Source of the DNA: Streptomyces rubradiris
GTDB taxonomy: Bacteria > Actinomycetota > Actinomycetes > Streptomycetales > Streptomycetaceae
Reading direction: 5' to 3'
Length of the DNA: 64,000 nucleotides
NCBI RefSeq assembly: GCF_016860525.1
Contig: NZ_BNEA01000015.1
Location: 4,452,001 to 4,516,000 of the forward strand
In this document: piece by piece, positions 1-64,000 of the stretch
How positions within the stretch are numbered: position 1 is the stretch's first letter
Layout of the letters: every line of letters begins with the position of its first letter
Position numbers and translations under genes: made by a program
Notes under the pieces: model-generated
What the model was told of the DNA's origin: nothing
Databases searched by the model: none
The model's input: only the letters and a program-made list of their open reading frames with translations

Positions 1-1
1 C

Positions 2-511
2 GAGGCCAGGACCGACGGTGACCTGCGCCGGCTGCTGCTGAAGAAGCCGGACGGGGCGCGCGCGGCTGAGTTCCTGCCCGAGAACGGCTGGATGAGCCTG
101 CTCGAACTGGCGGATACGTACGACGACCCGGCGGACGCCTACAGCTGGCTGCTCTCCGAGGAGTTCCGCCGCGCCGCCGTCGTCGGCTGGACGGAGGGCG
201 GCACCCGCACGGTCGAGATCCGGCTGCTGCAGTTCCGGCAGGAGGAGGTGCTCGGCGCCCAGCAGGAGGCGGAGGACGCCGGCTACCAGCACTACTGGGA
301 CGACATCGACACCTGGGCGATCCCCGGCACGGGCGACGGCAAGGCGTACACCGTCCGCGAACCCCGCAGCCGCGACGGAGCGAGCGTGTACGAGGCGGAG
401 GCGCACGCCTGGCGCGGGGACGTCTCCCTGCAGATCTGGATGTACGACACCAGGCCGATCCCGAAGAAGGCGATCGTGGACCTGGCGAAGCGGCAGATGG
501 AGCGGCTGTGA
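2..511 (+). CDS. Hypothetical protein, 5' end outside window
   Basis: The frame is open from the left edge, so the ATG at 92 is probably internal and the true start lies outside the window. The 169 visible residues are soluble and acidic, with no domain I recognise. The segment RTVEIRLLQFR and the region after it resemble TRTRIRLLRFG in the third gene of the run (1350-2282), so the two are probably paralogues. The TGA stop overlaps the GTG of the next gene in a GTGA junction, which indicates translational coupling and a single operon of three. No function is proposed. Confidence 0.7.
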   Translation, partial: EARTDGDLRRLLLKKPDGARAAEFLPENGWMSLLELADTYDDPADAYSWLLSEEFRRAAVVGWTEGGTRTVEIRLLQFRQEEVLGAQQEAEDAGYQHYWDDIDTWAIPGTGDGKAYTVREPRSRDGASVYEAEAHAWRGDVSLQIWMYDTRPIPKKAIVDLAKRQMERL

Positions 512-1353
512 CGACGGAAACCCCCGAGAACCCCGTTCCCGGGCCGGCCGGGTCCGCTCCCGGACGCCCCCGGCGGCGCGTCGGCCTCGTGCTGGGCGGT
601 GCCGCGGTGGCGCTCGCCGTCGTCGCGGGGGTGAGCGCCACCGCGGTCGTCGTCCACGGCGCCGACCGCGACCCGGGTGCCGCCACCTGGCGGCTGCCCA
701 AGGCATCGGTGGGCGTGCCGGCCAAGGACACCGGGATGAGCACTCTGCTGCTGCCGTACGAAGAGGGGCGGTACGGGCCCGGCCCGGACGTGAACGAATT
801 CGGGACCGAGGCCGAACTGACCGGCGCCCAGGCGACCGCCCAGCGCAAGCGGTCGCTGACCGGGCTGCCCCGGTCCCAGCGGCTGCTGATGGAGCGCCGG
901 ATCGACCGGGAACCGGTCAAGGGCGTCGCGATGCGCAGCTACGTGAGTACTGCCGGGGGCTCCTCCGGGTCCGGCGAGGAGTTCACGGCGGGGGTCACGC
1001 TGACGCGGATGGCGGACCAGGGGGCCGCGCACTCCGAGGCCGCCCTCCAGCGGCGGCTCCTGGGGTCCGCGGCGTCCCTGCGCGAGGGCCCGGCCGTGAA
1101 GGGACACGAGGACGACGCCGCGTGTTTCCTGCCGCCGGACGACCCGGACGACCCGGACGACCCGGACGACCCGGACGACCCGGCCGACCCGGACGAGCGG
1201 CTCGGCGCGATGGTGTGCCTGGGGTCCGTCGGAGACGTCCTGGTCCTCGCCGTGGTGACCGCGGCCGGGCCGCTGGACCGGCAGGAGGGGCCGGCGGCGG
1301 ACATGGTCGCCGCCCAGTTCGACCGCATCGAGGACCCGGGGAAGGCCGTATGA
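508..1353 (+). CDS. Membrane-anchored hypothetical protein with DDP repeats
   Basis: 281 residues. A Pro-rich cytoplasmic start is followed by an Arg patch and one hydrophobic helix at about 25-49, so it is probably a type II membrane protein with its C-terminal part outside. Residues 211-225 are five exact Asp-Asp-Pro units, encoded by a 9-bp tandem repeat, inside an otherwise ordinary domain. No family is recognised. The GTG start overlaps the upstream stop (GTGA) and the stop overlaps the next ATG (ATGA), so all three genes are coupled. The acidic repeat may be a flexible or cation-binding loop; that is inference. Confidence 0.7.
   Translation: MTTETPENPVPGPAGSAPGRPRRRVGLVLGGAAVALAVVAGVSATAVVVHGADRDPGAATWRLPKASVGVPAKDTGMSTLLLPYEEGRYGPGPDVNEFGTEAELTGAQATAQRKRSLTGLPRSQRLLMERRIDREPVKGVAMRSYVSTAGGSSGSGEEFTAGVTLTRMADQGAAHSEAALQRRLLGSAASLREGPAVKGHEDDAACFLPPDDPDDPDDPDDPDDPADPDERLGAMVCLGSVGDVLVLAVVTAAGPLDRQEGPAADMVAAQFDRIEDPGKAV
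1138..1182 (+). repeat. 9-bp coding tandem repeat (Asp-Asp-Pro)x5
   Basis: Five perfect copies of gacgacccg in frame inside the 508-1353 gene, followed by a degenerate copy (gcc gac ccg gac gag). Copies identical at DNA level suggest recent slippage, so copy number may vary between strains. Confidence 0.9.
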
Positions 1354-2282
1354 CCGAGCAGACACAGCGACCGGCCCCGGAGCAGTCGGCCCCACAGGAA
1401 GCGGTCGCACCCGAGGTGGTGGCGTCCGAGTCGGTCGCGTCCCAGGTGATGGAGCCCGAGCCGGTGCCCGGCCGGTCGCCGCTGCCCGCCGTTGCGCCGC
1501 CGGCCGCCGCCGTGCGGAAGGACCGCCGGGCGCTGCGGGCGGCGCTGCGGTGGACCGCCGTCGCGGCCGTGTTCTGCCTGGTCGGGGCCGGGTCGGCGTA
1601 TGGGGTCAGCCGGATGGAGCGGACGGACCTGCCGGGCCTGGCCACCGCCTCCGACGGCCGGTGGGACTACCCGGAGCTGGTCCGGCCGCCACTGCCGCCC
1701 GGCAGCCCCGGACCGCTCGAAGCCAGCAACCGCACCGGGACGCACTACGCCGACCTGCGTGCGCTGGTGCTGCCCGCGCCCCGCGGGGCGACGGTGGAAC
1801 CGGGACCGGGCGGCACGGACGGGTGGCTGCCGGTGAAGGACTTCCTCGCCGACTACGCGACCGGGGAGAACCGCCGGGAGCTGGCCCAGAAGCTCACCGA
1901 CCACGGTCTGCGGCGCATCGCGGGCCGCGGCTGGACCACCCCGGACGGCACCCGCACCAGGATCCGGCTGCTGCGGTTCGGCACCGCCACCGTCTCCGAG
2001 ACCCTGCTGTCCGGCCACCTCGCCAACGCCGGGGCCCCCATCTTCCCGGTGCGCGGTGCCGAGTACTACGCGCTGGACGAGACGTTCCCGCCGGGAGCCC
2101 GTATGAAGGGCGTGACGCTCTTCCCGTACACGGAGGCCGAGCCGTACGGTGCCGAGCAGGTGCGGCAGGCGTACTTCGTGGCCGGGGACACCATCGCGGT
2201 GATCACCCAGACCCGCAAGGGCGGGGTGAACGCCGTTCCGTTCCGGCAGACGGTGACCTTGCAGACCGAGCTGCTCAGCTGA
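1350..2282 (+). CDS. Membrane-anchored hypothetical protein, paralogue of first gene
   Basis: 310 residues from the ATG at 1350, which overlaps the previous stop. A Pro/Glu/Ala-rich N-terminus of about 55 residues precedes a basic stretch and one transmembrane helix at about 66-85. The rest should lie outside the membrane and contains the TRTRIRLLRFG segment shared with the first gene of the run. In-frame ATGs further upstream (from 1122) lie within the preceding gene and are rejected. The three genes probably form one envelope-associated operon; its role is unknown. Confidence 0.75.
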   Translation: MTEQTQRPAPEQSAPQEAVAPEVVASESVASQVMEPEPVPGRSPLPAVAPPAAAVRKDRRALRAALRWTAVAAVFCLVGAGSAYGVSRMERTDLPGLATASDGRWDYPELVRPPLPPGSPGPLEASNRTGTHYADLRALVLPAPRGATVEPGPGGTDGWLPVKDFLADYATGENRRELAQKLTDHGLRRIAGRGWTTPDGTRTRIRLLRFGTATVSETLLSGHLANAGAPIFPVRGAEYYALDETFPPGARMKGVTLFPYTEAEPYGAEQVRQAYFVAGDTIAVITQTRKGGVNAVPFRQTVTLQTELLS

Positions 2283-2368
2283 GCGGACCTCGTCAGGAGG
2301 GCCGGGGCCCGGCCGCGTAAGCTGGGCTCCGGCTCTGTCGTATGCCCACCCTCGCTCAAGGAGCACCC

Positions 2369-2467
2369 GTGGAGATCTTCTTCGAAATTCTGCTGGTCCT
2401 GGTCTGCGTCGGCGTTCTCGCCTTCGCCGGTCTGACCGTGAAGAAGCTGTACCAGGGCCAGCGCTGA
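2369..2467 (+). CDS. Small single-helix membrane protein (32 aa)
   Basis: A 32-residue ORF starts at GTG 2369 with an AAGGAG ribosome-binding site at 2358-2363. The product begins MEIFFEILLVLV, continues as one transmembrane helix to about residue 23, and ends with the basic tail KKLYQGQR. It sits directly in front of the nitrobindin-like gene (25 bp gap) on the same strand. I believe such short proteins occur at this place in other streptomycetes, but no function is known to me. Confidence 0.65.
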   Translation: MEIFFEILLVLVCVGVLAFAGLTVKKLYQGQR

Positions 2468-2492
2468 CCCCCCTCTAGGAAAGCCTCCGCTC

Positions 2493-3068
2493 ATGATCGA
2501 GATCCCGTCCGACCTGCACAAGGACCTTGTCCCGCTCGCCTTCCTGCTCGGCAACTGGGCCGGCGCGGGCGTGCACGACTTCCCCGGCTCGGAGAAGTGC
2601 AACTTCGGTCAGGAGGTCAGCTTCACCCACGACGGCCGGGACTTCCTGGAGTACCACTCCCACACCTGGGTGCTGGACAAGGACGGCAACAAGGTCCGCC
2701 CGCTGGAGTCCGAGTCCGGTTTCTGGCGGATCGACGCGGACCGCAAGGTCGAGGTCACGATGACCCGCGACGACGGTGTCATCGAGATCTGGTACGGCGA
2801 GATGGCCGACAAGAAGCCGCAGATCGACCTGGTGACGGACGCCGTCGCCCGCACCCCCGGCTCCGCCCCGTACAGCGGCGGCAAGCGGCTGTACGGCTAC
2901 GTGAAGAGCGACCTGATGTGGGTGGGCGAGAAGCAGACCCCCGAGGTTCCGCTGCGGGCCTACATGTCGGCCCAGCTGAAGAAGGTCGTCACCCCCGAGG
3001 ACGTCGAACGCTGGGCCAAGGCCCTCCCGGACGACATGCCCGACGACGGCATCGCATTCTTCAAGTAG
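2493..3068 (+). CDS. Nitrobindin-like beta-barrel protein (UPF0678)
   Basis: 191 residues with the family signature GxWxGxG at residues 20-26 (GNWAGAG) and the ten-strand lipocalin-like pattern of the FABP-like/nitrobindin family (mycobacterial Rv2717c, human THAP4 C-terminal domain). Nitrobindins bind ferric heme through a conserved His near the C-terminus. Here the equivalent position in PLRAYMSAQL (about residue 157) is Tyr, and no His follows, so classical heme ligation is unlikely; annotators describe such members as ferric nitrobindin-like. The ligand is unknown. It lies 16 bp upstream of nur on the same strand. Confidence 0.85.
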   Translation: MIEIPSDLHKDLVPLAFLLGNWAGAGVHDFPGSEKCNFGQEVSFTHDGRDFLEYHSHTWVLDKDGNKVRPLESESGFWRIDADRKVEVTMTRDDGVIEIWYGEMADKKPQIDLVTDAVARTPGSAPYSGGKRLYGYVKSDLMWVGEKQTPEVPLRAYMSAQLKKVVTPEDVERWAKALPDDMPDDGIAFFK

Positions 3069-3084
3069 TCCTAGACTCGTCGGT

Positions 3085-3522
3085 GTGGTGAGCACCGACT
3101 GGAAGAGTGATCTCAGGCAGCGCGGCTATCGGCTGACGCCGCAGCGGCAGCTTGTCCTCGAAGCCGTCGACACCCTTGAGCATGCGACCCCCGACGACAT
3201 CCTCGTGGAAGTGAGGAAGACGGCGTCGGGGGTCAACATTTCCACCGTCTACCGGACGCTGGAGCTGCTGGAGGAGCTGGGCCTGGTCAGCCACGCCCAT
3301 CTGGGGCACGGCGCGCCCACGTACCACCTCGCCGACCGGCACCACCACCTGCACCTGGTGTGCCGGGACTGCGAGGACGTCATCGAGGCGGACGTGGAGG
3401 TGGCCGCCGAGTTCACGGCCAAGCTGCGGCGGCAGTTCGGGTTCGACACCGACATGAAGCACTTCGCGATCTTCGGCCGGTGCCGGGACTGCTCCCTGAA
3501 GGGTTCAAGTCCCACGTCGTAG
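3085..3522 (+). CDS. nur: Nickel-responsive Fur-family regulator Nur
   Basis: 145 residues: an N-terminal winged helix (SGVNISTVYRTLELLEEL, about 48-65) and a C-terminal dimerisation/metal domain. With the GTG at 3085 as residue 1, the histidines fall at 33, 70, 72, 86, 88, 90 and 126, the numbering I recall for the two metal sites of S. coelicolor Nur (M-site 33/86/88/90; Ni-site 70/72/126). Two CxxC pairs (93/96 and 133/136) are present. Nur with Ni represses the Fe superoxide dismutase gene and nickel-uptake genes. Zur and CatR paralogues are less likely because of the exact His pattern. A GTG at 3088 is an alternative start. Confidence 0.9.
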   Translation: MVSTDWKSDLRQRGYRLTPQRQLVLEAVDTLEHATPDDILVEVRKTASGVNISTVYRTLELLEELGLVSHAHLGHGAPTYHLADRHHHLHLVCRDCEDVIEADVEVAAEFTAKLRRQFGFDTDMKHFAIFGRCRDCSLKGSSPTS

Positions 3523-3531
3523 GCTTGCGTT

Positions 3532-4497
3532 ATGAAGAGCCCCCTGCTGTCCCTGCCCGGCGCAGTCCCCGCCGAGGGTGTGGACGAAGGTGTCGCCGCC
3601 CACTACGGCGACCTGTTCCGCGAGCAGCGCGCCCTCGCCGACGGCACCGGTTTCGTCGACCTGTCGCATCGCGGTGTCGTCACCGTCAGCGGTGACGACC
3701 GGCTGAGCTGGCTGCATCTGCTGCTCACCCAGCACGTCAGCGAACTGCCCGCGGGCGAGGCCACCGAGGCCCTTATCCTCTCCGCGCACGGGCACATCGA
3801 GCACGCGTTGTACCTGGTGGACGACGGCACGACCGTCTGGGCCCACGTCGAGCCCGGCACCCAGGACGCGTTGATCGCGTACCTGGAGTCGATGAAGTTC
3901 TTCTACCGGGTGGAGGTCGCCGACCGCACCGCCGACATCGCCGTGGTCCACCTGCCCGCCGGCTCCATCGCCGAGGTGCCGGACGGGGTCGTCGTACGCG
4001 AGACGGCGTACGGCCGTGATCTGTTCCTGCCGCGCGCCGAGCTGGAGTCCTTCGCCGCGTCGCACGGTCCCGCCGCGGGGCTGCTCGCCTACGAGGCGCT
4101 GCGGGTCGAGCAGCACCGGCCCCGGCTCGGCTTCGAGACCGACCACCGGACCATCCCGCACGAGCTGGGCTGGATCGGTACGGCCGTGCACCTCCAGAAG
4201 GGCTGCTACCGGGGGCAGGAGACGGTCGCCCGCGTGCAGAACCTGGGCAAGCCGCCGCGCCGGCTCGTCTTCCTGCACCTGGACGGCAGCGAGGTGCACC
4301 TGCCGGTGCCGGGTACCGAGATCCGGGTCGCCGACGAGGGGGCCGAGGGCCGCAAGGTCGGGTTCGTGACGACATCCGTACGCCATCACGAGCTGGGGCC
4401 GGTGGCGCTGGCGCTGGTGAAGCGGAACGTACCGGTCGACGCCAGGCTCCTGGCCGGAGAGACGGCGGCTGCCCAGGAGGTCGTGGTCGAGCCGTAG
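3532..4497 (+). CDS. ygfZ: Folate-binding YgfZ family protein (GcvT fold)
   Basis: 321 residues. The hallmark K-G-C-Y-x-G-Q-E motif is at about 223-230 (KGCYRGQE), preceded by a GcvT-like N-terminal folate domain and followed by the small barrel domain. YgfZ/IBA57 proteins use tetrahydrofolate to help assemble or repair certain Fe-S clusters, as in MiaB. The gene starts 9 bp after nur and probably shares its transcript. It ends facing dtd, with a hairpin between them. Confidence 0.9.
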   Translation: MKSPLLSLPGAVPAEGVDEGVAAHYGDLFREQRALADGTGFVDLSHRGVVTVSGDDRLSWLHLLLTQHVSELPAGEATEALILSAHGHIEHALYLVDDGTTVWAHVEPGTQDALIAYLESMKFFYRVEVADRTADIAVVHLPAGSIAEVPDGVVVRETAYGRDLFLPRAELESFAASHGPAAGLLAYEALRVEQHRPRLGFETDHRTIPHELGWIGTAVHLQKGCYRGQETVARVQNLGKPPRRLVFLHLDGSEVHLPVPGTEIRVADEGAEGRKVGFVTTSVRHHELGPVALALVKRNVPVDARLLAGETAAAQEVVVEP

Positions 4498-4562
4498 CCG
4501 GGTGCGGCGCCGTTGTGGTTGCTCGCGCCCACGCGACGGAGCCGCATGTCAGACACAGCCCC

Positions 4563-4579
4563 GCGCCCCTTCGGGGCGC
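4563..4579. terminator. Hairpin between convergent ygfZ and dtd
   Basis: A perfect 7-bp GC stem (gcgcccc / ggggcgc) closes a TTC loop and lies just before the dtd stop codon, between two convergent genes. It can serve both strands. There is no U-tract, as is usual in Streptomyces. Confidence 0.5.
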
Positions 4580-4580
4580 T

Positions 4581-5006
4581 TCACATCTCCAGCAACACCG
4601 TGAACGGCCCGTCGTTCGTCAGGTTCACCCTCATCTGGGCGCCGAAGCGGCCCGTCGCCACCGTCGCGCCGAGGGCGCGCAGCTGGGCCACGACCTCGTC
4701 GACCAGGGGTTCGGCGATGTCGCCGGGGGCCGCCGCGTTCCAGGTGGGGCGGCGGCCCTTGCGGGCGTCGCCGTAGAGGGTGAACTGGCTGATCACCAGC
4801 AGCGGCGCCCCGGTGTCGCTGCACGACCGCTCGTCCTGGAGCATCCGGATCGTCCACAGCTTGCGCGCGAGCTGGGCCGCCTTCTCCTTGGTGTCCTCGT
4901 GGGTCACTCCCACCAGGACGCACAGCCCCTCGCCCTCGATCGCGCCGACCGTCTCGCCGTCCACGACGACGCTCGCGCCGTCCACCCTCTGCACCACCGC
5001 ACGCAT
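4581..5006 (-). CDS. dtd: D-aminoacyl-tRNA deacylase
   Basis: 141 residues from the ATG at 5006, giving the usual MRAVVQRV start; an ATG three codons upstream (5015) is possible. The family's two active-site motifs are present: SQFTLYGD, and NLTNDGPFT near the end with its cross-subunit Gly-cisPro. Dtd removes D-amino acids (and Gly from tRNA-Ala) mis-attached to tRNA, a proofreading step in the cytoplasm. It is convergent with ygfZ and divergent from rsiG. Confidence 0.93.
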
Positions 5007-5164
5007 GCCGACCATGATGCCCGGTGTCCGGCCGCCGCCCGCACGGGGACCAATATGGATCTGTTACCCCCCATCTGGGGCCGTTCGGGGGCTCTCGGTC
5101 ACATAGCGGTCGGTTGGGGTGGCACGATGCTTCCCACACGCCGGTCGAGGGGACGGTCACGCAG

Positions 5165-5755
5165 ATGAGCACACCGAGCACGAGTGGGCGGCCGGGGACC
5201 AAGGGGACGTACCGGCCGCCCGCCCAGCGGTCCGACGGCCCCCCGGAGTCCGGGTCCGGCGCGCCCGACCTGGCCCGGCTGAGCCTGCCCGAGCTGCGCG
5301 CCCTGCGCCGGGACGCCCAGCGGGACGAGGCGGACCTCAGCTATGTGCGGCGGCTGCTCCAGGGCCGTATCGACATCCTGCGCGCCGAGCTGGGGCGGCG
5401 CGGCCGGGTGTCCGTGCCGGCGCCGGCCGACGGCTCCGTGGTCGACCGGCTCGCGGAGATCCTGAAGGACGCCCCGGCCCCGCAGCGGTCCTCGGCCCGC
5501 CATGTCACGCTCGGCACCCCGCACAACGAGGAGTACGGGCGGCTGGCCGCGGAGATGCTCGCCGAGGTCGAGCTGTCGGACCTGACGGCGCGCACCGACC
5601 CGGAACTGACCGCGGCCATGGGCCGTCTGGTCCGCTACGAGCAGGAGGTCTCCCGCTGCCGCCAGCGGCTCCAGCGCACCGCCGACGACTGCAGCGGGGA
5701 GATCGCCCGCCGGTACCGGGAGGGCGAGGCCCAGGTGGACGACCTGTTGATCTGA
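5165..5755 (+). CDS. rsiG: c-di-GMP-binding anti-sigma factor RsiG
   Basis: 196 residues from the ATG at 5165; upstream in-frame codons are rejected because they lack a ribosome site. RsiG is a coiled-coil anti-sigma factor that, loaded with c-di-GMP, sequesters the sporulation sigma factor WhiG. The published binding signature E-x3-S-x2-R-x3-Q-x3-D occurs twice and exactly: E55/S59/R62/Q66/D70 and E149/S153/R156/Q160/D164, on two predicted helices. A Pro/Gly-rich N-terminus of about 35 residues precedes the first helix. whiG is not in the window. This gene links the region to developmental timing through the second messenger. Confidence 0.88.
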   Translation: MSTPSTSGRPGTKGTYRPPAQRSDGPPESGSGAPDLARLSLPELRALRRDAQRDEADLSYVRRLLQGRIDILRAELGRRGRVSVPAPADGSVVDRLAEILKDAPAPQRSSARHVTLGTPHNEEYGRLAAEMLAEVELSDLTARTDPELTAAMGRLVRYEQEVSRCRQRLQRTADDCSGEIARRYREGEAQVDDLLI

Positions 5756-5790
5756 GCGCGGCCCGGTCCGGTCTGCGTAGGCTCCCCACC

Positions 5791-6405
5791 ATGGGTGAGA
5801 TGGGTCTGCGCGAGCGCAAGAAGCAGCGGATGTACCAGGACGTGTCGGACATCGCCGTACGGCTGTTCCTGGAGCGGGGCTTCGACGCGGTGTCGGTGGC
5901 GGAGGTGGCCGCCGAGGCGGGGATCTCCAAGCCGACCCTCTTCCGGTACTTCCCGGCCAAGGAGGACCTGGTCCTGCACCGGATCGCGGACCACGAGACG
6001 GAGGCCGCCCGGGTGGTCGCCGGGGCGGCGGACCCGGTGGGCGCGCTGCGCCGGCACTTCCTCGCGGGGCTGGCTGGGCGGGACCCGGTGACCGGACTGA
6101 ACGACCACCCCGAGGTGCTCGCCTTCCACCGGCTGCTCTACGGCACCCCCTCCCTGGCGGCGCGCGCCTACGCCCATCAGGAGCGCTCGGAGGCGGCGCT
6201 CGCCGAGGCGCTCGGCGGTGATCTGGACGCGCGGCTGGCCGCCGGGCAGATCATCGCCGTCCAGCGGGTGCTCGCCCTGGAGAACTGGCGGCGGATCGCG
6301 GCGGGCGAGCCGGTCGAGCGGGTCGCGCCGGACGCCGTACGGGCGGCCGAGCGGGCGTTCGGGCGGCTGGCCGAGGCCCTGTCGGAGCTGCGGTCCACCC
6401 GCTGA
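5791..6405 (+). CDS. TetR family transcriptional regulator
   Basis: 204 residues from ATG 5791. The N-terminal HTH has the typical pattern (AGISKPTLFRYFPAKEDLV at about 45-64), followed by an all-helical ligand domain. It starts 35 bp after rsiG and ends 49 bp before the helicase gene, so it may regulate the latter, but no operator is evident. A longer in-frame extension back to 5119 overlaps rsiG and is a shadow. The ligand is unknown. Confidence 0.88.
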   Translation: MGEMGLRERKKQRMYQDVSDIAVRLFLERGFDAVSVAEVAAEAGISKPTLFRYFPAKEDLVLHRIADHETEAARVVAGAADPVGALRRHFLAGLAGRDPVTGLNDHPEVLAFHRLLYGTPSLAARAYAHQERSEAALAEALGGDLDARLAAGQIIAVQRVLALENWRRIAAGEPVERVAPDAVRAAERAFGRLAEALSELRSTR

Positions 6406-6454
6406 GACTCGGTAAAGAATTTAACCCGGTAACGTTTTGTCGTACGCTGGCGGC

Positions 6455-8509
6455 ATGACGCCGACCGACCCCGCCCTCACGGAAGCCCTGCACACCGAGC
6501 GCGCCTACCACGACACCTGCCGTGCCGCCCTCGCCGCGATGGTCGACGGCGCCGCCGAACAGGTCGTCACCGGCGAGGACGTCTCCGCCTCCGGAGCCGA
6601 CGCCGAAGTCCTCGGCTACCGGCTGCGCAGCCAGGCCAAGGCCCTGCGCGAACTGCCGCCCGGCCCGCTGTTCTTCGGCCGGCTCGACTTCGCCGACGGC
6701 CACCCCGGGCACGGCGGGCAGAGCTACCACGTGGGCCGGCTGCGCATCACCGAGGACCCGGCCGCCCCGCCGCTCGTCGTCGACTGGCGGGCCCCCGTCT
6801 CCCGCGCCTTCTACCAGGCCGACGCCACCGACCCGCAGGGCGTCGAGGTGCGCCGCCGGTTCGGCTGGGCCCCGGGCAGCAGGGGCGAGTCCACCGACCT
6901 CACCGCGCTGGAGGACGAGCACCTGGGCCGGGGCGAGGCGCGGACCAGCGACATCGTCGCCCGCGAGATCGAGCGGCCCCGCGTCGGACCCATGCGGGAC
7001 ATCGCCGCCACCATCCAGCCCGAGCAGGACGACCTGGTCCGCGCCGCCCTCACCGACTCGGTGTGCGTGCAGGGCGCGCCCGGCACCGGGAAGACCGCCG
7101 TCGGCCTGCACCGGGCCGCGTACCTGCTCTACACCCACCCCAAGCGGCTCCAGCGCTCCGGCCTGCTGATCCTCGGCCCCAACCCGACCTTCCTGCGGTA
7201 CATCGCCGAGGTGCTGCCCTCGCTCGGCGAGACCGCCCGGCGCGGCACCGCCGACAAGGGCTACCGCCAGAGCACCCTGCTGGACGAGATCGCCCGGCAC
7301 CCGGCCACCGGCACCGACCCGCTGCCCACGGCCACCGTCAAGCACGACCCGCGCATGGCCGAGGTGCTGCGCCGGGCCCTGTACGCGCGGGTCGACGCCG
7401 ACGGCGCCGACGACCTCGCCGTCCCCGACGGCTCCTACCGCTGGCGGGTGTCCGCCGGTGAACTGGCCGGCATCGTGGCCGAGGTCCGTGCCGAGGAACC
7501 CCCGTACGCCATCGGGCGGGAACGGGTGCGCACCCGGGTCGTACGACGGCTGCGCGAGCAGGCCGAACGGCGCGCCGGGGTACTGCCCGCCGCCTGGGTC
7601 CGCCGCATCGAACGGTGCCGGCCGCTGACCGCGCGGCTCGACGCGGTGTGGCCGCAGGCCCGCCCCGAGGAGGTCCTCGCCGGACTCCTCACCGACGCCG
7701 GGGCGCTGGCCCGCGCCGCCGACGGCCTGCTGGACCCCGGGGAGCAGGCGGCGCTGCTGTGGCCGCGCCCGCCCCGCTCGCACAAGTCCGCCCGCTGGTC
7801 CGCCGCCGACCTGGTCCTGCTGGACGAGCTGGCCGGGCTGATCGAACACCCCGAGGGCTACGGTCACATCGTCGTCGACGAGGCGCAGGACCTCTCCCCG
7901 ATGGAGTGCCGGGCCATCGCCCGCCGGGCCGCCTTCGGCTCGCTCACCGTCCTCGGCGACCTCGCCCAGGGCACCACCCCGTGGGCCGCCCGCGACTGGT
8001 CCGTCCAGCTGCGCCACCTGGGCCGGCCCGACGCGGCCGTGGTGCCGCTGACCACCGGGTTCCGGGTGCCGGCCGCCGTGCTGGACCTGGCCAACCGGCT
8101 GCTCGCCCGCCTCGATGTCGCCGTCCCCCCGGCCACCTCGCTGCGCGCCGACGGCGAGCTGACCATGCGGCCGGCCGAGGACGTGCTCGCCGCCACCGTG
8201 ACCGCCGTCCGCGCCGCCCTGGCCCGGGAGGGCTCGGTCGGTGTGATCACGGCGGACGCGGACACCGACCGGGTACGGGCGGCCCTGACCGGGGCCGGCC
8301 TGGACGCGGCCGGACCCGAGGCGCTCGGCGCCCGGCTGGCCGTCGTCCCCGCGAGCCTGGTCAAGGGCCTGGAGTACGACCACGTCGTCGTCGTGGAACC
8401 GGCCGCCGTGGCGGAGGCGGAGGAGCGGGGCGCGCACCGGCTGTACGTGGTGCTGACCCGGGCGGTGTCCCGCCTGGACGTGGTGCACGCCCGCCCGCTG
8501 CCGTTCTGA
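6455..8509 (+). CDS. helR: HelR/HelD-type RNA polymerase recycling helicase
   Basis: 684 residues from ATG 6455. This is a superfamily 1 (UvrD/Rep-like) motor: Walker A GAPGTGKT at 207-214, Walker B/motif II VDEAQDLSPME at about 473, motif V VKGLEYDHVVVVE and motif VI LYVVLTRAVSRL near the end. The N-terminal 200 residues (FFGRLDF, VVDWRAPVSRAFY) are the arm region of HelD-class proteins. These bind RNA polymerase, release stalled complexes, and in the HelR branch displace rifamycins. HelD versus HelR cannot be settled by eye. The 49-bp upstream gap is unusually AT-rich and may carry the promoter; I see no rifamycin-associated element. Confidence 0.75.
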   Translation: MTPTDPALTEALHTERAYHDTCRAALAAMVDGAAEQVVTGEDVSASGADAEVLGYRLRSQAKALRELPPGPLFFGRLDFADGHPGHGGQSYHVGRLRITEDPAAPPLVVDWRAPVSRAFYQADATDPQGVEVRRRFGWAPGSRGESTDLTALEDEHLGRGEARTSDIVAREIERPRVGPMRDIAATIQPEQDDLVRAALTDSVCVQGAPGTGKTAVGLHRAAYLLYTHPKRLQRSGLLILGPNPTFLRYIAEVLPSLGETARRGTADKGYRQSTLLDEIARHPATGTDPLPTATVKHDPRMAEVLRRALYARVDADGADDLAVPDGSYRWRVSAGELAGIVAEVRAEEPPYAIGRERVRTRVVRRLREQAERRAGVLPAAWVRRIERCRPLTARLDAVWPQARPEEVLAGLLTDAGALARAADGLLDPGEQAALLWPRPPRSHKSARWSAADLVLLDELAGLIEHPEGYGHIVVDEAQDLSPMECRAIARRAAFGSLTVLGDLAQGTTPWAARDWSVQLRHLGRPDAAVVPLTTGFRVPAAVLDLANRLLARLDVAVPPATSLRADGELTMRPAEDVLAATVTAVRAALAREGSVGVITADADTDRVRAALTGAGLDAAGPEALGARLAVVPASLVKGLEYDHVVVVEPAAVAEAEERGAHRLYVVLTRAVSRLDVVHARPLPF

Positions 8510-8524
8510 GACCCGGGGCGGGGC

Positions 8525-10918
<2,394 letters not shown>

Positions 10919-11102
10919 CGCCTCTCCGTCCGTGAACCCCCGCCACGCTAGCGGCGCACCCCGCCCGTCCGCTTCTCCATTCCTGACCTCATCGCGGAGC
11001 GGTTCCCACGACCGCTCCCTCCGGTCGTCGGGCCGCGACGCCGCCGCAGGCGAAGGCGGTGTCCTCCGGCGGCTCCGGAGTGCCGGCGACGCCGGTCCGG
11101 CC

Positions 11103-11156
11103 CGGCGCGGCGGGAGCGGCGCGGCGGGAGCGGCGCGGCGGGAGCGGCGCGGCGGG
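11103..11156. repeat. 14-bp tandem repeat, 3.9 copies
   Basis: Units of cggcgcggcgggag repeat from 11103, 11117 and 11131, then 12 bases of a fourth copy. They lie in the 271-bp divergent gap between the UvrA paralogue and the acetyltransferase. Otherwise that gap shows nothing clear. Confidence 0.9.
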
Positions 11157-11189
11157 TTTCGGGAGGGGCTCGCGGCGGAAGTTTCCGGC

Positions 11190-12050
11190 ATGCGACCGGA
11201 TGACTGGCACCTCACCGAAGACATCGACGCCTTCCTCGCCCGGGCCGGGGACTTCCTGCGCTCGCGCCCGGATCTGCACACCATGGCGCTGACGGTCACC
11301 GAGACCCTGCGCGCCGACGGCCCGGGGGCGTACGCAGCCGAGGCCCCGCTCTTCGGCTACCTGGAGGAGTCGGGTGAGGTCCGTGCCGCCTTCCACCGCA
11401 GGACGCGGGGTCTGCTGAGCCCCACCGTCCTCACCCCGGAGTGGGCCGACGCCCTCGCCGCCCGGTTGGCCGGCCTCGGCCACGTGCTCCCCGGGGTCAG
11501 CGCCGAGCAGCACACCGCCGCCGCCTTCGCCGAGGCGTGGCGGCGGCGCGCGGGCGCCACGCCGGCCCTGCGCACGCAGCGCGTCCGCCTGTACCGGCTC
11601 GGCACCCCGGCCCCGCCGGACCCGCACGCGGAGGGCCGGGCGCGGGTGGCCGGTGAGCGGGACCACGAGCACCTCGTGCGCTGGTGCCGCGCGTTCACGG
11701 CGGACGTCGGGGAGGACTTCCCCGCGGACGACGCCGGCTGGCCCGGCACCCGCTTCGCCGCCAAGCGCTTCACGTTCTGGGAGACGCCGGACGGCACGCC
11801 CGTCTCCATGGCCGGCGCGACCCCGATGGTCGCCGGCCACGTCCGGGTGGACCCCGTCTACACCCCGGCCCCCCTGCGCGGCCGCGGTTACGCGGGCGCG
11901 GTGACGACGGCGGTGGGCCGGGCCGTGCTGGCCGCGGGCGCACGCACGGTGGTCCTGTTCGCGGACCCGGCCAACCCCACCAGCACCGCGCTCTACCAGC
12001 GCATCGGGTACGACCCGGTCGCCGAGTTCACGGTGTACGACTTCACGTGA
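11190..12050 (+). CDS. GNAT family N-acetyltransferase
   Basis: 286 residues from the ATG at 11190. The C-terminal half is a GNAT fold with the acetyl-CoA loop RGRGYAGAVT (Q/R-x-x-G-x-G/A) and the end ALYQRIGYDPVAEFTVYDF, a typical strand 6-helix 4-strand 7. The N-terminal 120 residues form the extra helical half seen in double-domain GNATs. The substrate is unknown. The gene is divergent from the UvrA paralogue. Confidence 0.85.
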   Translation: MRPDDWHLTEDIDAFLARAGDFLRSRPDLHTMALTVTETLRADGPGAYAAEAPLFGYLEESGEVRAAFHRRTRGLLSPTVLTPEWADALAARLAGLGHVLPGVSAEQHTAAAFAEAWRRRAGATPALRTQRVRLYRLGTPAPPDPHAEGRARVAGERDHEHLVRWCRAFTADVGEDFPADDAGWPGTRFAAKRFTFWETPDGTPVSMAGATPMVAGHVRVDPVYTPAPLRGRGYAGAVTTAVGRAVLAAGARTVVLFADPANPTSTALYQRIGYDPVAEFTVYDFT

Positions 12051-12102
12051 GGCCGGGCGTGCGCCGGACGGCGCTGTCATAGCCGCCTCCCCGGCGCCCC
12101 CC

Positions 12103-13203
12103 TCAACCGGTGTGCAGGACCCGGAAGCGGTCCGGGACCGTCGGGTCCCGGTCGACGATCTGGACCGGCGGCCAGGCCCACTGCCGGACGCTGATGCCCG
12201 GTGCGCGGGAGAAACGGATCCGGCCGCGGGAGCCCTCGGTCACGACGCGCGGCCAGGACGCGGCGATGCGCGCCCGGTCCGTGCCGTGGGCGCGCAGGAC
12301 GTCGGCGAGGACGGCGATCGTGTCGTAGCCCTCGAAGGCGACGAAGGAGGGAGGTCCGGACAGCCGCGCGCGCAGGGCCGCCTCGACGCGTGTGCCGAGC
12401 GGGGTGAGGTGTTCGGGCAGGTAGCGCAGGAACGGGATCCCCGCGCCGTCACCGCCCAGCAGCGTCGCCCACTCGGCGAACTCCGGCTGCCCGGCCGGTG
12501 CGCCGATCAGGACGCCGGTGAGACGCGGGTCGCGGCGCACGGACCTGACGACGGACGCGGCCGGCTCCGGGTGGCCGACCAGCAGGAGCAGGGCCGTCGC
12601 GCCGTGGGCGGCGAGCGCGTCGCACAGGTCGGTGGGTCCGAGCACGCTCATGTCGAGCTCGACGACGCTGCCGCCGCGCGGCGCGAGATGCTCGCGCAGG
12701 ATGCCGGTCCCGGACGCCCAGTAGACGCTCGGCTGGGTCGCCACGGCGATGCGGCTGTGGCCCGCGCCGAGCAGGAAGTCGGCGTAGACGCGCCAGCCGT
12801 GGGACTGCGCGGGGGCGATCCGGGCGACCCATTCCGTCGGCTGTCCGGTGAGCGCGTCGAGGACCGCGGACGAGCACAGGAAGGGCAGGCCGAGGGCGTC
12901 CGCACGGGCGGCGGCGGCGCGGGCGACGACGCTGTGGTACTCGCCGGTCACGGCGGCCACGTCCAGCCGGGCCAGTTCGTCCACGGCCGCCGCGGCCCGC
13001 TGTGGATCGGCCGCGGTGTCCCGCACCACCAGCTCCAGCGGCCGTCCGCCGATTCCGCCGGCGTCGTTGACATCGCGCACGCCCAGTTCGAGCCCGGCGA
13101 GCAGCTGCCGCCCCGCCTCGACCCAGCCGGGCGGCGTCAACGGAGCGAGGGCCCCGACCCGGACCACCCCGTCGGCCCGGTCCACCCCGAGCAACGTACT
13201 CAT
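12103..13203 (-). CDS. Periplasmic-binding-fold (Leu/Ile/Val type) protein without signal peptide
   Basis: 366 residues. The pattern (GALAPLTPPGW, GLELGVRDVNDAGGIGGRPLELVVRDT, later FVAFEGYDTIAVLADVLR) is that of type I substrate-binding proteins of branched-chain amino acid/amide ABC importers. However the chain begins MSTLLGVDRADGVVRVG with no signal peptide or lipobox, and no permease or ATPase genes adjoin. The upstream in-frame extension to 13797 runs through intergenic DNA and gives no plausible signal either. It is probably a cytoplasmic ligand sensor or an orphan; binding of an amino acid or amide is only inferred. Confidence 0.75.
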   Translation of the reverse strand: MSTLLGVDRADGVVRVGALAPLTPPGWVEAGRQLLAGLELGVRDVNDAGGIGGRPLELVVRDTAADPQRAAAAVDELARLDVAAVTGEYHSVVARAAAARADALGLPFLCSSAVLDALTGQPTEWVARIAPAQSHGWRVYADFLLGAGHSRIAVATQPSVYWASGTGILREHLAPRGGSVVELDMSVLGPTDLCDALAAHGATALLLLVGHPEPAASVVRSVRRDPRLTGVLIGAPAGQPEFAEWATLLGGDGAGIPFLRYLPEHLTPLGTRVEAALRARLSGPPSFVAFEGYDTIAVLADVLRAHGTDRARIAASWPRVVTEGSRGRIRFSRAPGISVRQWAWPPVQIVDRDPTVPDRFRVLHTG

Positions 13204-13457
13204 TCGGCGACGCCCCCGCCCGTCTCGTCCCGCCCCAGCGGGCCCACTCGGTTGATCATGCGAGCCATTCCAGTCACGGCCCCTACCGACGGGCAACCGA
13301 TTATGCGTTCCCTGGCACACCGGGGCCGCGCCTGTGACGTGATGTCCTCGCCCGGCCCGGGTGAACCAGCTCGCCCCGAATCCCTCGTCGCCGGGCCTTG
13401 GCTCGTAACTCCTGAGGCGGGGCAACCGAGTTCTCGGTGAGTTCGTAAGGTGGAGGC

Positions 13458-13527
13458 ATGTGGACCCAGCACACCCAGGCTCTGTGATCACGAGGCGTTG
13501 AGGGCGATGCCGTAGGGCGTCGCCCTC
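13458..13527 (+). promoter_or_regulatory. Candidate attenuator: short leader ORF plus hairpin
   Basis: The 469 bp between 13204 and 13672 hold no gene. A 9-codon ORF, MWTQHTQAL (13458-13487), follows the purine-rich stretch AAGGTGGAGG; an overlapping 13-codon GTG ORF at 13460 uses the same site. Immediately downstream, 13500-13527 forms an 8-bp perfect stem (gagggcga / tcgccctc). A small ORF and hairpin ahead of an rRNA methyltransferase is the arrangement of translation-attenuated resistance genes. This is inference; antiterminator pairing was not modelled. Confidence 0.3.
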
Positions 13528-13672
13528 CTTGGTGTGCCTGTTGCGTGATCCGTCTTCCGAGCGCCGCCCGCACTGTGGCGGAGCGATGCCGGGCTTCTTC
13601 TTCTTGGGACAGCGGCTCCTGAGCGCGCGTACAGGCACGGTCCTTCCCCTCCACCGTTGCCAGGAGTGCCTC

Positions 13673-14521
13673 GTGCCCGTGTTGCTTCCCCCTGCCCTCG
13701 AACCGTTCCTCGACGTGCTGCGCTGCCCGGTGTGCCGCGCCCGTCTCCGACCCGGCCACGGCTCACTGCGCTGCCCGGCGGGCCACACCTTCGACATCGC
13801 GCGTCAGGGCTACGTCAGCCTCCTGACGGGCATACGCGCCACCAGCGGTGACGACGCGGACATGGTTCAGGCTCGGAACCGGTTCCTGTCCACCGGCAGG
13901 TACGCCCCTGTCCGCCAGACCCTGACTCGTATGACAGCCGACGCCCTGCCTGGCCGAGGCAAGGTCGTGGACGTCGGATGCGGCACCGGCTACTACCTGG
14001 CCGGCGTACTCGATCAACTGCCCGGCACCCGCGGCCTGGGCCTGGACACGTCGGTACGCGCCCTGCGCTCGGCCGCCCGAGCCCATCCGCGAGCCGCTGC
14101 GGCGAGCTGGGACGTCTTCCGCCCCTTCCCCTTGGCCGACCACGGGGTCGACGTCGTGCTGGACGTGTTCGCCCCGCGCAACCCGGCCGAGTTCCACCGG
14201 GTGCTCCGTCCGTCCGGCCGGTTGATCGTGGTGCGCCCTGGCGAGCGGCACCTGGCCGAACTGCGGGACCGGATACCCGGGATGGTCACGATCGACCCGG
14301 ACAAGGAACAGCGCCTGCGACAGGCGCTGGACCCGTATTTCCAGCCCGCCGGCACCCGGCACGTGGCTTACACCACCTCACTGACCAGGCAGGAGGCCAT
14401 CGACCTGGTGGGCATGACACCGAGCGCGCGCCACCTGACCCACGCGGACCTGACCGATCCCGGTGCTCTGCCCGCCCGGACCACCGTCTCCGTGCTGGCC
14501 ACCTCCTACCGGCCTCGGTGA
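13673..14521 (+). CDS. RlmA/TlrB-type 23S rRNA (guanine-N1) methyltransferase
   Basis: 282 residues from GTG 13673, chosen because CAGGAG stands 6 bp upstream; an in-frame ATG at 13586 is the alternative. It has an N-terminal zinc finger (CPVCRARL, then RCPAGHTFD) followed by QGYVSLL, the RlmA signature, then a Rossmann methyltransferase core with VVDVGCGTGYYLAGVL as SAM motif I and APRNPAEFHRVLRPSG. Relatives methylate G745 or G748 of 23S rRNA; TlrB confers tylosin resistance. The residue modified here cannot be told from sequence. Confidence 0.8.
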   Translation: MPVLLPPALEPFLDVLRCPVCRARLRPGHGSLRCPAGHTFDIARQGYVSLLTGIRATSGDDADMVQARNRFLSTGRYAPVRQTLTRMTADALPGRGKVVDVGCGTGYYLAGVLDQLPGTRGLGLDTSVRALRSAARAHPRAAAASWDVFRPFPLADHGVDVVLDVFAPRNPAEFHRVLRPSGRLIVVRPGERHLAELRDRIPGMVTIDPDKEQRLRQALDPYFQPAGTRHVAYTTSLTRQEAIDLVGMTPSARHLTHADLTDPGALPARTTVSVLATSYRPR

Positions 14522-14577
14522 GCCAGCCCGCCGCGCCGGCCGTCCGGGATCTGTTCACTCCCCGCCCCTCGCGACAC

Positions 14578-14605
14578 ACTTTTGCAAGCGGGTGCTTGCA
14601 AAAGT
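14578..14605. promoter_or_regulatory. Perfect 12-bp palindrome, likely operator
   Basis: ACTTTTGCAAGC (14578-14589) and its exact reverse complement (14594-14605) flank a GGGT spacer, 25 bp before the XRE regulator's ATG. The AT-rich core TTTTGCAA stands out in this genome. The most likely role is an autoregulatory operator; a hairpin in the leader RNA is the alternative. Confidence 0.6.
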
Positions 14606-14630
14606 TAGCGAAGGTGGGCAAGGTGGAGGC

Positions 14631-15119
14631 ATGGCATCGCTGAACGTCGGCAATCTCGGTGAGTACCTGCGCGAGCAGCGGCGCAACGCCCAGCTGTCGT
14701 TGCGGCAGCTCGCCGACGCCGCCGGGGTGTCCAACCCGTACCTGAGCCAGATCGAGCGCGGACTGCGCAAGCCCAGCGCGGAGGTGCTCCAGCAGGTCGC
14801 CAAGGCCCTGCGCATCTCCGCCGAGACGCTGTACGTCCGCGCCGGCATCCTCGACGCCGAGCGGGACCGCGACGAGGTCGAGACACGCGCCGTCATCCTC
14901 GCCGACCCCTCGCTCAACGAGCGGCAGAAGCAGGTGCTGCTCCAGATCTACGAGTCCTTCCGCAAGGAGAACGGATTCGGGACCGGCGAGGCGGCCGGGC
15001 CGGCGCGGGACGGGGACGGCACCGCGGACCAGGGAACCGGCGGCGGCAGCAGTACGGCCGGCGGAGGCGATGCCGCCGGAAGCGACACAGACGCAGGCCG
15101 GCGGCGGACGGCCGGATAA
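14631..15119 (+). CDS. XRE family helix-turn-helix regulator
   Basis: 162 residues from ATG 14631. The Cro/C1-type HTH occupies about residues 8-65 (LREQRRNAQLSLRQLADAAG, then VSNPYLSQIERG). A helical segment (NERQKQVLLQIYESFRKENG) follows, and the last 50 residues are a Gly/Ala/Asp-rich disordered tail. It starts 25 bp downstream of a perfect palindrome, a likely autoregulatory site. The HBHA-like gene follows after 80 bp in the same direction and is a candidate target. Confidence 0.85.
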   Translation: MASLNVGNLGEYLREQRRNAQLSLRQLADAAGVSNPYLSQIERGLRKPSAEVLQQVAKALRISAETLYVRAGILDAERDRDEVETRAVILADPSLNERQKQVLLQIYESFRKENGFGTGEAAGPARDGDGTADQGTGGGSSTAGGGDAAGSDTDAGRRRTAG

Positions 15120-15199
15120 CGCCGGACCAGGGCTCGGACGCCCGCCGCGGACCTCGTCAACCCAGCCGAACGCGAATCCGATCCGGGAGGATCCCCACC

Positions 15200-15799
15200 A
15201 TGGCCATCACCGACGACCTGCGCAAGACCCTCAGCGACCCGACCCCGCTCTACTTCGCCGCCGGCACCGCCGATCTGGCGCTCCAGCAGGCCAAGAAGGT
15301 GCCGGCCCTGGTCGAGCAGCTGCGCGCCGAGGCCCCGGCCCGCATCGACGCCGTACGCAACACCGACCCCAAGGCCGTGCAGGAGAAGGCCGCCTCCCGT
15401 GCCAAGGAGGCGCAGGCGACCCTTCAGGCCAAGGTCGGCGAGTTCATCGGCGCCCTCGACGTGAAGAAGCTGGGCGAGACCGCCCAGGACCTCGCCCTGC
15501 GCGGGGTCGGGGTCGCCGCCGAGTACGCCGTCAAGGCCCGCGAGACCTACGAGAAGGTCGCCGAGCACGGCGAACAGGCAGTGAAGACCTGGCGCGGCGA
15601 GGCCGCCGAGGAGATCGAGGACCTGGCGATCGCCGTCGAGGGCAAGCCCGAGCCGGTCGAGGTCCGCGACGACGAGCCGGAGCCGGCCGGGGCGACGGCC
15701 GAGCCCGCCGCGGAGCAGAAGCCCGCGGCGAAGAAGGCGCCGGCCGCCCGCAAGACCACCACCGCGAAGAAGACCGCGCCGTCGGCCAAGGGAGAGTGA
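15200..15799 (+). CDS. HBHA-like helical protein with Lys/Ala-rich tail
   Basis: 199 residues, with a good GGGAGG site ahead of ATG 15200. Residues 10-135 are strongly helical and Ala/Lys/Glu-rich (coiled coil). The last 35 residues are Lys/Ala/Pro-rich (PAAKKAPAARKTTTAKKTAP), the layout of mycobacterial heparin-binding hemagglutinin. There is no signal peptide. In Mycobacterium HBHA is an adhesin also linked to lipid bodies and cell poles; the role in Streptomyces is not known to me. Confidence 0.7.
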   Translation: MAITDDLRKTLSDPTPLYFAAGTADLALQQAKKVPALVEQLRAEAPARIDAVRNTDPKAVQEKAASRAKEAQATLQAKVGEFIGALDVKKLGETAQDLALRGVGVAAEYAVKARETYEKVAEHGEQAVKTWRGEAAEEIEDLAIAVEGKPEPVEVRDDEPEPAGATAEPAAEQKPAAKKAPAARKTTTAKKTAPSAKGE

Positions 15800-15815
15800 C
15801 CGGCCGTACGGTCAC

Positions 15816-15844
15816 GGGCCGGGCACCTTTGGGGTGTCCGGCCC
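15816..15844 (+). terminator. Stem-loop after HBHA-like gene
   Basis: A 12-bp stem (gggccgggcacc / ggtgtccggccc, one G-T pair) with a 5-nt loop lies 16 bp after the stop codon. It is a plausible terminator of the XRE/HBHA-like unit. Confidence 0.6.
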
Positions 15845-15891
15845 GTTCTATGGGTACGGTGGCGGCGTAGCAGGGGTTCGCGAATCAACGG

Positions 15892-16251
15892 ATGGTGGGC
15901 GACATGCTGATGCTGGGCTTCGCGGGATTCATGGGCATCTTGAAGATCATCCTCATGGCCCTGGCCGCGGTCGGGCTGTTCGACGCCGCGTTCCGGCGGG
16001 AGGACGCCTTCCGCGCCGCGGACAAGCAGAACAAGGTCTTCTGGCTGATCATTCTGGGCATCGCGCTCGTGGTCAGCTATCTGTTCTCGATCCTGTCCAT
16101 CCTGCCGATCGCCGGCGCGGTCGCCAGCATCGTCTACCTCGTCGACGTCCGCCCCGCCCTGCAGCAGGTCGGCGGCGGCCGCGGCTTCGGCCGCCGCGGC
16201 CGGGGGAGCAGCAGCGACGGTCCGTACGGGCCGTGGAACGGCGGCCGGTAG
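15892..16251 (+). CDS. DUF2516 family small membrane protein
   Basis: 119 residues (or 115 from the ATG at 15904) with two or three hydrophobic helices: about 5-30, and 50-85 as a pair. A conserved middle DAAFRREDAFRAADKQNK and the end VYLVDVRPALQQ identify the actinobacterial DUF2516 family. The tail is Gly/Arg-rich. No function is known. Confidence 0.8.
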   Translation: MVGDMLMLGFAGFMGILKIILMALAAVGLFDAAFRREDAFRAADKQNKVFWLIILGIALVVSYLFSILSILPIAGAVASIVYLVDVRPALQQVGGGRGFGRRGRGSSSDGPYGPWNGGR

Positions 16252-16395
16252 CGGCGTCCCGGGGAGGCGCGTCGGCCCTGCGGTGGGAGCCCTGCGCCGC
16301 CCGGTCCACCCGCGCCCGGCGACGGCGCGTCGGCCCTGCGCGCCCGCTTCCGCATCCCCACCCGGCGACGGCGTGCCGGGCCTCCGGTGGAGGCC

Positions 16396-17697
16396 CTACG
16401 CCGCCCGGTCCAGCAGCACCACGGCCACGTCGTCCGTCAGCTCGCCCCCGTTCAGCTCCCGGACCTCGTGCACCGCGGCCCGCAGCAGTTCCTCCCCGCG
16501 CAGCCCCTCGGCCAGCTGCCGGCGGATCATCTCCACCATGCCGTCCTGACCCAGTCGCTCCCCGCCCACGCCGACCTTGCCCTCGATGAGCCCGTCGGTG
16601 TAGAGCATCAGGCTCCACTCGGCGCCCAGCTCCACCTGCATCCGGGGCCAGCGGGCGCCGGGCAGCAGGCCAAGGGCGGGCCCGTTGTTGTCGTAGGGCA
16701 GCAGTCGCGGGGCCCGGCCGGGGCTGGCTATGAGCGGGGCCGGATGGCCCGCCAGGCACAGGCCCGCGCGGCGGCCGTCGGGGGCGATGTCCACCGTGCA
16801 CAGCGTCGCGAAGATCTCCTCGTCGGCGCGCTCGTGCTCCAGCACCTGCTGGAGGGTGTTCAGCAGTTCGTCCCCGCACAGCCCGGCCAGGGTCAGCGCC
16901 CGCCAGGCGATGCGCAGCTCCACGCCCAGCGCGGCCTCGTCCGGGCCGTGTCCGCAGACGTCGCCGATCATGGCGTGCACGGTGCCGTCGGGGGTGCGCA
17001 CGGCGTCGTAGAAGTCGCCGCCGAGCAGTGCCCGGGAGCGGCCCGGCCGGTAGCGGGCGGCGAACCGCAGCGAGGAGCCGTCCAGCAGCGGGGTGGGCAG
17101 CAGACCGCGCTCCAGTCGGCGGTTCTCCTGCGCGCGCAGCCGGCCCTCGGCGAGCCGCCGCTCGGCCGTCTCGGAACGCTTGCGCTCCACGGCGTAGCGG
17201 ATGGCGCGGCTGAGCAGCCGGCCGTCCAGCTCGTCCCGGAACAGATAGTCCTGGGCGCCCACGCGCACGGCCTCGGCGCCGCGCTCGGCGTCGCCGGAGG
17301 CGGTCAGCGCGAGCACGGCGTGCCGGGGCGCGAGCCGCAGCACGTGCCGGAGCACGGCCAGCTCGTCGTCGGTGTCGTCGCCGCCCGGCGCCGGGAGCGC
17401 CAGGTCCAGCAGGATGCAGTGGACGTCGTCGGTGAGCAGCCGCTCGGCCTCGGTGAGGTTGCGGGCGGTGCGCACGCGGATCGGCTTGCCGGCCGAGTCC
17501 AGCAGGTCGGGCACGATCGGCGAACCGGCCGGATCGTCCTCGATCAGCAGCAGGGTGAGAGTGGCGCCGGTGCCGTGCGCGGGCGTGGCGTCGCGGTGCG
17601 CCTCTTCCTTGAGGGGGCCGCCGACGGCCTGCGGGGCCTGCGCCTGTCCACTCTCCACGGCCGGGATCGCTCTCTGCCGCGGTACGGGTACGGGCAT
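16396..17697 (-). CDS. Response regulator-PP2C phosphatase fusion (RsbU/SpoIIE type)
   Basis: 433 residues from the ATG at 17697, preferred over 17769 because of the GGGAAGGAA site before it. The N-terminal receiver domain (LLLIEDDPAG, phospho-acceptor Asp in CILLDLALPAP) is joined by a helical linker to a SpoIIE-type PP2C domain (GGDFYDAV, GDVCGHGPDEAAL, LMLYTDGLIEGKVG, LTDDVAVVLLD). Such proteins dephosphorylate anti-anti-sigma factors in partner-switching cascades. No histidine kinase or anti-sigma gene is adjacent, so the partners are unknown. Confidence 0.88.
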   Translation of the reverse strand: MPVPVPRQRAIPAVESGQAQAPQAVGGPLKEEAHRDATPAHGTGATLTLLLIEDDPAGSPIVPDLLDSAGKPIRVRTARNLTEAERLLTDDVHCILLDLALPAPGGDDTDDELAVLRHVLRLAPRHAVLALTASGDAERGAEAVRVGAQDYLFRDELDGRLLSRAIRYAVERKRSETAERRLAEGRLRAQENRRLERGLLPTPLLDGSSLRFAARYRPGRSRALLGGDFYDAVRTPDGTVHAMIGDVCGHGPDEAALGVELRIAWRALTLAGLCGDELLNTLQQVLEHERADEEIFATLCTVDIAPDGRRAGLCLAGHPAPLIASPGRAPRLLPYDNNGPALGLLPGARWPRMQVELGAEWSLMLYTDGLIEGKVGVGGERLGQDGMVEMIRRQLAEGLRGEELLRAAVHEVRELNGGELTDDVAVVLLDRAA

Positions 17698-17966
17698 CGT
17701 CTTGGGTTCCTTCCCTCCCCCCGAGGGCACGGCGGCATCGAGGGTCTCGACCCACCGACCGGTGACCATAGCGGCTGGGACCGCCCCGGCGGAATGGTGT
17801 GAGCCGGGTCGCTCCGTCGCCCGCCGCCGTCATATGCCGCGTTCCGTACCGCAGTTGGACACGCCGGCGGGCCCTCGGGGATGACGAAGCTCACGTCAGG
17901 CGGGAGTTGGCCGTGCGGTGGGTCACGTGATCCAGGTCACCGGGGCGGGCGCGGGTGCGGCGTCCG

Positions 17967-19040
17967 TCACGCGTCCGGTCGTACGACGCCCAGGATCGGC
18001 ATGGAACCGGCGCCCGCCTCCGTCACCGTACGGCCGGGGCGCGGGGCGTGGATGATCCTGCCGTCACCGATGTACAGCCCGACGTGGCTGGCGTCGTCGA
18101 AGTAGATGACGAGGTCGCCGGGGCGCATGTCCTCGGTCTCCACGTGCGGCAGCCGCCGCCACTGCTCCTGTGAGGTGCGCGGTACGGGGTGTCCGGCCGC
18201 GGCCCAGGCCTGGGAGGTCAGGCCGGAGCAGTCGAAGGAGTCCGGTCCCTCGGCGCCCCACACGTACGGCTTGCCGAGCTGCTCGGTGGCGTACTTCACG
18301 GCCTTCTCGCCCGGCGCGGAGGCCTGGTCGTGGGCGTCCTGGAGGACGCCGGTGTCCAGCCAGGCGGTCTGCGCCTTCTGCGCGGCCTCGCGCTCCAGCT
18401 CGGCGAGGCGCTCCTTCTCCTCCTTCTCCAGCCGGGACTGGAGCTTCTCCGCCGCGTCGATCTGCTGCTCGATCTTCTTCTTGGCGGCGGCCTTGGCCTT
18501 GCGGTTGACCTCCAGCCGCTTCCACTGCGCGGAGGCGTCGTCGGCGTAGGCCCGCAACTCCTTCTGGGTGCGGGTCATCTCGGCCATCAGCCCGGTCGCC
18601 GCGCGCTGGCCCTGGAGCACCCGGCCGGCGCCGTCGAGGAACCGGCCGGGGTCGTCGGTGAGCAGGAACTGGGCGGTGGAGGAGAGGCCGCCCGTGCGGT
18701 ACTGGTCGCGGGCCGCCGCGCCCGCCCGGTCCTTCAGCCCGTCCAGCCGCTGCTGGCCCTGGTCGATCTTCCGGGCCAGCTCCACGATCTCGGCGGACTG
18801 CTTCTCCGCCTTCTCCTCGGCCGCGTTGTAGGCGTCGGTGGCCACGGACGCGTCGTGGTAGAGCTTGTCGAGCTTGGCGCGGACCTCCTCAAGGTCCTTG
18901 TCCGGCAGGGGAGTCCGGGCCGGTGAGGGCGTGGGTATGGGTGCGGGGGCCGCGAACGCCGTGCCGGGTGCCGCGAGGACGGTCACCGCGCAGACCACGG
19001 TCAGGGCGGCCGTGAGCAGGCCGCGCTTGCCCGAACCCAT
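17967..19040 (-). CDS. Secreted NlpC/P60 peptidoglycan endopeptidase with coiled coil
   Basis: 357 residues from ATG 19040; a TTG at 19055 is less likely. A Sec signal peptide ends near APGTAFAAPAP. A long coiled coil (about 50-235) is followed by a C-terminal NlpC/P60 domain: catalytic Cys in SFDCSGLTSQAW, His in DASHVGLYIG, third polar residue His in IIHAPRPG. The layout matches RipA-like D,L-endopeptidases that cleave peptidoglycan stems; the coiled coil may keep the enzyme autoinhibited or bind FtsEX (inference). No c-di-AMP riboswitch is apparent in the 200-bp upstream gap. Confidence 0.9.
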   Translation of the reverse strand: MGSGKRGLLTAALTVVCAVTVLAAPGTAFAAPAPIPTPSPARTPLPDKDLEEVRAKLDKLYHDASVATDAYNAAEEKAEKQSAEIVELARKIDQGQQRLDGLKDRAGAAARDQYRTGGLSSTAQFLLTDDPGRFLDGAGRVLQGQRAATGLMAEMTRTQKELRAYADDASAQWKRLEVNRKAKAAAKKKIEQQIDAAEKLQSRLEKEEKERLAELEREAAQKAQTAWLDTGVLQDAHDQASAPGEKAVKYATEQLGKPYVWGAEGPDSFDCSGLTSQAWAAAGHPVPRTSQEQWRRLPHVETEDMRPGDLVIYFDDASHVGLYIGDGRIIHAPRPGRTVTEAGAGSMPILGVVRPDA

Positions 19041-19240
19041 ACCTGTTTCCCCCAAACTGATTTACCGTCAGTAACTTACGGTCGTCTGAGGGATCGTGCC
19101 ACGGTCGCGCGCAAAGCGACAGAGGCCGTCGGACACCGGATGCCCCCCGGCGGCCCGTCGGGTACGGCGATCACCTCGCCGGTGTGACGAACGGGACGCG
19201 GGAAGCGTTCCCCCGCACGTGTGTCCGGCCCGGCCGGCGG

Positions 19241-20035
19241 TCAGCCCACCGGCGCCAACGCGGCCCAGGCCACGGTGACTTCGCCCTGCCGCCAGCGGGC
19301 CGGGGTGTCCGTCACCGGCCAGTCGGCGGTCAGGTCCCGCACCGTGCGCATCCAGCGCTGACGGGCGCCGTAGGAGGCGTAGGGCGCGGCAGCGGCCCAG
19401 GCGCGGTCGAAGTCGCGCAGGAAGGCGTGTACCGGCTCGCCCGGGACATTGCGGTGGATCAGCGCCTTCGGCAGCCGCTCGGCGAGGTCGGAGGGGCGCT
19501 CCAGGGAGCCCAGCCGGGTGGCGAAGGTGACCGTGCGGGGGCCCTCGGGACCGAGCGCCACCCACACGTGCCGGCGGCCGATCTCGTCGCAGGTGCCCTC
19601 CACCAGCAGTCCGCCCGGGGCGAGCCGCGCGCACAGCTGCCGCCACACCGGCGCGACCTCGGCCTCGTCGTACTGGCGCAGTACGTTCGCGGCCCGGATC
19701 AGCGCGGGCCGTCCGGGCACCGGCACCTCGAAGCCGCCGTGCCGGAAGACCAGGCCCTCGCGCTCGTACGGCCGCGCCGCCGCGACCCGGACGGGATCGA
19801 TCTCCACGCCGACCACGCGGGTGCGGGGCGCCGCCGCGCGCAGCCGGGTCAGCAACTCCACGGCGGTCCAGGGCGCGGCGCCGTAGCCCAGGTCGACGGC
19901 CACGGGGTCGCTCGCGCGGCGCAGCGCGGCGCCGTGCGCGGCCGCGATCCAGCGGTCCATGCGGCGCAGCCGGTTGGGGTTGGTGGTCCCGCGCGTCACC
20001 GTGCCTACGGGTCGGGGCGCTGCGGGGGCTCTCAT
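19241..20035 (-). CDS. Class I SAM-dependent methyltransferase
   Basis: 264 residues from the ATG at 20035; a longer frame to 20176 crosses the promoter region. The Rossmann core has an atypical motif I, AVDLGYGAAPWTAVELL, followed by VVGVEIDPVRVAAA (motif II) and LAPGGLLVEGTCDE. This is a conserved actinobacterial family of unknown substrate. It is divergent from mshA. Confidence 0.75.
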   Translation of the reverse strand: MRAPAAPRPVGTVTRGTTNPNRLRRMDRWIAAAHGAALRRASDPVAVDLGYGAAPWTAVELLTRLRAAAPRTRVVGVEIDPVRVAAARPYEREGLVFRHGGFEVPVPGRPALIRAANVLRQYDEAEVAPVWRQLCARLAPGGLLVEGTCDEIGRRHVWVALGPEGPRTVTFATRLGSLERPSDLAERLPKALIHRNVPGEPVHAFLRDFDRAWAAAAPYASYGARQRWMRTVRDLTADWPVTDTPARWRQGEVTVAWAALAPVG

Positions 20036-20281
20036 GCGTACGAGGGTAAGGGGCCCGCGCTCCCGAAGGGGCGCGGGGAACCGCGCGACCGGCCGCGGCC
20101 CGCCTGCGGCCGGAATGCGACGCGAGTGCCGACGGCGTATCGAACGTACGATCGATAAAAGGTAATGATTAGGCAAAGCTGCTTGATCGGGAAATGGCAG
20201 GGCACCTGCCCGCTGTTGGAGTCCTGGGGAGGGCGCCGGTGGGCCCTCCTACGGCATGCCCGCATCAAGGAGGTCCGCCAC

Positions 20282-21616
20282 GTGAGCCAGTACGTCAGCA
20301 GGCTCGGGCGACGCTCCCCGTCGGCCTCCCGGCTCCGGCTGTACCGCAGACCCCGACGGGTCGCCATGCTCTCCGTGCACACCTCACCGCTCCACCAGCC
20401 CGGCACCGGCGACGCGGGCGGCATGAACGTCTACATCGTGGAGCTGGCCCAGCGGCTCGCCGAGATCGACATCGAGGTCGAGATCTTCACCCGGGCCACG
20501 ACCGGCGGCCTGCCCCCCGCCGTCGAGCTGGCCCCCGGCGTCCTCGTCCGGCACGTCGACGCGGGCCCCTACGAGGGCCTGGCCAAGGAGGACCTGCCGG
20601 CCCAGCTGTGCGCCTTCACCCACGGCGTGATGCAGGCGTGGGCCGGTCACCGCCCCGGCCACTACGACCTCGTCCACTCCCACTACTGGCTCTCCGGGCA
20701 CGTCGGCTGGCTCGCCGCCCAACGCTGGGGCGTGCCCCTGGTGCACGCCATGCACACCATGGCCAAGGTCAAGAACGCCAACCTGGCCGAGGGCGACACC
20801 CCCGAGCCCGCCGCCCGCGTGATCGGCGAGACCCAGATCGTGGGCGCCGCCGACCGGCTCATAGCCAACACCGACGAGGAGGCCGACGAACTGGTCCGGC
20901 ACTACGCGGCCGACCCGGCGAAGGTCGCCGTGGTCCACCCCGGCGTCAACCTCGGCCGCTTCCGCGTCGCCGACGGCCGCGCCGCCGCCCGCGCCCGCCT
21001 CGGACTGCCCCAGGACGCCCTGATCCCGCTCTTCGCGGGCCGCATACAGCCGCTGAAGGCACCGGACGTGCTGCTGCGTGCCGCGGCCGTGCTGCTGGAG
21101 CACCGCCCCGAGCTGCGCTCCCGGCTGGTCGTCCCGGTCGTCGGCGGCCCCAGCGGCAGCGGGCTCGCCAAACCCGAGGGGCTGCAGAAGCTCGCGGCCC
21201 GGCTGGGCATCGCGGACGTGGTGCGGTTCCGGCCGCCGGTCGGGCAGGAGCAGCTGGCCGACTGGTTCCGGGCCGCGTCCGTGCTGGTCATGCCGTCGCA
21301 CAGCGAGTCCTTCGGGCTGGTCGCCATCGAGGCGCAGGCCGCCGGCACCCCGGTGCTCGCGGCCGCGGTCGGCGGTCTGCCGGTGGCCGTGCGCGACGGT
21401 GAGACCGGCTTCCTCGTCCAGGGCCACGATCCGGCCGACTACGCGCGGGTGCTGGGCCGCTTCGCCGACCACCCCGACCTCACCGAGCGCATGGGCCGGG
21501 CCGCCGCCCGGCACGCCCAGTCCTTCGGCTGGGACACGGCCGCCGCCGCCACCGCCGACGTCTACACGGCGGCGACCCAGTCGCACCGCCGTCGCGTACG
21601 CTCCCACCATGGCTGA
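20282..21616 (+). CDS. mshA: D-inositol-3-phosphate glycosyltransferase MshA
   Basis: 444 residues from GTG 20282, preceded by AAGGAGG; codons upstream to 20165 lack support. A GT-B, GT4-family enzyme: [19 protein letters not shown] binds the inositol phosphate and UDP-GlcNAc, and the C-terminal half has the E-x7-E region [15 protein letters not shown]. It makes GlcNAc-inositol-phosphate, the first committed step of mycothiol synthesis in the cytoplasm. Its stop overlaps the next ATG by 8 bp. Confidence 0.95.
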
Positions 21617-22109
21617 TGTCGAGAAGGCCGGGCAGGTCCTGGAGGGCGTCTTCAAGGACGCGGAGCTGGAGTGGGAGAGCCCCGGGCCCGGGAACTACGT
21701 CGTCCGGCTCCCCGGCACCCGCAAGCTGTCCACGACCGTCTCCTTCCTCGTCGGCCGCCACTCCCTGTCGCTGAACGCCTTCGTCATCCGCCACCCCGAC
21801 GAGAACGAGCCCGGCGTCCACCGCTGGCTGCTGGAGCGCAACCTCAAGCTCTACGGCGTGAGTTACGCCGTCGACCGCCTCGGCGACATCTATGTCACCG
21901 CCCGCCTCCCGCTCGCCTCCGTCACCCCGGACGAGGTCGACCGCCTCCTCGGCCAGGTCCTGGAAGCGGCCGACGGCGCCTTCAACACCCTGCTGGAGCT
22001 GGGCTTCGCCTCCTCGATCCGCAAGGAGTACGCCTGGCGGGTGTCCCGTGGCGAGTCCACCAGGAACCTGGCGGCGTTCGCCCACCTGATCGAACGCCCG
22101 GAGGACTGA
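21609..22109 (+). CDS. YbjN domain-containing protein
   Basis: 166 residues from the ATG at 21609, overlapping mshA by 8 bp, so the two are co-translated. It has a YbjN/type III secretion chaperone-like alpha/beta fold: [20 protein letters not shown], then [20 protein letters not shown]. The gene accompanies mshA in many actinomycetes; its role, perhaps a chaperone, is unknown. Confidence 0.85.
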
Positions 22110-22126
22110 CGGGGCGGCCCGGGGGC

Positions 22127-22750
22127 TCAGGACGGGTCGGGCGTGGGGGTCGGGGTCGCGCCGCCGTGGTCGAGTTCGTCGGCGAACGCCCGTAGCGCGT
22201 CGGCCAGTTCCTTCTTGGTCGGCAGCTGATCGACCTTCTTGTCCAGCTCCGTGATGCGCCGGTTCAGCTCCTCCAGGCTCGCCGTCCCGGTGGGCTCGTC
22301 CGTGGGGCCGGGGTCGTCCGGGCCCGGTTCGGAACCGCCGACGGCACCCGTGTCGCCGCTGCCCCCGCCGACGGTACTGCCGGAGCCGGTGACGGTTCCG
22401 TCCTCGGGGATGCCGCCGGACGTGCTCCCACCGTCGGACGTTCCGCCGTAGAACAGGCCGCCGTCGGTCGAGGTACCCCCGGTGGCCGTGCCGTCGGACG
22501 TACCGCCGGAGGACGTGACGCCGACGGACGTGCCCCCGGTGTCCCCGTCCGGCGGAACGGTGGCCGCGACACCGCGCCCCTGGCGGGGGGTCTCGTCCGA
22601 AGGGGCCGCGAGCGCCACGCCGACGCCGAGGGTGACCAGGGCCGCGGCACCCGCGACGGCGAGCGGCACGCGTCTGAGCCGCAACGCGCGGGCGGAGGCC
22701 GGGGATTCGCCGGAGGTCTGTGTGTCCTGTGCTTCTGGTGTGTCAGTCAT
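22127..22750 (-). CDS. Single-pass hypothetical protein with Gly/Ser/Thr-rich region
   Basis: 207 residues. A transmembrane helix or uncleaved signal lies at about 29-49 (VPLAVAGAAALVTLGVGVAL). About 110 residues of low-complexity Gly/Ser/Thr/Asp follow, then a short coiled coil (SLEELNRRITELDKKVDQL) and the tail PTPTPDPS. Probably anchored, with a disordered outer stalk. No family is recognised. It is convergent with the YbjN gene. Confidence 0.65.
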   Translation of the reverse strand: MTDTPEAQDTQTSGESPASARALRLRRVPLAVAGAAALVTLGVGVALAAPSDETPRQGRGVAATVPPDGDTGGTSVGVTSSGGTSDGTATGGTSTDGGLFYGGTSDGGSTSGGIPEDGTVTGSGSTVGGGSGDTGAVGGSEPGPDDPGPTDEPTGTASLEELNRRITELDKKVDQLPTKKELADALRAFADELDHGGATPTPTPDPS

Positions 22751-22829
22751 GCGGGGAGGCTAACCAGCGCTGATCGGCGGACGGGAGGCTTCCGCCGAAC
22801 CCTCGCACACCGCCGCACGTCCCCGCGGA

Positions 22830-23630
22830 TCAGCGGGCGCTGTTCCGGTAGCGCCCCGGGGTGACGCCGACCAACTTCCGGAAGTGCCGGGTGAGATGGG
22901 CCTGGTCGTAGAACCCGGTGGCCGACGCGACCTCGCCCGGCGGCACCCCGTCGAGCAGCAGCCGCCGGGCCCGTCCGACCCGCAGGGACATCAGGTACTG
23001 GTGCGGCGCGATGCCGTACGCACCGCTGAACGCCCGTACCAGATGGGCCGGATGGGCGTGCAGCGCCCGCGCGGCCTCCTCCAGGGAGAGACCGGGGACG
23101 ACCCGGGCGTCCAGCAACTCCCGCAGCCGGCGCGCGAGTACCGGGTCACGGAACCGGCGCGGCGCTCCGGCGCGCGGCCGCAGATGGTGCCGCAGCCGCT
23201 CCGCGACCAGCGTCAGCCTGCTCTCCGCCTCCAGTTCGTCACCGGGCCGGGCGAGGGCGGAGTGCAGCCGGGCGACCCGTACCCGGAGCGCGGGGTCGCG
23301 CAGGTCGGGGGAGTCCACGGCCGGACCGATCAGCTCCTCCCCGAGCCGGCCGGCGTCGAGGTACACGACCCGCTTGCGGAAACCCCCCGGTGTGGCGGGG
23401 GAGCCGTTGTGCGGCACGTGCGGCGGCAGCAGCGTCACGGTGTCGTGCGGGGTGCCGTGCTCGTGCCGGTCGAGGTCGTACCGTACGGCCCCGTCGTCCA
23501 CGATCAGCAGCGTCCAGGCGTCGTGGACGTGCATCGGGTAGGCGTACTCGGTGAAGCGGGCGTGGAAGACCTCGGTGACGCCCGGCACCACGGGGCGCCA
23601 CGCGGTGACGAGTTCCTGCCCGGCGGCCAT
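22830..23630 (-). CDS. AraC family regulator with N-terminal cupin
   Basis: 266 residues from the ATG at 23630. The N-terminal cupin (MHVHDAWTLLIVDDGAVRYDL, LLPPHVPHNG) would bind a small ligand. The C-terminal double HTH ends with GFYDQAHLTRHFRKLVGVTPGRYR, the AraC signature. It is divergent from the DUF2000 gene with 49 bp between the starts. Regulators of this type are often paired with the neighbour they control. Confidence 0.88.
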   Translation of the reverse strand: MAAGQELVTAWRPVVPGVTEVFHARFTEYAYPMHVHDAWTLLIVDDGAVRYDLDRHEHGTPHDTVTLLPPHVPHNGSPATPGGFRKRVVYLDAGRLGEELIGPAVDSPDLRDPALRVRVARLHSALARPGDELEAESRLTLVAERLRHHLRPRAGAPRRFRDPVLARRLRELLDARVVPGLSLEEAARALHAHPAHLVRAFSGAYGIAPHQYLMSLRVGRARRLLLDGVPPGEVASATGFYDQAHLTRHFRKLVGVTPGRYRNSAR

Positions 23631-23679
23631 GCAAAAAACGTACAAGACCCGGCTACGCTGCGGAGGCGAGTCTCGGTCC

Positions 23680-24105
23680 ATGAACACCGAACCCATCCGC
23701 TTCGACACGAAGATCGCCGTGCTGCTGCGCGAGGACCTGGAGCCCTGGCAGCGCCTGAACGTCACCGCCTTCCTGGTCAGCGGCCTGGGCACCGCGTCGC
23801 CCGAGGTGATCGGGGAGCCCTACGAGGACGCGGACGCCGTGCCGTACCTGCCGATGTTCCGCCAGCCCGTGCTGGTCTTCGAGGGCGCGAAGGAGACCCT
23901 GAAGGCGGCCCACGGCAGGGCGCTGAGCCGCGCCCTGCCGCGCGCGGTCTTCACCTCGGACCTGTTCGCCACGGGCAACGACCGCGACAACCGCGCGGCG
24001 GTCCGGGCCGTCCCGACGGACGACCTGGACCTGGTGGGACTGGCGGTGTACGGCCCGAAGAACGCCGTGGACAAGGTCCTGAAGGGCGCGCGGATGCACC
24101 CGTGA
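23680..24105 (+). CDS. DUF2000 family protein
   Basis: 141 residues from ATG 23680. The sequence (FDTKIAVLLREDLEPWQRLNVTAFL, then PVLVFEGAKETLKAAHGRAL) matches DUF2000 (Atu4866-like), a small alpha/beta protein family of unknown biochemical role. It is transcribed divergently from the AraC-type regulator, so it is the probable target. Confidence 0.8.
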   Translation: MNTEPIRFDTKIAVLLREDLEPWQRLNVTAFLVSGLGTASPEVIGEPYEDADAVPYLPMFRQPVLVFEGAKETLKAAHGRALSRALPRAVFTSDLFATGNDRDNRAAVRAVPTDDLDLVGLAVYGPKNAVDKVLKGARMHP

Positions 24106-24152
24106 GGTGCCCCGGCCGAGTGATGCGTGGACGCACGCACCCGTGAGCGTGC

Positions 24153-24626
24153 TCAGCCGAACATGCCGGGCACGTAGTCGCCGGCGGGCTGCTGGACGAT
24201 GACGTTCGCGCGGTTGTAGGCGTTGATCAGGGCGATGAGCGCGACCAGGGCGCCGAGCTGCTCCTCGTCGTAGTGCCGGGCGGCGTTCGCCCACACCTCG
24301 TCCGGGACCCCGCCGGAGCCGTCGGCGATCCGGGTGCCCTGCTCGGCCAGCTCCAGCGCGGCCCGCTCGGCCTCGGTGAAGACGGTGGCCTCCCGCCAGA
24401 CCGCGACCAGGTGCAGCCGGGTGGCGTTCTCCCCGGCCGCCGCCGCGTCCTTGGTGTGCATGTCGGTGCAGAACCCGCAGCCGTTGATCTGGCTGGCGCG
24501 GATCTTCACCAGCTCCTGCGTGGCGGCCGGCAGCGAGGACTCCGCGAGCGCCTGCCCGGCGGCGTTGAAGTGCCGGATGACCTTGCCGATGACCGGGTTG
24601 GCGAAGAGGTTGAGGCGAGCGTCCAT
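24153..24626 (-). CDS. Carboxymuconolactone decarboxylase / AhpD-like protein
   Basis: 157 residues from the ATG at 24626, which follows an AGGAGG site. It has the CMD fold with the AhpD-type redox motif CGFCTDMH (C-x2-C-x3-H). Such proteins are alkylhydroperoxidases or lactone decarboxylases; the CxxC motif favours a peroxidase-type activity. The 200 bp upstream to the MFS gene show no feature. Confidence 0.85.
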   Translation of the reverse strand: MDARLNLFANPVIGKVIRHFNAAGQALAESSLPAATQELVKIRASQINGCGFCTDMHTKDAAAAGENATRLHLVAVWREATVFTEAERAALELAEQGTRIADGSGGVPDEVWANAARHYDEEQLGALVALIALINAYNRANVIVQQPAGDYVPGMFG

Positions 24627-24825
24627 GGTGTCCTCCTGGTGGGTAGTGGCTGCTTCCACCTCACTGACGGACGCGGGGGCGGGGATGTGACATGGGTGGG
24701 TGTGACGTGGGTCTCATGGGAGGCCGGGCGGGTCCGAGCGGGTACGGGCACCGGCCGTGAAGCGGGGGTGGGTCCGGGCGGTACGACCATCCGCCCCACC
24801 CCTCGCAGGCGGAGGCCGGGGCGGC

Positions 24826-26103
24826 TCAGGCGGCAGGCACTTCAGTCCCCGCACCCGCTCCCGCCCCCTTGTCGGCCGGTGCCGGAGCCGCAGCGCCGGC
24901 GGGCTCCTCCGGCGGCAGCCGGCGCATCAGCACGCCGTACCCCAGACCGGCAGCCGTCCCCACCACCGCGCACAGGCCCCACAGCCAGCCCGCGCCGAGC
25001 CGGTCGATGACCGCGCCCGACATCAGCGGGGCGACCAGCGCGGCGAGGGACCAGGACAGGGTGTACACGCCCTGGTAGCGCCCCCGGCCGTGCACCGGTG
25101 AGAGCCGGACCACGAGGCCGGTCTGGGTCGGGGCGTTGACGATCTCGGCCAGGGTCCACACGCAGACGGTCAGCATGAAGACACCGACCGACCCGGCGAA
25201 GCCGGTCAGCCCGAAGCCGTACCCGGCGAGGACCGAGGAGACGACGAGCAGGGTGCGCGGGTCGCGGTGCTCGATGAACCGGGTGACGGGGATCTGGAGG
25301 GCGACGATCAGGATGCCGTTGACGGCGATGGCCAGGCCGTAGTCGGCGGGGGAGAACCCGGCCCGCCCCATGGCCACGGGAAGCCCGACCGAGCCCTGCT
25401 GGAAGACGAGGGCGACGAGGAAGGACAGCCCGACGACGGCCATGTACCGCCCGTCGCGCAGCACCGTGCCGAGGCCGACCTCCGCCCCCGCCTGCCGGGC
25501 CGTGGGCGCGGGCCGCGACTCGGGGACCTTCGCGAAGACGACGATCGCGCAGGCCAGGGTCATCCCGGCCTCGATCAGGAACCCGGCGAGATAGCTGAAC
25601 TCGGCGATGAACCCGGCCGCCATGGAGGAGACGGCGAACCCGAGGTTGATCGCCCAGTAGTTGAGGGAGAACGCGCGCACCCGGTCCTCGGGGCGCACGA
25701 TGTCGGCCATCATCGCCTGCACGGCGGGCCGGGAGGCGTTGGAGGCCATGCCGACGAGGAAGGCGACAGCGGCGATGGCCACCGGGTCGGTCATGAATCC
25801 GAGCAGCGCGACGGAGGCGGCGGTGGCGCTCTGCGCGATCAGCAGCGTGGGCCGCCGGCCGAGCCGGTCCGCCATCACGCCGCCGGCCAGCGAGGAGACG
25901 ACCCCGCCGAGCCCGTGCAGGGAGGCGACGAGACCGGCGTACGAGGCGGAGTAGCCGCGGTCGAGGGTGAGGTAGAGCGCCATGAAGGTGGCGACGAAGG
26001 CGCCGAGCCGGTTGACGAGCGTACTCGTCCACAGCCACCAGAACTCGCGCGGCAGCCCGGAGACGGACTCCCGGACGGCACGTCTGACACGGGCTGGTGA
26101 CAT
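24826..26103 (-). CDS. MFS transporter (multidrug-type exporter)
   Basis: 425 residues with 12 predicted transmembrane helices. The loop 2-3 signature is [15 protein letters not shown], and motif-like repeats occur in the second half. The C-terminal 30 residues are a Pro/Ala/Gly-rich cytoplasmic tail. It resembles drug/H+ antiporters of the MdtG/YfmO type; the substrate cannot be assigned. The gene is divergent from gpmA. Confidence 0.85.
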
Positions 26104-26273
26104 CGAGGTTCTCCCACGGCGGTAAGCGGCTCAACCGGAGAGGACACCTTACAAATGTGCCGCCGAGCCCCGCCACTCATTTAGCGGAGCATGCCAATCA
26201 AGCGGGGTCGCCGATGCCCGTCCGGCGCCCGTCCGCGTCTCATCCCGTATTTTCCTTAGGTAGGCTCAGGACC

Positions 26274-27035
26274 ATGGCCGACGCACCGTACAAGCTGATC
26301 CTCCTCCGCCACGGCGAGAGCGAGTGGAACGCGAAGAACCTGTTCACCGGCTGGGTGGACGTGAACCTGAACGAGAAGGGCGAGAAGGAGGCAGTCCGCG
26401 GCGGCGAGCTTCTGAAGGACGCCGGTCTCCTGCCCGACGTGGTCCACACGTCCCTCCAGAAGCGCGCGATCCGCACGGCCCAGCTGGCGCTGGAGGCCGC
26501 GGACCGCCACTGGATCCCGGTCCACCGCTCCTGGCGCCTGAACGAGCGCCACTACGGCGCCCTGCAGGGCAAGGACAAGGCGGCGACGCTCGCCGAGTTC
26601 GGCGAGGAGCAGTTCATGCTCTGGCGCCGCTCCTACGACACCCCGCCCCCGCCGCTGTCGGACGACTCCGAGTTCTCCCAGGCCCACGACGCGCGCTACG
26701 CGACGATCCCGCCGGAGCTGCGCCCGCGCACGGAGTGCCTGAAGGACGTCGTCATCCGGATGCTCCCCTACTGGTACGACGCCATCGTCCCCGACCTCCT
26801 GACCGGCCGCACGGTCCTGGTCGCCGCCCACGGCAACAGCCTGCGCGCCCTGGTCAAGCACCTGGACGGCATCTCCGACGCCGACATCGCGGGCCTGAAC
26901 ATCCCGACGGGCATCCCCCTGGTCTACGACCTGGACACCGACTTCAAGCCGGTCACCCCCGGCGGCAAGTACCTGGACCCCGAGGCAGCGGCAGCAGCCA
27001 TCGAGGCGGTCAAGAACCAGGGCAAGAAGAAGTAA
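26274..27035 (+). CDS. gpmA: 2,3-bisphosphoglycerate-dependent phosphoglycerate mutase
   Basis: 253 residues from the ATG at 26274. The catalytic His is in [10 protein letters not shown] (H13), the second His in VAAHGNS, and [12 protein letters not shown] is intact. The enzyme interconverts 3- and 2-phosphoglycerate in glycolysis and gluconeogenesis. The last 19 bases of the coding sequence, including the stop, recur exactly at 34443-34461; together with nearby integrases this marks the 3' end of gpmA as an integration site that leaves the protein complete. Confidence 0.96.
27017..27035 (+). repeat. att-like 19-bp repeat, copy 1 (end of gpmA)
   Basis: ccagggcaagaagaagtaa ends exactly at the gpmA stop. 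The same 19 bases occur at 34443-34461. Identity stops abruptly on both sides, as expected of an attachment-site core. An integrase pseudogene lies 640 bp to the right, reading towards this site. Confidence 0.7.
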
Positions 27036-27047
27036 CACCACACCATC

Positions 27048-27087
27048 AAGCCCCCGACCTGCGAAAATCCTCGCGGGGCGGGGGCTT
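27048..27087 (+). terminator. gpmA terminator
   Basis: A 9-bp perfect stem (aagcccccg / cgggggctt) with extra pairing inside the loop begins 12 bp after the gpmA stop. The second att-like copy at 34443 is followed by a similar but diverged hairpin. Confidence 0.75.
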
Positions 27088-27098
27088 CTTGGTGGGGC

Positions 27099-27136
27099 TG
27101 GGCCGCCCCTGGGCCGTCAGGCTTGAGTGGGCCGAC
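27099..27136 (+). repeat. TGGGCCGTC direct repeats beside att copy 1
   Basis: TGGGCCGCC (27099) and TGGGCCGTC (27110) stand 11 bp apart, with a third, TGGGCCGAC, at 27128. The same 11-bp-spaced pair occurs at 30419-30438 and 34316-34335, each next to an attachment site and a tyrosine recombinase remnant. They look like arm-type integrase or excisionase sites. Confidence 0.5.
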
Positions 27137-27302
27137 GCGTCAGGCGCGTGTGCAAGCGGAACGCGATGAGGAAGCCGACGAGCACAGCAGCTTTCTGTGG
27201 AACGTCGAGCCAGATGGGCAGCATCGCGATCACGCTGCCGATCAAGGGCATCGGCAGCGGATAGGCGGAGATGTGGATGGTGAGCCCCGGGCGTGCGAGC
27301 AT
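27117..27302 (-). CDS. Small membrane protein (61 aa)
   Basis: From the ATG at 27302 with GGAGG six bases upstream. Two hydrophobic stretches are present (YPLPMPLIGSVIAMLPIWL and KAAVLVGFLIAFRL), and the end is basic. It lies at the left edge of the island, between the gpmA terminator and the integrase remnant, and its 3' end overlaps the TGGGCCGTC repeats. No family is recognised. Confidence 0.5.
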   Translation of the reverse strand: MLARPGLTIHISAYPLPMPLIGSVIAMLPIWLDVPQKAAVLVGFLIAFRLHTRLTRRPTQA

Positions 27303-27345
27303 GGGTGTCCTCCAGGTGTTGGTACGCGCTACCTGCATTGGAGAC

Positions 27346-27373
27346 AGGGCCGCTCCTGCCGGGGAGCGGCCCT
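27346..27373. terminator. Stem-loop in island left arm
   Basis: An 11-bp perfect stem (agggccgctcc / ggagcggccct) with a 6-nt loop. The remainder of the 27303-27671 gap is AT-rich and shows no gene or other clear feature. Confidence 0.45.
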
Positions 27374-27671
27374 ACATTTCGGAATGACTTTATTTGGCTT
27401 TATCTGCCGTCCGCAAATCTCCAGGTTGGGCCTAGTGATGTTGGGTAGTTGACTTAGCTTGGGATGACTGGCTGGCGTAGTGCCGAGGCTTCGTGGAGCG
27501 CTCTCGATCTTGCTGGTGTGGCGCATGCACACAGGTGGGGGGTGTGCCAGTAGGTCGGTCGCGAAAGTTCGCCGCCTGATTTCATTTGTCACCCAAATGC
27601 CGCGACGCAAAACCCGAGCGCAGCATTTGGTCGCGCATTTGAAATGCTGGCGATGTGCAATTTTGCAGTCA

Positions 27672-28617
27672 TCAAATGCATGTCGGATCTGCGAGATTGC
27701 AATTTTGCTGCGCGTTGAAGAATTGGGTCACGGCATTTCGTGTGCGTTCCTGGCTCGACGGCATGAGATGCGCGTACACGCGGAGGGTCAGGCCCGGATC
27801 CGAGTGGCCGAGGTACTCGGCCAGGGCCTTGATGTTCTCCCTGGCGTCCAGGAGCACCGAAGCGTAGAAGTGGCGGAGGGCGCGCATGCCGTTCTCCCGG
27901 GACTCGGCGTACGACCCGCCCGGCTTCCGCTCGGGGATCACGCCAGCCGAGGCAAGGGCCCGCTTCCACACCTCCTCGTTGAGCGACGTGCGCCAGACGT
28001 GCCCGCCGCGCAGCCCGGTGAAGATCAGCCGCTTGGTCACTGGAGGCCCGTCCGCCACCTTCCACGGCAAGGTGATCTCGACCGGCGGGAACCGCTTCAT
28101 GTGGGCGCGGAGGGCGTCAGCGACCGGGCCGGGGAGCGGTACGTCCCGGAGCTTGCCGCCCTTCGGCGGGGCGAAGACCGGCTTGCTGCGGCTCAGCTTG
28201 AGCTGCTGGACCATGTGGAGGGTGTCCGACTCGAAGTCGATCGCGTCGACAGCCATGCCCAGGATCTCGCCTTAGCCCGCAGCCGCCGCCCAGGTCGACC
28301 ATGGCTTGGTAGCGCTCGGGCATGCCGGCCCGGACGGCGAAGACCCGTTCCGGCGTCCAGGGCACGACGCGCTTGTTGTTTACAGTCGGTGGACGGACGG
28401 AGCGAGCGGCGCACGGGTTCCGGGCAAGGTGCCCGTCGTCCACGGCCGCGCTCAGGGCGGCACGCACGTTGGAGTAGATGGTCCGGGCATACGAGCCACG
28501 GACGCCGTTCTCCTGGAGCTGCCGCACCCAATCGCGGATGTGAGCGGGCTGGAAGGAGCCGAGCGGTCGCGACCCCAGGTAGGGGTAGGCGTGCAACCGG
28601 AGCTGCGACTCCATCTA
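27672..28617 (-). pseudogene. Tyrosine recombinase (integrase) 1: truncated and frameshifted
   Basis: Two frames together encode a phage-type integrase. The upstream part (28117-28614) holds the core-binding domain (LRLHAYPYLGSRPLGSFQP, VDLGGGCGLR). The downstream part (27672-28256) holds the catalytic domain (ALRHFYASVLL, LGHSDPGLTLRVYAHLM). The frame breaks near 28265-28280, where GLR should run into xGEILGM; a few bases (probably 5) are missing. The N-terminal 60-70 residues are absent because the gene stops at the IS left end (28618). Its C-terminus points to the gpmA att copy. Confidence 0.8.
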
Positions 28618-29516
28618 ACAACGGCTAACGCAATGAGCCCAGTTGGCGGTGGGCGATCAGGCAGCAGGCGAGTTTGAGGAACGCTTCGTGGATGTCGGTC
28701 CGGTGTTCCCATCGGATCTGCAGGCGCCGGAAGCCGTGCAACCACGCGAAGTTTCTTTCGATCACCAAGCGGTAGGCACCCAGGCCGGTGCCGTGTCGTG
28801 TCCCGCGGCGGGCGATGGCCGGCACGATGCCGCGGGCGCGGACCTGGTCGCGATAGATGTCGTGGTCGTAGCCGCGGTCCGCGAAGAGCGAGTCGGGTCT
28901 GCGGCGCGGACGGCCGACCCGGCCACGGACCGGCGGGATTGCATCGAGCAGGGGCAGGAGCTGGGTGACGTCGTTGCGGTTGCCGCCGGTCAGCAGGACC
29001 GCGAGCGGGGTGCCGTACCCGTCGGTGATCGAATGGTGTTTCGAGCCTGTCCGGCCTCGGTCGACCGGCGAGGGGCCCGTGCGGCTCCCCCTTTTAGCGC
29101 TCTGACGTGGGAGGAGTCGACCGCGCAGCGGGACCAGTCCAGCCGCGAGGCTGCGTTCAGTTCGGCCAGCAGGACCTCGTGGAGCCGTTGCCACACGCCG
29201 GCCTCGTTCCAGTCCCGAAGGCGACGCCAGCAGGTCATCCCCGAGCCACATCCCAGCTCCTTCGGGAGGTACTCCCACTGGATCCCGGTGTGCAGCACGT
29301 AGAGGATCCCGCACAGCACCTCCCGGTCCGGTAAGGCCTTGCGGCCCGGGTACCGGAAGCGCCGTTCGCGCTGCGGCAGCAGCGGCTCCAGGCGATCCCA
29401 CAGCTCATCCGACACGATCCACGGCGACGTCCCCACACCAAGCCGAACGCTCAACTCGCACCCCGGACACGGCCACCAGCGCCAGACCACCTCATTCTCA
29501 TTGTGTTAGGCGTTGT
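28618..29516 (-). mobile_element. IS5-family insertion sequence
   Basis: About 900 bp, bounded by 20-bp inverted repeats that match at 18 positions (28618-28637 and 29497-29516). The single transposase gene fills the element on the minus strand. No target duplication is visible (CTA on the left, AAG on the right). The rest of integrase 1 is missing beyond the right end, so an adjacent deletion probably followed insertion. Confidence 0.85.
28625..29490 (-). CDS. IS5-family transposase in two overlapping frames
   Basis: Frame 1 (GTG 29490 to 28990) covers the N-terminal domain and the first catalytic Asp (CAVDSSHVRALKGG). Frame -1 continues from about 29095 to 28625 with TGPSPVDRGRTGSKHH, the second Asp (LFADRGYDHD) and the Glu (VIERNFAWLHGF). 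The frames meet at CTAAAAGGGGGA (complement of 29087-29098), a homopolymer run where a -1 slip joins ALK to RGSRTGPSP. All DDE residues survive, so the enzyme may be made by programmed frameshifting, known for several IS5/IS427-group elements. A plain frameshift mutation is the alternative. Confidence 0.75.
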
Positions 29517-29522
29517 AAGTGG

Positions 29523-30277
29523 TCACGCTTCGCCTTGATGTGGCTCCTGGCCTGTCTGGTGGAGCCAGTCGTACCCGTCTATCCAGCCAATCACGCTCGG
29601 AGCGCTCGGGTCCGATATTTCACCGCCAGATGTATCGACAGATATCCCAAAGGACCGGACGTGGCGATGGAACGTTATTGTGCAGGGTTTATCGAGGTAC
29701 TGATGGTAGTGCTCGGGAAGTGGCGTTAGCGACTGATGCCCTTCCTCTAGACTGGAGAAAGCCAATCCACTTGCTACCTCTCGCGAATGTTGGTGCATCC
29801 TCTGCGCGACTTCGTCGGCGTCCCGAGATAGGGGTTCAAGGTATCTTGCAAGAAATGACTCGTGTGCGACGTCGAAGTAGCGAACTGCGCCGTTCAAGTG
29901 CCGTCCTTCTTCGCCGCCCTCCGTAGGCTCTAAATGGCCAATCCTCACCCAGGGCAAAGCAATCAGTTCACTGTTTCCGTTGTCCTCAAAGGCGCAGACC
30001 ATAGGCGCCCTAACTACTGCCAGATTGACTACAATCCTTGGAAAGAGTAGTGGGTGCCCCTCGGTGGGCTTACTGAGTGACTTTAGATGGTCGGCGACCT
30101 CAAGAGAGGGAGGGTAAGGGACTACCGCGTTGGTAAATACACGGATATCTTGCCCGTCGAGGCCGTGAATCTTGGAAAACTCGTTGTGTTCGACGGGTGC
30201 AGATTTTGCCTCTGTAGATCCTTGGCTGTAATCCCCGCGTGAAGCTCTGCGAAAGGCGGCGGCTCGTCCGCGCTCAT
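29523..30277 (-). pseudogene. Hypothetical protein with one-base frameshift
   Basis: An ORF starts at ATG 30277 behind AGGGGTGAA and reads MSADEPPPFAELHAG, then goes out of frame. Restoring one G in the GGGG run (complement of 30233-30236) continues into a long open frame (DYSQGSTEAKSAPVEH ... WLHQTGQEPHQGEA) ending at 29523, about 250 residues in total. The later frame alone has only internal starts, such as the ATG at 30002. No domain is recognised. Composition is AT-richer than the core genes. A sequencing error in the G run would make it intact. Confidence 0.5.
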
Positions 30278-30418
30278 TTCACCCCTAGGTATCTGATCCC
30301 GCTAGCTTAGCCAGTTTCTTTGATACGGTGGGTCCTCTTTGCGTCACAGTGTAGATGCCACTTCCGGCGCGGGACCTCGGTGTCAGCCCGCCATGAGCAC
30401 GGGTAGTGTGATCGCTCA

Positions 30419-30438
30419 TGGGCCGTCTCTGGGCCGTC
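30419..30438 (+). repeat. TGGGCCGTC pair, middle copy
   Basis: Two TGGGCCGTC 9-mers at 30419 and 30430, 11 bp apart, the same arrangement as at 27099 and 34316. It lies 125 bp left of the tRNA-Arg-derived att core. Confidence 0.5.
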
Positions 30439-30457
30439 CGGACGTTACGGCCAGCGG

Positions 30458-30480
30458 TACAGCAACGTAGTGCAGCAACC
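30458..30480 (+). repeat. 23-bp arm-type repeat, left copy
   Basis: tacagcaacgtagtgcagca plus acc matches 30656-30678 at 20 of 23 positions. Each copy is itself an imperfect double of tRcagcaR. The two copies flank the tRNA-derived core about evenly, as integrase arm sites do in an attP. Confidence 0.6.
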
Positions 30481-30562
30481 CCAGCAACCGCCCATGACCG
30501 ACAGCCACTCCCAGGAGTCGCACGGTGCCCTGTATGACCCCTGCTGACCGACCTCTGTAGAG

Positions 30563-30605
30563 CTACGGATCAGAAGGTTGCAGGTTCGAATCCTGCCGAG
30601 TGCAC
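30563..30605 (+). other. Attachment-site core: 3' half of tRNA-Arg(ACG)
   Basis: The sequence from the anticodon loop (ctacgga) through the 3' anticodon stem, variable loop, T-arm (ggttcgaatcc) and acceptor end (gtgcac) corresponds, as I recall it, to Streptomyces tRNA-Arg(ACG). The 5' half of the tRNA is absent, so this is not a functional tRNA gene but the part elements duplicate on integration. It is flanked by 23-bp repeats and followed by an integrase remnant. No intact tRNA-Arg(ACG) occurs in the window. Confidence 0.75.
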
Positions 30606-30612
30606 ACAGATG

Positions 30613-30640
30613 AGAGGCCCCGGATTACTCCGGGGCCTCT
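30613..30640 (+). terminator. Terminator hairpin after tRNA-Arg fragment
   Basis: A 12-bp perfect stem (agaggccccgga / tccggggcctct) with a TTAC loop, followed by TTGCGTTT. It is the kind of terminator found behind tRNA genes, here carried with the att core. Confidence 0.75.
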
Positions 30641-30655
30641 TGCGTTTCAGGGGCA

Positions 30656-30678
30656 TACAGCAGCGAAGTACAGCAACC
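30656..30678 (+). repeat. 23-bp arm-type repeat, right copy
   Basis: Second copy of the 23-bp repeat, 20/23 identical to 30458-30480. It ends 3 bp before the stop codon of integrase remnant 2. Confidence 0.6.
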
Positions 30679-30681
30679 GCG

Positions 30682-31335
30682 TCAGCCGGCGCCGCCCATG
30701 GCACTGGACAGCTTGCCGAGCGCGGCTCGCACCTCTTCCTCGCTGGCTTCGGCGTAGACCTCCATCGTCATGGCGATCTGGGAGTGCCGGAGGATCCGCT
30801 GGGCGACCTTCGGGTGGACCTTGAGCGCGACCAGGAGCGAACTGCACGTGTGCCGGGTGTTCCGGAGCGGGATGACGCGGACGCCGGCGCGACGAGCCCG
30901 CAGCGCGAACATCCGGGTGAGGTTCCCCGGCTCGATCGGAGTGCCGTACTTCGTGGTGAAGACCAGCCCGTGCGTGTCCTGCCACAGCTCACCGGCCGCC
31001 TTCCGGTCCCCGGTCTGCTGAGCCCGCCGCATGCGGAGGGCCTTGAGGCACAGCGCCGGGAGTGGAAGGAAGTCGTCTGACTCCTCGGTCTTGGTTTCCC
31101 GGTGGAGGATCTGCCGCCCGGCCCGCTGGATCTGGTGATCCACGTAGATTTCACCTGCGTCGAAGTCCACCGACTTCAAGGTGAGTCCCAGGACCCCCCC
31201 GGCGCAGGCCGAGGCAGAGTACGAGCATCCAGGCCGCGAAGAGGTGATCGTCCCGCGCGGCGCAGTCGGCGAGGAACCGGCCCGCCTCGACGACCGACCA
31301 GGGCTTGATCCGGCGGCGGCGCGGTTTGGGGACCT
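30682..31335 (-). pseudogene. Tyrosine recombinase 2: 5'-truncated and frameshifted
   Basis: The catalytic domain is readable on the minus strand: KPWSVVEAGRFLADCAARDD, LVLCLGLRRG, then after a frame change VLGLTLKSVDFDAGEIYVDH ... RHTCSSLL ... LRHSQIAMTMEVYAEAS to the stop at 30682. The break falls in a run of seven G (complement of 31194-31200), where two bases are missing or one is extra. Upstream of KPRRRR a TAG stops the frame and the N-terminal DNA-binding domain is gone. It sits 4 bp from the right arm repeat of the tRNA-Arg att core and was presumably its integrase. Confidence 0.8.
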
Positions 31336-31400
31336 AGTTAGAGCCACTGCGCGCCGGAGCGAGCCCAGGAGAGGCACCTGCAGGTCATGCCTGCCCAGCC

Positions 31401-32942
31401 TCAATCGTTCTCATAGTGCCCTGTATTTCGAAGCCTTTTCAGCCTCAACTCGAGCGCCTGCCCTTCATCTCGCGCCCTCTGAAGATTCTGACGGATTTCG
31501 GCTTCGCTGAAGTTTGTTTCTTGACGACTCTCCGCCTGTTCGAGTAGCTGCGCCCAAGTCGCCTCCTCTGTTCGTGCCTCCTCGTACAGCGATCGTAGGG
31601 TCGCCAAGCCGTTTTTTAGCCCTTGTCCACCTCTGGCGATCTCACCAGCCTCTGCCGCGCGCACGAGCCTGCGCGCCTTCGCTGCCCCCGCCCCGCCTTC
31701 CAAAGCGACTTGTCTGGCACGCCTAACGAGAGGCCCATCAACCCAATACACGGGTTGCCCGTTCATCACTTTTCGCTGAGAATTCTGCTTTAGTCTGTGA
31801 ATCAACTTCCTAACACGCACTACGTCGGCCTGGGCAAATTCGCGGTCCGCTTGGAATGTTTCATCATCAGGATGAAGCTCGAGAGAATCACGAGCTCGCT
31901 CAAGCTGCGCCATGGCATGATCCCGATGTACAGTCAGAGCGAACATGAGATCTTCATATTCGGCCTCTGGTAGCACCAATGGACGATCGACACTTGCGGC
32001 GAGATTTTCAGCCTGCGCAACCGTCGATGCGCTGACAGATGCGCCAAGCTCCTTTCTCGCCACTTGAAGAAAGGCGCCCAACTGAAGGATTAGGAAGTCG
32101 ACTCCGCATCTTTCCTTCATTTCAGCGACGAGCTCAGGGCGTGCGCCGACGATTAGGCCGGCCTCCTTCCTGACCCAGTCCTCTTTTACGTCGTTTGTCA
32201 CCAGCAGTATCGGCGAACTCAGCTCCTCGGCACGACGCAGCACTTGCTCCCACACGAAGTAATCACCGTGCGCATTATCCTTCTTGTTGGAATCCTTGTA
32301 ACCGGGCGGGCGTTCATCTTGCGCTCTCCTCTCGTACTCCTCTATCAAGGCACGAGTCTCGTCATCATTGAAACCCTGTCCGGTCTTACCATCCAAAATC
32401 TCGGCAAGTTCAGACAGGACGGGGTCGCCAGAGATTACTCCCTCTAGAGTGAGATCGAACGATTCCGCATGCTTCACCACCTCAGCCTTTACGCGCGTGA
32501 ATACCTCTTGGATAGGTTCAACAAGGGCGCGCTTATCCTCTGTCGCCATCGAGCACCTTTTAGCGAAGGCGTAAAGCTCTTGGAGAACTTTTGCTTTATG
32601 GTCGTCCAATGACTTAGGAACCGAAGCGTAGAGTGCGAGGTGATCCTTAACCGCATCCACCCTTCGATTGTAATATTCCGCCGCTACCTGGTGGGGAATC
32701 CAAAGTCGATCGCCAACTCGTCGAAGCGCCTGAAGGAGTTCCTCCCGGGCGTCAGGCGTAAATCTGTACAGCTCCAACAGAACGTTTGTATCCACCACCA
32801 CCATGTAGCTCCTTACACCCGCTTCATAGTCGCTAGCGGGACGGCGCCAAAGGCCTTCAAAGGCGGCGAGAAACGAGGAGGTCATGAGGCTTTGTACTCC
32901 AGCAACACTGCGGCGAGGTGAAATATGGACAGTTTGTTCCAT
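31401..32942 (-). CDS. Large PIN-domain protein (PIN_8/DUF4935-like nuclease)
   Basis: 513 residues if started at ATG 32942; the ATG at 32885 (MTSSFLAAFEGLW) is equally plausible and fits the family better. The PIN fold shows the first acidic site in MVVVDTNVLLELYR (D51), the pair NAHGDYFVWEQVL, and LVTNDVKEDW as the last catalytic Asp strand. The C-terminal half is helical, Arg/Glu-rich and coiled-coil-like. PIN domains are Mg-dependent ribonucleases, common in toxins and defence genes. No small antitoxin gene adjoins. Codons are AT-richer than in the core genome, and the gene is divergent from the SRA-HNH gene. Confidence 0.7.
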   Translation of the reverse strand: MEQTVHISPRRSVAGVQSLMTSSFLAAFEGLWRRPASDYEAGVRSYMVVVDTNVLLELYRFTPDAREELLQALRRVGDRLWIPHQVAAEYYNRRVDAVKDHLALYASVPKSLDDHKAKVLQELYAFAKRCSMATEDKRALVEPIQEVFTRVKAEVVKHAESFDLTLEGVISGDPVLSELAEILDGKTGQGFNDDETRALIEEYERRAQDERPPGYKDSNKKDNAHGDYFVWEQVLRRAEELSSPILLVTNDVKEDWVRKEAGLIVGARPELVAEMKERCGVDFLILQLGAFLQVARKELGASVSASTVAQAENLAASVDRPLVLPEAEYEDLMFALTVHRDHAMAQLERARDSLELHPDDETFQADREFAQADVVRVRKLIHRLKQNSQRKVMNGQPVYWVDGPLVRRARQVALEGGAGAAKARRLVRAAEAGEIARGGQGLKNGLATLRSLYEEARTEEATWAQLLEQAESRQETNFSEAEIRQNLQRARDEGQALELRLKRLRNTGHYEND

Positions 32943-33017
32943 ACTGCATAACTGAGACGATTTCAGGCATTAATCAGCTCTGTAGACCATCCTAATGATG
33001 GCTGGCATCATGAGGGG

Positions 33018-33890
33018 ATGATTGGTGAGCTTCCTGACATCACTGTGGGGCAGACCTTCCCCAGCCGGCGCGCGTTGCACGATGCTGGCGTGCATCGGCC
33101 GCTGCAGGCAGGCATCTGCGGCACCAAGCAGACAGGGGCAGAGTCCATCGTCGTGTCAGGCGGATACAAGGACGACGAAGACTACGGAGCTGTGATCATC
33201 TATACCGGACATGGTGGTCGCGACCCCGAAACACAAAAGCAGGTGGCAGAGCAAAGCCTCACAGATCCGGGTAATGCAGCCCTGGTCACGAGCTACCTGG
33301 AAGGTTTTCCGGTCCGAGTAGTTCGCGGAGCTCAATCACGTTCCCCATATGCCCCTGCCGAGGGCTACCGATATGATGGTCTTTTCAATGTTAGCAGTTT
33401 CGGAAGCAAGATGGGTGTCGACGGTTTTCGGGTATGGCAGTTCCGCCTCGAGGCTAAGAATCAGGCCGAGAAGATAGCTGACTCCAACCGAGAAGACAAC
33501 TCTCCGACCTCAGCCGAGGACTTGAGCCCTCGGGATCTCGTAGCCACCCAACGGGTCGTACGAAATACTGGCGTGGCCCGGCAAGTTAAAACGTGGCATC
33601 TCGATCAATGTCAAGTTTGTGGAACGCGTCTCGTCGTCCCAGGGGGAACGTACAGTGAGGCGGCGCATATCCAGGCCTTGGGGGCGCCGCACAACGGAGC
33701 TGACATCGTTGGAAACATCTTGTGCCTTTGCCCCAATTGCCATGTCCTCTTTGACGCTGGGGCCATCTATCTACGGGACGACCTCGTAGTGATGGCAGGT
33801 GAGACAGAAGTGGGCCCCCTCCGTCTGGACTCGAGGCACCAAATTCGGCTGGAGTGCGTGCGAAGCCATCGAGCAAGATGGCGCCGGTAA
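33018..33890 (+). CDS. SRA-HNH modification-dependent endonuclease
   Basis: 290 residues. The N-terminal SRA/YDG domain (about 1-150) has VSGGYKDDEDYGAVIIYTGHGG and AEGYRYDGLFNV, the base-flipping pocket that reads modified cytosine. A linker follows, then an HNH domain with zinc cysteines C198/C201 and C238/C241 and HNH residues H217 (SEAAHIQ), N233 and H242 (CPNCHVLFD). Similar SRA-HNH enzymes (Sco5333, TagI) cut DNA carrying 5-methylcytosine, a type IV restriction that blocks foreign methylated DNA. All catalytic residues look intact. The purine run AGGGG directly abuts the ATG, so the start is unusual. Composition is atypical; it is island cargo. Confidence 0.85.
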   Translation: MIGELPDITVGQTFPSRRALHDAGVHRPLQAGICGTKQTGAESIVVSGGYKDDEDYGAVIIYTGHGGRDPETQKQVAEQSLTDPGNAALVTSYLEGFPVRVVRGAQSRSPYAPAEGYRYDGLFNVSSFGSKMGVDGFRVWQFRLEAKNQAEKIADSNREDNSPTSAEDLSPRDLVATQRVVRNTGVARQVKTWHLDQCQVCGTRLVVPGGTYSEAAHIQALGAPHNGADIVGNILCLCPNCHVLFDAGAIYLRDDLVVMAGETEVGPLRLDSRHQIRLECVRSHRARWRR

Positions 33891-34312
33891 CCATGGGGCG
33901 GGCGGGGTCACGGACTGCGGCCAGCACTAGGCCAGCCCTCGCGTTGGACGCCAGGTCGGCTCGCGGCCCCGGGTTGTCGCTGGCTCCGCACCACAACGCA
34001 CCAGATCGAGCGGGGAACAGCGGGGAATCACGGGGAAGGAAGCCGAGCCCGACGAAGACACGGATCGGCCGTTCGCCGAGGGCAGCGACCAAACCGGCCG
34101 TTAACGATCGCAGCTTCCCAAGCTGAGGGCTCGGCCGGTTGCGGCCGTCAGGCGCTGGCCGTCGAAACAGGCAGCGTGGCTGAGGCCGGCGGGGGTACAA
34201 CGAGGCACACGCGTGCGTGGTCGGTCGGCGCACTCGCCGTCGTGGCGGGCTGTCGTCGGCTGAGGTTCGGGCTGGCGCGTCGAGGGCGCCGGCCGTCAGG
34301 CGAGTGCGGCGA
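33891..34312. other. Non-coding stretch of island
   Basis: No convincing gene is present; long minus-strand frames here lack starts, ribosome sites and any family resemblance. It contains three head-to-tail copies of cggggaaNNN (34011-34040) and an 8-bp inverted repeat (accggccg / cggccggt, about 34082-34140). It is probably the remains of an element's end. Confidence 0.4.
34011..34040 (+). repeat. Three 10-bp direct repeats (cggggaaNNN)
   Basis: cggggaacag, cggggaatca and cggggaagga follow one another with exact 10-bp phasing, one helical turn. They could be recombinase, excisionase or replication-initiator sites; nothing adjacent decides. Confidence 0.6.
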
Positions 34313-34315
34313 AGC

Positions 34316-34335
34316 TGGGCCGTCCCTGGGCCGTC
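34316..34335 (+). repeat. TGGGCCGTC pair beside att copy 2
   Basis: Two TGGGCCGTC 9-mers at 34316 and 34327, the same 11-bp spacing as the other two pairs. The 22-bp block starting at 34314 matches 27097-27118 with one mismatch. A single TGGGCCGTC also lies at 34525, on the other side of the core. Confidence 0.55.
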
Positions 34336-34442
34336 CGAGGCCGCTCGACAGGGGCCAAGGACGACCAACGACGACCACCAGGCGTACGACTCCACCGCCC
34401 CTGACCAGCAAAAACCCAGCTCGCCAAGATCCCCGGCAACAC

Positions 34443-34461
34443 CCAGGGCAAGAAGAAGTAA
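34443..34461 (+). repeat. att-like 19-bp repeat, copy 2
   Basis: Exact copy of the last 19 bases of gpmA including its stop (27017-27035), with unrelated sequence before it. It is followed by a hairpin at 34477-34511 (gccccct / agggggc) resembling the gpmA terminator, and then by the third integrase remnant. It marks the right boundary, or a tandem junction, of the gpmA-targeting element. Confidence 0.7.
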
Positions 34462-34476
34462 GCGGAGCTGTAGCGG

Positions 34477-34511
34477 GCCCCCTGTCTGCGGTTTGTCTGC
34501 GGGGAGGGGGC
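34477..34511 (+). terminator. Diverged copy of gpmA-type terminator
   Basis: A 7-bp stem (gccccct / agggggc). The loop holds two copies of gtctgcgg separated by ttt. Position and layout relative to the att copy match the true gpmA terminator. Confidence 0.4.
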
Positions 34512-34539
34512 TGTTCTCTTGGAGTGGGCCGTCGGGCGC

Positions 34540-34655
34540 GGAACGTACCGGGCTTGGCTCTGTCGAAGACACCGGTCACGGCCTTGAGGGTGTGTTCCTG
34601 GCTGGAGGGTACGAAGCGTGCGTACCGCGAAGCGTCAGGGTGGGGCTATGAGCCG
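34540..34655 (-). pseudogene. Tyrosine recombinase 3: C-terminal remnant
   Basis: On the minus strand HSPTLTLR, then after a one-base deletion YARFVPSSQEHTLKAVTGVFDRA, matches the C-terminal end of integrase 1 (LTLRVYAHLMPSSQERTRNAVTQFF). Only about 35 residues survive, overlapping the 3' end of the next hypothetical gene. The remnant reads towards att copy 2, the same geometry as integrase 1 and att copy 1. Confidence 0.6.
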
Positions 34656-35347
34656 TTTCCTCGAAGCGCGAGCTGTGCTGCCGGACGACATGGACGGCCT
34701 GCGCGCGCACATCGTTGCTCGAAGTCCGGGGGCAGCCAGCCGCGACCGAGCAGGCGCGGATGGGCAGGAAAGGCTGTGATCGCGGCAAGGGCGAAGGCCA
34801 GCGACGCCCACGGTGTCTGGACGCGAACTGTTCCGTGATCCCCACGCGTGTCGACGAAACTCGTCTGGAAGACATCAACAGCTACGAGGTCGATGGTGCT
34901 CAGCCCTCCCCACGCGAGGTCGAGTTCATACACCGGATGCGCGAAGTGCAGTTTCTGCAGGGTGAGGGTGACTTCGCCTGTCGCTTCCGCTACCCACCGG
35001 GGCTGAGCGTCACGTTCTGCTTGACGGCGGCGAGCGGCATTGCCGATCGCATTGGCCGCAAGGGTGCCGATCACCACTCCGGGGTTGCCGAACGCGAAGA
35101 CATCGTTGCGTCGGTAGCGTCCATCGCCGAGGGCTCGCCAGGTCATACGTTGCCCAGGTCCAACAGCGAGGGCCCGATCGCCATGATGGAGTCGTGCCGT
35201 TGTGGCCACAACTGGTCGCCGGGCCACCTGCCCTTCGAGGATGTCGGCGAGGATGTCACAGGAGTGCCAAAGGTACTCGTCCAGCGGCGACCATAACGGC
35301 TGAGCAGGGGGCTCTGGCGGCGGCGCAAAGGGGTTGGCCACTGTCAC
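34646..35347 (-). CDS. Hypothetical protein
   Basis: 233 residues. It starts MTVANPFAPPPEPPAQPLW and ends in an Arg/Ala-rich stretch. A middle segment (GVVIGTLAANAIGNAARRRQAE) is mildly hydrophobic and could be a membrane-associated helix. No family is recognised. The end overlaps the integrase 3 remnant, so the last 20 residues may have been replaced. It lies just outside the repeat-bounded island. Confidence 0.5.
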   Translation of the reverse strand: MTVANPFAPPPEPPAQPLWSPLDEYLWHSCDILADILEGQVARRPVVATTARLHHGDRALAVGPGQRMTWRALGDGRYRRNDVFAFGNPGVVIGTLAANAIGNAARRRQAERDAQPRWVAEATGEVTLTLQKLHFAHPVYELDLAWGGLSTIDLVAVDVFQTSFVDTRGDHGTVRVQTPWASLAFALAAITAFPAHPRLLGRGWLPPDFEQRCARAGRPCRPAAQLALRGNGS

Positions 35348-35680
35348 TCCAGCGTCCGGTTGAGAGGTCCGGGGTCACGGTTCGCGATCAAGCCTACTCA
35401 GGCCGTCATGCGTGAGGCGGTGGGCGGGGGCAGAGCGGTCGCAACCGTCGGCGGCGAACCCCAGGCTGGATCCCCTTGTCCCAATGGATCGCCCAAGTGT
35501 GGCTGTACGCCAAGACCAAGATGGGTGCTTCTTTCCACCGGACAGTGGAGCCGCCCGGCTTGTCTCGACCTCAGACAGAAGGCGCTGGGCGTGCTCGGCT
35601 CCTGAGAGAGCCGCCCGAGAGCGCACGATTGCCGCGAGGCCGCTTCAGGACGAAGAGGGCGCTCCGGTAGGGTCCGCCGC
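35348..35680. other. Gap without recognised gene
   Basis: 333 bp of moderately GC-rich DNA with short frames on both strands. None has a ribosome site and a recognisable product, and I see no repeat or hairpin of note. Confidence 0.4.
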
Positions 35681-35878
35681 GTGACCGATGCCCCGGCCTG
35701 CCCCGAATGCGGCCTGACCATGAAGTCCGGCGGCTTCGTACTTTCTCGGCGGGAAGAGGACGGCCGGCGGGCCTGCCGGACGCTGTGGGGGTGTGCCGGC
35801 GGGCATACCTGGTGGCGTTGGGCCGACCGCCTGGACGAGCCCTTCGAGGTGTGCCCGGTCCCGGAACTGTTCCGCTGA
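35681..35878 (+). CDS. Small zinc-ribbon-like protein (65 aa)
   Basis: Starts at GTG 35681 (MTDAPACPECGLTMKSGGF). Two cysteines of a ribbon knuckle (CPEC) are followed by a CAGGHTW segment and a final Cys in EVCPVPE, so one zinc site is possible. Short proteins of this type are common in Streptomyces and have no known function. Confidence 0.55.
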   Translation: MTDAPACPECGLTMKSGGFVLSRREEDGRRACRTLWGCAGGHTWWRWADRLDEPFEVCPVPELFR

Positions 35879-35912
35879 TACCGGACGCTGAGCACCGCTG
35901 CGGTCGGGGCGC

Positions 35913-36584
35913 TCAGGTCGCGTCCACGTGGCCGTTCAGATGGAAGAGGAGCCACTCGAGCCAGTCGGCCGTGACTCCGGTGGACGCGGCCCAGTCGTGC
36001 ATGGTGCTGACGTAGGTGGCGTACCGGGTGGGCCAGTGGCGTGTGCCGGCCGCTTTCCAACTGGTCCAGCCGAGGGCGTTCAGCGAGCGGAAGACCCGGT
36101 CGTCGAGGATCAGGGCCCGCTCGCACGGGGCTTCGCGGTCGTCCACGGCGGCGAACCACTTGGTGAAGAACGACCGTCCCACTCCCTTGAGGGCGAACTT
36201 CGCGTAGGCCCCCTTCAGGTCGCCTGCCCGCACCGCTTCACGCGTGGTCCGCAGGACAGCGGTCCGGTTCGGGTCGGACAGGGCCGCTTCGGTGTACCGC
36301 GGCCCACGCCCGTTGGTGGTGCCCGAGCCCCAGATCATGACGGCCACGAACAGGTCGCGCAGGCTTTCCGGATCGTCGTCAACACGGTCACGGAGGCGGG
36401 CCAGGTCGCCCCGGCTGATGAGCCGGTCACCGCTCGTCCCGCCGGCGCATTCGACGCCTGCGTCGAGCACGTGGGTCGCTCCATGCTGCTCCAGCCGCGG
36501 GCGCCACGTTCCCGGACGGAAGCGCACGGGCTGCTGCTCGCAGTCACCGTAGCGGGCGACGAGCTTTCGGAGCTGCTCCTCCAT
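35913..36584 (-). CDS. 8-oxoguanine DNA glycosylase-like (OGG-fold) protein
   Basis: 223 residues from the ATG at 36584, with AGGGGGGAAC before it. The segment ALKGVGRSFFTKWFAAVDD fits a helix-hairpin-helix with a Lys nearby. CERALILDDRVFRSLNALGW fits the catalytic-Asp helix of HhH-GPD enzymes. Annotators call this family 8-oxoguanine DNA glycosylase OGG fold protein. Activity on oxidised guanine is not proven for it. It lies in the mixed region right of the island. Confidence 0.6.
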   Translation of the reverse strand: MEEQLRKLVARYGDCEQQPVRFRPGTWRPRLEQHGATHVLDAGVECAGGTSGDRLISRGDLARLRDRVDDDPESLRDLFVAVMIWGSGTTNGRGPRYTEAALSDPNRTAVLRTTREAVRAGDLKGAYAKFALKGVGRSFFTKWFAAVDDREAPCERALILDDRVFRSLNALGWTSWKAAGTRHWPTRYATYVSTMHDWAASTGVTADWLEWLLFHLNGHVDAT

Positions 36585-36660
36585 GTTCCCCCCTGACCAT
36601 GTGCCCGCGATCCGCGAGCCGCCAACCGCAGCGTACGGGAGGGGCGCCAGAGCCACACGC

Positions 36661-36762
36661 CTATCCCCGATGACGGACGTACCAGACCACTGCCAACACG
36701 ATCAGGACCGACAGCGTGAACGCCCACACAGTGAGAGTGGCGTTGGCGGAGTGGTACACCAT
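36661..36762 (-). CDS. Small single-helix membrane protein (33 aa)
   Basis: From the ATG at 36762: a short polar start (MVYHSANAT), one transmembrane helix (LTVWAFTLSVLIVLAVVWYV) and a basic end (RHRG). The ribosome site is weak. Predicted from composition and a compact design typical of conserved small Streptomyces membrane proteins; function unknown. Confidence 0.45.
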   Translation of the reverse strand: MVYHSANATLTVWAFTLSVLIVLAVVWYVRHRG

Positions 36763-36978
36763 GGCGAGCACCCGGATACTGATTCCCCGCGCGCAGTAAG
36801 GCAATCGGTGAAGCCGGTCCCCGGGTCCGTGCGTCCCGCCGCCTCCACCGACTGAGGGCCTCCACGGCCGCTCATTACCTCCTGGGTAATCGACCGCCCG
36901 CCCCATCCCTGGCAGGGTCGAGCCCATCGGCAGGAACCCCCCGTCGGGTGCCGGCCCCGCAGTCGTGAGGAGAGCTTC

Positions 36979-37431
36979 GTGTTCAACAAGTCCAGCGGCA
37001 TCAACATGGGTTCAGAGGTCAGCGCCGAGGCCACCCGCGCCATAGTCCAAGACTTCCTCGCCGCCCGCCTCGCCGGAGACACCAAGCGGCTCGTGGAGAT
37101 CTTCGCCGACGAAGTCGACTGGCTGCTCGCCGAGAACCCGGTCGTTCCCTGGATCCGGCCGCGGTCCACCGGTGCCGAATGCGCCGCCCAGTTCACGGAG
37201 TTGGCGGAGCACACCGTGCCTGAGGACGCGCGTGCCTCCGTGGACGCCTTCCTCGTCGACGGGGCCGACGCCGTGCTGATGGGGCATGTGTCGGGGACCG
37301 TACGCGCCACGGGCAAGTCCTTCGAGGGGCCGTTCGCGTTGCGGCTCACCGTCGAGGGCGGGCGGATCGTCCGGCACCACCTCTATGAGAACAGTTTGTC
37401 GATCGCCGAGGCATGCACCCCCGATCGGTAA
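36979..37431 (+). CDS. NTF2-like / SnoaL-fold protein
   Basis: 150 residues from GTG 36979 behind GAGGAGAG; an internal ATG at 37006 is possible. The cone-shaped NTF2-like fold is indicated by AIVQDFLAARLAGDTKRLVEIFADEVDWLL and by GKSFEGPFALRLTVEGGRIVRHHLYEN. Members include limonene-epoxide hydrolases, SnoaL cyclases and many of unknown role; no substrate can be named. Confidence 0.75.
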   Translation: MFNKSSGINMGSEVSAEATRAIVQDFLAARLAGDTKRLVEIFADEVDWLLAENPVVPWIRPRSTGAECAAQFTELAEHTVPEDARASVDAFLVDGADAVLMGHVSGTVRATGKSFEGPFALRLTVEGGRIVRHHLYENSLSIAEACTPDR

Positions 37432-37441
37432 GACGCCGGGG

Positions 37442-37690
37442 TCAGACCTGGAGCGGGACCGGGTGTACCTCGTCCGCCCGGTGCCCCGCGCGTTCGTGGA
37501 CGCGTTGGACCGCCTCGGCCGACGGGGCCTCGGAGAGGCAGTAGACCGTGCCCGACTCCGGGTCCGCCCAGGCGTGTTCGAAGTGGACCGACTCCTCCTG
37601 CTCGATGGCGAGGTCGGCCTGGTGCGCCGCCATCAACTGGTCGGCCGTGATGCCCTGCATGCCGCGGTGGATGTCCATGAACCTGGCCAT
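37442..37690 (-). CDS. DUF4242 nickel-binding ferredoxin-fold protein
   Basis: 82 residues from the ATG at 37690, with GGAGG 11 bp upstream. The sequence (MARFMDIHRGMQGITADQL, AIEQEESVHFEHAWADPESG, GTVYCLSEAPSAEAVQRVHE) closely follows S. coelicolor SCO4226, a dimeric DUF4242 protein with a solved nickel-bound structure. His 8 and the His/Glu/Cys cluster are kept. Its physiological role is unclear; nickel buffering or delivery is inferred. Confidence 0.8.
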   Translation of the reverse strand: MARFMDIHRGMQGITADQLMAAHQADLAIEQEESVHFEHAWADPESGTVYCLSEAPSAEAVQRVHERAGHRADEVHPVPLQV

Positions 37691-37814
37691 GATCCCGCGC
37701 CTCCTTCCGGCCGGACGCTCCCCGCATCTCCATGCTCCGCCCCGCCGGCGGTGAGGGCACCCGGAGCGGCGGAGGGCCGGCGCGAAGCGTGTTCGCGCCG
37801 GCCCCGGTCGTCGT

Positions 37815-37973
37815 TCAGCCGCACTGGCAGGGGTTGCCCGACTGGCACCCACAGCCGCAGCCCGAGCCGCAGCCGCACGCGGCGACCAGCGGAAGGCTCC
37901 TGATCTCGGCGGGCTGCTCGGTCTCGCGCTCCTGCGTGGGGTCGGGCGTGGTGCTGCCAAGGGATTCGGCCAT
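37815..37973 (-). CDS. Small Cys-rich peptide (52 aa)
   Basis: From the ATG at 37973 with AGGAGGGG just upstream, a strong ribosome site. The first 30 residues are acidic and polar. The end is ACGCGSGCGCGCQSGNPCQCG, with eight cysteines in 21 residues, like a metallothionein-type metal-binding tail. It lies 124 bp upstream of the DUF4242 nickel-binding gene on the same strand. A role in metal handling is inferred; a lanthipeptide-like precursor is less likely as no modifying enzyme is near. Confidence 0.6.
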   Translation of the reverse strand: MAESLGSTTPDPTQERETEQPAEIRSLPLVAACGCGSGCGCGCQSGNPCQCG

Positions 37974-38211
37974 GGGTCCCCTCCTAATACCTCGGGGCAG
38001 GGATGCCCTCGCCCATTTCATGCCCATTCGGCCGGGCGCATCAACGGCGCACGGAGGCGTTCGGCCACCCCAGCCCGCCGGCCACCCCAGCCCGCCGACC
38101 GCCTCAGCCCGCCGACCGCCTTAGCCCGCCGGCTGCCAGGGGCCGGCGGCAGGCAACGCTGAGGCACTGGAAGAAACCGCAGCCCCAAACCCCTGCGGAA
38201 CCCCCGGAGGG

Positions 38212-38901
38212 CTACGCCCCCTCCACCCCCGTAACCGCCTGGATGTCCGACTGAAGCTCGTCCGCGTGCTCCCCGGTCACCAGGTACACCACCCGCTTCG
38301 CCACGGCCACCGCGTGGTCGGCGTACCGCTCGTAGTAGCGGCCCAGCAGCGTGACGTCGACCGCCGTCTCGATGCCGTGCTTCCAGCGGTCGTCGATGAG
38401 GTGCTGGAAGAGGGTGCGGTGCAGCAGGTCCATCTCGTCGTCGTCCTGCTCCAGCTGGAGGGCGAGGTCGACGTCCTTCGTCACGATCACCTCCGCCGCC
38501 TTCGCCATCAGGCGCTGCGCGAGCTGGCCCATCTCCAGGATGGTGGCGTGCAGGTCGTGCGGGACCGCCCGGTCGGGGAACCGCAGCCGCGCCAGCTTCG
38601 CCACGTGCTGGGCGAGGTCGCCGGAGCGTTCCAGGTCGGCGGACATCCGCAGCGACGTGACGACTATCCGCAGGTCCGTGGCCACCGGCTGCTGCCGGGC
38701 CAGCAGGGCTATCGCCCGGGCCTCCAGGTCGTGCTGGAGCTCGTCCACCTTCTGGTCGCCCTCGATCACGCTCTCGGCCAGCTTCAGGTCCGCGTCGAGC
38801 ATCGCGGTCGTGGCGCGTCCGATGGCCGACCCGACCAGCCGGGCCATCTCCACCAGTCCGTCGCCGATCGAGTCCAGTTCCTCGTGGTACGCGTCCCGCA
38901 T
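38212..38901 (-). CDS. phoU: Phosphate signalling protein PhoU
   Basis: 229 residues. Two three-helix PhoU repeats with the metal-binding motifs ELQHDLEARA / DLERSGDLAQHVAK and HRTLFQHL / GRYYERYADHAVAVAKR. PhoU links the Pst transporter to the PhoR kinase and dampens the Pho response when phosphate is ample. It is divergent from phoR-phoP, sharing a 238-bp control region with a candidate PHO box. Confidence 0.95.
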   Translation of the reverse strand: MRDAYHEELDSIGDGLVEMARLVGSAIGRATTAMLDADLKLAESVIEGDQKVDELQHDLEARAIALLARQQPVATDLRIVVTSLRMSADLERSGDLAQHVAKLARLRFPDRAVPHDLHATILEMGQLAQRLMAKAAEVIVTKDVDLALQLEQDDDEMDLLHRTLFQHLIDDRWKHGIETAVDVTLLGRYYERYADHAVAVAKRVVYLVTGEHADELQSDIQAVTGVEGA

Positions 38902-39056
38902 TGTGGGTTCCCTCTCGTGCGTGGTCGTCCGGGGATCTCGGGGGCCGTCACATCACACGTGCGCCCCCTGGCGAAACCGGCGGTACGTGCCCCACGTTCC
39001 ACGCTGTGCCCCGTACGCGTCCTTTTCCGCCACCCCAAATGAACCAGTGCTGGCTC

Positions 39057-39076
39057 CAAGGTGAACTCTGGGCGAC
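39057..39076 (-). promoter_or_regulatory. Candidate PHO box (PhoP site)
   Basis: On the minus strand GTCGCCC (39076) and GTTCACC (39066) stand 10 bp apart. GTTCACC is the consensus of the 11-bp direct repeats bound by Streptomyces PhoP, and the shared phoRP/phoU promoter is a known PhoP target in S. coelicolor. The first unit is degenerate and the spacing one short, so the assignment is tentative. Confidence 0.4.
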
Positions 39077-39139
39077 GAGTGTTCGAGGTCGCACCCGGAC
39101 GGCTGTGGGCATGTCGTACCCCATGCCTAACCTGGAGCC

Positions 39140-40435
39140 ATGGACGTGAACGCGGCGGTCGCCGCAGCGGCAGCGATCGCCGGGGTGCTCACCGGCGTCA
39201 TCGCCATGCTGGCGTTCCGCTGGAGCGAACGCGACCAGAAGCGACCGACCAGGACTTCCTTGCACACCGATCCCGTACTCCCGCCCGGCGTGGACACCGT
39301 GCTGTCGGTGCTGCGCTCCTCCGCCGTGGTCCTCGACGAGGCCGACGCCGTCGTCAAGGCCAGCTCCGCCGCCTACGCCCTCGGGCTGGTGCGCGGGGGC
39401 AAGCTCTCCGTGGAGCCCATGCTCCAGATGGCCCGGGACACCCGCAGGGACGGGGAGATACGCCAGGTCGAACTGGATCTCCCCCGGCGCGGCACCGGAC
39501 GCGGCGAGGCCCTCGCGGTCTCCGCGCGCGTGGCCCCGCTCGGCTCCCGCCTGGTCCTGCTGCTGGTCGAGGACCTGACGGAGGCCCGCAGGATCGAGGC
39601 GGTACGACGCGACTTCGTGGCGAACGTCAGCCATGAGCTGAAGACGCCCGTCGGCGCGCTCTCCCTCCTCTCCGAGGCCGTCATGGACGCCTCTGACGAC
39701 CCCGAGGCCGTACAGCGCTTCGCCGGCCGGATGCAGATCGAGGCGACCCGCCTGACCAACCTGGTCCAGGAGCTGATCGACCTCTCCCGGGTGCAGAACG
39801 ACGACCCGCTGGAGGACGCCGAGCCCGTCCGCGTGGACGAGCTGGTGGCCGAGGCCATCGACCGCTGCCGCCACCAGGCCGGCACCAAGCAGATCACCAT
39901 GGCCTCGAACGTGTGGGTGCCCGAAGGGACCGATCAGGACGGCCGACGCGAGGGCGGCACCGTCGACCTGCACGTGTGGGGCAACCGCGGCCAGCTGGCC
40001 GCCGCCCTCGGCAACCTGGTCGAGAACGCCGTCAACTACTCCCCGGCCCGTACCCGCGTCGGCATAGCCGCCCGCAGGGTCTCCGCGCCCGGCGGCGACA
40101 TGATCGAGCTGGCCGTCACCGACCAGGGCATCGGCATCTCCGACAAGGACAAGGAGCGCATCTTCGAGCGCTTCTACCGGGTCGACCCGGCCCGCTCCCG
40201 CGCCACCGGCGGCACCGGTCTCGGTCTCGCGATCGTCAAGCACGTGGTCGCCTCGCACGGCGGGGAGGTCACGGTCTGGAGCGCCGAGGGCCAGGGCTCC
40301 ACCTTCACCCTCAGGCTGCCGGAGGCGGGCGCGGCCCGCGACCGCGCACAGCAGCACCCCGGCCTCGACGACGAGGCCGGACCCACCGACTCATCCCCGT
40401 ACGCTTCGCTTCCCGCTCCGGAGGTCCTTCCGTGA
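39140..40435 (+). CDS. phoR: Phosphate sensor histidine kinase PhoR (SenX3 type)
   Basis: 431 residues. One N-terminal transmembrane helix (about 5-26), a PAS-like region (50-145), the dimerisation His in ANVSHELKTPVG (H165), and an ATPase domain with N-box LVENAVNYSP, G1 DQGIGIS, F-box ERFYRVD and G2 GGTGLGLAI. It phosphorylates PhoP when phosphate is scarce. The stop overlaps the phoP GTG by 4 bp. Confidence 0.95.
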   Translation: MDVNAAVAAAAAIAGVLTGVIAMLAFRWSERDQKRPTRTSLHTDPVLPPGVDTVLSVLRSSAVVLDEADAVVKASSAAYALGLVRGGKLSVEPMLQMARDTRRDGEIRQVELDLPRRGTGRGEALAVSARVAPLGSRLVLLLVEDLTEARRIEAVRRDFVANVSHELKTPVGALSLLSEAVMDASDDPEAVQRFAGRMQIEATRLTNLVQELIDLSRVQNDDPLEDAEPVRVDELVAEAIDRCRHQAGTKQITMASNVWVPEGTDQDGRREGGTVDLHVWGNRGQLAAALGNLVENAVNYSPARTRVGIAARRVSAPGGDMIELAVTDQGIGISDKDKERIFERFYRVDPARSRATGGTGLGLAIVKHVVASHGGEVTVWSAEGQGSTFTLRLPEAGAARDRAQQHPGLDDEAGPTDSSPYASLPAPEVLP

Positions 40436-41112
40436 CCCGTGTGCTCGTCGTCGAGGACGAGGAGTCCTTCTCCGACGCCCTGTCGTACATGCTCCGCAAG
40501 GAGGGCTTCGAGGTCGCCGTCGCGGCGACCGGTCCCGACGGTCTGGACGAGTTCGAGCGCAACGGCGCCGATCTGGTCCTCCTCGACCTGATGCTGCCGG
40601 GCCTGCCCGGCACCGAGGTCTGCCGCCAGCTGCGCGGCCGTTCCAACGTCCCCGTGATCATGGTGACCGCGAAGGACAGCGAGATCGACAAGGTAGTCGG
40701 TCTCGAAATAGGAGCCGACGACTACGTCACCAAGCCGTTCTCCTCCCGTGAGCTGGTCGCCCGCATCCGCGCGGTGCTGCGCCGGCGCGGCGAGCCGGAG
40801 GAGGTCGCCCCGGCCGCGCTGGAGGCGGGCCCGGTCCGCATGGACGTCGACCGCCACGTGGTCACCGTCGCCGGCTCCAAGGTCGACCTTCCGCTGAAGG
40901 AGTTCGACCTGCTGGAGATGCTGCTGCGCAACGCGGGCCGGGTGCTCACCCGCATGCAGCTCATCGACCGCGTCTGGGGCGCCGACTACGTGGGCGACAC
41001 CAAGACCCTGGACGTCCACGTCAAGCGCCTGCGCGCCAAGATCGAGCCGGACCCGGGCGCGCCGCGCTACCTGGTGACGGTGCGCGGGCTGGGCTACAAG
41101 TTCGAGCCGTAG
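40432..41112 (+). CDS. phoP: Phosphate response regulator PhoP
   Basis: 226 residues from GTG 40432 with GGAGG 7 bp before it. The receiver domain carries acidic E8/D9 and phospho-acceptor D52 (LVLLDLMLPG), followed by an OmpR-type winged helix (LTRMQLIDRVWG, VDVHVKRLRAKIE-like). PhoP activates pst, phoA and related genes and links phosphate status to antibiotic production and nitrogen control. It is coupled to phoR. Confidence 0.96.
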   Translation: MTRVLVVEDEESFSDALSYMLRKEGFEVAVAATGPDGLDEFERNGADLVLLDLMLPGLPGTEVCRQLRGRSNVPVIMVTAKDSEIDKVVGLEIGADDYVTKPFSSRELVARIRAVLRRRGEPEEVAPAALEAGPVRMDVDRHVVTVAGSKVDLPLKEFDLLEMLLRNAGRVLTRMQLIDRVWGADYVGDTKTLDVHVKRLRAKIEPDPGAPRYLVTVRGLGYKFEP

Positions 41113-41133
41113 ACCGCGGCAGGCCCACACGTA

Positions 41134-41176
41134 CGCCGAAGGGCGGCACCCGGATACGGGGTGCCGCCCTTCGGCG
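41134..41176. terminator. Strong terminator after phoP
   Basis: An 18-bp perfect stem (cgccgaagggcggcaccc and its complement) with a 7-nt loop begins 21 bp after the phoP stop. It lies between convergent phoP and the lipoprotein gene. Confidence 0.9.
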
Positions 41177-41311
41177 TGACGACGATCGGCCGCGCGCCAC
41201 GGCCACCGGCCCGCGCGTACGGCGGCCTGCCCGTGGGCGTACGGCGGCCCGCCGGGCCCACGGCCGGACGGCGGGCCCACGGCCGGACGGCGGGCGTCGG
41301 CGTACGGCCCG

Positions 41312-42013
41312 TCAGTGACCGGCGGCCGACTGCGAGGCCGAGTCGCTCGGGGCGACGGCCTCGCCGGAGGCGCTGCCCGACGGGGTGGCCTCGCCGCTGT
41401 GCTCCGGCGCGCCGCCGTGCTCCGGCGCGCCGCTCTGCTCCGGCTTGCCGCTCTCGGAGGCGTGTGCGCCCGGGGCACCGGTCTTGGTCGCCGGCGCGGA
41501 CGGGACCTGCGACGGACCCCACTTGTCGAAGTAGCTGGTGGCCGGGACCACGAAGGCGCTCAGGGTGACCTTGCCGGTCTTGCTGAGGGTGAAGGTGACC
41601 TTCTGGGCGTCGCCGTCCTTGACGGCCTCGCGGCCGCTGGGCAGCGTCGCGGTGGCGTTGCCCTTGCCGCCGATGACCAGCGTGCCGCCCGCGGGGACGG
41701 TCACGTTCTTGCCCTTGGCGGGCTTCAGGTCGGCGGACTTGCCGCCCTCCAGGGTCACGGACTCCAGGGTCTCGGCGGTGTCGCCCGAGTTGAACAGGGT
41801 CGCGGAGATCACCGCGGGACCCGTCGACTTCAGGTCGGGCTGGGTGATGACCAGGGCGTTCTGGATCTTGATGGCACCGACGCTGGTCGCCGCGTTGTCC
41901 GGCTTGATCTCCAGGGTCTGCGAGTCGTTGCCGGCGCCGCAGGCGGCGAGCGAGGCGATCGAGAAGACGATGGCGGAGGCGGCGAGGGCGCCGCGTCGAA
42001 GGCTGCTGCTCAC
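41312..42013 (-). CDS. Secreted lipoprotein, hypothetical
   Basis: 233 residues. The signal peptide ends in the lipobox SLAAC (Cys 25), so the protein should be anchored to the outer face of the membrane. The middle domain is beta-rich (GAIKIQNALVITQPDLKSTG, ATLFNSGDTAETLESVTLEGG), resembling the copper-chaperone-like/DUF461 lipoproteins. The last 60 residues are a Ser/Gly/Ala/His-rich disordered tail. Ligand unknown. Confidence 0.75.
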   Translation of the reverse strand: MSSSLRRGALAASAIVFSIASLAACGAGNDSQTLEIKPDNAATSVGAIKIQNALVITQPDLKSTGPAVISATLFNSGDTAETLESVTLEGGKSADLKPAKGKNVTVPAGGTLVIGGKGNATATLPSGREAVKDGDAQKVTFTLSKTGKVTLSAFVVPATSYFDKWGPSQVPSAPATKTGAPGAHASESGKPEQSGAPEHGGAPEHSGEATPSGSASGEAVAPSDSASQSAAGH

Positions 42014-42650
42014 GGCGGCGGCAACTCCTTGAACGCGCGGGCGGCTCCTCTTATAAAGCCGCCCTAAGTGTCTGTCAGCGGCCTTAGGCTACCGAGCCGT
42101 TCCCGGGCCGCCGCACCCGACCCTCCCCCAAGCACCGTCCATCCCTCCAGGTGGGGGTACCCCGGCGGGCACAAGTGACCTGCCGGTCACATTGCGAAGG
42201 CGCTCGTCTGCCATTCGTATAACGCGACGGCGCGCGCCTCTATCGCGACGGTGTGCGCCTCTCGGTGACCGTCGCGAAATTTCCGTGATGGAATGCGCCG
42301 GGCTCCCCGGAATTGATCACGGCACACCCGTCCGGCGGCCGGTGATCAATTCCGGATTCGGCTCACATCCGCCCGTGCGCGCCGAACGGAGTAGCGGAAG
42401 TCGCACTCTCGGAGCCGGACAAAACGGGATGTTCCGCCACTTGGAGCGGCCTCCCGAGGCGTGTAACGTACGCGTTTCACCTCGCCCGAAGAGCCCCTCC
42501 CACCTGCGAATACCCGCTTCCGTGAGGCCCTCGCAGCACGTCCCGGTTGCTGTTGTCAAGCCCTGAGATATGCCCTGACCTGCGAAAACGCCATTCAGAA
42601 GACGCCGTATCCGTGTTACCCTGGATAGCCACGGAAGGGGTACCTGTCAC
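42014..42650. other. Long intergenic region before carD
   Basis: 637 bp without a supported gene; a plus-strand frame at 42192-42566 has no ribosome site or recognisable product. It contains the 14-bp inverted repeat at 42307-42355. It probably holds the carD promoter close to its right end and the lipoprotein promoter near its left end. A small RNA is possible. Confidence 0.4.
42307..42355. repeat. 14-bp perfect inverted repeat
   Basis: CCGGAATTGATCAC (42307-42320) and its exact complement (42342-42355) flank 21 bp. The arms include the AT-rich core AATTGATCA, unusual here. It may be a regulator site pair or the stem of an RNA terminator; it is 295 bp upstream of carD. Confidence 0.75.
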
Positions 42651-43133
42651 ATGACGTTCAAGGTTGGCGACACCGTGGTCTATCCCCATCACGGGGCCGC
42701 GCTGATCGAGGCCATCGAAACTCGCCAGATCAAAGGCGTGGACAAGACCTACTTGGTGCTGAAGGTCGCCCAGGGTGACCTGACGGTACGTGTGCCAGCG
42801 GACAATGCGGAGTTCGTCGGCGTGCGTGATGTGGTCGGTCAGGACGGACTGGACCGGGTCTTCGAGGTGCTGCGCGCGCCGTATGCCGAGGAGCCCACGA
42901 ACTGGTCCCGTCGCTACAAGGCAAACCTGGAGAAGCTCGCCTCCGGCGATGTCATCAAGGTCGCGGAAGTCGTGCGCGACCTGTGGCGCCGCGAGCGCGA
43001 GCGCGGACTGTCCGCCGGTGAGAAGCGCATGCTCGCCAAGGCCCGCCAGATCCTGGTGAGCGAGCTGGCGCTCGCGGAGAACACGAACGAGGACAAGGCC
43101 GAGGCCCTGCTCGACGAGGTGCTCGCCTCCTGA
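42651..43133 (+). CDS. carD: RNA polymerase-binding transcription factor CarD
   Basis: 160 residues from ATG 42651. The N-terminal Tudor-like domain ([20 protein letters not shown]) binds the RNA polymerase beta subunit, and the C-terminal helical domain ([32 protein letters not shown]) touches promoter DNA, with the conserved Trp. CarD stabilises open complexes, notably at rRNA promoters. ispD follows after 279 bp. Confidence 0.95.
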
Positions 43134-43412
43134 CGCGCAGAGGCAGCGAACCATCGCTTCCGGCACGCCCAGCACAGCAGTGAAATGCCGCGGTGCCCGT
43201 TGACACTGACCCTGTCGCCGGGCGCTGCGGCATGTTCGTCCCCGCGGAGCGTGCCCTGGGAAGCCTGTGGTTCAACCCCCCGGTACTCGGCGTGCCGGGT
43301 CCGGGCGGACGGCTCGACCAGGGTCACGGAAAGGGTCCGGTCAAGGCGCCACGCTCGGCACTCCTGAAGGCCATACCCACGTAGGTCGAGCACACAAACC
43401 TGACAGGAACCG

Positions 43413-44165
43413 ATGTCTGACGAATCGCGCCCCACGCCCGCGCAGACCCCCGTCGCCGCCGTGATTCCCGCCGCCGGCCGGGGCGTGCGCCTCGGTCCGG
43501 GCGCCCCCAAGGCGCTGCGCGCGCTGAACGGCACGCCCATGCTCATCCACGCGGTCCGCGCCCTCGCCGCGTCCCGCCATGTCTCCCTCGTGATCGTCGT
43601 GGCCCCGCCGGACGGCGCCGCCGAGGTCAAGTCCCTGCTCGACGCGCACGCGCTGCCCGTGAGCACCGACTTCCTCGTCGTCCCCGGCGGCGAGTCCCGG
43701 CAGGAGTCGGTCCGGCTCGGCCTGGACGCCCTGCCGCCGCAGTACGGGATCGTGCTGGTCCACGACGCGGCCCGCCCGCTGGTCCCGGTCGAGACGGTCG
43801 ACGCGGTCGTGGAGGCCGTACGCGACGGGGCCCCCGCCGTGGTGCCCGCGCTGGCGCTGGCCGACACGGTCAAGGAGGTCGAGCCCGCCGCCGCGGCCGG
43901 TGACCCGGAGCCGGTCGTCGCCACCCCCGAGCGGTCCCGGTTGCGCGCCGTCCAGACCCCGCAGGGCTTCGACCGGGCGACCCTGGTCCGCGCCCACGAG
44001 ACCGTCACCGAGAACGTCACCGACGACGCGAGCATGGTCGAGCAGCTGGGGCTCACCGTCGTGGCCGTCCCCGGTCACGAGGAGGCCTTCAAGGTCACCC
44101 GCCCGCTGGACCTGGTCCTCGCCGAGGCCGTACTCGCCCGCAGGAGGCTCACCGATGGCTTCTGA
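43413..44165 (+). CDS. ispD: 2-C-methyl-D-erythritol 4-phosphate cytidylyltransferase
   Basis: 250 residues. The nucleotide-binding start is [19 protein letters not shown], followed by [10 protein letters not shown] and [12 protein letters not shown]. It converts MEP and CTP to CDP-ME, step 3 of the non-mevalonate isoprenoid pathway. The stop overlaps the ispF start by 11 bp. Confidence 0.95.
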
Positions 44166-44652
44166 GGCACCGCCGCTTCCCCAGGTCGGCATCGGCACCG
44201 ACATCCACGCCTTCGAGGAGGGCCGCGAACTGTGGTGCGCCGGCCTGAAGTGGGAGGACGAGGGCCCGGGGCTGGCCGGCCACTCCGACGCCGACGTGGT
44301 CGCCCACGCCGCCTGCAACGCGCTGTTCTCCGCCGCCGGGCTCGGTGACCTGGGACAGCACTTCGGCACCGGCCGCCCCGAGTGGTCCGGCGCCTCCGGC
44401 GTCACGCTGCTCACCGAGGCCGCCCGGATCGTCCGCGCGGCCGGCTTCGCCATCGGCAACGTCGCCGTGCAGGTGATCGGACCCCGCCCGAAGATCGGCA
44501 AGCGCCGCGACGAGGCCCAGAAGATCCTCTCCGAGGCGGCCGGCGCCCCGGTGTCGGTCTCCGGCGCCACCACCGACGGCCTGGGCTTCCCCGGACGCGA
44601 GGAGGGGCTGATGGCGGTGGCGACGGCCCTGGTGGTGCGCACCGCTCGCTGA
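44155..44652 (+). CDS. ispF: 2-C-methyl-D-erythritol 2,4-cyclodiphosphate synthase
   Basis: 165 residues from ATG 44155, overlapping ispD by 11 bp. Zinc ligands are D16/H18 (GIGTDIHAF) and H51 (after [10 protein letters not shown]). [18 protein letters not shown] is the conserved end. It cyclises CDP-ME 2-phosphate to MEcPP. The ispD-ispF pair is a translationally coupled unit for isoprenoid supply. Confidence 0.95.
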
Positions 44653-44748
44653 GGACGGGAGTCTGGCCAGCCGGGTGCGGATGAGCCGCGGGCGTGCGAG
44701 GGTATGCGAAGAGTGATCGAAAGGGATCCCGCTCCTCCGGAGGTTCGC

Positions 44749-45153
44749 ATGTCCGCGGTTCTGTCCGACGATCTCAAGGCTCTGCTGGACGGCCCGGTGT
44801 TCGTCATCGTCGGCACCGTCCAGCCCGACGGAAGCCCACAGCTGTCCCCGGTCTGGGTGGCGCGGGACGGTGACGACATCCTCATCTCCACGACGGTCGG
44901 CCGCCGCAAGGAGCGGAACCTGCGCCGTGACCCCCGGGTGTCGGTCCTGCTCCAGCCCTTCGACGCGCCCTATACGTACGCCGAGATCCGCGGCACCGCC
45001 ACGCTGACCACCGAGGGCGGCGCGGAACTCATCGACGAACTGAGCCTGAAGTACACGGGCAAGAAGTACGCGGAGTTCAACCCGGACTCGAAGAACGACG
45101 CTCAGCGGGTCGTCGTACGGATCACGCCGAGCAAGGTCGTCGGACGCCTCTGA
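44749..45153 (+). CDS. PPOX-class F420-dependent/FMN-binding oxidoreductase
   Basis: 134 residues from ATG 44749 (GGAGG 5 bp before); the upstream GTG/ATG frame from 44704 is less likely. It has a split-barrel fold: FVIVGTVQPDGSPQLSPVWV, TVGRRKERNLRRDPRVSVLL, AEIRGTATL. Such proteins reduce substrates with F420H2 or bind FMN; this one's substrate is unknown. Confidence 0.85.
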   Translation: MSAVLSDDLKALLDGPVFVIVGTVQPDGSPQLSPVWVARDGDDILISTTVGRRKERNLRRDPRVSVLLQPFDAPYTYAEIRGTATLTTEGGAELIDELSLKYTGKKYAEFNPDSKNDAQRVVVRITPSKVVGRL

Positions 45154-45232
45154 GGGTCCGGCACCTTCGCCTCTGGGGGCCCGGCACCTTGGAGAAGGGC
45201 GTGAGGCACTCTCTCGCGCCCACTACTCTGGA

Positions 45233-46639
45233 GTGGTGACGATTCGCCTGTACGACACCAGCGCCCGGCAGATCCGTGACTTCACCCCGCTCAAGCCGGG
45301 CTGTGTCTCGATCTACCTGTGTGGCGCCACCGTGCAGGCGGCCCCCCACATCGGCCACATCCGCTCGGGCCTCAACTTCGACATCATGCGCCGCTGGTTC
45401 GCCTACCGCGGCTACGAGGTGACGTTCATCCGCAACGTCACCGACATCGACGACAAGATCATCACCAAGAGCCACGAGCAGAACCGGCCCTGGTGGTCGA
45501 TCGGGTACGAGAACGAGCGCGCGTTCAACGAGGGCTACACCGCCCTCGGCTGCCTCCCGCCGACCTACGAGCCCCGCGCCACCGGCCACATCACCGAGAT
45601 GACCGAGATGATGCGGGGCCTGATCGACCGCGGGCACGCCTACGCGGCCGACGGCAACGTCTACTTCGACGTCCGCTCCTTCCCCCGCTATCTGGAGCTG
45701 TCCCGGCAGGAGCTGGACAACCTGCTCCAGCCGTCCGGCGAGGGCGAGACCGGCAAGCGGGACCCGCGCGACTTCGCCCTGTGGAAGGCGGTCAAGCCCG
45801 GCGAGCCGAGCTGGCCGACCCCGTGGGGACCGGGCCGCCCCGGCTGGCACCTGGAGTGCTCGGCGATGGCCCACAAGTACCTGGGCAGCGCCTTCGACAT
45901 CCACGGCGGCGGCCTCGACCTGATCTTCCCGCACCACGAGAACGAGATCGCCCAGGCCAAGGCCTACGGCGACGAGTTCGCCCGGTACTGGGTGCACAAC
46001 GCCTGGGTCACCATGGCCGGCGACAAGATGTCCAAGTCGCTCGGCAACAGCGTCCTGGTCAGCGAGATGGTCAAGCAGTGGCGCCCGATCGTGCTGCGCT
46101 ACTACCTGGGCACCCCGCACTACCGCTCGATGATCGAGTACAGCGAGGAGTCCCTGCGTGAGGCCGAGTCCGCGTTCGCGCGGATCGAGGGATTCGTCCA
46201 GCGGGTGACCGAGCTGGCCGGCAAGACCGTCGAGCCGGCCGCCGAGGTCCCGCCCGCCTTCGCCGAGGCGATGGACGACGACCTGGGCGTCCCGCAGGCC
46301 CTCGCCGTCGTGCACACCACCGTCCGGCAGGGCAACAGCGCCCTCGCCGCCGACGACAAGGACGCCGCCGTCGCCCGGCTCGCCGAGGTGCGGGCCATGC
46401 TCGGCGTGCTCGGACTCGACCCGCTCGACGCCCACTGGGCCGGCGAGAGCGGCGACCGGGGCGAGGACCTCCAGGGCGTGGTCGACAGCCTCGTCCGCCT
46501 GGTCCTCGACCAGCGCGAGTCCGCCCGTGCCCGCAAGGACTGGGCCACCGCCGACGCCATCCGCGACCAGCTCAAGGAGTCCGGGCTGGTCATCGAGGAC
46601 AGCCCGCAGGGCCCGCGCTGGAGCCTCGGCGCGCGCTGA
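45233..46639 (+). CDS. cysS: Cysteinyl-tRNA synthetase
   Basis: 468 residues; the next GTG, at 45236, may be the real start. Class I signature HIGH at 39-42 ([10 protein letters not shown]) after the zinc Cys 30 in [13 protein letters not shown] in [12 protein letters not shown]. Zinc residues HLECSAM and HHENEIAQ are present, so it is full-length CysS rather than the shorter mycothiol ligase MshC. It charges tRNA-Cys. Confidence 0.95.
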
Positions 46640-46656
46640 CCCGCGACTGATCGACT

Positions 46657-46682
46657 GTGCCGCCCGGCCCTCCGGGCGGCAC
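46657..46682 (+). terminator. cysS terminator
   Basis: An 11-bp perfect stem (gtgccgcccgg / ccgggcggcac) with a CCCT loop, 17 bp after the cysS stop. Confidence 0.75.
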
Positions 46683-46727
46683 ACTGCATAAGACGTACGT
46701 ACGACGCCTCACGGAGACAGGTAACTC

Positions 46728-47669
46728 ATGGCCGCGAACAACCGCCGCATGTCCGGCAAGAAGGGCGCGCAGGTCGGCAGCGGCGGCAAGCGGCGCCGGG
46801 GCCTGGAGGGGAAGGGCCCGACCCCGCCCGCCGAGATGCGCAAGGGACACGCCAAGCAGCGCGCCGCCGCGGCCAAGGCCCGCCGCGCGCAGGGCCGCAC
46901 GCCGCAGCGCCGGGGCGCCGGCCGGTCGACCTCCGAACTGGTCGTCGGCCGCAACCCGGTGGTGGAGGCGCTCCGCGAGGGCGTCCCCGCCTCCACGCTC
47001 TACGTCCAGCAGTTCATCGACAACGACGAGCGCGTCCGCGAGGCCCTCCAGCTCGCCGCCGAGCGCGGCGGCATCAACCTCATGGAGGCCCCGCGCCCCG
47101 AGCTGGACCGCATGACCAACGGCCTCAACCACCAGGGCCTGGTCCTCCAGGTCCCGCCGTACGAGTACGCGCACCCGGAGGACCTGCTCGACGCCGCCGC
47201 CGAGGAGGGCGAGGACCCGCTGGTGGTCGCCCTGGACGGGGTCACCGACCCGCGCAACCTCGGTGCCGTCGTCCGCTCGGTCTCCGCCTTCGGCGGCCAC
47301 GGCGTGGTCGTCCCCGAGCGCCGCTCGGCCGGCATGACCGCGGGCGCCTGGAAGACCTCCGCCGGTACGGCGGCCCGGACGCCGGTCGCCCGTGCCACCA
47401 ACCTCACCCGGACCCTGGAGGCCTACAAGAAGGCCGGTCTCACGGTGGTCGGCCTGGCGGCGGACGGCGAGGTCGAACTCGGCGACCTGGAGGCCCTCGC
47501 CGGCCCGGTGGCCATCGTGGTCGGCAGCGAGGGCAAGGGCCTGTCCCGCCTGGTCGGCGAGACCTGCGACTTCCGGGTGCGCATCCCGATGCCGGGCGGC
47601 GCGGAGTCGCTCAACGCGGGCGTGGCGGCCGGGATCGTGCTCTACGAGGCCGCGCGCAGGCGGAGCTGA
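46728..47669 (+). CDS. rlmB: 23S rRNA (guanosine-2'-O)-methyltransferase RlmB (TrmH family)
   Basis: 313 residues. A basic, disordered N-terminus of 65 residues ([15 protein letters not shown]) precedes the substrate-binding domain ([12 protein letters not shown]) and the SPOUT domain, with its knot motifs [28 protein letters not shown] and [16 protein letters not shown]. It 2'-O-methylates the peptidyl-transferase region (G2251 in E. coli). rlmB following cysS is a common arrangement. Confidence 0.92.
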
Positions 47670-47818
47670 CCCACGGCCCGGGCGGGCTGAACACCCGTCC
47701 AGGGCCTCACCCTCGCGGGGTGATTCGGGTGGCCGTACGGCGTTGGGCGCGGCTTTGACGGGGTCCGGACACATCCGGGCGGTCAAAGCAGTGTCCTAAC
47801 ACCACGTCACTCGGTTAG

Positions 47819-49510
47819 ATGAGTGTGGACACCAGAACACCCCGCACACCCACGGGGGACCGCTCGTCGGGCTTCGACGACGCTCCCGCGCTGAGCATGG
47901 TGAAGGTGCCGAGCGATCCGGCGCAGGTCATCGTCAATCACGCCAGCTTCCGCGTGCAGTTGGGCGCGTCGGCGAAGGGCACCCAGTCCCCCCGGATCAC
48001 CCGGCATCTGCACGCCACCGGCCAGGAGACCGCCCGCAAGCCGGTCCTGGGCACGGCGGGCCGGGCGGCCGACGCCGCCGGCCGCCGCCGCCCCGTCGTC
48101 TGGAGCGGCCGGTCGGCCCCCGACGACACCGGCGCCCACCGGCTGCTCCAGGCCGTGCGGGGCAGCAGCGTCCGCCACGCCGACGAGCCCGAGGCCGGCG
48201 CCACCCAGGTCATCCCGCGCGTCCAGACCGGCTACGCCGACACCTACGCCGAACTCGACCAGACCGTCGAGACCCCGGTCGTGGGCCACCAGCGCACCGC
48301 TCCCGACGACGCCGGCGCCACCCGTCTGCTGCCGCACATGCGCACGGTCACCGGCGCCTACGACCCGCCGGACGACCCCGGTGCCGACACCGGGCCGTAC
48401 GGGACGTACCCGGCGGACCCCGGCTACGACGAGGACGCGGACGATCCGCGCCGCTCCCGCCGCCAGGGCGACGACCCGTCCCGGCACGCCTACTACCCCG
48501 GCCGCCGGATGAACCTGGGCGTGGTCCTGCTCCCGCTGCGGATCTTCCTGGGCTTCATCTCCATCTACGCCGGCATGGGCAAGCTGTGCGACCCCGTCTA
48601 CTTCGACGGCGGCGAGCGCGGCTCCATGGTGAAGTGGCTCAACACCCTGCACCCGTGGGACGTGGCCGAGCCGCTGCGCCAGTTCGCCCTCCAGCACCCG
48701 GTCGGCTCCGGCCTGGTCATCGCCTTCCTCCAGGTCGTCGTCGGCGTCCTGACCATCCTGGGCTGCTGGCAGCGCGTGGCCGCGGTCGTCGGCGCGCTGC
48801 TCTCGGCCGCCCTGATCGTCACGGTGAGCTGGAAGACGGTCCCGGCCTACGACGCCCCGGACATCATCTACCTGGCCGCCTGGTCCCCGCTGATCATCGC
48901 CGGTGCCCCGGTGTACTCCGTGGACGGCAGGCTCGCGGGCAGCGCCTGGCGGCGGCTCGGGCCGCGCTCCGACATCTGGGAGCTGCGCCGCTACGTGCTG
49001 CGCCGGGGTGCGCTGATCACGGCCGTCACCGTCGGCCTGACCCTGCTGATCGGCTCCCTGCTGGGCGGCGCGGTCCGCGACTCCGGGCGCGTGGTCGTCC
49101 CCGGCCCCGGCGAGGCCCCCCGCAACCACCTGCCCGGCTCCCCGCTCCCGCAGGAGCCCGGCAAGCGGCACAAGGAGACGGCGACGCCCTCCGCCGCGCC
49201 GACGGAGGGCGCCACGGCCGGCACGAGCCCGTCCGGAGCGGCGACCCCGCCCGGCACCAGCCGCGCCCCCGTAGACGCGACCACCGCGGCCCCGACCCAG
49301 ACCACCGGCACCACGGGCCAGGTCCCGCCCCGCCGGTCCGTGCCGACGGGCGGCGTCCCCAGCACCACGGCGGGCCCGACCGGCACGGGCGGTACGACCG
49401 GCACCGGCGGCACGGCGTCGACCGGCGGCGGCACCACCGGCAGCACGTCGGACGGCGGCGGCAGCACGGCCACCGGCCAGCCGGGCCTGGTGGGCGGCCT
49501 GCTGGGCTGA
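47819..49510 (+). CDS. DoxX family membrane protein with long disordered ends
   Basis: 563 residues. The N-terminal 225 residues are polar and repetitive (DDTGAHRLLQ, DDAGATRLLP). A DoxX four-helix membrane domain follows (about 232-360: LPLRIFLGFISIYAGMGKL, AFLQVVVGVLTILGC), then a further transmembrane helix. The last 130 residues are Thr/Gly/Ser/Pro-rich and probably extracellular. DoxX relatives work with thiol/redox partners in mycobacteria; the role here is unknown. Confidence 0.85.
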   Translation: MSVDTRTPRTPTGDRSSGFDDAPALSMVKVPSDPAQVIVNHASFRVQLGASAKGTQSPRITRHLHATGQETARKPVLGTAGRAADAAGRRRPVVWSGRSAPDDTGAHRLLQAVRGSSVRHADEPEAGATQVIPRVQTGYADTYAELDQTVETPVVGHQRTAPDDAGATRLLPHMRTVTGAYDPPDDPGADTGPYGTYPADPGYDEDADDPRRSRRQGDDPSRHAYYPGRRMNLGVVLLPLRIFLGFISIYAGMGKLCDPVYFDGGERGSMVKWLNTLHPWDVAEPLRQFALQHPVGSGLVIAFLQVVVGVLTILGCWQRVAAVVGALLSAALIVTVSWKTVPAYDAPDIIYLAAWSPLIIAGAPVYSVDGRLAGSAWRRLGPRSDIWELRRYVLRRGALITAVTVGLTLLIGSLLGGAVRDSGRVVVPGPGEAPRNHLPGSPLPQEPGKRHKETATPSAAPTEGATAGTSPSGAATPPGTSRAPVDATTAAPTQTTGTTGQVPPRRSVPTGGVPSTTAGPTGTGGTTGTGGTASTGGGTTGSTSDGGGSTATGQPGLVGGLLG

Positions 49511-49519
49511 CGAAGACGG

Positions 49520-49562
49520 CGAAGGGGCCCTGTACCGGGGAGGTACAGGGCCCCTTCGCCGT
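49520..49562. terminator. Strong terminator after DoxX gene
   Basis: A 19-bp perfect stem (ggcgaaggggccctgtacc and its complement) with a GGGGA loop, between the convergent DoxX and nucleotidyltransferase genes. Confidence 0.92.
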
Positions 49563-49582
49563 ACGGGTCACCTGTTTCGCCG

Positions 49583-49627
49583 TACGAGGGTTTACAGGTT
49601 TCGCCTCGTACGAGGGTCTACAGGTCG
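49583..49627 (+). repeat. Two 19-bp direct repeats (cgtacgagggtYtacaggt)
   Basis: Copies at 49583-49601 and 49609-49627 differ at one base and are spaced 26 bp apart. Partial cgtacggg copies lie on both sides (49562, 49631). They fall between the terminator and the nucleotidyltransferase stop. Confidence 0.75.
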
Positions 49628-49641
49628 GTCGTACGGGGTCT

Positions 49642-50373
49642 TTACCGGCTCAGGGCCGCCAGTTCCTTGGCCGCCTCGGTCAGGTCCTTCGCCGTGTCGA
49701 TGGCCCGCCAGTACGCCCCCTGCGGGATGGGGAACCCGGCCAGCTTGTGTTCCCGGGCCAGGCGGGGGAAGGTCGTGCGCTCGTGATCCCCGCGCTCCGG
49801 CAGCAGCGCGGCGAACTCGGGGGAGAACACGTACACGCCCGCGTTGATCTCGAACGTGGACGGCGGTGCCTCGATGAAGTCGGTGATGTGCCCGAACCCG
49901 TCGGTCTGCACCGCGCCCCAGGGAATGCGCGGCCGGGCCAGCGCGAGGGTGGCGACGGCGTCCCGCTCGGTGTGGAAGTCGGCCATGTCCCGCAGCGAGA
50001 ACCGGGTCCAGATGTCACCGTTGGTGGCGTACCAGGGCCGGTCGGGGTGGGGCAGGTGCGCGGCGGCGTAGCGCAGGCCGCCGCCGCGGCCGAGGGGCTC
50101 GCTCTCCACGACGGTGGTGACAGAGACGGGCAGGTCGGCCGACTCCAGCCACTTCTGCAGGACGTCGGCGAGGTGGCCGCACGAGACGACCACGTCCGTG
50201 ACACCCTCCTCGGCGAGCCAGGTGAGCTGGTGGCCGATGATCGGCGTGCCGGTGCCGGGGATCTCGACCATCGGCTTGGGCCGGTCGTCGGTGTACGGAC
50301 GCAGCCGCGAGCCCTGGCCACCGGCCAGGACCACGGCTTGAGTGGGGCGCGACGCGGCGCTCGGATGGGTCAT
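49642..50373 (-). CDS. Sugar-phosphate nucleotidyltransferase
   Basis: 243 residues. It has the N-terminal nucleotide-binding signature VVLAGGQGSRLRPYTDDRPKPMVEI, the metal-site GDIW (YATNGDIWTRF) and FEINAGVYVFSPE. It belongs to the RmlA/GlmU/ManC superfamily and would activate a sugar 1-phosphate with an NTP. Which sugar is unknown; no sugar pathway genes adjoin. Confidence 0.85.
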   Translation of the reverse strand: MTHPSAASRPTQAVVLAGGQGSRLRPYTDDRPKPMVEIPGTGTPIIGHQLTWLAEEGVTDVVVSCGHLADVLQKWLESADLPVSVTTVVESEPLGRGGGLRYAAAHLPHPDRPWYATNGDIWTRFSLRDMADFHTERDAVATLALARPRIPWGAVQTDGFGHITDFIEAPPSTFEINAGVYVFSPEFAALLPERGDHERTTFPRLAREHKLAGFPIPQGAYWRAIDTAKDLTEAAKELAALSR

Positions 50374-50499
50374 GACCGCACTGTACGTGGCGCCCCGGCG
50401 CGGTGTGACGGCGGCAACGGCTCGCGCGGAGCCGCCGCCGGCCGATCGCGTCGGTGGGGTGGGTCTGGTCGTGCGCGCGGGTACGCGCGGTGGCCCGCG

Positions 50500-50961
50500 T
50501 CAGCTGTGTGCTGCCAGGACGCCCGTGGCGAAGGACGTGTCGCACACGGGGCGGGCGTAGGACTGGGCGCGCGAGGCGCCGTAGATGCGCACGGCGGCCG
50601 TGCCGAGGGCGCGGGCGATGGAGGAGCAGTGCCGGGCGAGCGAGGGGCGTCCGTTGACGGCCCGCTGGAGGTGGGTGAGCACCGCGCCGGGGTCCTTGTG
50701 CTGGAGTTCGCTCATGAGCTGCTCGCGGAGCACGTCCTCGGGCGCGCGGGCGGCCGTCCGGGCGGGAACCGCCGCCGACGTCACGTCGGAGGCGGCCAGC
50801 ACCGAGTCGGTGGGGCTGCCCGTCCAGTTGACCCGGGTGACCGCGAGGGTCCCGGAGAGCACCATGAAGACGGGCAGGACGAGGGCGAGAGTGCGGCCGA
50901 TCCGGCGGGCAGGGCCGCCCCGGTGGCCGCGTCGCGTCTGTGGGGTGGTGGAGTGCTTCAC
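50500..50961 (-). CDS. Hypothetical exported or membrane-anchored protein
   Basis: 153 residues. A basic start (KHSTTPQTRRGHRGGPARRIGR at the N-terminus) leads into a hydrophobic helix (about 24-43), so it is exported or anchored. The mature part contains two Cys (ARHCSSIAR, RPVCDTSFAT) that could pair outside the cell. No family is recognised. The 126-bp gap to the nucleotidyltransferase gene shows nothing. Confidence 0.65.
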   Translation of the reverse strand: MKHSTTPQTRRGHRGGPARRIGRTLALVLPVFMVLSGTLAVTRVNWTGSPTDSVLAASDVTSAAVPARTAARAPEDVLREQLMSELQHKDPGAVLTHLQRAVNGRPSLARHCSSIARALGTAAVRIYGASRAQSYARPVCDTSFATGVLAAHS

Positions 50962-51092
50962 GCGTGTGAGGGTAGCGCCCGGTAATGACGAGGAGACACT
51001 GCGTCACCCCTTTGGGGGATGAGAAGGCGGGGATTTCCGGGTAACGGGTTGACGATCCACCCGTCGGAGACCGCCGGGGGCGCCCCACGGGA

Positions 51093-51125
51093 AGAGCCCC
51101 GCACGCTCTCGGCGTGCGGGGCTCT
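51093..51125 (-). terminator. msiK terminator
   Basis: A 14-bp perfect stem (agagccccgcacgc / gcgtgcggggctct) with a 5-nt loop, 18 bp downstream of the msiK stop on its strand. Confidence 0.88.
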
Positions 51126-51142
51126 CCCGGTGCTCTGGGCCG

Positions 51143-52279
<1,137 letters not shown>

Positions 52280-52486
52280 GGTGAATGGGCCCCCTTCTAC
52301 CGGCAGGAACGTGCCGGACGATCCGTTGTAGGAAGGTGGTTGGCGTAGTCCACCGGGGTGAACTGGACCGAGACGCTACCTGGCGATCACCGGCCGTGTC
52401 AGTACCCCGGCCCCGGTGAACTTCGCGGAAATTTTCGACAGGCCCACCGTCAGACCTGGGTACACTGCACGAGCACCCAGGTGCGC

Positions 52487-52560
52487 GCCTCCTTAGCTCA
52501 GCTGGTCAGAGCGCCGCTCTTGTAAAGCGAAGGTCGTCGGTTCGAATCCGACAGGGGGCT
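52487..52560 (+). tRNA. tRNA-Thr (anticodon TGT)
   Basis: A 74-nt cloverleaf: acceptor GCCTCCT pairs with AGGGGGC, D-arm TTAGCTCAGCTGGTCAGAGC, anticodon stem CGCT/AGCG with loop CTTGTAA (TGT), and T-arm GTCGG-TTCGAAT-CCGAC. CCA is not encoded. Confidence 0.95.
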
Positions 52561-52651
52561 CTTCGTACACCCTCTCACCTGAGGTTTCTCCCTCGGAGAG
52601 GCGGTTCACCCGGCCTCGGACTCCTTGTCCGGGGCCGTTTCGCGTGGCGGC

Positions 52652-53617
52652 CTACTTGGACTCGACGCGTCCTACCGGGTCGGGCCCGGTGGTCAGTGCC
52701 TCGCACGCGGTCGGCCACGCGGCGGTGCCGGGGTGGAGCCGGGTGCTGAGGTAGGCCGCGGTGAGCCGGGCGAGGGCGGCGACGCGCCCGGGGTTCTCGT
52801 CCGTGGTCTCGGCGGCGTCGTATCCGGCGATCCCGCCGAGTCCGTGTTCCGCGTCGAACAGGGTGAGCAGGGTCTTGGGGCCGGGGGCGAGGGTGTAGGG
52901 GTCGGCGTGCCAGTCCGGCCCCATGTCCGTGAAGTGCCGGGAATCGTCCTTGTCGCCGGCGACGACCAGCGTGGGCGCGGTCATGGTGGAGAAGTCGACG
53001 GCCCCGATGATCGGCCACTGCTCGGCCATCGGTCCGTTGAGGACTTCGCCGCCTCTGCCGGGCGCGGCGAGCAGGACGCCTGCCTTGATCCGGGGCTCGA
53101 CGAGGTGCACCAGGCTGCCGGTGCCGGGGTCGTTGAGCCCGGCGCCCAGCAGGAGGGCTGCGGTGAAGCCGCCGAGCGAGTGTCCGGCGACGGCGACCTT
53201 GGCGGGGTCGATCCGTCCCGCGAGCTGGGGCACGGTGCGCTCTATGACGTCGAGCCGGTCGAGGATGTGGGTCATGTCCTCGGCGCGGGAGCGCCAGAAG
53301 TCGGGTGCGCCGGGTGCGTCGGCGACCAGGTGGCTCAGTGTCCGGGAGGTGAGGTGGGTCGGCTGGATGACGACGAATCCGTGCGCGGCCCAGAAGTTGG
53401 CGAGCGGGGCGTAGCCGTTGAGGGAGGAGAGGTTGTTCGAGGGGCCGTGTCCGTGGGAGAGGAGGATGACGGGGAGGCCGGTTCCGGTCGCGGGTGCGGA
53501 GACCCGCACTTCGAGGTCCACGGGACGTCCGGGCACGGGGAGGACTACGGGGCTGAAGGACAGGACCGGGACGGGCGCGCCCAAGGCGTCGGGGCTGGTG
53601 GCGGTGGCCGTGCTCAC
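52652..53617 (-). CDS. Alpha/beta hydrolase (chlorophyllase/PAF-acetylhydrolase-like)
   Basis: 321 residues from GTG 53617 behind an AAAGGGAA site; an ATG at 53644 is possible. The oxyanion segment is VILLSHGHGPSNNL, the nucleophile elbow AVAGHSLGGFTAAL, an acid follows in VVAGDKDDS, and the catalytic His is in FDAEHGLGG. The substrate is an ester or related compound, unknown. It is divergent from a TetR regulator whose likely operator lies inside its promoter. Confidence 0.85.
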   Translation of the reverse strand: MSTATATSPDALGAPVPVLSFSPVVLPVPGRPVDLEVRVSAPATGTGLPVILLSHGHGPSNNLSSLNGYAPLANFWAAHGFVVIQPTHLTSRTLSHLVADAPGAPDFWRSRAEDMTHILDRLDVIERTVPQLAGRIDPAKVAVAGHSLGGFTAALLLGAGLNDPGTGSLVHLVEPRIKAGVLLAAPGRGGEVLNGPMAEQWPIIGAVDFSTMTAPTLVVAGDKDDSRHFTDMGPDWHADPYTLAPGPKTLLTLFDAEHGLGGIAGYDAAETTDENPGRVAALARLTAAYLSTRLHPGTAAWPTACEALTTGPDPVGRVESK

Positions 53618-53716
53618 GATGTGGGTTCCCTTTCGGTGGCGCATGCCGCCCGCCGGTCTCGTCCGACCGGCGGCGGGCATGGCGGACAGGAGCGTCCCGT
53701 TTCGGCTAACCTGAAA

Positions 53717-53764
53717 CGGAACACTGCTCCATTTAGTATTCGGAGCGTTGCTCCGCTTTGTCAA
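53717..53764 (-). promoter_or_regulatory. Hydrolase promoter with TetR operators
   Basis: On the minus strand TTGACA (53764-53759) and AATACT (53740-53735) are spaced by 18 bp, a good sigma-70-type promoter reading to the hydrolase. The palindrome CGGAGCGTTGCTCCG (53741-53755) lies within that spacer. A related box CGGAACACTGCTCC sits at 53717-53730, 24 bp away, just past the -10. Both are probable binding sites of the divergent TetR regulator. Confidence 0.6.
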
Positions 53765-53785
53765 TCGATAGGGAAGGACCACGTG

Positions 53786-54382
53786 ATGGCCACCGAGAGC
53801 CCGGCAGGGGACTCGCCGTCCCGGGGCAAGCGGGCCGACGCCCGGCGCAACCGGCAGACGGTGCTCGCCGCCGCCGCCGAGGTGTTCGTCACCTCCGGCG
53901 TCGACGCGCCGATCCGCCGGATCGCGGCACGGGCGGGCGTCGGGATGGCCACGATCTACCGCCACTTCCCGACCCGGGCGGACCTCGTCACAGCCGTCTA
54001 CCACCACCAGATCGAGGCGTGCGCCGAGGCCGGCCCGGACCTGCTGGCCAGTGCCGGCTCACCGCTCGAAGCACTGCGCCAGTGGATCGACCTCTTCGTC
54101 GACTTCCTGGTCACCAAGCACGGACTCGCCGACGCCCTGCAGTCCGACAACGACCGCTTCGCCGCGCTGCACGCCTACTTCCTCGACCGCCTGCTGCCCG
54201 TCTGCGCCCAACTGCTCGACGCCGCGGTCGAGTCCGGCGAGATCCGGCCCGGCACGCAGCCGTACGAGCTGATGCGCGGCATCGGCAACCTCTGCGTCGG
54301 ACGCGACGACGACCCCCGCTACGACCCCCGGCGCCTGATCGCCCTCCTCCTCCAGGGACTTGAGCGGCCTCATGCGTCCTGA
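53786..54382 (+). CDS. TetR family repressor of the divergent hydrolase
   Basis: 198 residues from ATG 53786; a GTG immediately before it is possible. HTH at about 30-65 (IRRIAARAGVGMATIYRHFPTRADL) and a helical ligand domain. It is divergent from the alpha/beta hydrolase. The 24-bp-spaced GGARCRYTGCTCC boxes in the shared region are the expected operators, giving repression of both genes until a ligand binds. Confidence 0.88.
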   Translation: MATESPAGDSPSRGKRADARRNRQTVLAAAAEVFVTSGVDAPIRRIAARAGVGMATIYRHFPTRADLVTAVYHHQIEACAEAGPDLLASAGSPLEALRQWIDLFVDFLVTKHGLADALQSDNDRFAALHAYFLDRLLPVCAQLLDAAVESGEIRPGTQPYELMRGIGNLCVGRDDDPRYDPRRLIALLLQGLERPHAS

Positions 54383-54470
54383 TGCGCGGGGCAGCGCCTG
54401 TCCGAGGTGTCCGGGCCACCGCCGGGAGCTCCGGCACGCCCGGGCGGGACGCACTCCCGTCCGGGCCTTC

Positions 54471-55346
54471 TCAGGCCAGCAGGCGGGCGATCTCCAGCTG
54501 GTGGGGCTCGATGGGGCGGGCGTCCTCCACGTCCCACAGGGCGTTCTGCAGCAGCCGGCCGTAGGTCCAGGCGCGGGCCCGGTCCCGGTCCAGGCCGAGG
54601 ACGTCGGTCATCGCGTCGAAGCGCCAGCGGACCTCGGCCGCGTCGAACCGGTTGTGCAGGGCGGGCCACAGCTCGAAGCCGGGGTCGCCGGCCAGCGGCT
54701 TGGGGTCGATGGCGAGCCAGTCGGCGCGCTCGGCCGCCAGCACGTTCTCGTCGTGCAGGTCCCAGTGCAGCAGCCGGCCGCCGGGCTCGTCGGCGACCTC
54801 GCGGACGGCGGCGGCGCAGTCGGCGACGAGCCGGCGGGCCTCGGGGTCGGGGATGCGGGCCAGCGCCCAGGGGGTGCGCTCCAGCATGCGCACGGTGATG
54901 TCGCCGAGGCGGCGCAGGCCGGGCGGGGCCGGGAAGGACGTCAGACGGTCCAGCAGCCGGGCGATGACCAGGACCGCTTCGCGGGTGTCGGCGAGGTGCG
55001 CCAGCATCCGGTTCTCGTCCAGGCGCTCCAGGAGCATGGTGCCGGTGGCCGGGTCGTGGTCGAGGAGCCGTACGGCCCCGTCGCCGTCCCAGGCGCGCAG
55101 CGCGACCGGCTCGCCCTCGCTCTCCTCGTCGAGCAGCTGGAGCTTGAGGACCGCGCGGACGCCGTCGGCGCGGACCACCGGCAGCACCAGGGCGCTGACG
55201 CCGTTCATCGAGGGCCCGTCGAGCCGGAGCCCCCAGCGGTCCAGGAACTGTGCCGCGAGGTCCGGCAGCGCGGCGATGAACGCCTTGCCCGCCGCCCCGT
55301 TGTACATCTCCTGTGCCTCGGCCAGTTCCCCGGGGATGTCGATCAC
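54471..55346 (-). CDS. APH(6)/hydroxyurea-type antibiotic phosphotransferase
   Basis: 291 residues from GTG 55346. The kinase-like fold shows RAVLKLQLLDEESEGEPVAL (ATP lysine), the catalytic loop LHWDLHDENVL and metal-binding AIDPKPLAGDPGFEL. It matches the APH_6_hur family (streptomycin 6-kinase, hydroxyurea phosphotransferase). Actual resistance is not shown; many such genes in Streptomyces are silent or act on other substrates. It is divergent from the rhomboid-like gene with only 34 bp between starts. Confidence 0.85.
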   Translation of the reverse strand: MIDIPGELAEAQEMYNGAAGKAFIAALPDLAAQFLDRWGLRLDGPSMNGVSALVLPVVRADGVRAVLKLQLLDEESEGEPVALRAWDGDGAVRLLDHDPATGTMLLERLDENRMLAHLADTREAVLVIARLLDRLTSFPAPPGLRRLGDITVRMLERTPWALARIPDPEARRLVADCAAAVREVADEPGGRLLHWDLHDENVLAAERADWLAIDPKPLAGDPGFELWPALHNRFDAAEVRWRFDAMTDVLGLDRDRARAWTYGRLLQNALWDVEDARPIEPHQLEIARLLA

Positions 55347-55380
55347 GACCCGGACGATACCGGCGTGCGTCAATCGGCTC

Positions 55381-56034
55381 ATGCGAATTAACCGGGGCCT
55401 GAGCGGGGTGCGGGCGTACCTCCGTGGTGCTCCCGGCACCCACGTGTGGCTGGCGGTCCTGTTCGTCACGACCGTCGCGCTGCACTCCATGCCGCCCGAG
55501 TTCGAGGAGAACTTCCTGCGGCACCGGTCGACGAACCTGCACGAGCTGTCGCGCGACCCCGTGCGGGTGCTGGTGGCCAGCGCGATGTGGATCGAGAGCG
55601 GGCACTGGCTGCCGTACGCCTTCCTGTACACGGTGTTCCACGCGCCGGCCGAGCGCTGGCTGGGCACGGCCCGCTGGCTGGCGGTGTGCGCGCTGGCCCA
55701 TGTGCCGGCGTCGCTGGCGAGCGAGGCGCTGCTGCTGGCGGCGATCCGCACGGGCCGGGCCCCGCTCTCGGCCGTCGACACCTTGGACATCGGGGTGAGT
55801 TACGCGCTGGCCGGGGTGATCGCGGTGCTCGGCTACCGGATCGCGGCACCCTGGCGGTACGGGTATCTGGCCGCCGTGCTCGCCGTGTTCACGCTGCCGC
55901 TGGCCGCCGGACCGACCGTCACGGACGTCGGCCACCTCCTCGCGGCGCTGTCCGGTCTGGCCTGCTATCCGCTGGTCAGGGGGCGGGGAAAAGCATGGAA
56001 TCCGAAGGAGACACCGGCCGGGCTCAGGGGTTAA
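55381..56034 (+). CDS. Rhomboid-like membrane protein
   Basis: 217 residues with about six transmembrane helices. SGHWLPYAFLYTVFHAPAE is reminiscent of the rhomboid helix 2 (H-x4-N region). A G-x-S-x motif (DIGVSYALAG) and a later His (DVGHLLAAL) occupy the places of the rhomboid Ser-His dyad. The family is therefore rhomboid-like, but proteolysis is unproven. The gene begins 34 bp from the divergent kinase and ends 10 bp before an oxidoreductase gene, probably in one operon with it. Confidence 0.75.
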   Translation: MRINRGLSGVRAYLRGAPGTHVWLAVLFVTTVALHSMPPEFEENFLRHRSTNLHELSRDPVRVLVASAMWIESGHWLPYAFLYTVFHAPAERWLGTARWLAVCALAHVPASLASEALLLAAIRTGRAPLSAVDTLDIGVSYALAGVIAVLGYRIAAPWRYGYLAAVLAVFTLPLAAGPTVTDVGHLLAALSGLACYPLVRGRGKAWNPKETPAGLRG

Positions 56035-56044
56035 CGTCCCGGCC

Positions 56045-57451
56045 ATGAACAGCTCGGCAAGCAGTGCCGTCAACGGCGGCGTCTCCTTCTGGTACGCGGA
56101 CGACGGGCTTCCGGCGGTGCGCGAGCCGCTGACCGGGGACGCGTCCGCGGACGTCGTCATCGTCGGCGGCGGCTACACCGGCCTGTGGACGGCGTACTAC
56201 CTGAAGAAGGCGGCGCCCTTCCTGCGGATCACCGTGCTGGAGCAGAAGTTCTGCGGGTACGGGGCCTCCGGCCGCAACGGCGGCTGGCTGTACAACGGCA
56301 TCGCGGGCCGGGACCGGTACGCCCGGCTGCACGGCCACGAGGCCGCCGTCCGGTTGCAGAAGGCGATGAACGACACGGTCGCCGAGGTGGTCGCGGTCGC
56401 CCGCGCGGAGGGCATCGACGCCGACATCCATCACGGCGGTGTCCTGGAAGTGGCCACCACCCCGGCGCAGTTGGCGCGGCTGAAGGCGTTCCACGCGCAC
56501 GAACTGTCCTACGGCGAGACGGACCGGGAGCTGTACGGCGCCCGGGAGACCGCCGAGCGCATCCGGGTCGCGGACGCGGTCGGCTCCACCTGGACCCCGC
56601 ACGGCGCCCGGCTGCACCCGGTGAAGCTGGTGAAGGGGCTCGCGGCGGCCGTGGAGGCGCTCGGGGTGACCATCCACGAGTCGACGCCGGTGACGGAGAT
56701 CCGCCCGAAGCACGCGGTCACCCCCTACGGCACGGTCCGCGCGCCCTACGTCCTGCGCTGCACCGAGGGTTTCACCGCCGCCCTCAAGGGCCAGCGGCGG
56801 ACCTGGCTGCCGATGAACTCCTCGATGATCGCGACCGAGCCGCTGACCGAGGAGCAGTGGGCGGCGATCGGCTGGGCGGGCCGCGAGACCCTCGGCGACA
56901 TGGCGCACGCCTACATGTACGCGCAGCGCACCGCCGACGGCCGGATCGCGCTCGGCGGGCGCGGGGTGCCGTACCGCTTCGGCTCGCGCACCGACAACGA
57001 CGGCCGCACGCAGGAGGCGACCGTCGCGGCGCTGCGCGAGATCCTGACCCGCTTCTTCCCGTCCCTGGCGGGCGTGCGGATCGAGCACGCCTGGTCGGGG
57101 GTGCTCGGCGTGCCGCGCGACTGGTGCGCCACCGTGACGCTGGACCGCTCGACCGGGCTCGGCTGGGCGGGCGGCTACGTCGGTTCCGGCGTGGCCACCG
57201 CCAACCTGGCCGCCCGCACCCTGCGCGACCTGGTCCGGCAGGACTCCGGGCAGGGCGGGCGGACCGAGCTGACGGAGCTGCCCTGGGTGGGCCACCGGGT
57301 CCGCAAGTGGGAGCCGGAACCGTTCCGCTGGCTGGGCGTGCAGGGCATGTACGCCACCTACCGCGCGGCCGACCGGCGCGAACGCCGTTACCCGGACACC
57401 CGGTCCTCGCGGCTGGCCCGCCTGGCGGACCGGGTGGCGGGCCGCCACTGA
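56045..57451 (+). CDS. FAD-dependent amine oxidoreductase (DAO family)
   Basis: 468 residues. The Rossmann FAD motif is VVIVGGGYTGLWTAYYLKK near residue 40, with FCGYGASGRNGGWLYNGI and a C-terminal FAD segment AGGYVGSGVATANLAART. It resembles gamma-glutamylputrescine oxidase and related deaminating oxidases. The amine substrate is unknown. Confidence 0.85.
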   Translation: MNSSASSAVNGGVSFWYADDGLPAVREPLTGDASADVVIVGGGYTGLWTAYYLKKAAPFLRITVLEQKFCGYGASGRNGGWLYNGIAGRDRYARLHGHEAAVRLQKAMNDTVAEVVAVARAEGIDADIHHGGVLEVATTPAQLARLKAFHAHELSYGETDRELYGARETAERIRVADAVGSTWTPHGARLHPVKLVKGLAAAVEALGVTIHESTPVTEIRPKHAVTPYGTVRAPYVLRCTEGFTAALKGQRRTWLPMNSSMIATEPLTEEQWAAIGWAGRETLGDMAHAYMYAQRTADGRIALGGRGVPYRFGSRTDNDGRTQEATVAALREILTRFFPSLAGVRIEHAWSGVLGVPRDWCATVTLDRSTGLGWAGGYVGSGVATANLAARTLRDLVRQDSGQGGRTELTELPWVGHRVRKWEPEPFRWLGVQGMYATYRAADRRERRYPDTRSSRLARLADRVAGRH

Positions 57452-57576
57452 CCCGGGTCGGTGACCGGGCCGCCATCGTCCTGGCCGGTGACCGGGCCGC
57501 CGGCGGACCGCCGGGGTGCGGCGCGAACGACGGCGACGAGGCCGGTGACGGTCCTCGCGTCCGGCGGCTCCTGGCG

Positions 57577-57652
57577 GCTTCGGCCCGGTGGCTCCTGCCC
57601 GGGGCTTCGGCCCGGTGGCTCCTGCCCGGCGGCTTCGGCCCGGTGGGTCAGG
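57577..57652 (+). repeat. About 27-bp tandem repeat, three copies
   Basis: gcttcggcccggtggctcct plus gcccgg recurs from 57577, 57604 and 57632 with one-base length differences; the third copy is partial. The repeat reaches the stop codon of the convergent oxidoreductase gene. The rest of the 196-bp gap is featureless. Confidence 0.8.
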
Positions 57653-58808
57653 CCCGCATACGGCTGAGGGCGGGGCGGCCCAGGATCAGTGACACGGCGG
57701 TGACCGCGCTGGTGAAGGACACCTCCGCGAGCACGCCCGGGGCCGCCACCTGGTCGCCCACGAGGTACACCCCGTCGCCGCGGTCCACGGCCGGCCGGTC
57801 CCGCCAGCTGCGGCCCGGCAGGTCCACGGCCCCGGTACGGCCGTCCGCCACGGCCTCCCGCCGCCAGGTCAACCGCTCCCGCCAGCCCGGGAACCCCAGG
57901 TCGAGCAGGTGCTCGGCGCGGGCCACACCGTCGGCCCGCGACTCGCCCGGCCCGACCGGGAACTGACCCTGGACCAGCTGCTCCCCGGCCGGGGCGAGGG
58001 ACGGGTCCTGCGCGGTGAACCGCTCGATCCAGCCCGGCGCGTCCAGGTCGGAGACGGCGAAGGCGTCCCCGCGCCGGGTGCGTACGGCGAGGTCGACGAG
58101 GACGGTACGGCCGCCCGGCCAGGTCAGCGAGTCGTCGCGGAGCAGTCGCCGGGCGGCGGGCAGGGCGGTGGCGACGACGACCGGAGTGTGCTCGGGCAGG
58201 GTGTCCACACGGGCCCCCGTCTCGATCCGCACGCCCATGTTCCACGCCCGCGCGGCCATCCGGTCGATCAACACGCCCCAGCCGCCGCGCGGATAGTGCG
58301 CCTCCGGCGGCAGTTTGGCGGCCCGGCGCAGCCGCTCCTGGACGAAGGCGGCGGACAGGCTGCCCGGGGCGTGGTGGAAGAGGGCCACGGCCGCGTAATG
58401 GGCCGCCGCGCGGGCGCCCTCCTCACCGGCGATCCCGGTCGCCCAGCTCAGGAAGTCGGTGTCGACGGGGGCCGGGCCGAGCCGGGGCCGCAGGAGCTTG
58501 AGCATGGCGAAGGGCGGGGTGCGGCGCAGCACGCCGTGGTGGCGCAGCCGCAGCCGGGCGGCCTCCAGGGGCGGCAGCGGGGCGAGCGGGCCGAGCAGGT
58601 CCCGCTGCCGCAGCCAGGTCCAGTGCGGGCCGCCGGAGTAGACCGCGTGCGGCCCCTCGTTGGTGCGGTACGGCCCGGGTGCCGTCCGGGCCCGCCCGCC
58701 CAGGGTGCGGTGGGCCTCGTACACGGTGACCTTGGCCCCGGCCTCGGCGGCGGTGATCGCGGCGGTGAGCCCGGCGAAGCCGCCGCCGATGACGGTGATG
58801 TGGCGCAT
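57648..58808 (-). CDS. NAD(P)/FAD-dependent oxidoreductase (phytoene-desaturase-like)
   Basis: 386 residues. N-terminal dinucleotide motif ITVIGGGFAGLTAAITAAEAG followed by YEAHRTLGGRART, the amine oxidase/desaturase signature; C-terminal GDGVYLVGDQVAAPGVLAEV binds FAD. Relatives include carotenoid desaturases and protoporphyrinogen oxidase. No carotenoid genes adjoin, so the substrate is unknown. Confidence 0.82.
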   Translation of the reverse strand: MRHITVIGGGFAGLTAAITAAEAGAKVTVYEAHRTLGGRARTAPGPYRTNEGPHAVYSGGPHWTWLRQRDLLGPLAPLPPLEAARLRLRHHGVLRRTPPFAMLKLLRPRLGPAPVDTDFLSWATGIAGEEGARAAAHYAAVALFHHAPGSLSAAFVQERLRRAAKLPPEAHYPRGGWGVLIDRMAARAWNMGVRIETGARVDTLPEHTPVVVATALPAARRLLRDDSLTWPGGRTVLVDLAVRTRRGDAFAVSDLDAPGWIERFTAQDPSLAPAGEQLVQGQFPVGPGESRADGVARAEHLLDLGFPGWRERLTWRREAVADGRTGAVDLPGRSWRDRPAVDRGDGVYLVGDQVAAPGVLAEVSFTSAVTAVSLILGRPALSRMRA

Positions 58809-58930
58809 GGAGTCTCCTGAGGTCGGTCCGTCTCCTCCGGGGATACGACGTCCGGTGCCCCGCCGTGTGTGACATCCCGGAGATTTCGCAGGTCAGGCCG
58901 ATTGTCAGTGGCGGGGTGCAGCATGGGGGC

Positions 58931-59623
58931 ATGGTGAGGCGAGCGACGGAGGGCCGGCCCGGGGGCCGGACGGCGGTGCGGGGCGCGCGGCGGCCGGAGC
59001 TGCGGTTGCCGGCCCTGGCCCCCTTTGACGGCGGCGTACTGGAGCCGGACGGGGACTACGACGGGCTGAAGTTCCGGGACCTGGACCTGGCCGGGCAGGA
59101 CGCGCGGGGCGCCCGGTTCATGGACTGCGCGCTGACGGGCTGCGCGCTGGACGAGACGGCGCTGGGCAGAGCCCGGGTGCTGGACTCGGTCCTGACCGGC
59201 CTGCGCGGGGTCGGCACCGGGCTCGCGGAGGCCACGTTCCGCGACGTGGAGCTGGTCGACGCGCGGCTGGGCGGCACCCAGATGCACGGGGCGGTGCTGG
59301 AGCGGGTCGTGGTCCGGGGCGGGAAGATCGACTTCCTGAATCTGCGCGAGGCCCGGCTGAAGGATGTGGTGTTCGAGTCCTGCGTGCTGGTCGAGCCGGA
59401 CTTCGCGGGGGCGCGGCTGGAGCGGGTGGAGTTCACCGACTGCGCCCTGAAGGGGGCCGACTTCGGCAACGCGACGCTGGCGGACGTCGATCTGCGCGGC
59501 GCCGCGCCGCTGGAGATCGCCCGGGGCCTGGACCGCCTGTCCGGTGCGGTGATCGGCACGGGCCAACTGCTGGACCTGGCCCCGCTGCTGGCGGCGGAGC
59601 TGGGCATACGGGTGACGGACTGA
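58931..59623 (+). CDS. Pentapeptide-repeat protein
   Basis: 230 residues from ATG 58931 (an earlier start at 58865 is less likely). From about residue 45 there are successive A(D/N)LXX-like units (LKFRDLDLAGQDARGARF, MDCALTGCALDETALGRA, DCALKGADFGNATLADVDLRG) that build a right-handed quadrilateral helix. Some relatives mimic DNA and protect gyrase (Qnr/MfpA); no evidence for that here. Confidence 0.85.
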   Translation: MVRRATEGRPGGRTAVRGARRPELRLPALAPFDGGVLEPDGDYDGLKFRDLDLAGQDARGARFMDCALTGCALDETALGRARVLDSVLTGLRGVGTGLAEATFRDVELVDARLGGTQMHGAVLERVVVRGGKIDFLNLREARLKDVVFESCVLVEPDFAGARLERVEFTDCALKGADFGNATLADVDLRGAAPLEIARGLDRLSGAVIGTGQLLDLAPLLAAELGIRVTD

Positions 59624-59646
59624 GGCACGGCGGCCGTGGCGGGGCC

Positions 59647-61038
59647 TCAGGCGTGGGCGGGCTTGCCGTCCCCGTACAGCCAGTCCTTCCAGAGGGTGCG
59701 GAAGTCCTTCCCCGGGGCCTTCTTCTCCACGTAACGGACGAAGTCGGCGGTGTCGGCGGTGCCGTGGCGGTGGGCGGCGGCCCAGCCCTGGACGATGTCG
59801 TAGAAGGCGTCGTCGCCGACGGCCTGGCGGATCTTGTGCACGACCATCGCGCCGCGCTGGTAGACGGGGGCGTCGGAGATGTGCGCGGCGCTCGTGGGCC
59901 TGGCCGGCGGGAAGGCCCAGATGTCGTCGGGGCCGTCCTCGTAGAGGCTGGTGAAGGTCTCCTGGGCGGTGGGTCCGTCGTGGTCCTCGTCGTAGAGCCA
60001 CTCCGCGTAGGTCGCGAAGCCCTCGTTGAGCCACATGTCCCGCCAGGACGCGGGACCGACCGAGTCGCCGTACCACTGGTGGGCGAGTTCGTGCACCAGC
60101 GTGGAGACGTCGGGCGGGCCGGGGAAGACGGGGCGGGTCTGGGTCTCCAGGGGGTAACCGGCATCACGCGGGCCGGCCACGATCGCGCCGGCGGAGGAGA
60201 AGGGGTACGGGCCGAAGTTGTACTCCGCCCAGTCCAGGATCTCCGGGATCTTCGCGAGCACGTCGGCGCTCGCCGCGGCCTGGCCGGGGCCGACGGCGGT
60301 GACGACCGGCAGGCCGTGCGGGCCGGTGGTGCGGGTGATGTCGTAGCGGCCGATGGCGACGGTGGCGAGGTAGCTCGCCATGGGCTGGGCCGACTGCCAG
60401 CGGTAGGTCGTACGGCCGCCCTTCGTGGTCTGGTCCGTCTGCTCGCCGTTCGAGACGGCCTTCAGGCCCTGGGGGACGGTGACCGCGATGTCGTAGGTCG
60501 CCTTGTCGGAAGGGTGGTGGTTGGCGGGGAACCAGGCCATCGAGCCGACGGGTTCGCCGAGGGCGAGGGCGCCGTCGGCGGTGGGGAGCCAGCCCTCCTT
60601 CGAGCCGTCGGGGTCGGTGAGGGTGCGCGGGGTGCCCGAGTAGCGGACGGTCGTGCGGAAGGTCTCGCCCTCGCTGAGGTCGGTGTGCGGGCGGACGGTG
60701 AGTTCCTGCCCGGTGTGGTTCCAGCGGGCCTTCTCGCCCTCCACGCGGACCGAGTCGACGTGCAGTCCGGCGAGGTCGAGATCGAACGCGGACAGGTCCC
60801 GGGTGGCCCGTGCGGTGATGACCGCGGTGCCGGTGAGCCGGCGGGTGGCCGGGGTGTAGTCCAGGGCGAGGCTGTAGTGCCCGATGTCGTAGCCGCCGTT
60901 GCCGGCCTTCGGGAAGTACGGGTCGCCCACGCCGGAGCCGCCTGGGGCACCCCGGACACCGGCGTCGCACGCGGTGCCGGTCAGGGCGAGGGCCAGCAGC
61001 GCCGCGACGGCCGGGACAAGGCGTACCGATCTGGACAT
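59647..61038 (-). CDS. Secreted M1-family metallopeptidase lipoprotein
   Basis: 463 residues. The signal peptide ends with the lipobox ALTGTAC, so it is a lipoprotein. Zinc site HELAHQW followed by NEGFATYAEW (H-E-x2-H-x18-E) identifies a gluzincin of family M1. The usual G-x-M-E-N substrate motif is replaced by GYPLETQT, so specificity may differ from ordinary aminopeptidases. At 463 residues it lacks the large C-terminal helical domain of full-length aminopeptidase N. Confidence 0.9.
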   Translation of the reverse strand: MSRSVRLVPAVAALLALALTGTACDAGVRGAPGGSGVGDPYFPKAGNGGYDIGHYSLALDYTPATRRLTGTAVITARATRDLSAFDLDLAGLHVDSVRVEGEKARWNHTGQELTVRPHTDLSEGETFRTTVRYSGTPRTLTDPDGSKEGWLPTADGALALGEPVGSMAWFPANHHPSDKATYDIAVTVPQGLKAVSNGEQTDQTTKGGRTTYRWQSAQPMASYLATVAIGRYDITRTTGPHGLPVVTAVGPGQAAASADVLAKIPEILDWAEYNFGPYPFSSAGAIVAGPRDAGYPLETQTRPVFPGPPDVSTLVHELAHQWYGDSVGPASWRDMWLNEGFATYAEWLYDEDHDGPTAQETFTSLYEDGPDDIWAFPPARPTSAAHISDAPVYQRGAMVVHKIRQAVGDDAFYDIVQGWAAAHRHGTADTADFVRYVEKKAPGKDFRTLWKDWLYGDGKPAHA

Positions 61039-61105
61039 GTCAGTGATCTTAGGCGGGCGGGGGGCGCGGCGGGTGGGGCGTGCCGCCGCTGACCGTGTCG
61101 GCGCC

Positions 61106-61477
61106 TCAGAAGATCTGAATGGACGTGATGTTCGGCGGCCGGGTGGGGTAGGTCACGATGTTCCAGCGGCTGATCTTGACGGTGGAGCCGTTGGCGTCGT
61201 TCATCTGGATGTCGTTGTTCCCGGTGGAGATCTTGTCCACCCAGGCGCCGGCTCCGAGACTCATGGTTCCCGCGTTGGCGGCGCAGTATTCGAAGGGCCC
61301 GTTAGGGCCGACAATGATCGGACGGCTGTAGTGGCCCCAGATGTGCAACAAGTCGTCACTGGTGCAAGGCGTCTGGTTCATGGCGTGCGCGGCGTTCACC
61401 GGAGTCGCGACGGCGAGGCCCGCGGTCAGTAACGCTACGGCTAACAGGTTCCGGGTGGTCTTCCTGGCGGTGGGCAC
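61106..61477 (-). CDS. Secreted beta/gamma-crystallin-like protein
   Basis: 123 residues from GTG 61477 behind GGGAG. The signal peptide (RNLLAVALLTAGLAVATPVNAAHA) is cleaved near AHA. The mature part has one cysteine pair (PCTSDDLLHIWG, FEYCAANAGTMSLGAGAWVDKISTGNNDI) and ends in NITSIQIF. This matches the small secreted beta/gamma-crystallin family of Streptomyces, related to the SKLP killer-toxin-like protein and the inhibitor SMPI. Toxin or inhibitor activity is unproven. The 284 bp upstream contain no gene. Confidence 0.65.
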   Translation of the reverse strand: MPTARKTTRNLLAVALLTAGLAVATPVNAAHAMNQTPCTSDDLLHIWGHYSRPIIVGPNGPFEYCAANAGTMSLGAGAWVDKISTGNNDIQMNDANGSTVKISRWNIVTYPTRPPNITSIQIF

Positions 61478-61761
61478 GATGTGACATCTCCCTGAGGGGT
61501 CGGGCACGCTGCGTGAGCCGGGGTTCATCCCGAACGGTGAGGCAACTGCCCCGTCGGGCGGGACAGCCGGCCCTTGTGCGCTTCAATCCTGGCTCAGCGC
61601 TGTGTCGGCCAGGAACGGTACGTGATGTTCTTTGCCTTCCCTTTATACGGGCCCGGTGGAGCGGGGCCGTGGGGTGTACGGCGGGTGGTCCCAGGTGGGC
61701 GTGGGGGTGTCCGGGAGGGCCGACAGCGGTTCCGGGCGGACCGGCGTGACACCATCTCCCC

Positions 61762-62262
61762 GTGCTCGACATCGGCTATGCCCTCTCCAACCGGTTCCCG
61801 GACCCGCCGCAGACCGACTACCGGCGCGCGGACGCGCACGCGCTGCGGCACGACCTGTTCTGCGGGGACGTCTATCTCGCGGACACCGAGTCCGACCGGG
61901 AGCTGTCCACAGCCTGGGGATGGGTGCCGGTGCTGGACTTCGCGTGGGCGCTGTGCGACATCGTCGAGCTGCTGGACCGGGACCCGATGGGCTCCCGGGC
62001 CGCCCGGCCGCAGCGGGCGGAGCTGGACTTCACCGAGTCCACCGACCGGATGCTGTTCGAGCGCCGTTTCGGCTGGGTCGACATCACCTCCGACTGGACC
62101 CCGGCCGAGGAGCCCCCGCTCTCCTTCTCCCATGCCGAACTGCGCCGGGAGGCCCGGGACTTCCTGCACGACCTGCTGGCGGACCTCTCCGACATGCACG
62201 AGGACCTGGCGGAGAACCCGGTGATCTGGACCCTCCAGGCCCGCTTCCCGCGGGTGTCGTAG
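61762..62262 (+). CDS. Hypothetical acidic protein
   Basis: 166 residues from GTG 61762. It is soluble and acidic, rich in Asp/Glu/Trp, with LSTAWGWVPVLDFAWALCDIVELL and FLHDLLADLSDMHEDLAE forming helices. No family is recognised with confidence; the size and acidity recall immunity-type or WapI-like proteins, which is only a guess. Confidence 0.6.
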   Translation: MLDIGYALSNRFPDPPQTDYRRADAHALRHDLFCGDVYLADTESDRELSTAWGWVPVLDFAWALCDIVELLDRDPMGSRAARPQRAELDFTESTDRMLFERRFGWVDITSDWTPAEEPPLSFSHAELRREARDFLHDLLADLSDMHEDLAENPVIWTLQARFPRVS

Positions 62263-62279
62263 GGCGCCGGACAGGAGAA

Positions 62280-62313
62280 CGCCCCCTCCGGCGCACGGCA
62301 TCCGGAGGGGGCG
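62280..62313. terminator. Bidirectional terminator
   Basis: A 12-bp perfect stem (cgccccctccgg / ccggagggggcg) with a 10-nt loop between the convergent hypothetical and Cna-B-repeat genes. Confidence 0.85.
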
Positions 62314-62328
62314 CCTTGGAACGCGCCG

Positions 62329-64000
62329 CTACTTGTCTCCGTACTCCTTGCCGGAGTCACCGCCCCCGTCCGGGGCCGCGCAGCCCGTGCCGGAGTCGCC
62401 GTAGCCGTCGGAGTGCCCGTAGCCGTCGTGGTCGCCGTGGCCGTGGTCGCCGGGCTCGCAGCGACTGTTGCTCAGCCGGACGGTGATGCCGTCCTCGGCG
62501 TTGTCCTCGGTCAGCTCGTGCGGACCGCTGACCGGGTCCTCGGGCAGTTCGTAGCCCTCGGGCACAGCGACCTCGCGCACGTAGTACTCGCCGAGCGGGA
62601 GGTCGTCGAAGGTGCAGTCGCCCCGGGCGTCGGTGGTGCAGCTCTGGCCGATACGGGTGTCGGGGCCGGTGCCGGAGGTCTGCAGGCCGGGCACCGCGTT
62701 GGTCTCCTTCCACAGTTCGAAGACCGCGCCCGCGAGGGGCTCGCCGTTCTTGGCGTCGGTCTTCTCGACCCTGAGGGTGCCGTCTGTGTCCGGCTCCTCG
62801 GTGCGGGTGTTCTCGGCGGTGACCCGGACGCCGTCCTCGGCGTTGGCCTCGGTGAGTACCAGGGGGCCGAAGACGTTCGGGTTCGGCAGGTCGTAGCCGT
62901 TGGGGGCCGCCGTCTCGCGCCAGTAGTAGGTGCCGGGTGTGACGGTGCGGGTGCAGAGGCCGGCTGTGCCGGTGGTGCAGGTGCCGCCGACCTGGGTGTC
63001 GGGGTTGGTGCCGGTGGTCTGGAGGCCGGGGGTGCCGTTGGTCTCCCGCCAGAGCTGGAACACGGCGCCGGCGAGGGGGTCGCCGGTCTGGGCGTCGGTC
63101 TTTTCGACGCTGACTTCGCCGGTGACGGGCTGGGGTTCGTCGGTGCGGGTGTTCTCCGCGGTGACCCGGACGCCGTCCTCGGCGTTGGCCTCGGTCAGGA
63201 CCAGGGGGCCGAAGACGTTCGGGTTCGGCAGGTCGTAGCCCTCGGGGGCCGCCGTCTCACGCCAGTAGTAGGTGCCCGGTGCGACCGTCCGCGCGCACAC
63301 GCCGTCCGTGCCGGTGGTGCAGGTGCCGCCGATCCGGGTGTCGGGGTCGGCGCCGCCGGTCTGGAGGCCGGGCGTGCCGCTGGTCTCCTCCCACAGCTCG
63401 AATTCCGCGCCCTCCAGCGGTTCTCCGGTCTCGGCGTCGGTCTTGTCGACGTGGACCTCGCCGGTGACGGGCTGGGGTTCTTCGGTGGGGGTGTTCTCGG
63501 CGGTGGTCCGGACGCCGTCGTCGGCATTGGCCTCGGTCAGTACGAGGGGGCCGAAGACGTTGGGGTCGGGGAGGTCGTAGCCGTCGGGGGCCGCGGTCTC
63601 GCGCCAGTAGTACGTGCCGGTCTCCACCGTCCGCGCGCAGAGGCCGTCGGTGCCGGTGGTGCACACCCCGCCCACCTGGCTGTCGGGGTCGGCGCCGGCG
63701 GTCTGGAGGCCGGGGGTGCCGTTGGTCTCCTCCCACAGCTCGAACTTGGCGTCCTCCAGCGGTTCCCCGGTCTCGGTGTCGGTCTTGAGGACGCGGACCT
63801 CGCCGGTGACGGGCTGGGGTTCTTCGGTGGGGGTGTTCTCGGCGGTGGTCTGGACGCCGTCGTCGGCGTTGGTCTCGGTGAGGGTCAGGGGGCCGAAGAC
63901 GTTGGGGTCGGGGAGGTCGTAGCCGTCGGGGGCCGCGGTCTCGCGCCAGTAGTACGTGCCGGTCTCCACCGTCCGCGCGCAGAGGCCGTCGGTGCCGGTG
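62329..64000 (-). CDS. Surface protein with Cna-B/SpaA-type repeats, 5' end outside window
   Basis: 557 residues are visible and the frame is open at the right edge, so the GTG at 63969 is internal. The protein is a chain of 114-residue units beginning TGEVxVxKTD with FELWxET, CTTGTxGxC, [25 protein letters not shown] and TTAENT: Cna-B folds with the Lys, Glu and Asn places of an internal isopeptide bond. Each unit also has two Cys. The last unit is diverged. The end ([21 protein letters not shown]) is rich in His, Asp and Gly, with no LPxTG sorting signal or transmembrane anchor. Probably a secreted adhesin or stalk. Confidence 0.8.
62787..64000 (-). repeat. 342-bp coding tandem repeats
   Basis: Units of 342 bp (114 codons), nearly identical at DNA level, repeat from the window's right edge down to about 62790; the terminal, diverged unit follows to 62329. 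At least three full copies plus a partial one are visible. Near identity points to recent expansion or gene conversion, and assembly collapse is possible. Confidence 0.85.

Follow-up and report, generated by a model that had tools for sequence, protein, structure and literature searches.

The gpmA gene (26274..27035, plus strand) encodes a protein of 253 residues, has a homologue in all 131 genus genomes searched and is taken here as the target gene of the island that follows it. Within the 64-kb stretch of DNA analysed (the window), the last codons and stop of gpmA form the core of an attL site (27017..27035, plus strand), and these 19 bases are exactly repeated at 34443..34461 on the same strand, at the right end of a first element and its junction with a putative second one. 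An earlier note on this DNA had described this recurrence 7.4 kb downstream and had called chance identity negligible, and both statements held: no such core pair arose in 100 shuffles, no other copy at up to two mismatches was found in the window, and the whole genome (9.05 Mb) contains no third exact copy and a single further site with two mismatches. In all 15 genomes with exact copies listed on one contig, copy 1 was the gpmA end and later copies were not. The island has a GC content of 62% compared with 72-73% in its flanks.

The left end of the island begins with a P' arm (27036..27134, plus strand), in which a terminator-like hairpin (about 27048-27087) is followed by arm-type repeats near +63/+74; positions 27039-27134 match an arm model from which the window had been left out (nhmmer, E 7e-17). 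A small ORF of 73 residues (27117..27338, minus strand) falls into one cluster with ORFs from three further gpmA elements. It is followed by the remnant of integrase 1 (27696..28614, minus strand), which covers residues 104-411 in two frames, has lost the N-terminal ~103 residues and contains one stop in each of its two pieces. These pieces are 91% and 89% identical to an intact integrase (P0002). At the cut-off end lies an IS5-family insertion sequence (28619..29506, minus strand; ends read by eye), with end repeats seen in the sequence and a match of 28625-29401 to NCBIfam IS5_3 (1.7e-38).

Further into the island, an isolated gpmA-type arm repeat (30419..30440, plus strand; weak arm-model match, E 0.017) is followed by an attP-like stretch of a tRNA-Arg(ACG) element (30457..30700, plus strand), consisting of a P arm, a tRNA 3' fragment and a P' arm. 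Compared with a tRNA-Arg element of the same genome, this stretch is 85% identical to the right-end side and 97% identical to the integrase side. The adjoining integrase 2 remnant (30682..31404, minus strand; Pfam PF00589, 1.4e-9) shares 96% protein identity with the same element. The gpmA island has part of a tRNA-Arg element embedded in it. Two cargo genes follow. The first encodes a PIN_8 domain protein of 513 residues (31401..32942, minus strand; Pfam 7.6e-58) with no PADLOC match. The second (33018..33890, plus strand) encodes an SRA reader and an HNH nuclease domain (Pfam SAD_SRA 6.9e-44, HNH_2 7.9e-10), as in type IV restriction enzymes. Against defence models its product gave a weak PADLOC match (E 7e-4) and an NCBIfam PT-DNA_restrict match under the cut-off of that model, and it is possibly a modification-dependent (type IV) restriction enzyme. 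Both genes have plausibly been kept for defence.

Core copy 2 is preceded by a P arm (34311..34442, plus strand) whose arm repeats lie at -127 and -116 relative to the core (E 3e-43 for 34311-34461). Beyond it lie a P' arm (34477..34533, plus strand; nhmmer E 8e-8) and the last 27 residues or so of a second gpmA-type integrase's C-terminal part, a mere scrap (34544..34624, minus strand; E down to 5e-9 for this stretch alone), both assigned to a second, tandem element. As the earlier note had described, each core copy has a hairpin after it, strong in both cases (-37 and -32 kcal/mol), and a recombinase remnant on its 3' side reading towards it (minus strand, 27696-28614 and 34544-34624). The remainder of the second remnant (34625..36871) is missing from the nearest relative and includes an OGG-like gene (35913-36656); a 250-bp piece of it (35642-35891) also occurs inside the element of L038 and in part near gpmA in a further genome (L139). 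In the closest relative among the 131 genomes, shared sequence restarts only at 36872, and in other relatives the shared flank restarts at about 37434-37821. The shared flank starts beyond 34462 because copy 2 abuts the remnant of a second, tandem element. No third, degenerate core was found to the right of copy 2 (up to six mismatches in 34471-38300, and arm models), so the right end of this remnant is set solely by comparison with one relative. The core pair that delimited the island at 27017..34461 in the earlier note therefore stands, but that end is too early, as foreign DNA reaches about 36871. Likewise, the predicted empty site, with the gpmA terminator joined to sequence near 34462, was not seen in the genomes compared, nor did any strain of the window's own species turn up with an empty site. 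In some genomes (e.g. L021, L038, L042 and L135) gpmA is indeed followed by sequence 70-72% like 34437-34639, but there it forms the P' arm and the integrase end of a different element and does not mark an empty site.

Integrases docked at gpmA and their attachment sites

A search for intact relatives of integrase 1 beside gpmA in other genomes, suggested by the earlier note, returned 80 named integrase loci, with gpmA just past the integrase 3' end at 52 of them. At 51 of the 80, the integrase was at least 69% identical to an intact relative, and 49 of these 51 lie just 3' of gpmA and read towards it. Among the 131 genomes, 13 of 16 full-length matches at 69% identity or above lie 3' of gpmA, in a survey that took the best GpmA and PhoU match per genome, without lower-scoring paralogues, and integrase matches from about 67%. 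In the integrase tree a clade of 54 was recovered with full support (100/100), and 51 of its members are at gpmA. The tree was built without the window fragment, which joins the gpmA-adjacent group by its 89-91% identity to P0002. The exceptions are one integrase at another gene (L087) and those away from gpmA in G011 and in the second copies of G023 and G069; L088 lies at a contig end, so its docking site was not judged. The clade at gpmA spans Streptomyces to Kitasatospora and Catenulispora. For the sister integrases, 25 in number, ARAGORN was run on as much as 3 kb where the contig allowed and placed a tRNA near one only (L109, 1.3 kb off), and an ORF search revealed one neighbour gene family common to 11, which we take to be CdsA-like.

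The comparison of gpmA downstream regions that had been proposed showed that, where phoU is downstream and convergent (96 of 131 genomes), the gpmA-phoU gap is between 305 bp and 37.8 kb long. Both genes share a contig in 122 genomes, and in 26 of these phoU is found on the opposite side of gpmA, so that they fall outside this measure. Neither island-free relatives with both core copies nor a gpmA duplication, the two outcomes named beforehand as contrary to integration at gpmA, was seen.

The attachment sites of these elements were found to share a fixed layout. Of 24 right ends, 19 have their P arm repeats at exactly -127/-116, and of 32 left ends, 29 have a repeat at +63, at +74 or at both; the window has arm repeats on both sides at these distances. 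The crossover point was located in G069, where one 11-kb element occupies gpmA as well as another site that has only part of the core, the two copies being 99.96% identical. Its junctions put the crossover at the gpmA Gly codon (GGC), and integration therefore re-supplies the final codons, the stop and the terminator hairpin. The two cores of the window are identical, so no crossover point is visible there. The post-core hairpin has a mean energy of -36.6 kcal/mol on 32 element sides (-19.5 for shuffled sequences) and -36.0 kcal/mol on 26 host or right-end sides (-21.8 shuffled), as compared by mean energy and pair counts, with shuffled sequences on average also passing -15 kcal/mol. Moreover, its stem shows paired base changes. 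With integrases at gpmA, a P arm at copy 2 and the G069 junctions, the earlier proposal that the gpmA stop region acts as attB, and that the element gives back the gene end and terminator, is upheld.

Nature of the element and history of the island

In the intact element L046, Pfam named a tyrosine integrase, RepSA, an FtsK/TraB-like protein, a GntR/UTRA protein, a DUF2637 protein and Nudix genes, beside a small HTH excisionase-like ORF. The DUF2637 and GntR/UTRA proteins of gpmA elements are presumably SpdB-like and KorSA-like, respectively. Judged from gene content, L046 and other intact relatives are AICEs of the pSAM2 type. The combination of integrase and flanking direct-repeat att sites used to recognize AICEs is present in the window as the core pair, both arms and a broken integrase, and queries with the replication initiator RepSA and the TraB-like transfer protein of L046 gave no match there. 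The window copy is thus an AICE remnant and not a working AICE.

That a phage or prophage remnant uses gpmA instead is very improbable. A tyrosine integrase by itself does not tell phage from AICE, and phage integrases are indeed distant relatives, with at most 31% identity among the best 20 of 25 matches. However, none of the 25 matched phage records reaches 60%. The prophage reading was rejected on this ground and on the FtsK/TraB-like gene cluster shared by 10 of the 15 integrase-bearing elements compared, the window included; it was through its member from L046 that Pfam gave this cluster its name. Phage-particle or packaging names among the Pfam matches of L046 genes and scanned cargo were limited to sub-threshold matches to T7_gp14 (L143) and Terminase_5 (L149), the latter in a transposase. 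It is harder still to credit the repeat to chance or to recombination that duplicated the gpmA tail, with no tie to integration. The 19-mer is frequent, being found exactly in 184 of 392 genus genomes, because gpmA ends in a conserved GKKK-stop. This reading is nevertheless refuted by the conserved, non-gpmA P arm that precedes copy 2, by the same element at two sites in G069 and by the single GpmA protein match in the window, from which it follows that copy 2 is not a gpmA duplication.

The region is therefore, with high probability, a decayed composite island of AICEs whose tyrosine integrase uses the gpmA 3' end as attB. Junctions in relatives show that the integrase recombines the core common to attP and gpmA. 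With crossover at the GGC Gly codon, gpmA receives from the element its last Lys codons, its stop and a terminator hairpin, while the ending that the host gene had before is pushed to the far end of the element. The ending swap and the displaced host ending can be read directly in the G069 sequence, and we infer them for the window. Arm and integrase remnants suggest that this site also took in a second element, of which only the integrase end would be left beside copy 2. Later, in one order or another, integrase 1 would have been broken, IS5 placed at its cut end, Rep and Tra lost and a piece of a tRNA-Arg AICE brought in, with the PIN_8 and SRA-HNH genes remaining as cargo. An arrival as one composite already carrying both integrases and an unrecombined tRNA-Arg attP, instead of serial integrations and rearrangement, is less likely than not by some way. 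In its favour, 30457-30700 resembles an unrecombined attP with both arms around the tRNA fragment, a gpmA-type arm repeat abuts it, and the Rep/Tra block of this genome's tRNA-Arg AICE has its counterpart in the L046 gpmA AICE (83-96% identity in main segments), which indicates that module swapping happens. However, a tandem junction at a tRNA site would look identical to attP, and rearrangement after integration is equally possible.

Relation to known systems

Streptomyces AICEs that have tyrosine integrases are described as targeting tRNA genes for the most part, which agrees with the earlier statement that tRNA sites are the commoner ones, and pSLS represents a non-tRNA integrase subfamily (PMC3218068). 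A precedent for the gpmA site is Gi-8 (SCO4210-4213), an islet of S. coelicolor described in 2007 as having a perfect repeat of 19 bp, in a paper whose main text does not name gpmA (PMC1934918). Gi-8 holds a restriction-type gene, SCO4213, and is reported missing from S. lividans (PMC1934918, PMC3017869). By locus tag it adjoins SCO4209, a phosphoglycerate mutase (PMC12727718, PMC7244524), and its repeat is likened to ours by length, not sequence; it spans 3.8 kb, compared with 7.4 kb for the window element. Given Gi-8 as described there, the gpmA site is not wholly new. The novelty lies in an integrase clade dedicated to gpmA, in the mapped layout of the att sites and in the recurrence of defence-type cargo.

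One speculative and rather improbable extension is that docking, by swapping the gpmA ending, retunes the amount of GpmA, the main glycolytic phosphoglycerate mutase, with anti-phage genes being exchanged in the cargo slot, so that phage defence would be coupled to carbon flux. GpmA (SCO4209) protein was reported to be 1.7- to 2.6-fold higher in S. coelicolor than in S. lividans, in a source sentence that allows two readings and with the strains assumed to match those of the Gi-8 papers (PMC7244524). As S. coelicolor has Gi-8 and S. lividans is reported without it, this difference would fit retuning; it did not track transcript, and the authors suggest PhoP (PMC7244524). The gpmA elements offer a clean test of whether an element-supplied gene ending changes central-pathway expression. 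Their docking site, in a core glycolytic gene, is also a place to seek phage-defence genes, and the mapped attB/attP pair could serve across the genus.

Among other elements in protein genes, AICE03 of strain RLB3-6 is, by its description, an AICE in rlmN with a divergent integrase and excisionase, but it has an 11-bp repeat and uses another gene (PMC9513070). For PAISt of S. turgidiscabies the target is likewise the 3' end of a protein-coding gene (bacA), but it uses an 8-bp palindrome and is described as a large island. In gene set, with clusters common across elements, the intact gpmA elements resemble pSAM2-type AICEs, from which they differ in using the 3' end of a protein gene instead of a tRNA, and from which the window copy differs further in its lack of Rep and Tra.

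The gpmA end as an insertion place

In the window, gpmA occupies 26274-27035 and its last 19 bases (core copy 1, 27017-27035) recur exactly ~7.4 kb downstream at 34443-34461 (copy 2), as an earlier note had claimed; no other exact copy is found in the 9.05-Mb genome. A further match with up to two mismatches was found neither in the window nor in 100 shuffles of it. Duplication of gpmA as the source of copy 2 was ruled out, since the window holds a single GpmA match.

The exact 19-mer is present in 184 of 392 genomes of the genus, 20 of which carry at least two same-strand copies (counted from the table). Among the matches listed, copies on the same contig lie 2.2 to 17.7 kb apart in 15 of these 20 genomes, and in all 15 listed genomes copy 1, unlike any later copy, is the in-frame gpmA end. 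A search for GpmA and PhoU in 131 genomes placed both on one contig in 122. phoU is downstream and convergent in 96 of these, at a median distance of 3.0 kb (range 305 bp to 37.8 kb; at least 5 kb in 31), and lies on the opposite side of gpmA in the remaining 26. The site 3′ of gpmA acts like a hotspot for insertions.

Judged by gpmA and phoU, G102 is the nearest of the 131 genomes. It matches the window as far as 27087 and then from 36872 onwards, the DNA in between being unrelated. The island extent first proposed, 27017-34461, was too short on the right, likeness to G102 returning only at 36872. GC content is 62% in 27036-34461, 68% in 34462-36871, and 72-73% outside. At the same place G102 carries a different island of ~9.7 kb (L134), in which no gpmA-type integrase and no second core were found.

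The integrase and its clade

The gpmA-type integrase of the window (minus strand, 27696-28614) is broken, with residues 220-411 and 104-230 in separate frames and the first ~103 residues missing. At its truncated end lies an IS5-family insertion (28619-29506), which has TAA at either side and imperfect repeats at its ends; 29507-30440 has a lower GC content (56%), and a 159-aa ORF within 29523-30300 had no Pfam or PADLOC match. Ten intact relatives of the integrase measure 405-415 aa, nine being 90-97% identical to the first of the ten. In a scan of named genomes at least 528 encoded a relative, and in 52 of the best 80 loci gpmA lies just past the integrase 3′ end; the intact integrases beside gpmA that the earlier note proposed looking for were thus found. 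At 69% identity or above, 49 of 51 loci (within the best 80) adjoin gpmA in this way; L087 and L088 do not.

In a tree of 79 of the best 80 loci (one short row was left out), a clade with 100/100 support unites 51 gpmA rows with three others: L131, from S. tailanensis, where two elements are arrayed at gpmA and L131 is the second integrase (L092 is on the same contig); L088, where the sequence ends 127 bp past the integrase; and L087, which is truly away from gpmA. The clade extends to Kitasatospora (L090) and Catenulispora (L093). Within the 131-genome set, 13 of 16 full-length hits at 69% identity or above lie 3′ of gpmA; those that do not are in G011 and the second copies in G023 and G069. 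No integrase this close turned up in plasmid or phage records, where the best plasmid match reached 63.5% and all phage matches stayed below 60%. tRNA genes likewise seem to be avoided by a sister clade of 25 integrases (L106, L108-L115, L117-L130, L132, L133), 11 of which adjoin one protein-gene family, which we take to be CdsA-like, and two another, presumably MiaA-like.

Attachment sites and crossover

Right ends of type A elements share a P arm. In 19 of 24, the window included, its TGGGCCGT repeats stand at exactly -127 and -116 relative to the core; of the other five, two keep one repeat in position and three are displaced. In 29 of 32 left ends the repeat occurs at +63, at +74 or at both. 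Altered arm repeats occur in elements with more distant (~70%) integrases. Models built without the window sequence match it at 34311-34461 for the P arm (E 3e-43), and at 27039-27134 (E 7e-17) and 34477-34533 (E 8e-8) for the other arm. Because a P′ arm and then an integrase C-terminal scrap (34544-34624) follow copy 2, we read it as a probable junction of two tandem elements. Both copies are thereby trailed by an integrase remnant, as was the first impression.

On both types of side the core is followed by a hairpin. Across 32 element sides, copy 1 of the window among them, its mean energy is -36.6 kcal/mol, compared to -19.5 for shuffled letters; across 26 single-copy or right-end sides, which include copy 2 of the window, the mean is -36.0 kcal/mol, compared to -21.8 when shuffled. 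Stem pairing is kept through base changes, one stem pair, for instance, being U-A in 18, G-C in 7, and C-G in 7 of 32. The similar hairpin reported after each copy is in keeping with this.

In genome G069 the same element occurs twice, at gpmA (L141) and at another site that has a partial core (L142), with 99.96% identity over 11,073 aligned bp. The left junction of L142 is CCATGG-CAAGAAGAAGTAG and the right one CCCAGGG-CGAGAAGCGAC. Judged by sequence, the second copy appears to be a natural off-target integration by a gpmA integrase. Given a simple crossover without repair, the L142 junctions would locate strand exchange in the Gly codon GGC (core positions 5-7). Since tyrosine recombinases swap strands over a span of several bases, GGC would be at least one edge of the overlap. 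Among 16 loci with cores compared, the left and right stop codons are TAA and TAG in six and TAG and TAA in two, so in these eight the stop codon after integration is the element's own.

Element types, cargo and relation to known systems

Gene clustering of 19 elements of relatives and the window revealed a common gene block, although it is absent from some; an FtsK/TraB-like cluster is common to 10 of 15 integrase-bearing elements. By Pfam, the intact element L046 encodes excisionase-like HTH_17, RepSA (2e-151), DUF2637, FtsK/SpoIIIE (1.8e-34), GntR/UTRA, Nudix, and HATPase, a gene set that identifies it as a predicted pSAM2-type actinomycete integrative conjugative element (AICE). In the G069 element, whose genes look different from the pSAM2 type, FtsK is matched only weakly. 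Seven L046 module proteins all lacked a match in the window, so the island there is a remnant.

The stretch 30457-31404 contains an attP-like sequence and the broken integrase of a different AICE, which the same genome carries at tRNA-Arg(ACG), 215-228 kb away (L157, C15:4252500-4270500; 12.8 kb between tRNA repeats). DNA identity to L157 is 97% towards the integrase and 85% on the opposite side. Over the main segments, the Rep/Tra blocks of L157 and L046 are 83-96% alike. We read this as probable exchange of integrase modules among AICE backbones. L157 also contains, at 12023-12079, a stray match to the gpmA-type arm.

The window cargo comprises a PIN_8 protein, with no PADLOC match, and an SRA-HNH protein, which reaches only 7e-4 in PADLOC. 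Relatives carry 42 genes of at least 230 aa outside clusters common to at least five elements. A Pfam scan covered 41 (one inside the split L041 integrase was left out; two had coordinates shifted by one codon) and found restriction or abortive-infection domains in 6 of 19 relatives: L036 (Shedu), L037 (GmrSD, HEPN), L041 (OLD-type, Mrr), L045 (ApeA, Mrr), L147 (Mrr), and L149 (AbiTii). Weaker cases are L038 (DUF4365), L046 and L047 (both NB-ARC), and no defence-type domain was seen by Pfam in the remaining ten. With PADLOC at 1e-5, 11 of 20 cargo proteins match compared to 1 of 10 host genes; the second ten cargo proteins were partly picked for Pfam hits, and one of the 11 matches is a transposase, surely spurious. 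The cargo leans towards defence, which is not a measured enrichment. Full-length Mrr-type proteins (PADLOC mREase_IV, ~1200 bits each) are encoded at L041:16255-17853, L045:821-2485, and L147:7963-9558.

These three are possibly the same gene as SCO4213, the mrr-like gene of islet Gi-8 (SCO4210-4213, 3.8 kb, 19-bp perfect repeat), which is absent from S. lividans (Jayapal et al., 2007; PMC1934918). The main text of that paper contains no occurrence of SCO4209, phosphoglycerate or gpm; SCO4209 is described elsewhere as phosphoglycerate mutase (PMC12727718, PMC7244524). Apart from the pSLS subfamily, the vast majority of tyrosine-integrase AICEs are reported in tRNA genes (PMC3218068), in agreement with the earlier view that tRNA sites are commoner than protein-gene sites, and rlmN has been reported as an AICE site (PMC9513070). 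Among leading open-literature matches, gpmA or phosphoglycerate mutase was not found stated as an attachment site or island edge.
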